Shown: positions 1-32,806 of the stretch, one piece after another
Layout of the letters: each line of letters starts with the position of its first letter
Position numbering within the stretch: position 1 is the stretch's first letter
Assembly: GCA_947588785.1 (NCBI GenBank)
Contig: CANPZN010000012.1
Location: 1 to 32,806, forward strand
Origin: Candidatus Gastranaerophilales bacterium
GTDB taxonomy: Bacteria > Cyanobacteriota > Vampirovibrionia > Gastranaerophilales > Gastranaerophilaceae
Reading direction: 5' to 3'
DNA length: 32,806 bases
Notes under the pieces: generated by a model
What the model was told of the DNA's origin: nothing
What the model saw: only the letters and a program-made list of their open reading frames with translations
Database searches by the model: none
Position numbers and translations under genes: made by a program

Positions 1-1361
1 TGTTTGATAATTTATCGGAAAAATTGCAGGATATAATAAGAAAAACATCAGGGAATGCAACGCTAACTGAAGATAACATGCAAGAAGCCTTGAGAGAGGT
101 AAGGCGTGCTCTTTTAGATGCCGATGTTAGTTTGAAAATAGTAAAAATATTCATGACATCACTAAAAGAAAAAGCATTGGGTGAAGATGTTTTGAAAGGT
201 GTAAATCCCTCACAACAATTTATTAAAATAGTACACGATGAACTGGTAAATATATTAGGAAAAGAAAATACCCCCCTTAATTTAAATGCACATCCTTCTA
301 TAATAATGATGTTGGGACTGCAAGGATCAGGAAAAACAACATCATCAGCTAAATTGGCTGTAAAATTAAAAAAAGAAGGAAAAAATCCATTGTTAGTTGC
401 TGCCGATGTATATAGACCTGCGGCTATAACCCAGCTAAAAACCTTGGGTGATCAGATTGAAGTTCCTGTTTTTACTCTGGAAAATAGTACTGATGTTCAA
501 AAAATAGTTGCTGAATCAATAAATTATGCAAAAAATAACGGTAATAATGTTGTAATAATAGATACAGCAGGAAGACTTCAGATAGATAATGAAATGATGG
601 CGGAACTCCTTTTAATAGATAGAGCATTTAAACCTCAAGAAAAGTTATTGGTAATAGATTCAATGCTTGGTCAGCAAGCAGTAAGTGTAGCAGAAAATTT
701 TAATGTACAGTTAGATATAACAGGTATTGTATTAACTAAATTGGATGGTGATTCAAGAGGAGGAGCAGCGTTAAGTGTTGTATATTCTTCAGGAAAACCA
801 ATTAAATTAACCGCTACAGGCGAAAAACTTGATGCCTTAAACGATTTTTATCCTGAAAGAATGGCAGATAGAATCCTGGGAATGGGAGATATAATTTCGT
901 TAGTAGAAAAAGCACAAGAAGTCTTTGATGAAAAACAGGCACAAGAATTTGAAAAAAAGATGGAAAAAGCTGAATTTTCATATAATGATTTTCTAAAAAT
1001 GCAAAAACAAATGAAAATGGTTGGGTCAGTAGATAATATTTTAGGAATGCTTCCAATTCCCGGGTTAAATAAAGATAGTAAAGAAATGATTGCATCTGAA
1101 AGTGAAAAACAGATGAAACGCATAGAATCATTTATTTCAAGTATGACTCCCGAGGAAAGAGCAAAACCATCATTAATAAATACCTCCAGAAAACGACGTA
1201 TATCAAAAGGAGCAGGTATTCCAATTCACGAAATTAATCAAATCATTACTCAATTTGATCAAATGCGTCAAATGATGAAAGGTTTTTCTGATCTGAAAAA
1301 TAAAATAAAAAAAGGTAAAATAAAAATACCAAAAAATTTTGGAAAAAGATTCCCATTTTAA
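1..1361 (+). CDS. ffh: Signal recognition particle protein Ffh (5' end cut by one base)
   Basis: This is the GTPase of the signal recognition particle. It binds SRP RNA and signal sequences and delivers ribosomes to FtsY at the inner membrane. The window opens with 'tg' followed in frame by codons for FDNLSEKLQD, the usual Ffh N-terminus, so the A of the ATG lies one base outside the window. The TTG at 24 is internal. An N-domain is followed by the G-domain with GLQGSGKTT (G1), DTAGRLQ (G3) and TKLDGD (G4), then a Met-rich M-domain carrying GAGIPIHEINQ, the SRP-RNA-binding helix-turn-helix region. The length of about 453 residues is normal for the family. The next gene starts 16 bp downstream, so the two are probably co-transcribed. 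Family assignment is certain. Confidence 0.97.
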   Translation, partial: FDNLSEKLQDIIRKTSGNATLTEDNMQEALREVRRALLDADVSLKIVKIFMTSLKEKALGEDVLKGVNPSQQFIKIVHDELVNILGKENTPLNLNAHPSIIMMLGLQGSGKTTSSAKLAVKLKKEGKNPLLVAADVYRPAAITQLKTLGDQIEVPVFTLENSTDVQKIVAESINYAKNNGNNVVIIDTAGRLQIDNEMMAELLLIDRAFKPQEKLLVIDSMLGQQAVSVAENFNVQLDITGIVLTKLDGDSRGGAALSVVYSSGKPIKLTATGEKLDALNDFYPERMADRILGMGDIISLVEKAQEVFDEKQAQEFEKKMEKAEFSYNDFLKMQKQMKMVGSVDNILGMLPIPGLNKDSKEMIASESEKQMKRIESFISSMTPEERAKPSLINTSRKRRISKGAGIPIHEINQIITQFDQMRQMMKGFSDLKNKIKKGKIKIPKNFGKRFPF

Positions 1362-1377
1362 AAAATAAGGCGGTTGT

Positions 1378-2382
1378 ATGATAAAAAAAGCAATGATAAT
1401 GGCAGCAGGTGTAGGCTCCAGGTTGGAACCACTATCAAATGTTCTCCCCAAACCATTAGTTCCTTTGGCAAATGTACCGGCAATGGATATCATAATAAAA
1501 AATCTGATTTCATTCGGAATAAAAGATATAATTGCCAATACTTATTATAAAGCTGATGATATACAAAAACATTATAAAAATACAAGTTTTAATTGTAATT
1601 TCCAATTTATAAAAGAAAAAGAATTATCAGGTACGGCAGGAGGCGTAAAAAAATGCCAATTCTTTTTTAATGAAAATGAAGATTTTATTGTACTCTCAGG
1701 TGACGGATTATCGGATATAAATATAAATAAAGTATATGAATCACATAAAAGATCAGGTGCAATAGCCACAATAGTATTAAAAGAAGTCGATTATAAAAAT
1801 GTAAGTATGTATGGTGTTGTTCATACCGATTCAAATGGATATGTTAATGTTTTTCAAGAAAAACCATCAATCGAAAATGCAAAATCAAATCTTGTAAATA
1901 CGGGAATCTATGTTTTTAATTATAGTATTTTTAAATATATACCCAAGAATATGTTCTATGATTTTGCAAAAAATGTTTTTCCAAATATGTTAGAATGCGG
2001 ATTAAAAATAAATACTTATATAATGGATGGCTATTGGAATGATGTAGGATCATTAGAACAGTATAAAACTTCAAATTTTGATATATTACGACATCAGATT
2101 AATTCTTATAAACCTGTTGTAAATAAAACGCAAAACGGTTTATGTTTATTCGGAAAAAATTTAAAAATGACAGATCCAATTAAATTTGAAGGTAATTGTA
2201 TAGTAGGTGAAAATTGTAAAATAGGAAAAAATTCAAAGATAATTAATTCAATATTATGGGATGATGTTGAAATTGAAGATAATGTAATAGTCGAAAATTC
2301 AATAATATTATCAAGTTTAAAAATAGGCAAATCAATAAGTAATATAATTCAAAGTGAAAATACTGCTGGTATTCCAGTTTAG
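1378..2382 (+). CDS. Sugar-1-phosphate nucleotidyltransferase with short beta-helix tail
   Basis: This is a cytoplasmic NTP-transferase (PF00483 type) that couples a sugar 1-phosphate to a nucleotide for cell-envelope polysaccharide synthesis. The N-terminus MAAGVGSRLEPLS followed by LPKPLVPLANVP is the nucleotide and sugar-phosphate binding signature. GDG near residue 109 supplies the metal-binding Asp. The last roughly 70 residues (VGENCKIGKNSKI and onward) form short left-handed beta-helix hexapeptide repeats. This architecture matches mannose-1-phosphate guanylyltransferase-like or GlmU-like proteins. The 334-residue length is too short for a bifunctional GlmU. The substrate cannot be read from sequence. 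AAGGCGG just upstream is the ribosome site. The gene lies between ffh and aroF in one same-strand run. Confidence 0.85.
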   Translation: MIKKAMIMAAGVGSRLEPLSNVLPKPLVPLANVPAMDIIIKNLISFGIKDIIANTYYKADDIQKHYKNTSFNCNFQFIKEKELSGTAGGVKKCQFFFNENEDFIVLSGDGLSDININKVYESHKRSGAIATIVLKEVDYKNVSMYGVVHTDSNGYVNVFQEKPSIENAKSNLVNTGIYVFNYSIFKYIPKNMFYDFAKNVFPNMLECGLKINTYIMDGYWNDVGSLEQYKTSNFDILRHQINSYKPVVNKTQNGLCLFGKNLKMTDPIKFEGNCIVGENCKIGKNSKIINSILWDDVEIEDNVIVENSIILSSLKIGKSISNIIQSENTAGIPV

Positions 2383-2395
2383 GAAAGAGGAAAAA

Positions 2396-3436
2396 GTGAT
2401 AATAATAATGGAACCATCCGCAACGGAAGATCAAATAAAGGTTGTAGTTAAAGCATTAGAAAATAAAGGGTTTAAAACAGTACTAAACCATGGGGATGTA
2501 ATGACGGTAATAGCTGCAATCGGTGATAAAAGATTGATAGATCCTCATGCTTTTCAATCTTATGAAGGTGTTAGGAGTGTAAAGTTAATACAAGAACCAT
2601 ATAAATTGGCAGCAAGAGAAGGAAAACAAGAAGATACAGTTATAGAATTTTCAAATGGAGTTCGGATAGGCGGTTTGGAAAAACCGGTATTAATAGTAGG
2701 CCCTTGCAGTGTAGAACAAGATTTAGACGGATTATTAAGAGTAGCAGATGCAGCAAAGGAAATGGGCTGCCATTTTTTAAGAGGCGGTGCATTTAAACCC
2801 AGAACATCGCCGTATGATTTTCAAGGTCTGGAAGAAAAGGCTTTAGAATATCTTGCAATAGCCCGAGAAAGAACAGGATTATTAATTGTAACGGAACTTA
2901 TGGATACATTGGATTTGGATTTGGTATGTCAATATGCAGATGTCATTCAAATCGGTGCAAGAAATATGCAAAACTTTAAACTGTTAAAGGCAGTAGGAAA
3001 GTGTAATAAACCGGTTATATTAAAAAGGGGAGCGGCAGCAACATTAAGAGAATTTTTACTCGCAGCTGAGCATATAATGTATAATGGAAATGATAAAGTT
3101 ATATTATGCGAAAGGGGAATAAAGGGAGTAGATAATTCAGCAACAAGAAATACACTGGATATTGCAGCAATCCCTGTAATAAAAAAATATTCTCATCTGC
3201 CAGTGATTGTCGATCCGAGTCATGGTACGGGAAGAAGATATTTAATTGAACCAATGGCGAAAGCAGGATTAATAGTTGGTGCCCACGGAGTAATGATGGA
3301 AGTTCATCATGATCCTGAAAATGCTTCATCAGATGGAGCACAAAGTCTTTCTATACCTATGTTCAAAGAAGTTGCAAAACGATTAAATAAATTAATAGGC
3401 AGAATAGATTATGATAATAAACACTCAATATTGTAA
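2396..3436 (+). CDS. aroF: 3-deoxy-7-phosphoheptulonate (DAHP) synthase, type I-beta
   Basis: The enzyme condenses phosphoenolpyruvate and erythrose 4-phosphate, the first step of the shikimate pathway. I chose the GTG at 2396. AGAGG lies 5 bp upstream, and the resulting start MIIIMEPSATEDQ matches the usual opening of this family. The longer frame from 2354 would overlap the previous gene. Residues 1-65 are the ferredoxin-like regulatory domain. The TIM barrel shows GPCSVE, FKPRTSPYDFQG, a KRG segment and DPSHGTGRR, which hold the PEP, metal and substrate ligands. The length of 346 residues is typical. No chorismate mutase domain is fused. The gene begins 13 bp after the upstream stop. Confidence 0.94.
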   Translation: MIIIMEPSATEDQIKVVVKALENKGFKTVLNHGDVMTVIAAIGDKRLIDPHAFQSYEGVRSVKLIQEPYKLAAREGKQEDTVIEFSNGVRIGGLEKPVLIVGPCSVEQDLDGLLRVADAAKEMGCHFLRGGAFKPRTSPYDFQGLEEKALEYLAIARERTGLLIVTELMDTLDLDLVCQYADVIQIGARNMQNFKLLKAVGKCNKPVILKRGAAATLREFLLAAEHIMYNGNDKVILCERGIKGVDNSATRNTLDIAAIPVIKKYSHLPVIVDPSHGTGRRYLIEPMAKAGLIVGAHGVMMEVHHDPENASSDGAQSLSIPMFKEVAKRLNKLIGRIDYDNKHSIL

Positions 3437-3446
3437 GGCGGAATAA

Positions 3447-5741
3447 TTGTATAAATTTGATTTTGAACTTGATGATTTTCAAAAAGAAGCAGTTGAATGT
3501 ATAAATAATAATAAAAGTGTAGTAGTATGTGCTCCAACCGGTGCAGGAAAAACTTGTATTGCTGAACATGCCATACATAAAGCATTGGAAGAAAATACAA
3601 GACTATTTTATACTACGCCGTTAAAAGCACTTTCTAATCAGAAATTTTATGACTTCTCTCAGAAATACGGAGAAGAAAATGTAGGTCTTTTGACCGGAGA
3701 TACCTCTATAAACAGAGAAGCACAAATCGTTGTAATGACGACCGAAGTATTTAGAAATATGCTATATAATACAAATTTCGGTTCGTTAAAAGATAATCTA
3801 AAAAATGTAAAATATGTGGTATTAGATGAAGTTCATTATATGAATGATGAACAAAGAGGAACTGTTTGGGAAGAAAGTATAATTTACTGCCCTTCAAATA
3901 TACAAATTATTGCATTAAGTGCAACAGTAGCAAATTCAAAGCAATTATGTGATTGGATAAATACTGTTCATTCAGCAACAGAACATATATATACAGATTT
4001 TCGTCCAGTACCGTTAAGACATTATTATTATGATTCATCAAAACCTTATGAAATATTGCCATTATTAACACCTGACGGAAAATTAAATCGTAAAATAAAA
4101 CCTGAAAAAAAATTAAATTACTATTCAAGACAAATAAAAAAAAGGAATACAGTAAAAGATGTTATAAGTGTACTTCATAAAAAGGAAATGTTGCCGGCTA
4201 TATTTTTTACATTTTCACGTAAAAAATGTGATGAAAATATGGAAAAATGTTCTGATATTAATTTGATAACACCGGAAGAAGGTAAAAAAATAAGAGAAGA
4301 AATACAAAACTTTTTAAAGGATCATAAATATTTAGAAAATAATAAAAATTTAGAATACATATACAATGGTGTAGCTTCTCATCACGCAGGTTTATTACCG
4401 GCATTGAAAGTATTAGTGGAAAGATTATTTCAAAAAGGATTAATAAAAGTAGTATTCGCCACGGAGACACTGGCAGCCGGAATAAATATGCCGGCAAGGA
4501 CAACTGTAATTTCCGCAATAAGTAAAAGAACAGATTCAGGACACAGAATGCTAAGTGCAAATGAATTTTTACAAATGTCAGGTCGAGCAGGACGTCGAGG
4601 CATGGATAAAATCGGAAATGTTGTAGTAATGGGAACTCAATTTCAATCACCTGAAGAAGTTGCTCAACTGGTAAAAAGCAGTGCTAATCCGTTAGAAAGT
4701 CAGTTTAGTCCTACGTATTCCATGGTTTTAAATCTGTTACAAAATTTAGAGCTGGATCAGGCAAAAGAGTTAATTTTAAAAAGTTTTGGATATTATTCTT
4801 CAAATGATAGACTAAAACCGATGATAATACAGCAGATAAATTGTGAACAAATGCTTGCAAAATTAAAAAATGAAAAATGTCCCTTCGGCTTGTCAAATGA
4901 AGACTTTATGGAATTTAATAAATTAAAAGAAAAGTATATTGTCTATAGAAAACTAACTCGTACTCTTCAAAAACAAGCAAAACAAAAAGGATTAAAAGAT
5001 ACTCTGGAAGTTATCGAATATTTAAATCAAACAAGGGAATTAAGAGAACAATTAGAAAAATATAATTGTGAAGTATGTAAAGGTTATAAAAAACATATAA
5101 AAAATCTGGAAATCTTGAAAAGATATGAAAAAAAATACAAAGAAACATGCAAAAAAATAGAAAATCAAAAAGATATATATTGGAATCAATTTATAGCCCA
5201 TAAAGAAATATTGGAAAAATTTGGATATATAAAAAATGCTTCACCTACTGATGAAGGAATTTTATGTTCTATGATAAGAGCAGAAAATGAATTATTCTTA
5301 AGCGAAATTATTTTGCAAGGTGTTATGGATGAATTAGAACCTTTTGAACTCGCTGCTGTTATATGTGCAATAGTTACAGAAGATTTGAGAACTGATGTGT
5401 ATCCAAGTCAACCGTTAAGCAAAAATACACGAAAAGCATTAAATAAAATAAAAGAAATAAGAAAAAAAATTGCCATTATACAAAGAGAATATGATATTAA
5501 TACGGAAATGTATATAAATTCTTATTATTCACCATTAATGGAACAATGGGTACTGGAAACTCCTTGGGAAGATATTGCAAAACAAGTGGATTCTTCTGAA
5601 GGTGATATAGTAAGGATCTTCAAAAGAACCGTTGATGTCTTAAGGCAGCTAACAATACTTCCCAATATTTCTGAAACTCTTAAACAAAATGCCAAAATTG
5701 CAATTAGCATGATTTTAAGAGAACCTGTAGATGAAGATTAA
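3447..5741 (+). CDS. Ski2/Mtr4-like DEVH-box RNA helicase with DSHCT domain
   Basis: This is an SF2 helicase predicted to unwind RNA during processing or decay. It starts at TTG 3447 behind AAGGCGGA, with no ATG nearby. Motif I is APTGAGKT (Lys35), motif II is DEVH at residues 127-130, motif III is SAT, and motif VI is QMSGRAGRRG. VASHHAGLLP and FATETLAAGINMPART are diagnostic of the Ski2-like group. The C-terminal 350 residues combine a coiled-coil-rich insertion with a DSHCT-type end (PFELAAVICAIV and VRIFKRTVDVLRQL). Cyanobacteria carry such eukaryote-like helicases, which supports the taxonomic guess. Within the insertion, cysteine pairs occur in NCEVCKGYKK. The stop overlaps the convergent regulator's stop by 4 bp. 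The cellular role in bacteria is not established. Confidence 0.9.
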   Translation: MYKFDFELDDFQKEAVECINNNKSVVVCAPTGAGKTCIAEHAIHKALEENTRLFYTTPLKALSNQKFYDFSQKYGEENVGLLTGDTSINREAQIVVMTTEVFRNMLYNTNFGSLKDNLKNVKYVVLDEVHYMNDEQRGTVWEESIIYCPSNIQIIALSATVANSKQLCDWINTVHSATEHIYTDFRPVPLRHYYYDSSKPYEILPLLTPDGKLNRKIKPEKKLNYYSRQIKKRNTVKDVISVLHKKEMLPAIFFTFSRKKCDENMEKCSDINLITPEEGKKIREEIQNFLKDHKYLENNKNLEYIYNGVASHHAGLLPALKVLVERLFQKGLIKVVFATETLAAGINMPARTTVISAISKRTDSGHRMLSANEFLQMSGRAGRRGMDKIGNVVVMGTQFQSPEEVAQLVKSSANPLESQFSPTYSMVLNLLQNLELDQAKELILKSFGYYSSNDRLKPMIIQQINCEQMLAKLKNEKCPFGLSNEDFMEFNKLKEKYIVYRKLTRTLQKQAKQKGLKDTLEVIEYLNQTRELREQLEKYNCEVCKGYKKHIKNLEILKRYEKKYKETCKKIENQKDIYWNQFIAHKEILEKFGYIKNASPTDEGILCSMIRAENELFLSEIILQGVMDELEPFELAAVICAIVTEDLRTDVYPSQPLSKNTRKALNKIKEIRKKIAIIQREYDINTEMYINSYYSPLMEQWVLETPWEDIAKQVDSSEGDIVRIFKRTVDVLRQLTILPNISETLKQNAKIAISMILREPVDED

Positions 5742-6160
5742 CCGTAAATAGCCTTAATTCCCTGAAGATTTAGAATAAGACTATCTAAGGCATCTTTATT
5801 TCCTTTTTTAATTTCAATAAATTTTAAAACCATATCTCTGCTGGCATCTGTATCTAATATGTCAATTAACCCGGCAAGTTCATCGTTTGTAAGATTTAAT
5901 CTTTCTTGAAGTTTTGCAAGATAATTTAAATCCAGCTCAACCTTTTTCGATATGAACATATTACCTTTTCCTGTTAAAAGCCAGTTAATATTAATTTTAT
6001 ATGTTTCAATCAGGGCATTTAAAAACTTAGGCCCCGGTTGAGCTTCATCTCTTTCATAACTGCCAATTGTACGGACAGGAATTTGTAGCTTTTCTGCCAG
6101 TTCTGCCGATGTTAAATTTAGAGTAGTTTTAATTTCTTTTATTCTTTTTCCAATACTCAT
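5738..6160 (-). CDS. XRE-family helix-turn-helix transcriptional regulator
   Basis: This is a 140-residue DNA-binding protein. Residues 1-65 are a Cro/CI-type HTH (LTSAELAEKLQIPVRTIGSY is the helix-turn-helix), followed by the common XRE extension ININWLLTGKGNMF. The second half is helical and probably dimerises; its partner or ligand is unknown. It is divergent from two unknown genes and smpB. The spacer holds two identical perfect inverted repeats just upstream of its own ATG, so it very likely represses itself and perhaps the divergent genes. Its TAA and the helicase TAA share one TTAA (5738-5741). It resembles phage-type repressors, but no other phage gene is nearby. Confidence 0.88.
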   Translation of the reverse strand: MSIGKRIKEIKTTLNLTSAELAEKLQIPVRTIGSYERDEAQPGPKFLNALIETYKININWLLTGKGNMFISKKVELDLNYLAKLQERLNLTNDELAGLIDILDTDASRDMVLKFIEIKKGNKDALDSLILNLQGIKAIYG

Positions 6161-6183
6161 AATTTATTCCACTTGAACTTTTG

Positions 6184-6199
6184 TTACATTATTATGTAA
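6184..6199. promoter_or_regulatory. Operator 1: TTACAT-N4-ATGTAA
   Basis: A perfect inverted repeat, TTACAT TATT ATGTAA, lies 23 bp upstream of the XRE regulator's ATG. The size suits a dimeric XRE protein. An identical pair of arms recurs at 6215. Assignment to this regulator is inference from position and symmetry. Confidence 0.72.
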
Positions 6200-6214
6200 T
6201 AAAGTTGTATTATT

Positions 6215-6230
6215 TTACATGATAATGTAA
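6215..6230. promoter_or_regulatory. Operator 2: TTACAT-N4-ATGTAA
   Basis: This is the second perfect copy of the same arms (spacer GATA). It is offset from operator 1 by exactly 31 bp, about three helical turns, so two dimers would bind the same DNA face. Isolated half-sites follow: ATGTAA at 6256-6261, TTACAT at 6290-6295 and ATGTAA at 6322-6327. They approach the promoter of the divergent genes. Confidence 0.72.
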
Positions 6231-6288
6231 TATAGTATTTGTAAATCATAATATCATGTAACTTCCAGATACTGATATTATACAACAG

Positions 6289-6317
6289 TTTACATTTTAT
6301 TGCACTAATTTTATTAA
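6289..6317 (+). promoter_or_regulatory. Candidate sigma-70 promoter of the two unknown genes
   Basis: TTTACA (6289-6294), a 17-bp spacer and TATTAA (6312-6317) resemble -35 and -10 boxes. A half operator (TTACAT, 6290-6295) overlaps the -35 box, so regulator binding could block it. The assignment is by pattern only. Confidence 0.4.
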
Positions 6318-6365
6318 TTAGATGTAAATGACGTTACAAAATTAAATAAGGAGTGGTTGCGAAAA

Positions 6366-6674
6366 ATGTTAAAAAGTAATACAGGGCTGAAATATTCGCT
6401 TAATTATTATTGTGAAGAAAAGTCATCATTTGTAAAGTTTATAACAAAATTAAAAGATGTAATTAAATACAATGTAATTTTAAGGAATAAAAAATTATAT
6501 ATATTGAAAGGGATAATAGCAAGATTTTATAAAGATTATGAGGAAAGTACAGGAATAATAGATATACCTTATTATAAAAAAACGGAAATGATGTTAGAGA
6601 AAATTGCCAAAGAAAATAAAATTGATTATTACTACGAAAAGTTGAAGAGATTAGAAAAAATATATAAAGATTAG
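6366..6674 (+). CDS. Small protein of unknown function, first gene beside the XRE regulator
   Basis: I do not recognise this protein. It is about 102 residues from ATG 6366 (105 if translation starts at the in-frame TTG 6357). AAGGAG at 6348-6353 lies 12 bp from the ATG and only 3 bp from the TTG, so the start is uncertain. It is strongly basic and rich in Lys, Tyr and Ile, with no signal peptide or membrane segment. The second half looks like charged helix. It is the first gene after the operator region and 8 bp upstream of another unknown gene, so it should be controlled by the divergent XRE protein. The very high A content resembles recently acquired or fast-evolving genes. Confidence 0.6.
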   Translation: MLKSNTGLKYSLNYYCEEKSSFVKFITKLKDVIKYNVILRNKKLYILKGIIARFYKDYEESTGIIDIPYYKKTEMMLEKIAKENKIDYYYEKLKRLEKIYKD

Positions 6675-6682
6675 GAAAAAAA

Positions 6683-7183
6683 GTGGAAGTATATAAAAAG
6701 AATAAAATTGAAAAAATTTTTTCAGAAAAGATAGATTGTCAATCAGATATAAATGAGATAGTTGCATTATTGAGAAGGTATAAAAAAATTACTGATTTAT
6801 ATAGCTATAAAATAAAGGTTGATAAATCAAATAAAAAATTATTAATTAATTTAATTGAATTTAAAGATTTTAATTTATATAGTTTGTCAGCGATAGTATG
6901 GAATTTAAATAACTGGGAAAAGTATTTAAAGGTAAAGTCGGAAATAAAGATATATAAGAATAAAAAAGAAATTATGGATTGTCCTGAAAAAATTTGTAAT
7001 AATGAGCTAGAGCGAAATTTTGGAGTGGATATTTTACAAGGTAAGTACTATCAGGAGAGAAAGGAAAATTCAATGCAGCCTGAGGCAAAGTACGACACCG
7101 GATTAAATTTAAAAAAAATAAGATATATTTTATTAGCAGATATTTATAATAAAGTTATAAAAAAAATAATAATGATGATATAA
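6683..7183 (+). CDS. Protein of unknown function carrying a dispersed repeat near its C-terminus
   Basis: I do not recognise this protein. It has 166 residues with a GTG start and AGGA 6 bp upstream. The first two thirds are mixed alpha/beta and Lys-rich (KIDCQSDINEIVALLRRYKK and onward). Residues about 106-141 are encoded by a copy of the dispersed repeat also found near 11.4, 21.1 and 29.65 kb (ERNFGVDILQGKYY, then KYDTGLN). The repeat may therefore have entered the coding sequence in frame, or the other copies may be decayed relatives of this domain. A short hydrophobic Ile-rich end follows (IIMMI). It is probably co-transcribed with the preceding small gene, and smpB begins 7 bp later. 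Confidence 0.55.
   Translation: MEVYKKNKIEKIFSEKIDCQSDINEIVALLRRYKKITDLYSYKIKVDKSNKKLLINLIEFKDFNLYSLSAIVWNLNNWEKYLKVKSEIKIYKNKKEIMDCPEKICNNELERNFGVDILQGKYYQERKENSMQPEAKYDTGLNLKKIRYILLADIYNKVIKKIIMMI
6998..7106 (+). repeat. Dispersed repeat, copy A (inside the unknown ORF)
   Basis: Alignable blocks shared with copy D are AATAA-GA, CGAAATT-TGGAG-GG and TTTTA-AAGGT. It shares CGACACCGGATTAAAT (16 of 16 bases) with copy C and AATTTTGGAGTGGA (14 of 14) with copy B. Between GGT and GACACC, the aligned arms GTACT (7045-7049) and AGTAC (7089-7093) can pair, enclosing a GCC-TGA-GGC mini-hairpin (7078-7086). It is read in the ORF frame. Confidence 0.65.
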
Positions 7184-7190
7184 TTTTTTT

Positions 7191-7643
7191 ATGGGAAAGA
7201 AAATTATATCAACAAATAGAAAAGCATTTCATGAGTATCATATTTTTGACAGATACACTGCAGGTATGGTATTAACGGGAACTGAGATAAAATCGGTAAG
7301 AAAAGGTGCTGTTAATTTAAAAGATAGCTTTGTAAAAGTAGATGATTTTGAAGTTTTTTTATATAACTGTCATATAAGTCCATATGAACAAGGAAATAGG
7401 TATAATCACGAAGAGAAGCGAACGAGAAAACTTTTATTACGAAAGAAAGAGATTGAAAAGTTAATCGGGAAAATAAAAAAAGACGGATATTCAATTGTTC
7501 CTCTTGAATTGTATTTGGATAATGGTTGGGCAAAGATTGAAATTGCTCTTGCAAAAGGGAAAAAGTTATATGATAAACGTGAAGACTTGGCAAAAAAAGC
7601 ACAAGCCAGAGATATTGCCCGTTTTGTGAAATCAAAGCATTAA
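7191..7643 (+). CDS. smpB: SsrA-binding protein SmpB
   Basis: SmpB binds tmRNA and helps rescue stalled ribosomes. The 150-residue length is typical. It opens with ISTNRKAFHEYHIFDRYTAG and GTEIKSVRKG, covers the OB-fold residues NLKDSFV, and ends in the basic tail YDKREDLAKKAQARDIARF, all hallmark SmpB segments. The ATG follows a U-rich stretch with no clear ribosome site, so translation may depend on the upstream gene or be leader-poor. The tmRNA gene itself is not in the window. Its TAA shares a TTAA with the stop of convergent dnaX (7640-7643). Confidence 0.96.
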   Translation: MGKKIISTNRKAFHEYHIFDRYTAGMVLTGTEIKSVRKGAVNLKDSFVKVDDFEVFLYNCHISPYEQGNRYNHEEKRTRKLLLRKKEIEKLIGKIKKDGYSIVPLELYLDNGWAKIEIALAKGKKLYDKREDLAKKAQARDIARFVKSKH

Positions 7644-9445
7644 TTAATATATTTCCCGTCGAAAAGTTGCTTAACCATTGTTGCTTGATCTGAAGTATTT
7701 TCAGGTTCAGAAATATTTTCTTTATTTTCGATATCAGAATTTTGTTTAATTTTAGTTTCAATGAATGATTGATAATCTTCTTCTTCTTGTTGTGTAAGAT
7801 TTTGTTCATCTTCTTGTTTTTCTTTTGGTCTATTTAAAGCCGAAGGTGATATTTTTTTTGAGAAATCAATATTATTACTTAAAATTATTTCTATATTTGG
7901 ATTTTTAATATTCATATATTTAGAAACAGCTTCAACTATTGCATTTTTCTTATTACCTTCTTTAGCTTGTTTAACAAACATTTCTTTAGAGAAAGCAATT
8001 ACGATTTTTTCATTTGAAATTTCAACCGGTTTTGCCAATCCGGAATAAAAAGCACGCGTAGGAGGGCTGTCTATACTTTGTAATATTGATACCCACAGAT
8101 TATGCATATCTGAATTGTCCGAATTGTTTTCCGTTGAAGATTTTTCTTGTTTTAAGACTTCTTTTATTATAGGTTGTTCGTGTTTTTCAACTGATTGTAT
8201 AGGTTTTTCAAAATGATTTTGTGAATCATTTGTCGGTTTAATTACATTTGGAGTTTGTGATTTAACTGAAAAATTACCTGATTGTATTTTAGATTCCAAT
8301 TCTTCGATTCTTTTTAAAAGATTTTCAGCCGAAGGAAGGTTTTTATAATTTGTTAAATCAATAATACATAATTCAAGCCATAGATATTTATTTGTTGTAT
8401 CTTTTATTTGTGTAGAATAGTAAGACAACCTGTCAATTATTTGAATAATTTCAGAGACACTGAACTTTTCAGATTGAGTTTTAATTTTATCATAATTTAT
8501 TTCATTAATTTGAGTAAGAGAATATATTAATTCTTTATCAGAGCAATTTTTAACTATTAACATATCCCGAAAATATTGAATGAGATTGGAAACTATTTGA
8601 ATAGGTTCATTACCTTTTGAATATATATTATCGATTAAAGGGACAGATTGAGTACAATCGCCAGAAATAATATATTTAGTGATATCGTGCAAAGTATCAA
8701 AAGAAATTTTTCCCAGAATTTCATTTATATCATTGATGTCAATTTGTTTATTAATGCCAAGAACACTAATTTGATCCAATAAAGCGAGGGCATCACGCAT
8801 TCCTCCTTGTGAATTTTTTGCAATAGCAAATAAAGCATCTTTTGAAATATTTATATTTTCTTTCTGTGAAATATATTCAAGTCTTTTAACAATATCATCG
8901 GTAGTAATTCTTCTGAAATCGAATCTTTGACACCTGGAGATAATTGTATCAAGAACTTTATGCGGTTCCGTTGTTGCAAGAATGAAGATTACATTTGCCG
9001 GCGGTTCTTCTAATGTTTTTAAGAGAGCATTGAAAGCGTGATTAGATAGCATATGGACTTCATCAATTACATAAATTTTATATCTTCCATTAACGGGAAC
9101 ATATTGAATTTTTTCCAGGATAGCTTGAGTATCTTCAACACTTCTGTTACTTGCGGCATCGATTTCTATAACATCAACCGGAACGGAATTCATAATATCA
9201 AGGCAAGCAGGACATTTCCCACAAGGCGTAAGAGTTGGGCCTTCTTTACAATTAAGCGATTTAGCCAGGATTCTTGCTGATGATGTTTTTCCCGTACCTC
9301 TTGGCCCGCATAATAAGTATGCATTGGCTATACGATTTAATTCAATAGCATTGCTGAGAGCATGAACTATATTTTCTTGTCCTATGAGGTCATGGAATGT
9401 TTGCGGTCTGTATTTACGATATAGAGGAATATATTTATTTTCCAA
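7640..9445 (-). CDS. dnaX: DNA polymerase III subunit gamma/tau
   Basis: This is the AAA+ clamp-loader subunit of the replicative polymerase. It uses a TTG start at 9445 with TAGGAG seven bases upstream. Walker A is GPRGTGKT (residues 47-54), zinc-binding cysteines are at about 66, 75, 78 and 81 (CGKCPAC), and DEVHML is followed by ALLKTLEEPP, an SRC-type arginine-finger region (SRCQRF). Domain III ends near residue 370. A Ser/Asn/Gln/Glu-rich linker is followed by a tau-like region (LWVSILQSI). At 601 residues it is full length. An A8 run in the mRNA (7845-7852, near residue 533) lies too far downstream to give a typical gamma product. Confidence 0.96.
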   Translation of the reverse strand: MENKYIPLYRKYRPQTFHDLIGQENIVHALSNAIELNRIANAYLLCGPRGTGKTSSARILAKSLNCKEGPTLTPCGKCPACLDIMNSVPVDVIEIDAASNRSVEDTQAILEKIQYVPVNGRYKIYVIDEVHMLSNHAFNALLKTLEEPPANVIFILATTEPHKVLDTIISRCQRFDFRRITTDDIVKRLEYISQKENINISKDALFAIAKNSQGGMRDALALLDQISVLGINKQIDINDINEILGKISFDTLHDITKYIISGDCTQSVPLIDNIYSKGNEPIQIVSNLIQYFRDMLIVKNCSDKELIYSLTQINEINYDKIKTQSEKFSVSEIIQIIDRLSYYSTQIKDTTNKYLWLELCIIDLTNYKNLPSAENLLKRIEELESKIQSGNFSVKSQTPNVIKPTNDSQNHFEKPIQSVEKHEQPIIKEVLKQEKSSTENNSDNSDMHNLWVSILQSIDSPPTRAFYSGLAKPVEISNEKIVIAFSKEMFVKQAKEGNKKNAIVEAVSKYMNIKNPNIEIILSNNIDFSKKISPSALNRPKEKQEDEQNLTQQEEEDYQSFIETKIKQNSDIENKENISEPENTSDQATMVKQLFDGKYIN

Positions 9446-9509
9446 TTGCTAGCTCCTAAAATATTTGTTAATATCAATTATATCTTAATATATAAAAAAA
9501 GTGTGCGAT

Positions 9510-10424
9510 ATGGAAATAATAAAACCAAAAAAATTACAAAAAGGAAATACAATAGGAATTTTAGCAATATCCGGACGAATAAAGGAATATGAGCGAATAG
9601 AACATTCTAAATTATTTTTTGAATCGGAAGGTTATAAAGTTATAATTTCTGATACATGTAAAAGTTCACATGGATATATGTCCGGAAATAATGATGAAGA
9701 ATGTATAAAAGCCTTGCATAATTTTTTTGAAAATAACGAAATAGATGTAATACTATGTGCAAGAGGCGGATATGGTACGTTAAGGCTTATTAATAAAATA
9801 GATTGGAATATAATAAAGAATAATCCAAAGATATTCGCAGGATATTCAGATATAACCATTTTATTGAATATGATTTATAAAAAAACAGGTTTAATTACGT
9901 TTCATAGTGCAATGGCAAATGGTGATTTCGGTGATGAGATTAAAGATTATACAAAAGAAAGTTTTTTTAAAGCATTAACAGGAGAATCTGTTTTATACAA
10001 AGCGGAAAGTGGAATAGTTTATAAAGAAGGTATAGCGGAGGGAATATTATGGGGAGGTAATCTTTCATCACTGGTTTCTCTTTGCGGTATAGATTTTATT
10101 CCTGAAGATGAAAATTTAATTTTATTTTTAGAAGATTTAAATGAACCTGTATATAAAATAGATAGGATGTTAACTCAATTATTTAATATGGAAAAAATCA
10201 GAAATAAAGTAAAAGGAATTATATTGGGAGATTTTCAAAATACTAAAGATGATGAATTGCTAAAAGAATTAATTATTAATTTTTCGGAACAATTTCAATT
10301 ACCATGTTGCGATGGATTCAAAATAACTCATGATAAAATAAAAGATACAATTCCAATTGGAGTAAATGTGAAATTTAATGCAAAAAAAGGTTTGGTAGAA
10401 CTGGTTGATAAGTATGTTTGCTAG
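9510..10424 (+). CDS. LD-carboxypeptidase, peptidase family S66
   Basis: This is a serine peptidase of the LdcA/MccF family, which trims the terminal D-alanine from murein tetrapeptides or cleaves related amide bonds. Key segments are ARGGYGTLRL, AGYSDITILLNMI (nucleophile Ser in GYSD), HSAMANGDFG, GGNLSSL and FLEDLNEPVYKIDRML (catalytic Glu region), with a late ITHDKI His. The length of about 304 residues is typical. The start is ATG 9510, with GTG 9501 as an alternative; no ribosome site is evident, and TATAAA at 9491-9496 suggests a very short leader. It is divergent from dnaX and 12 bp before a VanH-like dehydrogenase, so the pair probably acts on D-amino or D-hydroxy acid metabolism of the wall. 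No signal peptide is seen, so it is cytoplasmic and suits murein recycling. Confidence 0.88.
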   Translation: MEIIKPKKLQKGNTIGILAISGRIKEYERIEHSKLFFESEGYKVIISDTCKSSHGYMSGNNDEECIKALHNFFENNEIDVILCARGGYGTLRLINKIDWNIIKNNPKIFAGYSDITILLNMIYKKTGLITFHSAMANGDFGDEIKDYTKESFFKALTGESVLYKAESGIVYKEGIAEGILWGGNLSSLVSLCGIDFIPEDENLILFLEDLNEPVYKIDRMLTQLFNMEKIRNKVKGIILGDFQNTKDDELLKELIINFSEQFQLPCCDGFKITHDKIKDTIPIGVNVKFNAKKGLVELVDKYVC

Positions 10425-10436
10425 AAAGGAAAAGTA

Positions 10437-11423
10437 ATGAAAATAGCATTTTTTTCATTGAGGAAGTTTGATGAATTAAATATATGTGAAGAATTTAGTA
10501 AAAAATACGGAATAGAATTTGTATGGACAAATGAATATCCGTCTGAAGAGAATTTGAGTATAGCAAAAGGTTGTGAGGCAATTAGTATAGTGCCTTGTAA
10601 GTTTGATGAAGATTATGTTGATAAAATAAAATCCATCGGAGTTAAGTATATATTGGCAAGAAGTATAGGATATGATCATTTGCCGATAAAATATATATAT
10701 GAAAATGGGCTAAGAGTATCAGCGGTTAATTATCCGCCTGATTGTGTGGCGAATTATGCAATAATGTTAATGCTTATGACTACAAGAAAGATAAATCAAA
10801 TAATGTTAAGAGCAAATGCACAGGATTATTCACTCAAAGGTAAAATGGGAATTGATTTATCTGATTGTACAATAGGGGTAATAGGTACAGGACACATAGG
10901 ATCAACAGTTATTAAGCATTTATCCGGATTCGGCTGTAAAATTCTTGCATATAATATAAAAGAGATAGACGAACTGAAACAATATGCCCAATATACAGAT
11001 CTTGATACTTTATATTCAAAAAGTGATATTATTACACTTCATCTTGCTTCTAATTCTGATACATTTCATATAATTAATGAAGATTCTATTGCAAAAATGA
11101 AAGACGGAGTTATTCTTATAAACACAGCAAGAGGAACATTAATAGATTCAAAAGCATTAATCCGTAATTTAAAAACCGGAAAGATTTCAGGTGCGGGGCT
11201 TGATGTTATCGAAAATGAAAACGGTTTATACTACTATAATAAAACTTGTGATATTATAGATAATGACGAGCTTTCAATGCTTAAAAGTTTTCCTAATGTT
11301 ATATTAACGCCTCATACTGCATTTTATACGGAAACTACAGTATTAAATATGATTGAAAAAACATTTATTGCATTAAAATATTATGGAGAGGGGAAACAAA
11401 ATCCATTTGAAATTAGGATGTAA
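10437..11423 (+). CDS. D-2-hydroxyacid dehydrogenase, VanH/D-lactate dehydrogenase-like
   Basis: This is an NAD-dependent D-specific 2-hydroxyacid dehydrogenase, most likely reducing pyruvate to D-lactate. The Rossmann motif is GVIGTGHIGSTVIKHLSGFG, the catalytic Arg lies in INTARGTLID, Glu in GLDVIENE and His in TPHTAFYTE. ARSIGYDHL, NYPPDCVANYAIMLMLM and the ENENGLYYYNK-D-IIDNDEL region resemble VanH of glycopeptide-resistance clusters more than phosphoglycerate dehydrogenases. No D-Ala-D-Lac ligase or VanX is adjacent, so fermentation or a wall-recycling partner of the upstream LD-carboxypeptidase is more likely than resistance. AAAGGA precedes the ATG. A dispersed repeat begins in its stop codon. 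Confidence 0.88.
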   Translation: MKIAFFSLRKFDELNICEEFSKKYGIEFVWTNEYPSEENLSIAKGCEAISIVPCKFDEDYVDKIKSIGVKYILARSIGYDHLPIKYIYENGLRVSAVNYPPDCVANYAIMLMLMTTRKINQIMLRANAQDYSLKGKMGIDLSDCTIGVIGTGHIGSTVIKHLSGFGCKILAYNIKEIDELKQYAQYTDLDTLYSKSDIITLHLASNSDTFHIINEDSIAKMKDGVILINTARGTLIDSKALIRNLKTGKISGAGLDVIENENGLYYYNKTCDIIDNDELSMLKSFPNVILTPHTAFYTETTVLNMIEKTFIALKYYGEGKQNPFEIRM

Positions 11424-11470
11424 TTTTGGAGTGGAGTTTTTAAATACAAAATTTTGTGTCATATTAAACA
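11422..11470 (+). repeat. Dispersed repeat, copy B (short form)
   Basis: AATTTTGGAGTGGA matches copy A, TTTTTAAA matches copies C and D, and CATATTAAA matches copy D. Where the other copies carry a hairpin of about 37-50 nt, this one has the perfect 12-bp palindrome ACAAAATTTTGT (11446-11457). It starts within the TAA of the preceding dehydrogenase. Read in the family frame it gives NFGVEFLN. Confidence 0.45.
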
Positions 11471-11501
11471 TAATGATAATTATAAAAGATAAAAAATAAT
11501 G

Positions 11502-11507
11502 TATAAT
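11502..11507 (+). promoter_or_regulatory. -10 box (TATAAT) immediately upstream of the OppF-like gene
   Basis: A consensus TATAAT ends 7 bp before the ATG at 11515, and no Shine-Dalgarno sequence is present. If used, transcription would start at the ATG and give a leaderless mRNA. The -35 position (about 11479-11484) is only ATTATA, so this is suggestive rather than strong. Confidence 0.45.
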
Positions 11508-11514
11508 AAAAATT

Positions 11515-12480
11515 ATGCAAAAACTAATAGAAATAAAAAATTTAAAAATGTATTATCCCATAATAGATGGACTTATGGGAAATATTAAAGGTTATGTATA
11601 TGCTTTAAATAACGTAAATTTAGAAATATATGAGAATGAAATATTAGGGCTTGTAGGTGAATCGGGAAGCGGTAAATCTACACTGGGTAATTGTATTGTA
11701 AAATTGATAACTCCGAAATCAGGGGAGATTCTGTTTGAAAATGAAAATATAATAAACCAAACAAAAAAAGATTTAAAATTATATAGAAAACAAGTACAGC
11801 TTATATTTCAAAATCCCTATATGAGCTTAAATCCACGAATGAAAATATATGATATTTTGAAAGAACCATTTATTGTACATAAAATAAAAGAAAAAAAAAT
11901 AATTAATGAGAAAATAAAAAAAATAATATCATTAATAGGCTTAGGAGAAGATGTCCTTGAAAGATATCCTCATGAATTTTCAGGTGGTCAAAGGCAAAGA
12001 ATTGCCATAGCAAGAGCAATAATATTAAATCCTAAATTCGTAGTGGCAGATGAACCTGTCAGTGCATTGGATGTCAGTATTCAAGCACAAATAGTAAATC
12101 TTCTTCTTGATTTAAAACATCACCTCAATCTTACGATGCTATTCATTTCTCACGATTTGAGCGTTATCAAATTTATTTCAGACAGAATAGCAGTAATGTA
12201 TTTGGGTGAAATAGTTGAAATATCTGAAAAAGGAGAACTGTTTAAGAATTATAAACATCCATATACACAAGCTTTATTGAGTGCAGTACCAAAAATAGAC
12301 AATAAAAATAGTGAAAAAATAATATTAAAAGGAGATCTTCCTTCACAACAGGATTTGCCAAAAGGCTGTAAATTTCATACAAGATGTAAGTACGTAATGG
12401 AAAAATGTAAAAATATTTCTCCGGAATTATATAATATTGCCGGGGATCATAAAGTCCGTTGTTTTTTATATGAAAAATAA
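11515..12480 (+). CDS. Peptide-type ABC transporter ATPase (OppF/DppF family), orphan
   Basis: This ATPase subunit would energise oligopeptide or dipeptide import. Walker A is GESGSGKST, the Q-loop is QNPYMSLNPRM, the signature is FSGGQRQRIAIARA, Walker B is VVADEPVSALD and the switch His lies in FISHDLSVI. The C-terminal oligopeptide-transporter domain has the expected cysteines (GCKFHTRCKYVMEKC). The DppF/OppF subtype is indicated by the N-terminal insertion (YYPIIDGLMGNIKGYVYALN). The length of 321 residues is normal. No permease or binding protein is adjacent, so its partners lie elsewhere. Its 3' end overlaps an antisense gene remnant by 34 bp. Confidence 0.9.
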   Translation: MQKLIEIKNLKMYYPIIDGLMGNIKGYVYALNNVNLEIYENEILGLVGESGSGKSTLGNCIVKLITPKSGEILFENENIINQTKKDLKLYRKQVQLIFQNPYMSLNPRMKIYDILKEPFIVHKIKEKKIINEKIKKIISLIGLGEDVLERYPHEFSGGQRQRIAIARAIILNPKFVVADEPVSALDVSIQAQIVNLLLDLKHHLNLTMLFISHDLSVIKFISDRIAVMYLGEIVEISEKGELFKNYKHPYTQALLSAVPKIDNKNSEKIILKGDLPSQQDLPKGCKFHTRCKYVMEKCKNISPELYNIAGDHKVRCFLYEK

Positions 12481-12745
12481 TCCTGTGTTGCATTTTCTGC
12501 CGACTCTCTTTTAATTGGATCAGCAGCACCTTTAAAGTTTTGTCTAAGCTGATTTATTTGTCTTGAAATTTCTTTCGCTCAAGCCTGTCGTTCGTTAGCT
12601 TTTGTCTGTCTTTATTTTTGCGAACCTGACTTTGTATTTTTTTTAAATTCCTCTCACGTTGGGAATCTGCAAAATATTCTCGGACAAAATAATTAATCAA
12701 TGCTGATAAAATTTGCTTTTTGTATTTATGGTTAAAAAAAATCAT
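12447..12745 (-). pseudogene. Frameshifted remnant of a small basic protein gene (unknown)
   Basis: One frame runs from ATG 12745 for 63 codons (ending ERKKFQDK, stop at 12554-12556). It is rich in Lys, Arg and Gln, with SQRERNLKKIQSQVRKNKDR. A second frame, -1 relative to the first, continues from about 12588 to a TGA at 12447. It encodes EISRQINQLRQNFKGAADPI and about 20 more residues ending in YKKQRTL. Joined, they give about 99 residues of plausible helical basic protein, so a single indel in AAAGAAA (12570-12585) is the simplest reading. The family is not recognised. A sequencing error or programmed frameshift is possible, though no classic slippery heptamer is seen. It lies antisense between oppF and mlaE. 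Confidence 0.4.
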
Positions 12746-12763
12746 TTATTGTAAAATAAAAAT

Positions 12764-13576
12764 ATGGCAAATTTAGAGTTTTATATAAAACAAACTATAA
12801 CTTATCAAGTAACTGTTATGGTGCTTAGGCATGTAAAAGAGTTTTTTGAAACTTTTGGAGATATAGCCTATCGCTTTTGTCAGGTAATGAAATATTTAAT
12901 TAAATTGCAAATAAATATAAAGCAAGTAACCGAACAAGCTTCAAGATTTGCGGTAGATTCTCTTCCGATAACATTATCAATTGTATCAATGACTGCAATA
13001 ATTCTGGCAATGCAAATTGCCCCCGAGATGGTAAAGCAAGGCGGAAAAGATTATATAGGATTATTGGTAGCATTAACAATGGTGAGAGAAGTTGGAGTTA
13101 TAATGTCAGGATTCGCAATAATATCAATGATAGGTTCCTCACAGGCAAGTGAATTGGCAACTATGCGAGTAACCGACCAGATAGATGCAATGAAGGTATT
13201 AAAAGTATCTCCGTTTCAATATTTATTTTTACCCCGAGTATTGGCAGGATTCATAATGATGCCGTTTGTTGTAATTATCGCCTCAACATTCGGAATAATT
13301 GCCGGAGGTATAACAGCAATGTTTTCGGCAAAAGATGTAACATGGTTGAGTTATGTTACATCTGTATGGCAAGGATTGTATATTCGAGATATAAATATAA
13401 TGCTGTTAAAATCAGCGTGTTTCGGAGGAGCAATAAGTTTAATAAGCTCAAGTTGCGGATATGATGCGAAAGGCGGGGCAAAAGGTGTAGGTATAGCAAC
13501 AACAAAGGCTGTTGTATGGTCTTTTGTAGCTATTGTAATTATCGACTGTATATTTGCAGTATCGTTTTATTTCTAA
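12764..13576 (+). CDS. mlaE: Mla-type ABC transporter permease (MlaE family)
   Basis: This is the inner-membrane permease of the system that moves phospholipids between inner and outer membranes. The MlaE domain (PF02405 type) is clear: GLLVALTMVREVGVIMSGFA, SELATMRVTDQIDAMKVLKV and FLPRVLAGFIMMPFVV are its conserved segments, with about five membrane spans. The length of 270 residues is normal. It starts at ATG 12764 with no ribosome site. TAAAAT (12752-12757) lies 6 bp upstream, again suggesting a leaderless transcript. It heads a five-gene operon with mlaF, mlaD, lpxK and a GT9 glycosyltransferase. Confidence 0.94.
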   Translation: MANLEFYIKQTITYQVTVMVLRHVKEFFETFGDIAYRFCQVMKYLIKLQINIKQVTEQASRFAVDSLPITLSIVSMTAIILAMQIAPEMVKQGGKDYIGLLVALTMVREVGVIMSGFAIISMIGSSQASELATMRVTDQIDAMKVLKVSPFQYLFLPRVLAGFIMMPFVVIIASTFGIIAGGITAMFSAKDVTWLSYVTSVWQGLYIRDINIMLLKSACFGGAISLISSSCGYDAKGGAKGVGIATTKAVVWSFVAIVIIDCIFAVSFYF

Positions 13577-13589
13577 AAAGAAGGTAAAA

Positions 13590-14318
13590 ATGTCTATAAA
13601 GGTACAAAATTTAACAAAAGAATTTGATGGTAAAAAAGTTTTGGATAATATATCGTTTTCTGTAGAAGAAGGAGAAATATTATCAATAGTAGGCTTTTCA
13701 GGTTCAGGGAAAAGTACTATTTTAAAACTTTTATGCGGTCTTTTACAACCTGACTCAGGCGTAATTAATATAGAAGCCGGAGATGTTGCAATGGTATTTC
13801 AATATTCAGCCTTGTTTGACTCATTAAATGTATTTGATAATATCTCATTTGCTTTACAGGAAAGGAAAGAATTTAAAGGCAAATATACAAAAGAACAAAT
13901 AAAACAAATAGTGGCAAAAAGTCTGAATACAGTTGGACTTTCAGGAATTGAGGATAAGTATCCTCATGAACTGTCGGGAGGAATGCAAAAAAGAGTTAGT
14001 TTGGCAAGAGCAATAGTAACCCAGCCTCAATTTATTCTGTATGATGAACCTACAGCAGGGTTAGATCCTGTAGCATCTACGGTTATTGAAAATTATATTC
14101 TGCGGCTCAGATCAGAAACAAAAGCTACATCTATTGTTGTAACACATCAAATGTCTACGATAACACGGTGTTCTGATAAAGTTATAATGTTATATGATGG
14201 ACATATAGTTTTCAGAGGAACTCCAAAAGATTTACTAAAACAAGATAATCCATATACAAAACAATTTGTATCAGCGGAAATAGAAGGGCCAATGAAAATT
14301 ACAGCAGAAGGTTTTTAG
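13590..14318 (+). CDS. mlaF: Mla-type ABC transporter ATPase (MlaF family)
   Basis: This ATPase drives the MlaE permease. I chose ATG 13590 behind AAGAAGG, because the TTG at 13554 would overlap mlaE and lacks a ribosome site. Walker A is GFSGSGKST, Q-loop VFQYSALFDSL is typical of the MlaF/Ttg2A group, the signature is ELSGGMQKRVSLARA and Walker B is FILYDEPTAGLDP. The switch His lies in VVTHQMSTI. The length of 242 residues is slightly short compared with E. coli MlaF, with a brief C-terminal tail. It is in the middle of the lipid-transport operon. Confidence 0.94.
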   Translation: MSIKVQNLTKEFDGKKVLDNISFSVEEGEILSIVGFSGSGKSTILKLLCGLLQPDSGVINIEAGDVAMVFQYSALFDSLNVFDNISFALQERKEFKGKYTKEQIKQIVAKSLNTVGLSGIEDKYPHELSGGMQKRVSLARAIVTQPQFILYDEPTAGLDPVASTVIENYILRLRSETKATSIVVTHQMSTITRCSDKVIMLYDGHIVFRGTPKDLLKQDNPYTKQFVSAEIEGPMKITAEGF

Positions 14319-14359
14319 TTTTTTATTGTTTGTTATAAAATTAAGAAAAAGGAAAAATA

Positions 14360-15718
14360 ATGAAATTCTCATCATCATTTAAAGTCGGAATATTAGCGAT
14401 AACAGCTATAATAATATTACTTTTTACGGTTTTGTGGGTAAAAGGCAAAGCAATATCTAATGCGGAAAGACTGACTGTTAATTTTAAAGACGTAAACGGA
14501 ATGAGAGCAGGTTCCGGTGTACAGATGATGGGAGTCAGAATCGGTCAGGTGGAGGAAATAAAACCTAAATTGAATCTTGCCGACAGCTATGTTGAAGTTA
14601 AATTTGTAATAACGGAACCCAATGTAGTAATTCCAAAAGCGTCAGAGATTTCAATCCAACAATCAGGAATTATAGGTGAACAATTCTTAGAAATTACACC
14701 TCCGAAAGAAAAAATTATATATTTGCCGCAATCAGATAAAACTTCTATTCTTCATCCTGATGATAAAGTAGAAATGAAATTGGACGGAAAATATTATGAT
14801 GTAGGTCTTGTAAAGAAAATAGAAATAGTAGAAACAGATATTCTGCCAATGTTAATAAAAGAGAATATTAAAACAAAAAATTCATATAAAGTAAGATATG
14901 TTATAGATTTGCCCGGATTAATAATTCCTGAACAATTAAGTGCAAAAATAGTAAAAGAAGAAAATGAAAAGAAATTAAGAATAACGCCCAAAGATGATAT
15001 AGAAATGCCTTATCCTAAAACGGAATCACCATATACAGTAATAGAACCTATGCGAATAGCTGATTTTTTAGCACTACAATATAGAAGTGCCGAATCATTG
15101 GTAGAAACAAATGAAAGAATTTCTTTGCTTCTTTCTGATGATGTAATTGCTGATTTAAAGCAAACGGCAGTAAATGTTAATGTTTTAACGGATAATGTAA
15201 ATGTTGTAATGGCAAAAGCTCAAGAGTTAATAGATTTATCAAAAAATGAACTTGAATTGCTTTCTGATAATGTTAATAAATTATCAGATAAACTTTTAGT
15301 ATTTACGGATAATATAAATAAATTGACAGGTGATGAACAATTTGCACAAAATGTTGCAAATGTCACAAAATCTTTTTCCAGATTGTCTGATAATATATCA
15401 ACACTTATGGAAGATCCAAAAATGAAATCAACTCTGTGTAATATAGATATAACGGCAAAAAATATAGCGGAACTTTCAAGTTATATAAATGATATGTCAA
15501 AGGACGCAAAATTAAAGAAATATCTTTCTGATTCTGTAGTGAAACTTAATACGGCATTAGACAAGTTGACAATTACATTAGATACAGTTAATTATGCAAC
15601 AGAGGATGAAGAAAAAATTAAGCAGACAATGGATGATATAAATGTTACTTCTGAAAATTTAAGAAAATTCTCGGAAAAATTAAATAAAAGATTTCTGCTT
15701 TTCAGATTAATGTTCTAG
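14360..15718 (+). CDS. mlaD: MCE-domain lipid-binding protein (MlaD family, long form)
   Basis: This is a membrane-anchored periplasmic protein whose MCE domains form a ring that carries lipid. Residues 8-28 are a membrane anchor (VGILAITAIIILLFTVLWV). The MCE domain follows at about 37-115 (VNGMRAGSGVQMMGVRIGQV and SGIIGEQFLEI are classic). At 452 residues it is far longer than E. coli MlaD (about 183). The extension has a beta-rich segment (130-225) and then a long coiled coil with repeated DNVNVL, DNVNKLSDKL and DNINKL units, suggesting a helical barrel or needle reaching toward the outer membrane. It ends in a basic aromatic tail (KRFLLFRLMF). AAAGGA precedes the ATG. lpxK starts 7 bp downstream. 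Confidence 0.93.
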   Translation: MKFSSSFKVGILAITAIIILLFTVLWVKGKAISNAERLTVNFKDVNGMRAGSGVQMMGVRIGQVEEIKPKLNLADSYVEVKFVITEPNVVIPKASEISIQQSGIIGEQFLEITPPKEKIIYLPQSDKTSILHPDDKVEMKLDGKYYDVGLVKKIEIVETDILPMLIKENIKTKNSYKVRYVIDLPGLIIPEQLSAKIVKEENEKKLRITPKDDIEMPYPKTESPYTVIEPMRIADFLALQYRSAESLVETNERISLLLSDDVIADLKQTAVNVNVLTDNVNVVMAKAQELIDLSKNELELLSDNVNKLSDKLLVFTDNINKLTGDEQFAQNVANVTKSFSRLSDNISTLMEDPKMKSTLCNIDITAKNIAELSSYINDMSKDAKLKKYLSDSVVKLNTALDKLTITLDTVNYATEDEEKIKQTMDDINVTSENLRKFSEKLNKRFLLFRLMF

Positions 15719-15725
15719 GTTAAAT

Positions 15726-16790
15726 ATGAAACTGTTTATATCAAAACTTCATTATAAAAAAAACTTAGATATATATGAAACATCAATAATATTGATGTTA
15801 AGATTTTTGGGTATTTTTTATTCGGCAGCAGTTAAGTTGCGAAATAAACTATATGATGTAAAAATAATGCCATCATATATTTCAAAAGCGTATGTTGTGT
15901 CAATAGGGAATCTTACAACGGGAGGTGTAGGAAAAACACCTGTTACGGCTGAGGTAGCAAAATATTTTCTTAGTCTGAATAAAAAAGTAGCCATCTTATC
16001 AAGAGGATATGGTGCAAAAATGTCAAATAAAGATCCTAAATTGATTTCAGATGGTTCAGGAGCGTTATGTAATGCAGAAGAAGCCGGAGATGAACCGGTA
16101 TGGCTGAGCGATAATTGTAAAGGAGCATATGTTGTAACTTGTTCCAGTAGAATAAAAGCCGAGAAGTACATTATGGCAAAATTTCAACCTGATGTAATAA
16201 TTTTAGACGACGGATTTCAACATCGTAAAATGAGAAGAGATTTAGATATTGTTTTAATTGATTCAAAAAATAGATTCGGAAATAAATATATACTGCCGGC
16301 AGGCCCGTTAAGAGAAGATATATCAAATATAAAAAGGGCTGATAAAGTAGTAGTTGTTAATAAAAATCATGATATACAAAAAGCACTTCAATATTGCGAT
16401 TATTTGAAAAAGAAATTTAAAAAAGATATATATTTATGCAAAATGGTTCCTGATTATGCATATAATATAATAACAGGAGAATTATTACCTAAAGAAACAA
16501 AAGTAATGGCATTTTCTGCTATTGGTCAAAGCAGCGGATTTTATGAGTTTTTAAAAAAAGATTATAAATTAATAGCTATATTGGAATTTGAAGATCACCA
16601 TATGTATGATACATCGGATGTTGTGAAAATTATTTCTTACGCCCAAGAGGAAGGAATAGAACATGTGATAACAACCGAAAAAGATGCCGTTAAAATAATA
16701 AATGTAATTAATGATGTTGAAATGCCGATAAAATTTTTTGCATTAAAATTAAAAGCATTTATTGATATAAAGGAAGTATGCGGTGAATAG
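15726..16790 (+). CDS. lpxK: Tetraacyldisaccharide 4'-kinase LpxK
   Basis: LpxK phosphorylates the 4' position of the lipid A disaccharide at the inner-membrane inner face. Signature segments are SIGNLTTGGVGKTPVT (P-loop, near residue 60-75), LSRGYG, GDEPVWLS, ILDDGFQHRKMRRDLDIVL and PAGPLREDISNIKRAD. An N-terminal hydrophobic stretch (TSIILMLRFLGIFYSAAV) is the membrane-associating helix. The length of 354 residues is slightly longer than in E. coli, mainly at the N-terminus. It proves a lipid A pathway. It overlaps the next gene by 8 bp, which suggests translational coupling. Confidence 0.96.
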   Translation: MKLFISKLHYKKNLDIYETSIILMLRFLGIFYSAAVKLRNKLYDVKIMPSYISKAYVVSIGNLTTGGVGKTPVTAEVAKYFLSLNKKVAILSRGYGAKMSNKDPKLISDGSGALCNAEEAGDEPVWLSDNCKGAYVVTCSSRIKAEKYIMAKFQPDVIILDDGFQHRKMRRDLDIVLIDSKNRFGNKYILPAGPLREDISNIKRADKVVVVNKNHDIQKALQYCDYLKKKFKKDIYLCKMVPDYAYNIITGELLPKETKVMAFSAIGQSSGFYEFLKKDYKLIAILEFEDHHMYDTSDVVKIISYAQEEGIEHVITTEKDAVKIINVINDVEMPIKFFALKLKAFIDIKEVCGE

Positions 16791-17847
16791 AAAAAAAATT
16801 CTTGTTGTAAGATATAGATTCATAGGAGATATGATATTAACGATACCTTTTCTTAGAAATTTAAGGTATATATATCCGGATTCTCAAATAGATATGCTTG
16901 TTGCTCCGAATTCCGGTGAGGTTATAGAAGATTGTCCTTACGTAGATAATTTTATTTATTTTGATACAACAAGAAGAAATAAGTATGAAAACGGTAAAGG
17001 GGCTAAAAAATCATTTTGGTATTATGTAAAAGAAATAAAAAAAATTCAATATGACAAGGCATATGTTCTAAAAAGATCATTATCGAGTGCTTTTTTATGT
17101 TTTTTTGCCGGAATAAAAGAACGAGTTGGTTTTGCGACTGAATGTAGAAATTTTCTTCTTACAAAAAGTGTTAAATATGATACTCAAAAACATGAATCAT
17201 TATGTTTTTTAGATGTATTAAAGGCGGAAGGTTATAGTATAAAAGATACATATCTTGAAAGCTGGATTAATCCTATAAATGAAAAAAATGTGAATAATAT
17301 TTTTTTAAATAAAAATATAAAGGACGAAAGCATTAAAGCCGTTGTCAATGTAACAGCAACAAATGAAGGAAAAATTTGGGATATTAATAATTTTGCGGAA
17401 ATTATAAGATATCTTTCTAATGAGAAAGGAATTCAGGTAATATTTATAGGAGCATCTGCCGATAAACAAATATATGAGAATATAAATTATAGTGAAGAAT
17501 TAAAAATATTACCGATAAATTTATGCGGAAAAGTTAGTATAAAAGATAGTTTAGCATTATTAAAAAAGGTAGATTTTATAATAGGTAATGATTCAGGGAA
17601 TCTTCATATGGCATCATCCGTTGGAACTAAAATAATAGGATTATATGGCCCAATGCCATTTGAAAAATGGAAAGCACTTGGAGATAGTAATATATTATTA
17701 AAAGCTGATTTACCTTGTATACCTTGTTCTTTAAAAAGAAAATGTAAAAGAGATAAAGCTTGTATGAAGTTAATAACCGTTCAAGATGTTAAAAATGCTG
17801 TTGATACAATTTTAAAAGATTATAAGAGAGAAAAAATAGTATCATAA
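16783..17847 (+). CDS. Glycosyltransferase family 9 (ADP-heptose:LPS heptosyltransferase-like)
   Basis: This cytoplasmic enzyme adds heptose, or a similar sugar, to lipopolysaccharide core. It starts at GTG 16783 with AAGGAAG upstream. The N-terminus KILVVRYRFIGDMILTIPFLRNLR and the C-terminal IIGNDSGNLHMASSVGTKIIGLYG-P are the GT9 acceptor and donor motifs. A Cys-containing tail (CIPCSLKRKCKRDKACM) is usual for WaaF-like enzymes. The length of 354 residues is typical. It follows lpxK with an 8-bp overlap, consistent with lipid A/core assembly. Its 3' end overlaps the convergent pilC/gspF-like gene by 28 bp. Which heptosyltransferase step it performs cannot be told. Confidence 0.9.
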   Translation: MNRKKILVVRYRFIGDMILTIPFLRNLRYIYPDSQIDMLVAPNSGEVIEDCPYVDNFIYFDTTRRNKYENGKGAKKSFWYYVKEIKKIQYDKAYVLKRSLSSAFLCFFAGIKERVGFATECRNFLLTKSVKYDTQKHESLCFLDVLKAEGYSIKDTYLESWINPINEKNVNNIFLNKNIKDESIKAVVNVTATNEGKIWDINNFAEIIRYLSNEKGIQVIFIGASADKQIYENINYSEELKILPINLCGKVSIKDSLALLKKVDFIIGNDSGNLHMASSVGTKIIGLYGPMPFEKWKALGDSNILLKADLPCIPCSLKRKCKRDKACMKLITVQDVKNAVDTILKDYKREKIVS

Positions 17848-18998
17848 TAGCTTTTATAAGCAGTATAAGCAATATATAAAACAAGTAAACCAATAAATAG
17901 TATCATTAAAGGCTCAATAGCTTTTAAGATAATTTTTATAGATAAATCAAGGTTTTTTTCATAATCTTTAGATACAAGTTGAAGCATTTTACCGAGTTCA
18001 CCTGCTTGTTCTCCAGATGAAATTTGTGAAATGGCATAAGATGAAAAAATATTAGCAACGTTTAAAGCTGTTGTTAATTCACAACCTTGAGAAAGCATAA
18101 TTATTGATTTTTTAAGTCTTTTGTTAATATACCCTATATTAATAGCGGAACTTGCAATATTCATTGATTCTAAAATAGGTACACCTGCTTCATAGGCAAG
18201 TGAAAATATAGAAAAGAAATTTGTAAAATAATAGTTTTTAATTATATTTGAAAATGGTGAAAATTTAGAGAAAAAATTTTTAATATCTTTTCCTTTTTTT
18301 AAACATAGAAATATAATACAAAAAAGAACTGCATAAACAAAAATAATTTTTATAATACAGGAAAATAGAAGTTCTGAAATGACATAAGATTCAGAATTAC
18401 TTATTGCTGAAAAGATTTTTAATATAAAAAATTTAAATAGACAAAATACAAAAATAGCCAAGCAAAATATAAAGCAAGGATAGGTTAAAGAAGAAATAAT
18501 ATTATGTTTTATTTCTTCTTCTCTTTTAATGTTGTTGATTATTTCGGGAAGAATATTATCTAATTTTCCTGATTCTTCACCTGCTGTAATAAGAGTTGCA
18601 TATGCGATACCAATTTTATTTGAATTTTTCGTTAGAGTTTCTTTTAAAGAATAACCTTTTTCCGTTTTATTTAAAATTTGTTTACAGAAAAATTTTATTT
18701 TTTTATTTTGAGATGTATTTAGTATTGACCGAAAAATTTCATTAATGGAAATTCCGGATTTGTATAGATAATAAAAAGAATTAAAGAATTCTTTTTTTTC
18801 ACTTAAAGAGAATTCTAAATTGTAATTTTCATCTTTGAAAAGATTAGTATTATTACGAGGAGATTCTTCTTTAAGCTCAAGTACGATTAATCCTTTACGT
18901 TCAAGTTCCATTGCTGCTTGAGTAATATTTTGTGCAGTTATAGAACCTTGTTCGATTTTATTATTTTTATGTTTTGCTTTATAAAAAAAAGTACTCAT
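17820..18998 (-). CDS. Type II secretion/type IV pilus inner-membrane platform protein (GspF/PilC family)
   Basis: This polytopic inner-membrane protein forms the platform on which the assembly ATPase acts to build pilins or pseudopilins. It has an N-terminal cytoplasmic segment (FFYKAKHKNNKIEQGSI), then two T2SF domains. Each carries the family's characteristic motif: LITAGEESGKLDNILPEI in the first and QISSGEQAGELGKMLQLV in the second. Three membrane spans are visible: about 170-192, 212-235 and the C-terminal VLYIAYTAY region. The length of 392 residues is standard. No ATPase, pilin or secretin genes are next to it, so it is an isolated component. It lies 24 bp downstream of the TolC-family gene. 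Confidence 0.88.
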   Translation of the reverse strand: MSTFFYKAKHKNNKIEQGSITAQNITQAAMELERKGLIVLELKEESPRNNTNLFKDENYNLEFSLSEKKEFFNSFYYLYKSGISINEIFRSILNTSQNKKIKFFCKQILNKTEKGYSLKETLTKNSNKIGIAYATLITAGEESGKLDNILPEIINNIKREEEIKHNIISSLTYPCFIFCLAIFVFCLFKFFILKIFSAISNSESYVISELLFSCIIKIIFVYAVLFCIIFLCLKKGKDIKNFFSKFSPFSNIIKNYYFTNFFSIFSLAYEAGVPILESMNIASSAINIGYINKRLKKSIIMLSQGCELTTALNVANIFSSYAISQISSGEQAGELGKMLQLVSKDYEKNLDLSIKIILKAIEPLMILFIGLLVLYIAYTAYKSYYDTIFSLL

Positions 18999-19022
18999 AA
19001 ATATATTATAGATCTTTTTATA

Positions 19023-20138
19023 TTAAAGAAACAGTATGTAAATTAAATCATATAAAGAGTTCAAATATTCTTTTTTGACGGAATAAATTACTTCTTTATC
19101 GTTAGAATTTTGAAATTTATTCAGATTTTCTTTAGCTCTAATGAAGTTTTGTTCAATATGATTAAGTTGATTTTCTTTTTCTGTAATAATTTGCGAGGAA
19201 TGTTTATCAAATAAATCTTGTCTTAATTTAGCTTGTTTATATCTAAGCTCTGCGTTTTTTATATTAGGAGCAATAAAATTAAACAAAGGTACTTCTAAAT
19301 CTATAGAAATAAAAGCTCCAGAATAATCTGCAGCATAAGGTTTATCTCCATATTCAAAAGCGAATCCTCCTCCGGCTAGAATATCAGGGATTCTTTCATT
19401 TTTTGTTAGTTTAATATTTTTGTAAGCACTATCTGTTTCTTTATTGATTATTTGTTTTTCTGTTTTAATCTGTTCATTTTTTTTCTTTAAATAATCTGTT
19501 TTATTAAATTCAAAGTTATATATATCAGAATCAATTGTGTCATATATTATATAAGTATTATTATTGAATATATTATTAAAATCATTCCGCCTTTTTTGAA
19601 TAGTTTCATTTAATTTATTGATAATATTTTTTTGATTTTCAATTAGAAAATTTTTATATTCTAAATTTTGTATATCTTTATTTTTAAGTATTTCAAAGAA
19701 ATCTAATTCATTTTTTAATTGTTCTTTATTTATTACAAGTGTTGTGTAAATTAAATATAACTTATTTATTTCAGCAGTAATAATTTTTTGTAATTGTAAT
19801 TGTTGAATTTCAGCTTTGTCAATGGCAATATTTTTTCTAATACCTCTTTTTGCAACTTCAATGGGAAATAATAAACCCAACTGATTAGAATTACCTTTTG
19901 CAACATTTCCCAAAAAGAAATCGGAAACAAAATGCGGATTTTGCCAAGCAGAAACTATATTAATATTGTTTTTAGCAATTTCATATTCGATTTGAGCATT
20001 AATTATTTGTACATTATTTTTTTTTGCAAGATTTAAAGCAGAATCAAAAGAAATTTGTTGTAATTGTTCTTGAAATGCAAAAACTTGAATACAACATATT
20101 TTAGAAATAAAAAAAATATATAATAAAAATTTTTTCAT
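19023..20138 (-). CDS. TolC-family outer-membrane efflux protein
   Basis: This is an outer-membrane channel of an efflux or type I secretion system. The signal peptide is KKFLLYIFFISKICCIQVFA, with likely cleavage before FQEQ. Residues 30-60 (FDSALNLAKKNNVQIINAQI) and the later FISIDLEVPLFNFIAPN with NAELRYKQAKLR are TolC helical-repeat landmarks. It has 371 residues, shorter than most TolC proteins (about 420-490). The last repeat is abbreviated, ending soon after the region where a LLDAQ motif would be expected. The CzcC-like feel and the divergent zinc transporter suggest metal efflux, but no RND pump or fusion protein is adjacent. Its codon use is very AT-rich. Confidence 0.82.
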   Translation of the reverse strand: MKKFLLYIFFISKICCIQVFAFQEQLQQISFDSALNLAKKNNVQIINAQIEYEIAKNNINIVSAWQNPHFVSDFFLGNVAKGNSNQLGLLFPIEVAKRGIRKNIAIDKAEIQQLQLQKIITAEINKLYLIYTTLVINKEQLKNELDFFEILKNKDIQNLEYKNFLIENQKNIINKLNETIQKRRNDFNNIFNNNTYIIYDTIDSDIYNFEFNKTDYLKKKNEQIKTEKQIINKETDSAYKNIKLTKNERIPDILAGGGFAFEYGDKPYAADYSGAFISIDLEVPLFNFIAPNIKNAELRYKQAKLRQDLFDKHSSQIITEKENQLNHIEQNFIRAKENLNKFQNSNDKEVIYSVKKEYLNSLYDLIYILFL

Positions 20139-20225
20139 TATTATATTCTTTAAAATTAAAATAAAAAAATAAATAACCTAAAGAATAATACAACCTCATA
20201 ATTTTTTTTATGTTAGTATATACAT

Positions 20226-21011
20226 ATGAATAATTATGTTTTACCGTTAATTTTAACATTATTCGCCGGAATGTCTACGTTATTGGGCGGATTTATAACT
20301 TTTTTTGTCAAAAGAAATAATTTAAAAGCACTGTCAGTAGGACTCGGATTTTCAGCCGGTGTAATGATATATGTAAGTTTAAGCGAGTTAATGACAGAAT
20401 CTTCTGCAATGCTTGAGAATTACTATAGTATAAAATTTTCAAATGCCCTGGCATTCTTGGGATTCTTTTTCGGAATAGTTATAGCGGTATTAATTGATTA
20501 TTTTATTCCTGACCATATAGAATCAGATTTTCTTAATACTTCAAAAAATTGTCAAAGAAGACGAATGATAAGACGAGCCGGATTAATTACAGCGATAGCT
20601 GTAAGTCTGCATAATTTTCCTGAGGGAATGGCTACTTTTTTAGTGTCCAGTGAAGATTTAAGGTTAGGAATTCCTGTTGCAATAGCTATTGCTATTCATA
20701 ATATACCTGAAGGTATAGCAATAGCCCTTCCGATATTTCATGCTACTGGTAAGAAAAGATTAGCGATATTGTATTCATTTCTATCAGGGATATCAGAACC
20801 TGTAGGCGGATTAATAGGAGTTCTGTTATTGAAAACAATTATGCCTTCTCAGACGGTTGGAATTATGACAGCTGCTGTCGCAGGAATTATGGTTTATCTT
20901 TCTTTGGATACTCTTTTGCCTCTTTCAAGAGAATATGGAGAAAACCATCATGTTATTATTGGAATAATTTCAGGTATGTTAATAATGAGTTTGGGGTTAA
21001 TATTTTTATAA
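20226..21011 (+). CDS. zupT: ZIP-family divalent metal transporter (ZupT-like)
   Basis: This inner-membrane protein imports zinc and other divalent cations. Two metal-site helices are clear: SLHNFPEGMATFL (TM4) and AIHNIPEGIAIALP (TM5). LSGISEPVGGLIGVLLL is TM6. About eight membrane spans and 261 residues match ZupT. It starts at ATG 20226 without a ribosome site, with TATGTT/TATACA boxes within 20 bp. It is divergent from the TolC-family gene. Directly after its stop come a G10-A10 tract and dispersed repeat copy C. Confidence 0.94.
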   Translation: MNNYVLPLILTLFAGMSTLLGGFITFFVKRNNLKALSVGLGFSAGVMIYVSLSELMTESSAMLENYYSIKFSNALAFLGFFFGIVIAVLIDYFIPDHIESDFLNTSKNCQRRRMIRRAGLITAIAVSLHNFPEGMATFLVSSEDLRLGIPVAIAIAIHNIPEGIAIALPIFHATGKKRLAILYSFLSGISEPVGGLIGVLLLKTIMPSQTVGIMTAAVAGIMVYLSLDTLLPLSREYGENHHVIIGIISGMLIMSLGLIFL

Positions 21012-21020
21012 TATCCCTGT

Positions 21021-21040
21021 GGGGGGGGGGAAAAAAAAAA
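21021..21040. repeat. G10-A10 homopolymer tract
   Basis: Ten G followed by ten A lie 10 bp after the zupT stop and join the dispersed repeat copy C. A G10 run is extraordinary in such AT-rich DNA. It may mark slippage, or replicate the GCGAAATT segment seen at this point in copies A and D. It could also be an assembly error. Confidence 0.9.
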
Positions 21041-21119
21041 TTGGGGTGTGGTGTTTTTAAAAGGTGAGCAACTTTACGGCTCAGATGAACAAGCACAAGG
21101 TTGCGACACCGGATTAAAT
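21039..21119 (+). repeat. Dispersed repeat, copy C
   Basis: From GTTTTTAAAAGGTGAGCAAC onward it matches copy D (inverted, 29.6 kb) over about 55 bp with few changes. Its last 16 bases match copy A. The arms GCAAC (21068-21072) and GTTGC (21100-21104) can pair across 27 nt. Read forward it gives WGVVFLKGEQLYGSDEQAQG then CDTGLN. Its end overlaps the stop codon of the convergent GNAT gene. Confidence 0.8.
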
Positions 21120-21614
21120 ATTATATTCCATTATATAATCATCCATAACAAAACCGTGTCCTATATCGGTAACAACTGCATTAATTTCTGTAAATCCCCA
21201 TTTTTTGTATGCATTTATTGTATTAATATTATATTTATTTACAGTCAGTTGTATTTTAGGTTTATTATATTGTTTTGCTAATTGGATTATTTTATTAAAT
21301 ATAGTTTTCCCAAAACCTTTATGCCTAAATTCTTTTTTTAAATATAGTTTTGATAAAAATAAATAATCTTTTTTTAAGCATATTCCGAAATAGCCAACAA
21401 ATTGTGAATTGTTTTCAATTATATTATATATATAGTTGTTATTTTTAATCTGATCATTTATTGATTCAAAGGACTGAAATTTGTTAAGCATATAATCTAT
21501 TTGTTCATTAGATAGAAGGCAAGGCCAATATTCATGCCAAATTTCACAGGCTAGATTTGTTAGTATCTTGATATTTTCTCTTGTTTCAATATTTATATAA
21601 TGTAAATTATTCAT
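21114..21614 (-). CDS. GNAT-family N-acetyltransferase
   Basis: This enzyme would transfer an acetyl group from acetyl-CoA to an amine; the substrate is unknown. The GNAT fold is supported by FLSKLYLKKEFRHKGFGKTIFN (acetyl-CoA-binding R-x-x-G-x-G region, about residues 88-108), followed by IQLTVNKYNINTINAYKKWGF, a standard motif B. It has 166 residues. ATG 21614 is preceded by AAAAGG. It is probably co-transcribed with the upstream phosphatase-like gene (33 bp apart). The final codons ATT-TAA and the following TCCG are shared with the lytic transglycosylase gene's end, because both abut a copy of the dispersed repeat. Confidence 0.86.
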   Translation of the reverse strand: MNNLHYINIETRENIKILTNLACEIWHEYWPCLLSNEQIDYMLNKFQSFESINDQIKNNNYIYNIIENNSQFVGYFGICLKKDYLFLSKLYLKKEFRHKGFGKTIFNKIIQLAKQYNKPKIQLTVNKYNINTINAYKKWGFTEINAVVTDIGHGFVMDDYIMEYNI

Positions 21615-21647
21615 ATTATTATGCCTTTTAATATTTTATTTGAATCC

Positions 21648-22271
21648 TTAAGATGGAATATATGCCGAATAAATTAAACTTGCAAAATCTTTAAAATAGC
21701 TAATTTGAGTAGCACTTCCTGAAGGGATATAGATTTTAAATTGACTGTTTAAAGGAATATTTAATGCACTTGCAGCAGCTGCTTGAATAACATCAGCAGA
21801 TGTTACAATAATTATTCGTTTTTGAATATTATTATTAATAATCTCGTTTAAAGAATTTAAAATTCTTGAATTAAAATTTGCAAGAGATTCACCGTTTTCA
21901 GGCCAAAAAGTTTCAGCCTCTTTAAAAAATTGCTGAATTTGATTAGGAGATTTTTTTGTAATATCTTCAATACTTAATCCTGACCAAGAACCGATTTTTC
22001 TACCTGAAAGAGATGAAATAGTTTCAAAATCCTGATGAACGTGTTCTGATAGAATACTGCAACTTTGGACACATCTTAAAGCTGGGCTTGAAAAGATATT
22101 ATCTATTTTTAAGCCTTTATTTTCAATCCAAAGTGAAATTTTTTTCATTTCTTCTCGCCCCGTTTCATTTATAGGCGGAAACTTTTCATTATCAAAGAAC
22201 CTGTTTTCTTCCGTATTGATCGTAGTTCCGTGACATATAAAAGTTATTTTGCATTGTCGTTGAAAAAACAT
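21648..22271 (-). CDS. Histidine-phosphatase superfamily protein with degenerate active site
   Basis: It resembles phosphoglycerate-mutase-like phosphatases (CobC/GpmB type): KITFICHGTT at the N-terminus, FSSPALRCVQSCSIL, IGSWSGLSIEDI, WPENGESLANFNSRI and IIIVTSADVIQAAAASALNI. The RHG catalytic motif is CHG, so the phosphate-binding Arg is replaced by Cys. The second catalytic His (normally in a THGG/SHG motif after a beta strand) is replaced: the sequence reads TSAD. The nucleophile-type His and the SSP-LR Arg remain. It may therefore be a regulatory or binding pseudo-enzyme. The 207-residue length is usual and the frame is intact. AAGGAAGG supports the ATG at 22271. It is upstream of and probably co-transcribed with the GNAT gene, and divergent from gyrB. 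Confidence 0.82.
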   Translation of the reverse strand: MFFQRQCKITFICHGTTINTEENRFFDNEKFPPINETGREEMKKISLWIENKGLKIDNIFSSPALRCVQSCSILSEHVHQDFETISSLSGRKIGSWSGLSIEDITKKSPNQIQQFFKEAETFWPENGESLANFNSRILNSLNEIINNNIQKRIIIVTSADVIQAAAASALNIPLNSQFKIYIPSGSATQISYFKDFASLIYSAYIPS

Positions 22272-22345
22272 AATTACCTTCCTTAGATAATGATTATAAC
22301 ACTTTTTGATAAATTTACAAAAAACTGATAATAAAAGCTAAAAGA

Positions 22346-22375
22346 TTGCCATAGAACAAATATTTGTAGTACAAT
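22346..22375 (+). promoter_or_regulatory. Promoter of gyrB
   Basis: TTGCCA (22346-22351), an 18-bp spacer and TACAAT (22370-22375) form a good sigma-70-type promoter. It would start transcription about 25 bp before the gyrB ATG. This is the strongest promoter match in the window. Confidence 0.65.
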
Positions 22376-22402
22376 ATATAAAGGATAGCAGATTGGGGTT
22401 AG

Positions 22403-24850
<2,448 letters not shown>

Positions 24851-24869
24851 ACTGGCAAAAAGTTGTAAC

Positions 24870-24921
24870 AGATAAATCTAAGATGTTCTATTTTATTAGA
24901 ATATATAGATTTATCTTTATA
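24870..24921 (+). terminator. Hairpin terminator after gyrB
   Basis: The arms AGATAAATCTA (24870-24880) and TAGATTTATCT (24906-24916) are an exact 11-bp inverted repeat. They contain an inner pair TTCTA/TAGAA and are followed by TTAT. The position 20 bp after the gyrB stop fits a Rho-independent terminator, although the stem is AT-rich. Confidence 0.65.
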
Positions 24922-25003
24922 ACGAAGCGAAAGTAGAGGGTAATATTAGATTCTGATTTAATTTAAATAACCAATATTCGGTTAATAAATCAAGAGGCGT
25001 TTT

Positions 25004-26068
25004 GTGGGTTTAATTATAAAAATTTATAAATTAAAGATTACAAAAATAATTTTATGCATTTTAATGATTGCATTTATAGCTTCTTTATATTTTTATAGAA
25101 ATTGGTATTTTACTCAATTGCATAAGTGTATAGGTTTTTATTATGTAAATCAGGGAGATAAGGCATATAGAAAATCGAAATATCAAAGTGCAATTGATAA
25201 TTATAAAACGGCATTACGTCATTATCCCGGGCATTCTCGTGCAAGCTGCAATTTAGGCAATATATATGTAAGTTTTGAAAATTATTATGAGGCTGTAAAT
25301 GCATATGAAAATGCACTTAAGTATAGTCCTAATTTTATGGCTTGCAGAATGGATCTAGGTATTATTTTGTCTGAAAAGATGGCAAATTATGATAAAGCGA
25401 TACAAGAATACGGAAGAGTAATAAACTCTAGACCTTTGTTGATAAACATTCCATTTGTATATAACAATAAAGAAACAGCAAAAATAAATAAAGGACTTGC
25501 ATATTATAATATGGGGCTGGCATATAGAGGTAAGTCTGTTTATATGGGTGATAAATCATATACATCCGTTAAATATTTAAAAAAAGCTAAAGAATCTTAT
25601 CAACAAGCTGAAAAATATTTAAAAAATGATTTTGATAATACATATAATCTTGCACTTACTGATCATTTATTAGGTGATTATAACAGTGCTGCGTATAATT
25701 ATTGTAAAGCTATTAATATAGAACCTGAAAATTTTGATGCTCATTATAATTTTTCATTACTTCTAAGAACAATGAAGATGAATGAAGAAGCTTTATTAGA
25801 ATTTGAAAAAACTGTATTACTTTTGGAAAAATCAGGTAATTCAGATAAAAATAAGTATGTTTTAGGTATAATAGGTGAATTAAGAAGGAGAATAATAGCA
25901 CAAGGAGATAGTTCTCACCTTACGAACAGAGTTGATCTAACTTCACTTTCGCCGGATGAAATAATGTATACAAAAGGTAAAGTGGTATATTCTAAGCAGA
26001 AAGAAGTTAATTTTAAAAAACTTTTAAAATGTACATATCAGAAACAATTTGAAGAAATGAAGAAATGA
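25004..26068 (+). CDS. Membrane-anchored TPR protein
   Basis: This is a 354-residue protein with an N-terminal signal-anchor (about residues 10-32, IILCILMIAFIASLYFY), followed by tetratricopeptide repeats facing the periplasm. Repeat landmarks are GDKAYRKSKYQSAIDNYKTA, GNIYVSFENYYEAVNAYENA, LGDYNSAAYNYCKAI and YNFSLLLRTMKMNEEALLEF. TPRs usually scaffold protein partners; none is identified. The start is GTG 25004 with AGAGGCG upstream. Its TGA overlaps the ATG of the diguanylate cyclase gene (ATGA at 26065-26068), so the two are translationally coupled and probably work together. The C-terminal 80 residues are basic without obvious repeats. Confidence 0.82.
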   Translation: MGLIIKIYKLKITKIILCILMIAFIASLYFYRNWYFTQLHKCIGFYYVNQGDKAYRKSKYQSAIDNYKTALRHYPGHSRASCNLGNIYVSFENYYEAVNAYENALKYSPNFMACRMDLGIILSEKMANYDKAIQEYGRVINSRPLLINIPFVYNNKETAKINKGLAYYNMGLAYRGKSVYMGDKSYTSVKYLKKAKESYQQAEKYLKNDFDNTYNLALTDHLLGDYNSAAYNYCKAINIEPENFDAHYNFSLLLRTMKMNEEALLEFEKTVLLLEKSGNSDKNKYVLGIIGELRRRIIAQGDSSHLTNRVDLTSLSPDEIMYTKGKVVYSKQKEVNFKKLLKCTYQKQFEEMKK

Positions 26069-27513
26069 GTAAAAGAGAAACAGATTATATAAAATTTTTA
26101 AATAACTTATCGGAGATTTTATCAAAAAAAATATCTCCTTTTAACACTATTTTAGCGATAAAAAAACTTTTTAAATCATATTTAAAAATAGAAAAATCAG
26201 ATTTTATTATATGGGATAATGATAATTTCAGATTAAACGAAATAGGCGATCTAAAAGTATCAAGAAATATAAAAAGAAATTATCAAATGAATATGTTGTA
26301 TGCGAATATAGCCATGTCGGACGGGGGATCATTTTATTTGAATGAAGAGGAATTCCCTTGTATTTTTAATGAAAGTGATTTTTATAATATAAAAAACAGT
26401 ATTGCAGAAGAAAATATTATAGTATATCCTCTTATTTCAAATGGTGATTTATTTGGAATTATAGATTTGCGAATTGGGGATCAAAATATTGAAGAAGAAT
26501 TTTTTAGAGTAATAAATATTGCTTCAAAATTGATAGCAGGGGCTATAATTAATTATATTTTAAATGAACAGATGGAAATAAGTTTAAATTTTTATAAAGC
26601 AATGAAAGATATTGCAAAAATAATAGAAAGCCAATATGAACTATCGTATATTATTCCATTAATAGGTGAGATGATAGATCGATTTATGTCAGCACATTTA
26701 ATATATATATTTATATATAAAGAAGGCAGATACAATTTAGTGTGGCCGAATGCTTGTAAAGATCAGCAAGTGTATCGATTATTAGAAACGTTATCGCCGG
26801 GTAGGGATTATGTATTATCTGCGAATTCACGAATAGCTGCATTACCGATAGAGAAAGAAGAAGGAATATTAGGTGCTGTTGTTGCATATAGTAACATAGA
26901 GAAATTAAGTCAAAAAGACATAGATTATTTGGTACAATTAACGAGGCAGTCGGGTTTAACTATACAGCGTGCTAATATGTATGCAGAGGTATTAAAATAT
27001 GCTACAATGGACGCTTTAACCGGATTAAATAATCGAAGACAATTTGAAATGCGTTTAAAGCAGGAAGTTTCTAACAGTAAAAGAAATAATAAACCCTTGT
27101 GCTGTATGATGTTGGATGTTGATTATTTTAAGAAAGTAAATGACACATATGGTCATGCTGCTGGAGATTGTGTATTAAAACAGGTTTCTGACGTAATAAA
27201 AAGAGAAATACGAGAGTATGATATAGCTTGCCGGTATGGAGGAGAAGAATTTTTTATTATTTTACCGCAAACATTGATAAAAGAAGCTGTATTGGTAGCA
27301 CAAAGATTGAGAAAAATTATTGAAGAATCTAAAATGGATATACAATCAGCCGGTGTTGATGATATCAGATATATAAATGTAACTGTAAGTATAGGGGTTT
27401 GTGAATTTGATTCATCAATGACGGGTGATATGTTTGTACAAAAGGCTGATAAGGCATTATACGAAGCAAAAACATCAGGAAGAAACAGAGTAATAGTTGC
27501 AAGTTTAAACTAG
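26065..27513 (+). CDS. Diguanylate cyclase with GAF-like sensory region
   Basis: The protein makes cyclic di-GMP from two GTP. The C-terminal GGDEF domain (about residues 310-480) has DALTGLNNRRQFE, the metal-binding DVDYFKKVNDTYGH and an intact active-site GGEEF (near residue 391). An RxxD inhibitory site (REYD) lies exactly five residues before GGEEF, so product feedback is expected. The first 300 residues contain two regions resembling GAF domains (about 15-165 and 180-300, ending LVQLTRQSGLTIQRANMY), with no membrane span. It is thus a soluble sensor-cyclase. It is translationally coupled to the TPR membrane protein, which may localise or signal to it. Confidence 0.93.
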   Translation: MSKRETDYIKFLNNLSEILSKKISPFNTILAIKKLFKSYLKIEKSDFIIWDNDNFRLNEIGDLKVSRNIKRNYQMNMLYANIAMSDGGSFYLNEEEFPCIFNESDFYNIKNSIAEENIIVYPLISNGDLFGIIDLRIGDQNIEEEFFRVINIASKLIAGAIINYILNEQMEISLNFYKAMKDIAKIIESQYELSYIIPLIGEMIDRFMSAHLIYIFIYKEGRYNLVWPNACKDQQVYRLLETLSPGRDYVLSANSRIAALPIEKEEGILGAVVAYSNIEKLSQKDIDYLVQLTRQSGLTIQRANMYAEVLKYATMDALTGLNNRRQFEMRLKQEVSNSKRNNKPLCCMMLDVDYFKKVNDTYGHAAGDCVLKQVSDVIKREIREYDIACRYGGEEFFIILPQTLIKEAVLVAQRLRKIIEESKMDIQSAGVDDIRYINVTVSIGVCEFDSSMTGDMFVQKADKALYEAKTSGRNRVIVASLN

Positions 27514-27542
27514 ATACATATTGTGTTATGATTTTAACAGAT

Positions 27543-27589
27543 ATCAAATAAATGATGTTAGAAGAAAGCCAACAAAGATATTATTTGAT
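27543..27589 (+). terminator. Possible weak hairpin between the cyclase and transglycosylase genes
   Basis: ATCAAATAA (27543-27551) and TTATTTGAT (27581-27589) are exact 9-bp inverted repeats followed by TTTT, with a 29-nt loop. The stem has only two G/C pairs, so function is doubtful. The rest of the 103-bp spacer shows no gene. Confidence 0.25.
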
Positions 27590-27616
27590 TTTGAAAGATA
27601 TGGATATTGAGAGAGT

Positions 27617-29587
27617 ATGAAATATTTAAAATACATAATTGCTTTTTTTGTAATAATAATACCTTCAGTCATAATGATCTTGGTATATAATGATAAGATC
27701 ACACAGGATTCTCCTAAATATTATAAGCAAGGGGTTGTTTTTTATAATCAAGGAGATTATAGTTCGGCGTATGCTAATTTTTTGAGAATTAAATGGATTA
27801 GCCCGTTATATCCTATAGCATTATATAAACAAGCGAAGAGTGCTCAAAAAGCCGGAGATTATGCTACTGCAGTAATAAAATATGATGCATTTTTGCAAAA
27901 AAGTCCGACTTCAATATTTTCTGAAACTGCGACTTATAATCTTGCGAAATGTTATTTTTATTTAAAAGAATATGGTAAAGCAAAAGAATTTTTTCTTAAA
28001 ACGAGATCGACTGATATTGATTCAGACTATTATATAGGGCTTTTGGAAAAAAAAGAAAATAAAGATAAAGCAGCAGAATATTTTATTAATTATATGAAAT
28101 CAAACGAAGATAAATATAAACCGAATGATTTGTTAGCTGCGGAAGAATTAATTGCATTAAATAAAAATTTAACAAATGATGATATAAACTTAATTGGTAA
28201 AATATTTTATAAAAATGAAAAATATTCATCCGCATTGGAGTATTTTTCTAAACTGCCGATATCAACATGTTGGGATTATCTTGTTTTATCGAATCATTAT
28301 GCGGGGAACAAGGTTATAGCTAAAAAATTAATTGAAAGCGGACTAAAAGAATATTCTTCAAAGATATCATTTGATAATTTATGTAAAATATATGATATTT
28401 ATGCGACGTATATGGCAGATAGTAAACTAAAGAATTGGCAGCAGATGTTAAAATATGCCAAGGAGAATAATTGCAGCGGTGTAGATTATATAATGTATAA
28501 ATTGGCTTCGATGTATACCGGAGAAAAGGCATATAATTTATATAACGAAATTCAGCAAAATTATCCTCAATCAATATATGCTGCGGAATCTTTATGGAAT
28601 ATTTTTTGGGATACATATAATAAAAGAAATTATACACAAGCCATAGCACTTGCCGGGAAACATTTAGAAATGTATAAAAATGTTAATTCTACTCCCAGAA
28701 TGATTTTCTGGCTTGCTAAAATTCAATTAAAACTTAATAAAACACAAGAGGCACATAATAATTTGCTTAAATTGACTTCAAAATATACCGATGATTATTA
28801 TGGTTTAAGAGCGGAATTTATTTTAGATAAAAAATTTAATTTTTGGGAAACTGATATAAAGCATAGGATTCCTGAACAAAAAGAAGATTTAGCATTTCCT
28901 ATTACTCTATCTGAAATTGATATAAAAGATTTAAAACTGATCAATACTTTATTTGAGATGGGTGATTATGAAATATGGATGGATGCAAGATTTAAAAATG
29001 ATCTGGTTGAAAGTTGGTTTGAGCAGAGGAAAGATAAACGTTCTAAGTCAATTGTTTTAGCCAGAGATGCTATAAAAAATATGGAAATAAAACCTCCTTA
29101 TATGAGCGTTGCATATAAGTTAGCATATCCAAGATATTGGGTTAATGAATTGAATATAGCAGGACAAAAACTATCTATTGATCCATTCTTGATTATTGCT
29201 TTAATTAGAGAAGAAAGTTATTTTAACAGTGAGGCAGTTAGTTCATCAAATGCGATCGGTTTAATGCAATTAATGCCGGCTACTGCTAATTATATGCTTT
29301 CTAAACTGGATGAAAACATTTCTCAAATTGATGATTTAAAAAATCCGAGAACGAATTTATATATTGGTTGTAATTATCTCAAATATTTAAAAGAACGATT
29401 TAATGATAATGCTTTATATATGGTTGCTGCATATAATGGCGGTGAAGGTTCCGTTAATAAATGGAGTAAAAAATTAGATACTTCGGATTATGATGAATTT
29501 ATTGAAAATATTCCTTTTGCGGAAACCAGAAATTATGTTAAAAAAGTATTTAGAAGTTATCATATTTATAAAAAAATTTATATTTAA
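27617..29587 (+). CDS. Lytic murein transglycosylase with helical-repeat N-terminus (Slt70-like)
   Basis: The enzyme cleaves peptidoglycan glycan strands, forming 1,6-anhydro-MurNAc ends. An N-terminal signal-anchor (residues 1-25, YIIAFFVIIIPSVIMILVY) is followed by about 450 residues of TPR-like helices (GDYSSAYANFLRIKW, GDYATAVIKYDAFLQ and others), a superhelical U-domain as in Slt70. The SLT domain follows (about 515-656). It contains LIIALIREESYFNSEAV, with the catalytic Glu in REES, then NAIGLMQLMPATANYML and VAAYNGGEGSVNKW. The length of 656 residues matches Slt70. The stop codon touches dispersed repeat copy D. Confidence 0.92.
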   Translation: MKYLKYIIAFFVIIIPSVIMILVYNDKITQDSPKYYKQGVVFYNQGDYSSAYANFLRIKWISPLYPIALYKQAKSAQKAGDYATAVIKYDAFLQKSPTSIFSETATYNLAKCYFYLKEYGKAKEFFLKTRSTDIDSDYYIGLLEKKENKDKAAEYFINYMKSNEDKYKPNDLLAAEELIALNKNLTNDDINLIGKIFYKNEKYSSALEYFSKLPISTCWDYLVLSNHYAGNKVIAKKLIESGLKEYSSKISFDNLCKIYDIYATYMADSKLKNWQQMLKYAKENNCSGVDYIMYKLASMYTGEKAYNLYNEIQQNYPQSIYAAESLWNIFWDTYNKRNYTQAIALAGKHLEMYKNVNSTPRMIFWLAKIQLKLNKTQEAHNNLLKLTSKYTDDYYGLRAEFILDKKFNFWETDIKHRIPEQKEDLAFPITLSEIDIKDLKLINTLFEMGDYEIWMDARFKNDLVESWFEQRKDKRSKSIVLARDAIKNMEIKPPYMSVAYKLAYPRYWVNELNIAGQKLSIDPFLIIALIREESYFNSEAVSSSNAIGLMQLMPATANYMLSKLDENISQIDDLKNPRTNLYIGCNYLKYLKERFNDNALYMVAAYNGGEGSVNKWSKKLDTSDYDEFIENIPFAETRNYVKKVFRSYHIYKKIYI

Positions 29588-29610
29588 TCCGTTTTTTCAA
29601 ACATAATTTT

Positions 29611-29707
29611 TAATATGGTGTTGCAACATTGTGCTTGTTCATCTGAACAGTAAAGTTGCTCACCTTTTAAAAACGCCGCTCCATAATTTCGATCACGTTC
29701 CTTATTG
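29611..29707 (-). repeat. Dispersed repeat, copy D (inverted)
   Basis: On the minus strand it reads AATAAGGAACG, CGAAATTATGGAGCGGCG and TTTTTAAAAGGTGAGCAAC, then CAGATGAACAAGCACAA. Similarity to copy A begins at GAAAATT (about 29717), and the core is nearly identical to copy C. Arms GCAAC/GTTGC (29623-29627 and 29655-29659 on the plus strand) enclose GTTCATCTGAAC. It encodes NYGAAFLKGEQLYCSDEQAQ with no stop, and the frame closes at 29584-29586. It fills the spacer between two convergent genes. Confidence 0.8.
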
Positions 29708-29729
29708 CGGAATTTTCTCGAACGAATAG

Positions 29730-32700
29730 TTATACTTTTATAGAATTTAGTTGACAAAATGATTTAAATACACTTTTTATTTTTGAAGTTTTTTCTATTA
29801 TAGTGTTAATATTTAATTCTTTAGCTATTTTTATTGCTTTTTCACAAGTTTCAAATGTAAGTTTTATATATTCTGAAGAATATATATTATTTACTTTCAT
29901 ATATTCTTGCATGTATTGTATATAATCAATGTATAATTCAACAAGCTGGTATTTTAAATTGTGTTGATTTGCGATAATTACTGCTTTTTCAAGATACATT
30001 TTTACTGCAGTAAGATCACCTTTTTTCATATAAATTTCCGCTAAATATTTTTCAAAATATATTGTGAAGTAGTAGTTATTGATTTTCGGACTTTGAGCAA
30101 TTTCAAGAGATTTGGAGGCCGTACTTAGTGCTTTATCCAATTCATTTGTTTCAATGCTTAATCTGACAATAAATGCCCAGGATAACATAGCCCCTATTGC
30201 TACTTTTTCTTTTGCAAAATAGGTTATTTCCTCATTATATATTTCCAGTGCTTTTTTCAGATTTCCTTCATTGTTTAAAACAAGCCCTAATATTAACTTA
30301 ATTATATTTTTAATAAAATGTTCATTTATATTATTTGTAAATGCGGCTAATTCAAACAAATCAGCTTTTAGGTTCGGATCTTTTTCTTCTGATAGTGTTA
30401 ATATTCTGTTAATTATTTTAATTAAATTCCATTCTGCTAGCAGATTTGTTGCCAGTGTTGTATTTTTATATAATTCTGTTATATTTTCCAGAATGTTATT
30501 TGATTTATTTATATATCCGTTCATAGTATTGGCGAATGCTTCTATCAAATTTACTTGAGTATTATAGTAGGCAGTTCTGTAATTATTTTTTTCTATGAAT
30601 TGTTTTATTACATTTATTTCTTTATATACATTTATATTTCCTTGTAGTGCATATGCTTTTGCTAATGTTACAGATGATAGTAACCAAGCGTCAATTAATA
30701 TTATTTTATAATTTGTATTATTTTTCTTTTCATTTATTCCTTTTTCTATTTCAGGTAAAATTTCTTCTTTCACAATGTTAATTATTTGTTCGCTATTACC
30801 TATATTAAACAGAGCTTTTAATTTTCTTGTTTTTATTAATGCTATTTCAAGATTATACTGATTTAATTCTTGGTTTGGCAGATTTGCTATTATTGAATCT
30901 ACTGCTTCTGTAACTCCGAAATAGTTTCCGGATAAATAACAACTTTGAATAAAATAACTTGATATATCTATTATTTTATTAATATTTCCGTTTTTGATTT
31001 CCACATCTAATACATTTGCCAAATATGTGATAGTTTCTTTTGGTGATTTCTCATAAAGAAGTTTTCCTAACTGTTCGTATAGGGTAATTTCTATATTTTC
31101 AGAATCTTGTATTCTTTTTTCTTCTATAAGTTTTAAACATTGTTTACCTGCTATTATATATAAATTTGTATCACCTAATTTTGCACTAAGTTTTAATGTA
31201 TTTTTCCATATATTAAATGCTTCTGATTCTTCTAATGCTTCTGTACAGGATATTAATTTTTGCAAGTTACTTGAGAGGGTTAATGGTTTTAGGCTTTGGT
31301 AAAGATGTTGTGAATTTTCTTTATAGAGTGAATCTTGCTGAGCTTCTTTATATACTATTTTCCATAGTGAGTGGCTTTTAAATTCATATGTATAATTATC
31401 AACTTCTTTAAAGAATAAATCTTGTTTTAGATATTCTATTATTTCTTTTATTTTTTTTGTTGATAATGAAATAGCATTATTTAATATAGGCAATGCGAAT
31501 CTAAAGCCCATAATTGCTGACATATACAATACGTTCTTTGGTCTTGGCGGCAGCGTATTTATTCTTAATTTTATTAATTCTTCAAATGTTTGGGGTTTAG
31601 TTATCGGTTTATTATTTTCATTAATTATCAAGTTATTGTTTTTTAAATTAAAGTAATTTATATCAAAAAGTAATGCTATTTCTTGTTCTAATCTTAAGGC
31701 ATTTCCATTTGACATTGTTAAAATTTCATTTAAATTCTCGGAGGGTAAAAGGTTATTTATATTTATTCCCAATGTTGTTGAAACTGTGTTTACAATTTCT
31801 TCATTATTAAATTTTTTAATAAATATTGTTTCATAATATTTATCATCAATTGTGGAGTCAAAGTAGCTTTGTATTGTTTTATCTTCTGAGTATGCTACAA
31901 ATAATTTTAGTCTATTATTTATGGATTTTTTATTTAATAAATATAAAATAAAGTCATAAGATGCTCCATCTAATAATTCAAAATTATCTATTGCTATTAT
32001 TACATTTGTATTTACTAAGAAGGATTTTATAATTTTTTCTAATATAGAAAACATTTTATTTCTGTTTGTAAGTATATTATCAAAATTATCTTCAAGTGAT
32101 GGATAGAACATATTTAAAAATAGTAAGAGTTCTTTATTATTTAGAAAATTGAATGCTTGATAATATTTACTTTTTTTAAAATCTTTTATAAAAGAAGAAA
32201 TATTGTTTATGTAAGGGGGAAATTTCATTATTCTTAAAAAGGCATCCTGGAAAAATCCAAAGCTTGTAATTTGGGATAAAGGGGTGCAATTTCCTTTTAA
32301 GAATAGGTATCCATTTTGAGATAATATATCTGATACTTGGTTTATGATGGCTGTTTTTCCGCATCCTTCAGGCCCGTTTAATGCTATTATATTTTTATCT
32401 AATGATGTTTTTATTGTATTTATTACTTTTCCTACTATATCACCTCTTACGGGGGAAATTTCATTTTCTTCTCTTGATTCTTCTTCATTTTCATTGTTTT
32501 CATATAATTCTTCTGATGGATATTCTTCAATTGGGGTTATTTCTATATTTTCATTTAATAAATCTTCGATATTATTATCTTGTTCAAATGTGGAGGTATC
32601 GTGAATATCTTTAGAATCTTCTTTTAAATCAATGTTTTCAGTAATTTCACTATTATCTGTAATGATATCTTTAGAATCTTCTTTTACGTCAATATTTTCA

Positions 32701-32806
32701 GTAATTTCACTATTATCTGTAATGATATCTTTAGAATCTTCTTTTAAATCAATATTTTCAGTAATTTCACCATTATCTGTAATGATATTTTTAGAATCTT
32801 CTTTTA
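29730..32806 (-). CDS. Large P-loop ATPase with helical repeats (MalT/STAND-like), N-terminus outside the window
   Basis: About 1025 residues are visible and the start lies beyond the right edge. The methionine at 32228 is internal, because the frame is open upstream and holds the Walker A GPEGCGKT (32352-32375). Order from the N-terminus: tandem 20-residue acidic repeats (32605 to the edge), a Glu/Asn-rich linker, the P-loop, Walker B-like NVIIAIDNFELLDGAS, sensor-like KLFVAYSED, a winged-helix-like region (about 31400-31600) and about 500 residues of TPR-type helices (GNLKKALEIYNEEI, KGDLTAVKMYLEKAV). This resembles AAA/STAND signalling ATPases fused to TPRs. No effector or DNA-binding C-terminus is seen: it ends QLNSIKV. 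An N-terminal effector, kinase or zinc-ribbon domain may lie outside. The role is unknown. Confidence 0.8.
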   Translation of the reverse strand, partial: KEDSKNIITDNGEITENIDLKEDSKDIITDNSEITENIDVKEDSKDIITDNSEITENIDLKEDSKDIHDTSTFEQDNNIEDLLNENIEITPIEEYPSEELYENNENEEESREENEISPVRGDIVGKVINTIKTSLDKNIIALNGPEGCGKTAIINQVSDILSQNGYLFLKGNCTPLSQITSFGFFQDAFLRIMKFPPYINNISSFIKDFKKSKYYQAFNFLNNKELLLFLNMFYPSLEDNFDNILTNRNKMFSILEKIIKSFLVNTNVIIAIDNFELLDGASYDFILYLLNKKSINNRLKLFVAYSEDKTIQSYFDSTIDDKYYETIFIKKFNNEEIVNTVSTTLGININNLLPSENLNEILTMSNGNALRLEQEIALLFDINYFNLKNNNLIINENNKPITKPQTFEELIKLRINTLPPRPKNVLYMSAIMGFRFALPILNNAISLSTKKIKEIIEYLKQDLFFKEVDNYTYEFKSHSLWKIVYKEAQQDSLYKENSQHLYQSLKPLTLSSNLQKLISCTEALEESEAFNIWKNTLKLSAKLGDTNLYIIAGKQCLKLIEEKRIQDSENIEITLYEQLGKLLYEKSPKETITYLANVLDVEIKNGNINKIIDISSYFIQSCYLSGNYFGVTEAVDSIIANLPNQELNQYNLEIALIKTRKLKALFNIGNSEQIINIVKEEILPEIEKGINEKKNNTNYKIILIDAWLLSSVTLAKAYALQGNINVYKEINVIKQFIEKNNYRTAYYNTQVNLIEAFANTMNGYINKSNNILENITELYKNTTLATNLLAEWNLIKIINRILTLSEEKDPNLKADLFELAAFTNNINEHFIKNIIKLILGLVLNNEGNLKKALEIYNEEITYFAKEKVAIGAMLSWAFIVRLSIETNELDKALSTASKSLEIAQSPKINNYYFTIYFEKYLAEIYMKKGDLTAVKMYLEKAVIIANQHNLKYQLVELYIDYIQYMQEYMKVNNIYSSEYIKLTFETCEKAIKIAKELNINTIIEKTSKIKSVFKSFCQLNSIKV
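32605..32806 (-). repeat. 60-bp in-frame tandem repeat in the ATPase gene
   Basis: Complete units at 32641-32700 and 32701-32760 are flanked by partial units at 32605-32640 and 32761-32806 (cut by the edge). Units differ at only one to three bases. Each encodes 20 residues, KEDSKDIITDNSEITENID plus L or V. The near-identity implies recent expansion. The total number of units is unknown. Confidence 0.95.

Follow-up and report, generated by a model that had tools for sequence, protein, structure and literature searches.

The regulation of the Caulobacter crescentus gene transfer agent (GTA) offers the closest described parallel to the locus reported here. There, the cI-like repressor RogA acts on two N4-centred inverted repeats that lie within the core promoter of the two-gene operon gafYZ; this operon is located apart from the phage structural cluster of CcGTA (~14 kb), and accessory genes are found at other places again. 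RogA has an S24 peptidase-like domain and was enriched at gafYZ and at just one other promoter (PMC9632790, PMC11150451). A second parallel is the immunity region of temperate phages of the Candidatus Gastranaerophilales (IMG/VR contigs L193 and L194; prophages in L356 and L357), in which an XRE gene is divergent from an early gene. By sequence, the nearest solved relative of the repressor described below is the Xre-family regulator of ICEBs1 (7t8i, E 3.6e-8), but the match is limited to the helix–turn–helix (HTH), and no conjugative element was seen at the window.

The window (the whole stretch analysed, 32,806 nucleotides of contig CANPZN010000012.1 from a Candidatus Gastranaerophilales bacterium) contains at 5738–7183 a module whose relatives belong to the same order, in which an XRE gene faces two ORFs across a 205 bp spacer (6161–6365). 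The coordinates and the isoelectric points of the ORF products (9.45 for ORF1, 9.38 for ORF2) bear out a preliminary description of an XRE repressor facing two small basic proteins. The features are as follows.

5738–6160, minus strand: XRE-family repressor, 140 aa (HTH_19 match, 27-row alignment)
6184–6199: candidate operator A, TTACAT-TATT-ATGTAA; full palindrome in only a minority of relatives
6205–6233, plus strand: likely promoter towards ORF1, TTGTAT (6205–6210), 17 bp, TAATAT (6228–6233); block kept in 29 spacers
6215–6230: candidate operator B, TTACAT-GATA-ATGTAA; better conserved than operator A
6256–6261: operator half-site ATGTAA within a conserved block of the spacer alignment
6277–6282, minus strand: likely -10 of the XRE promoter, TATAAT on the minus strand, within the conserved block ATATTATACAAC of the spacer alignment
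6290–6295: operator half-site TTACAT, by sequence match
6322–6327: operator half-site ATGTAA, by sequence match
6366–6674, plus strand: ORF1, 102 aa, basic, probable phage early-protein family (relatives; AlphaFold2 model)
6683–7183, plus strand: ORF2, 166 aa, basic, GTG start, fast-evolving optional second gene (relatives; AlphaFold2 model)
6965–7105 (approximate bounds), plus strand: dispersed genomic repeat inserted in frame in ORF2 (comparison with relatives)

As with RogA and gafYZ, a pair of inverted repeats lies within the core promoter, the operon has two genes (here with ORF2 missing from some loci), and the switch stands apart both from the phage structural genes and from accessory genes at other places. 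In contrast to RogA, the XRE protein is only 140 aa long and contains no S24 peptidase-like domain (above the cut-off, only HTH-type models matched), and the operators here are found at the cluster and at accessory genes as well. Our best reading is that the XRE protein may work like RogA on gafYZ with different parts. In the Gastranaerophilales phages, the XRE/ORF1-type pair adjoins the same structural gene set, whereas for the module of the window the structural genes are elsewhere; in the phages, ORF1 is also preceded by a short ribbon-helix-helix-like ORF (named by eye) and followed by a replication-type gene, both absent from the module, where ORF2 follows instead. In both, the repressor gene diverges from an early gene of phage type; with its shared operators, the module has the arrangement of a phage lysis–lysogeny switch.

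Repressor, operators and promoters

The XRE gene is present in 34 of 41 genomes of the genus. The HTH occupies the first ~66 residues of the protein (HTH_19, E 2.5e-12) and the C-terminal tail is conserved (KFIEIKKGNKEALDSLI.NLQGIKAIYG); in the alignment (27 of 32 rows kept, odd start codons being left out) identity to the window protein is 62–83%. A small ORF noticed in the XRE leader was discarded after visual inspection for lack of conservation.

The two candidate operators are 31 bp apart, start to start. The preliminary description had them as identical, which is correct for the arms and the spacing, but the N4 centres differ (TATT and GATA); the further half-sites that it mentioned were located at 6256, 6290 and 6322. 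None of 100 shuffles of the window matched the operator. Across 29 aligned spacers (G174 and G210 were left out of the consensus), operator B is the better conserved and operator A is often just a half-site; these spacers hold nine perfect sites, compared with a mean of 0.008 for 119 inverted repeats of the same composition. Operator B fills the space between the -35 and -10 of the likely ORF1 promoter and overlaps the -10. Outside the genus, nine genomes with an XRE relative were considered, the upstream region being read in seven; a perfect operator stands upstream of six of the nine relatives, which were picked by protein similarity alone and come from three other genera. Absence of the operators upstream of orthologous regulators, named beforehand as an outcome that would refute the module, is thus not what was found, and on these sequence comparisons the operator is assigned to the XRE family.

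ORF1 and ORF2

ORF1, which starts at an ATG behind AAGGAG (with an in-frame TTG at 6357), occurs in about 30 of the 41 genus genomes (31 by single-sequence search), and ORF2 in 20 of 30 parsed ORF1 loci, being missing in the other ten; conservation of the trio had been proposed earlier as a check, and both ORFs are conserved in relatives. Most relatives of ORF1 begin MKKRHLRLVVS, a sequence diverged in the window. The AlphaFold2 model, for which 28 of 30 fetched loci were aligned with the window (excluding the near-duplicate L113 and the remnant L134), has three helices (mean pLDDT 77), and a fold search with it gave nothing convincing. In agreement with the earlier remark that no known family could be recognized, neither ORF has a credible match in Pfam, NCBIfam or PADLOC, and Pfam searches with members of both alignments gave scattered weak matches only.

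Relatives of ORF1 were met in prophages and on three IMG/VR contigs, where their neighbours are an XRE repressor and structural genes; in L193, L194 and the prophages of G272 and G006, ORF1-type genes adjoin XRE and a syntenic terS–terL–p70–portal series, followed by capsid and tail genes where the stretch reaches (in G006, locus L357, an overlapping ORF masked ORF1 in the split alignment, and ORF1 was taken from a separate search). Profile comparison links window-type to phage-type ORF1 with a probability of 97% (E 6.8e-11). Only the phage type of ORF1 was found in IMG/VR, with neither window-type ORF1 nor ORF2, and the phage type had no match in the INPHARED phage set. By sequence relationship, ORF1 is assigned to the phage early proteins and to a phage origin.

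ORF2 of the window is abnormally long (166 aa, against 93–122 in relatives) because the dispersed repeat sits in frame inside it. For this protein the G308 relative was modelled with AlphaFold2 (mean pLDDT 91); the model gave weak mixed matches to Rad52/Mgm101 and double-stranded-RNA-binding domains in the PDB (Z 5.9 and below) and nothing in BFVD at E ≤ 0.001, ERF recombination proteins recurring in the list; the modelled fold hints that ORF2 may bind nucleic acid. A match of ORF2 to PHROG_24375 (unknown function) was weak (E 1.9e-4, one of 20 members) and was not used.

Such a pairing of a small XRE gene with small, basic, fast-evolving ORFs could be read as a toxin–antitoxin system, with XRE, whose HTH bears weak similarity to those of XRE antitoxins, as antitoxin and one of the two ORFs as toxin. 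Neither ORF matched a toxin or defence model, although toxins of a new type would escape such models; moreover, the relatives of ORF1 are phage early genes, two genomes (G300 and G304) keep XRE without ORF1, and the genes here are divergent, whereas the order in toxin–antitoxin systems is usually co-directional. We give this reading hardly any weight. Of the three kinds of switch originally suggested, toxin–antitoxin, prophage and competence-like, it is the prophage one that stands, in the form of a phage-type repressor/early-gene switch.

The structural cluster and operator sites outside the module

In the window's genus the structural genes form a conserved cluster apart from the module, usually beside rlmH (of the 16 genomes with a p124 sequence, 13 have p124 after rlmH). 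Matches to PHROG and Pfam include terL, a head–tail connector, a GP7 capsid, tail proteins and a GH108 lysin, and the set is near-complete for a phage (terL, portal, capsid, tail); integrase, replication and repressor genes were not seen on inspection of its ORF tables, which also list genes of no assigned family and in which several clusters run into contig ends. The capsid was found in 20 of 20 genus genomes (those of the family draw, out of a set of 41), 85–91% identical to that of the window genome; 19 capsids are 331–339 aa long and that of G278 is split over two contigs. Within the genus (G012 and G278 left out), mean amino-acid distance is 0.122 for the capsid and 0.159 for SmpB, and distances correlate between capsid and SmpB (r 0.31, p 0.021, n 18) and between XRE and capsid (r 0.594, n 15). 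Median dN/dS of the capsid is 0.072, with dS partly saturated, and ORF1 and ORF2 evolve fast (pairs used: SmpB 79/153, XRE 380/496, ORF1 362/435, ORF2 167/171, the last without G000). These values indicate vertical inheritance and purifying selection, and the cluster is classed, by its genes, as GTA-like.

A genome scan for further TTACAT-N4-ATGTAA sites, as had been suggested, found, across the 41 genomes, 47 perfect ones that lie outside the module. By our own classification 23 are phage-linked: five where the cluster starts (rlmH|p124), three at terL/p70/lysin, ten before HPRDEEGKF-type proteins or a related family, and five with the leader motif of the cluster. A second site (≤2 mismatches) lies 29–32 bp away at 8 of these 23 and at one of the 24 others, compared with ~0.3% expected. 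Seven sites overlap a TTGAAA-17/18-TATAAT promoter in such a way that the operator contains the -10. The total of perfect sites, as we summed it, is in modest excess over the reversed control (58 vs 34). The module is therefore not self-contained, as had been supposed: operators recur at the structural cluster and at lysis-type genes elsewhere in the genome, so that it appears to control a dispersed regulon.

Two other readings of these sites were weighed. The module might act only locally, as an autoregulated switch of phage origin (an immunity gene blocking incoming phage relatives, for instance), with the cluster sites being functionless former phage operators in a slowly decaying cluster. 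The XRE–ORF1 pair does stem from a phage immunity region, and such immunity could be useful, since the genus also carries prophage-like copies that are related (in G185 on contigs C5 and C7, capsids at 66% and 56%). The cluster operators are also patchy: a perfect one stands at the cluster start in only 5 of 41 genomes, and none within two mismatches was found there in G174, G199, G231, G303, G307, G284 and G000. The 12 rlmH–p124 regions compared are a biased sample (five were chosen for holding the site). Relics, however, should lose what is kept here, namely perfect operators at non-homologous places (lysin and HPRD genes) with ~30 bp pairing, and the structural genes are conserved in all 20 genomes and under purifying selection; we regard this reading as unlikely. 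Alternatively, XRE could be primarily a regulator of smpB and trans-translation, or of competence, the phage-linked sites being incidental. Genus-wide, the module has a helicase gene on one side and smpB immediately downstream on the other; in 16 of 20 genomes the smpB start lies 8 positions past the stop of ORF2, and in another genus XRE adjoins prepilin-like genes with an operator in that spacer. Set against this are the XRE–ORF1 pair away from smpB in G012 and the phage linkage of almost half of the outside sites, which make a primary role of this kind very improbable.

A proposed domesticated-phage regulon

Our working hypothesis, to which we assign a probability of roughly two in three, is that the genus captured the immunity switch of a short-tailed (podovirus-like) phage, now the module, and has kept the structural genes of that phage elsewhere in the chromosome as the vertically inherited GTA-like cluster, and that XRE would be the master repressor of this regulon. 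Its basis in sequence is the conservation of the operators, their recurrence at phage genes, the phage origin of ORF1, and the conservation of the cluster under purifying selection. XRE would bind TTACAT-N4-ATGTAA, often as two operators ~30 bp apart, and presumably repress, rather than activate, the divergent ORF1–ORF2 promoter through the operator between its -35 and -10; it may also directly repress the structural cluster or its lysin, together with several scattered lysis-type genes. On relief of repression, ORF1 and, where present, ORF2 would be made and probably help to switch the cluster on, and phage-like particles or lysis might then follow.

Several observations count against this explanation. 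In G259 and G303 the helicase gene is followed directly by smpB, with the cluster kept and XRE and ORF1 absent; in G142 and G295 the sole XRE (~50%) is located elsewhere and has no operator. ORF1 is missing beside XRE in G300 and G304 and is a remnant in G123, and the patchy cluster-start operators and modest excess of perfect sites belong here too. Activation rather than repression is possible at p124, since there the likely -10 is well downstream of the operator.

It is tempting to speculate on a complete dispersed GTA regulon in these gut-dwelling, non-photosynthetic relatives of cyanobacteria, in which XRE and twin operators would directly control structural cluster, lysins and accessory genes, and ORF1–ORF2 would serve as activator or anti-terminator, their target being a structured leader RNA that is conserved and common to the cluster and accessory loci; this extension is tentative, and we rate it below even odds. 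Against Rfam, the leader RNA matched nothing except tRNA, plus tmRNA below the gathering score. The bacterium appears to have put an old virus to its own use, possibly for shuttling genes between cells. If so, a new and deep lineage, that of these uncultured gut bacteria, would be found to hold a GTA-type domesticated phage cluster, in a case separate from the GTAs of Alphaproteobacteria, with a repressor switch still traceable to the phage's own immunity region, and with a sequence-defined regulator, operator and target list testable in a surrogate host. Literature on GTAs or viriforms in Gastranaerophilales, Melainabacteria and Cyanobacteria, or on Gastranaerophilales prophages, contained no such system by title and opening lines, few subscription journals being covered.

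The module between the helicase gene and smpB

The genome to which the window (contig C12) belongs comprises 2.1 Mb in 153 contigs. The gene order around the module is:

3447-5741, + strand, helicase gene, first in order
5738-6160, - strand, XRE (repressor-type) gene, between helicase and spacer
6366-6674, + strand, ORF1, after the spacer
6683-7183, + strand, ORF2, after ORF1
7191-7643, + strand, smpB, after ORF2
7640-9445, - strand, dnaX, after smpB

Among the 41 genomes of the genus, the window-type XRE gene is present in 34, and in G142 and G295 the sole XRE copy is of a type ~50% identical and lies at another place. ORF1 has a match in 31 of the 41 (that in G123 being a remnant) and ORF2 is found in 20 of the 30 parsed ORF1 loci adjoining smpB, so that both of these small proteins, whose conservation the preliminary description proposed to check, are conserved. 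The smpB start lies 8 positions past the ORF2 stop at 16 of the 20 ORF2-bearing loci. XRE occurs without ORF1 in G300 and G304, and in G259 and G303 the helicase gene is followed directly by smpB, with no module between. Median dN/dS was 0.127 for XRE, 0.283 for ORF1 and 0.572 for ORF2 (dS being partly saturated); by these values ORF1 appears to be a genuine gene on which selection acts, and ORF2 a loosely kept one. The structural model of ORF2 (pLDDT 91) bears a weak likeness to Rad52 and dsRNA-binding domains, which we take as a hint only. ORF2 also carries an in-frame insertion of a dispersed repeat (6965-7105): GAGCGAAATTTTGGAG has nine copies in the genome at ≤1 mismatch where the reversed control has none, and additional incomplete copies turn up by BLAST. 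Where ORF2 ends, immediately 5' of the smpB ATG, is a TATAAT (7179-7191) that may mark an smpB promoter.

Operators at the module and elsewhere

The two TTACAT-N4-ATGTAA sites previously described in the spacer (A, 6184-6199; B, 6215-6230) are real, with no matches in 100 shuffles of the window. The spacer (~200 bp) can be aligned across 29 genomes, in which operator A is variable and frequently a half-site; operator B is enclosed by a promoter-like pair, TTGnnn-17-TAATAT, directed at ORF1. These 29 spacers contain nine perfect operators, versus a mean of 0.008 for 119 inverted repeats of the same composition. The operator was tested independently on XRE relatives from beyond the genus, selected on protein similarity; nine upstream regions were read, seven of them from such relatives and the other two from G142 and G295. 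The expected operators upstream of orthologous regulators were borne out by a perfect site in six of the nine and a site with one mismatch in G061; the regions of G142 and G295 contain none. In genus g22, the perfect operator lies upstream of XRE relatives that adjoin prepilin-like genes (L168, L170, L171, L173), and a link between phage control and pili is possible. In G260, TTGACA precedes the operator of the g22 XRE relative.

The proposed scan for more operators returned 58 perfect sites in 41 genomes, against 34 for the reversed pattern. Eleven belong to the XRE/smpB locus; the context of all 47 others was read, and by our own classification 23 are phage-linked.

Phage-linked contexts of perfect operators (our own classification)
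Between rlmH and p124, the cluster start: 5 sites (G290, G293, G221, G049, G302)
At terL/p70/lysin: 3 sites (G000, G308, G302)
Upstream of proteins beginning like WNEADHPRDEEGKFT or of a related family: 10 sites
With the leader motif of the structural cluster: 5 sites

Some WNEADHPRDEEGKFT-type genes are fused to a GH108-type lysozyme, and one such protein has an LPD3 domain. Eleven of the remaining 24 sites lie within ORFs of ≥90 aa, two of these being short ORFs. A second site (≤2 mismatches) at 29-32 bp accompanies 8 of the 23 phage-linked sites versus 1 of the 24 others (background 0.14-0.27%). Seven sites coincide with a TTGAAA-17/18-TATAAT promoter whose -10 box lies in the operator centre, which argues for repression. 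Counting against a regulon, seven genomes have no operator within 2 mismatches between rlmH and p124, and G259 and G303 retain the cluster without XRE. We consider it most likely that XRE keeps ORF1-ORF2 and the phage genes off; were repression relieved, ORF1 (and ORF2) would be made and the phage genes expressed. An operator pair 29 bp apart in L315 (3030), not phage-linked under our classification, has a transporter-like gene on one side and, on the other, the gene for a protein of 296 aa whose start is signal-like.

The structural cluster and the phage origin of ORF1

A profile search with ORF1 gave matches in 26 of 288 family genomes, nine of them outside the genus. In G006, G114, G165 and G272 the relative adjoins an XRE gene in a prophage-like stretch, and in G134 and G101 it lies amid phage-like genes; three IMG/VR contigs carry a phage-type ORF1. 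In L193, L194 and the prophages L356 and L357, one XRE flank holds terS, terL, p70 and portal (also capsid in L356, L357 and L194, and a tail gene in L356 and L357), and the other holds ORF1 and a replication-type gene. Window-type and phage-type ORF1 match in profile comparison (probability 97%, E 6.8e-11). From these relatives and neighbours we conclude that ORF1 belongs to the early proteins of phages.

In the window's genome, contig C40 holds the same structural genes as the ORF1-bearing phages and prophages. Every one of the 20 genus genomes in the family draw has the capsid gene; at E ≤ 1e-20 it is found in 50 of 288 family genomes. Capsid identity to the window's genome is 85-91% within the genus and 81% in G012; capsid length is 331-339 aa in nineteen genus genomes and in G012, and the G278 gene is split over two contigs. 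Mean capsid amino-acid distance (0.122) is below that of SmpB (0.159), with a median dN/dS of 0.072 for the capsid. The distances between capsids correlate with those between SmpB proteins (r 0.31, p 0.021, n 18) and those between XRE proteins (r 0.594, p 0.0002, n 15). In 13 of the 16 genomes with p124 sequence, p124 follows rlmH (in G000 after one intervening gene); in G077, G185 and G299 the block begins at the lysin gene, at another place, so not every species keeps the cluster in one piece. G185 has two additional, more distant prophage-like copies. Inspection of its ORFs revealed neither integrase nor replication gene nor repressor in the cluster, several copies of which run into contig ends. 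At the sequence level the cluster, apparently domesticated, resembles a gene transfer agent (GTA).

Known systems and leader elements

Phage-derived repressors and GTAs are kinds already known. The XRE module would work in the manner of RogA-gafYZ of Caulobacter crescentus, a repressor and two-gene operon controlling CcGTA (PMC9632790, PMC11150451); it is not classed as a member because it does not have the RogA domain structure described there. For the Gastranaerophilales lineage, a search of mostly open-access literature by titles and opening lines found no GTA-like cluster whose switch had been mapped.

A leader RNA-like element, GACTTGAGTA...GAAAAGGTGACTGG.TTCGTTAAGTC, is conserved upstream of p124 (L325, 4055-4150), and occurs also in L313, L235, L236, L237, L233, L348, L134, L234 and L196. 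It includes a short covarying helix, with both-side changes in 4 of 10 pairs (10 sequences), and matched no Rfam family. A related element lies downstream of class-2 operators (L242, L250, L253, L254, L309, L310), and control after initiation is therefore plausible. Class-2 operator/leader units are close to tRNA genes in L309 and L318. The rlmH-p124 intergenic regions also contain a second palindromic element, AAAGATATATC(G/T)TTT (e.g. L325, 3940-4095), which in most genomes lies upstream of the likely -10 box and is perhaps an activator site.

Follow-up and report, generated by a model that had tools for sequence, protein, structure and literature searches.

A dispersed palindromic element of Gastranaerophilales that keeps the reading frame of the genes it interrupts

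A short peptide that recurs at several places in one contig of Candidatus Gastranaerophilales turned out to belong to a dispersed DNA element, for which we observe dispersal, exact empty sites, keeping of the reading frame in genes and covariation in hairpins. Our data make it highly probable that this is a non-autonomous, MITE-like palindromic element of Gastranaerophilales, whose insertions into genes are tolerated when they keep the frame and lost when they break it. The best-known cases of palindromic inserts in frame come from the obligate intracellular bacteria Rickettsia and Wolbachia; the phenomenon is seen here in relatives of cyanobacteria that live in the gut, and closely related species provide the exact empty sites. 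All genomes compared are metagenome assemblies.

The window, which is the whole analysed stretch of 32,806 nucleotides, is contig C12 of a 2.1-Mb metagenome-assembled genome of Candidatus Gastranaerophilales. It was searched with a DNA profile trained solely on copies from outside the window, and this profile recovered three copies that an earlier note on the sequence had described, A (E=5.4e-9), C (E=4.5e-18) and D (E=1e-21), whose peptides (ERNFGVDILQGKYY.., GVVFLKGEQLYGSDEQAQGCDTGLN and DRNYGAAFLKGEQLYCSDEQ, respectively) also match that description. These copies are members of an element with more than 50 copies in the same genome (52-53 matches in a peptide search). A fourth copy, B, that had been proposed together with them did not reach significance, and a composite copy that the note had not listed was found with the same profile. 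The features are:

6683-7183, plus strand: carrier ORF of copy A, a protein without assigned family, directly upstream of smpB; the orthologous open frames have 94-129 residues
6980-7108, plus strand: copy A, a degenerate 129-nt element, in frame within the 166-residue ORF; syntenic orthologues are without the segment
11421-11444, plus strand: the proposed copy B, a 24-nt fragment, not significant (E=34)
12475-12686, minus strand: composite copy that spans 212 nt and has the two element ends; it lies essentially between genes
21002-21119, plus strand: copy C, of which the right two thirds are intact; a G10/A10 run takes the place of the left part
29608-29724, minus strand: copy D, complete, 117 nt, intergenic, flanked by convergent genes

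The right end of copy C supplies the stop codon of an acetyltransferase-like ORF (21114-21614, minus strand). The run of G10 followed by A10 in this copy (21021-21040) could reflect hypermutability or an error of assembly. Rfam gave no match anywhere in the window, and at the window edge (32605-32806) there is a tandem repeat with a 60-nt unit, the copies of which are 96% identical.

Complete copies have the left end TGTCCGAG and the right end GATTAAAT, and the unit can be described as running from TGTCCGAG to ATTAAAT. Most units measure 117 or 123 nt; besides them there are a shortened form of 96 nt and one intragenic copy of 84 nt, and longer copies contain additional modules of about 54 and 102 nt; all these unit and module lengths are multiples of three. 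The two ends are not complementary and there are no terminal inverted repeats; instead, two separate and independent subterminal hairpins are predicted, in most single copies as well as in the consensus. Evidence for these hairpins comes from covariation among 21 diverse copies, in which 97.8% of the hairpin pair cells hold standard pairs and 11 of the 30 pairs show changes on both sides. A control with slid partners gave pairing in 33-54% of cells, and none of 500 shuffles reached the observed covariation score. In two loci of the window's genome (L048 on contig C9 and L056 on C2), a second repeated in-frame stretch, similar to TRECEDELNDKRSVVKHSSDTKRIIEPIGEINEP, is joined to the element; both sit inside long open frames of unknown proteins, as composite inserts of up to about 150 codons.

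The six bases to the left of the element form an AT-rich, TTANAT-like hexamer, and 57 of the 65 sites carry A at target position -4 (p=2.5e-18). There are two exact empty sites. In the shikimate kinase gene of genome G014, which provides the strongest case of all, TTAGAC is followed by a 117-nt unit and then by AGTTCT, and the gene is uninterrupted in G016 and G033; the insert amounts to 39 residues that are missing from these two orthologues at about 90% protein identity. In a helicase gene of G033, ATAAAT precedes a 117-nt unit and ATT follows it, G016 and G014 have the exact empty site, and there is no target duplication. At the shikimate kinase site, the right end of the unit is TTAGAC and thus identical to the target. 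A full target-site duplication was considered and rejected, as a pairing of left and right flanks over all copies gave a correlation at the last right-end base only, and this correlation is weak (z=3.8); because of it, a very short duplication is possible. We take the element to insert whole, directly 3' of the AT-rich hexamer, whose consensus is TTANAT, and with no clear target duplication.

Copy A reads TGTCCTGA...GGATTAAAT in phase 0 of the ORF that starts at 6683 and contributes 43 codons to this 166-residue ORF; the added residues lie between EIMD and LKKI. The carrier ORF has no Pfam family and no credible NCBIfam match. The earlier note had suggested that the repeat sits in frame inside this gene and that orthologues should be compared; the same gene, directly before smpB and without the segment, was indeed found in nine related genomes, so that the placement in frame is borne out by orthologues with and without the insert. 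The same peptide recurs in frame in unrelated proteins. In a GlcF/LutA-like protein of the window's genome, the insert is missing in 29 aligned orthologues; for LarE, the matches in other genomes stop where the insert starts; and for shikimate kinase, LarE and YfiH, the alignments with solved structures and Pfam are interrupted at the insert positions. Further carriers are an LPG-synthase TM protein, a GH38 mannosidase, an HI0933-like protein and the DSHCT-type helicase, and the YfiH and DUF3326 genes carry the element in reverse orientation.

Among 79 complete copies with flanks, a set enriched for open-frame copies as carriers were fetched on purpose, nine are intragenic, and all nine keep an open frame, six in plus and three in minus orientation; at least three different frames of the element are used. 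For one of them, L042, no domain was recognised. A copy upstream of the RimP start (L087/L132) was excluded from the intragenic count, and L082, a candidate for a broken intragenic copy, is actually located at the junction of two adjacent genes. In a pattern-drawn sample of 42 copies, two lie inside conserved genes, one for LarE (L093) and one for a metallo-beta-lactamase-fold protein (L080). Of 47 units sampled, 23, or about half, offer no open frame whichever way they are read, and no unit of this kind was found inside a gene; likewise, no intragenic copy of the abundant stop-bearing 123-nt subfamily was found.

We suggest the following course of events. Most units have a length divisible by three and insert without clear duplication, so a genic insertion would keep the frame whenever the element frame used is stop-free. 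Such insertions may survive selection, and the host protein would gain a tolerated insert of about 28-63 residues; frame-breaking insertions would be lost, and stop-rich subfamilies would therefore stay intergenic. The inserts are probably translated, and the carrier proteins probably retain their activity. The system makes two questions testable: does the length of the unit, with the choice of target, yield frame-keeping insertion as a by-product, and how well does an enzyme such as shikimate kinase cope with 39 additional residues?

The earlier note had also proposed that the peptide itself is conserved, and the recurrence of the same peptide in unrelated proteins, together with unit and module lengths divisible by three, might indeed indicate a functional module under selection at the amino-acid level, for example a degron, a linker or an interaction motif. 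However, the element peptide is not under detectable selection. In the peptide frame of the 117-nt copies, pN/pS is about 0.95, and four of the five other frames give lower values; the note had named a ratio near 1 between copies as evidence against its own proposal. Open frames are no commoner in the element than in dinucleotide shuffles, genes use three element frames and both orientations, and the shikimate kinase insert common to G014 and G027 differs by one synonymous and three nonsynonymous changes, versus six and one in the flank (Fisher p=0.09). A peptide module is therefore very improbable, and the peptide appears conserved because the element DNA has spread recently. One could also imagine a mini-intron, excised from the transcript, or a bypass element, skipped during translation, either of which would yield a protein without the insert. 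The strong conserved hairpins at both ends and the presence of inserts in conserved enzymes, among them shikimate kinase and LarE, would suit this idea. Frame and stops would be irrelevant if the element were removed, but all nine intragenic copies are stop-free in the frame used, and the stop-bearing 123-nt subfamily, despite its abundance, was not encountered in genes. We regard such a removal as very improbable, and the tolerated, frame-keeping insertion of a MITE-like element as the preferred reading.

As to the mobilisation of this MITE-like element, its layout—subterminal hairpins, no inverted repeats, a preferred left sequence and little or no duplication—points to a single-strand route like that of IS200/IS605. 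A search for Y1 transposase families (IS200/IS605 or RAYT) detected none in the window's own genome or in the other element-rich ones; G000, G022, G025, G016 and G033, where the element is most abundant, have no Y1 match. Left ends without right ends, inspected in the well-assembled genomes G025 and G034, revealed no autonomous transposase-bearing copy and no parent IS. Because of these results, the IS200/IS605-like route is put forward by analogy. Y1 proteins, mostly RAYT-like, are encoded in 11 of 41 genomes of the genus, and at one locus (L228) an element copy lies about 330 nt from a RAYT-like gene, hence within about 500 nt, which would be compatible with a REP/REPIN-type palindrome mobilised by the RAYT transposases of the genus. 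But this RAYT-like gene adjoins a different, GTAG-type palindrome (GTAGGGCAGACTTTAGTCTGCC), the element-richest genomes are without a Y1 match, and unit size and two-hairpin layout are different, all of which makes mobilisation by RAYTs unlikely. No complete element was present at 14 other Y1 loci. As a separate observation, some element copies in the window's genome (L004 and L005, on contigs C28 and C9) have a GTAG-type REP (GTAGGGTAGACTTTAGTCTACC) as their neighbour, and a REP similar to GTAGGGTAGACTTTAGTCTACC is found beside the RAYT-like gene of the relative (L228).

The MITE-like element can be compared with several known systems. The PATEs derived from IS200/IS605 are defined by hairpins near the ends, no terminal inverted repeats and insertion 3' of a short target without duplication (PMC7290912). 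The Gastranaerophilales element shares the hairpin near each end and the lack of terminal inverted repeats, and it may share the insertion 3' of a short preferred sequence without target duplication. It differs from PATEs in that the element-rich genomes have no Y1 TnpA and no parent IS with matching ends was found, in its loose hexamer target versus a strict 4-5-mer, and in the recurrence of in-frame intragenic copies. Correia 107-bp elements, ERIC/RU-1 and other MITEs are short repeats that do not move autonomously, and some contain open frames that are fused to genes (PMC2229807). Small size, lack of autonomy and fusion with ORFs are common to these and the element described here, whereas the Correia and ERIC/RU-1 MITEs have terminal inverted repeats, target duplications and TA at the termini; for sequence relation, the comparison covered Rfam, Pfam and NCBIfam. 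The CIR repeats of Caulobacter and Brucella, with two independent stem-loops, a linker and no terminal inverted repeats (PMC2229807), resemble our element in the two independent hairpins and the lack of such repeats, but are reported as not occurring within genes and have stops in all six frames.

The closest parallel are the Rickettsia palindromic elements (RPEs), hairpin-forming dispersed repeats of about 105-146 bp that occur in frame in unrelated conserved genes and in intergenic regions (PMC2229807, PMC10969869) and that have terminal inverted repeats of 12 bp (PMC2229807). The likeness to RPEs drawn in the earlier note is apt, as the Gastranaerophilales unit of 117 or 123 nt forms covarying hairpins and is located in frame within unrelated conserved genes, as are RPEs and their Wolbachia equivalents. 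Unlike RPEs, it has two separate subterminal hairpins in place of terminal inverted repeats, belongs to a different phylum, and its intragenic copies occur in both orientations and three frames. The note's view that it is not that family by sequence agrees with our results, in which the element peptide matched no Pfam or NCBIfam family and an exact 21-mer scan gave no hit in Rickettsiales. It is about as likely as not that the element represents a bidirectional palindrome family that invades genes and evolved independently outside Rickettsiales. Its unit length and insertion chemistry would then preserve the reading frame, the nested modules, too, being multiples of three, and selfish spread would, as a by-product, keep supplying proteins with in-frame insertions in both orientations. 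A search of a partial literature collection found no mention of such an element in Gastranaerophilales.

The distribution of the element is narrow. An exact 21-mer scanned against 84,980 species matched in Candidatus Gastranaerophilales MAGs only and was absent from viral contigs. The element was detected in 21 of 35 members of the genus and in none of 23 genomes outside the family; together with related copies it extends over four genera of one family of Gastranaerophilales, and it was found in that family only. The other genera of the family have related left hairpins, some with further compensatory change. In one of them (g19, genomes G083 and G133), near-identical elements (L299-L305) have the left hairpin in common with the element and a different right half that often ends in GGAGAACTGCTTTATT, and they constitute a sister family in high copy.
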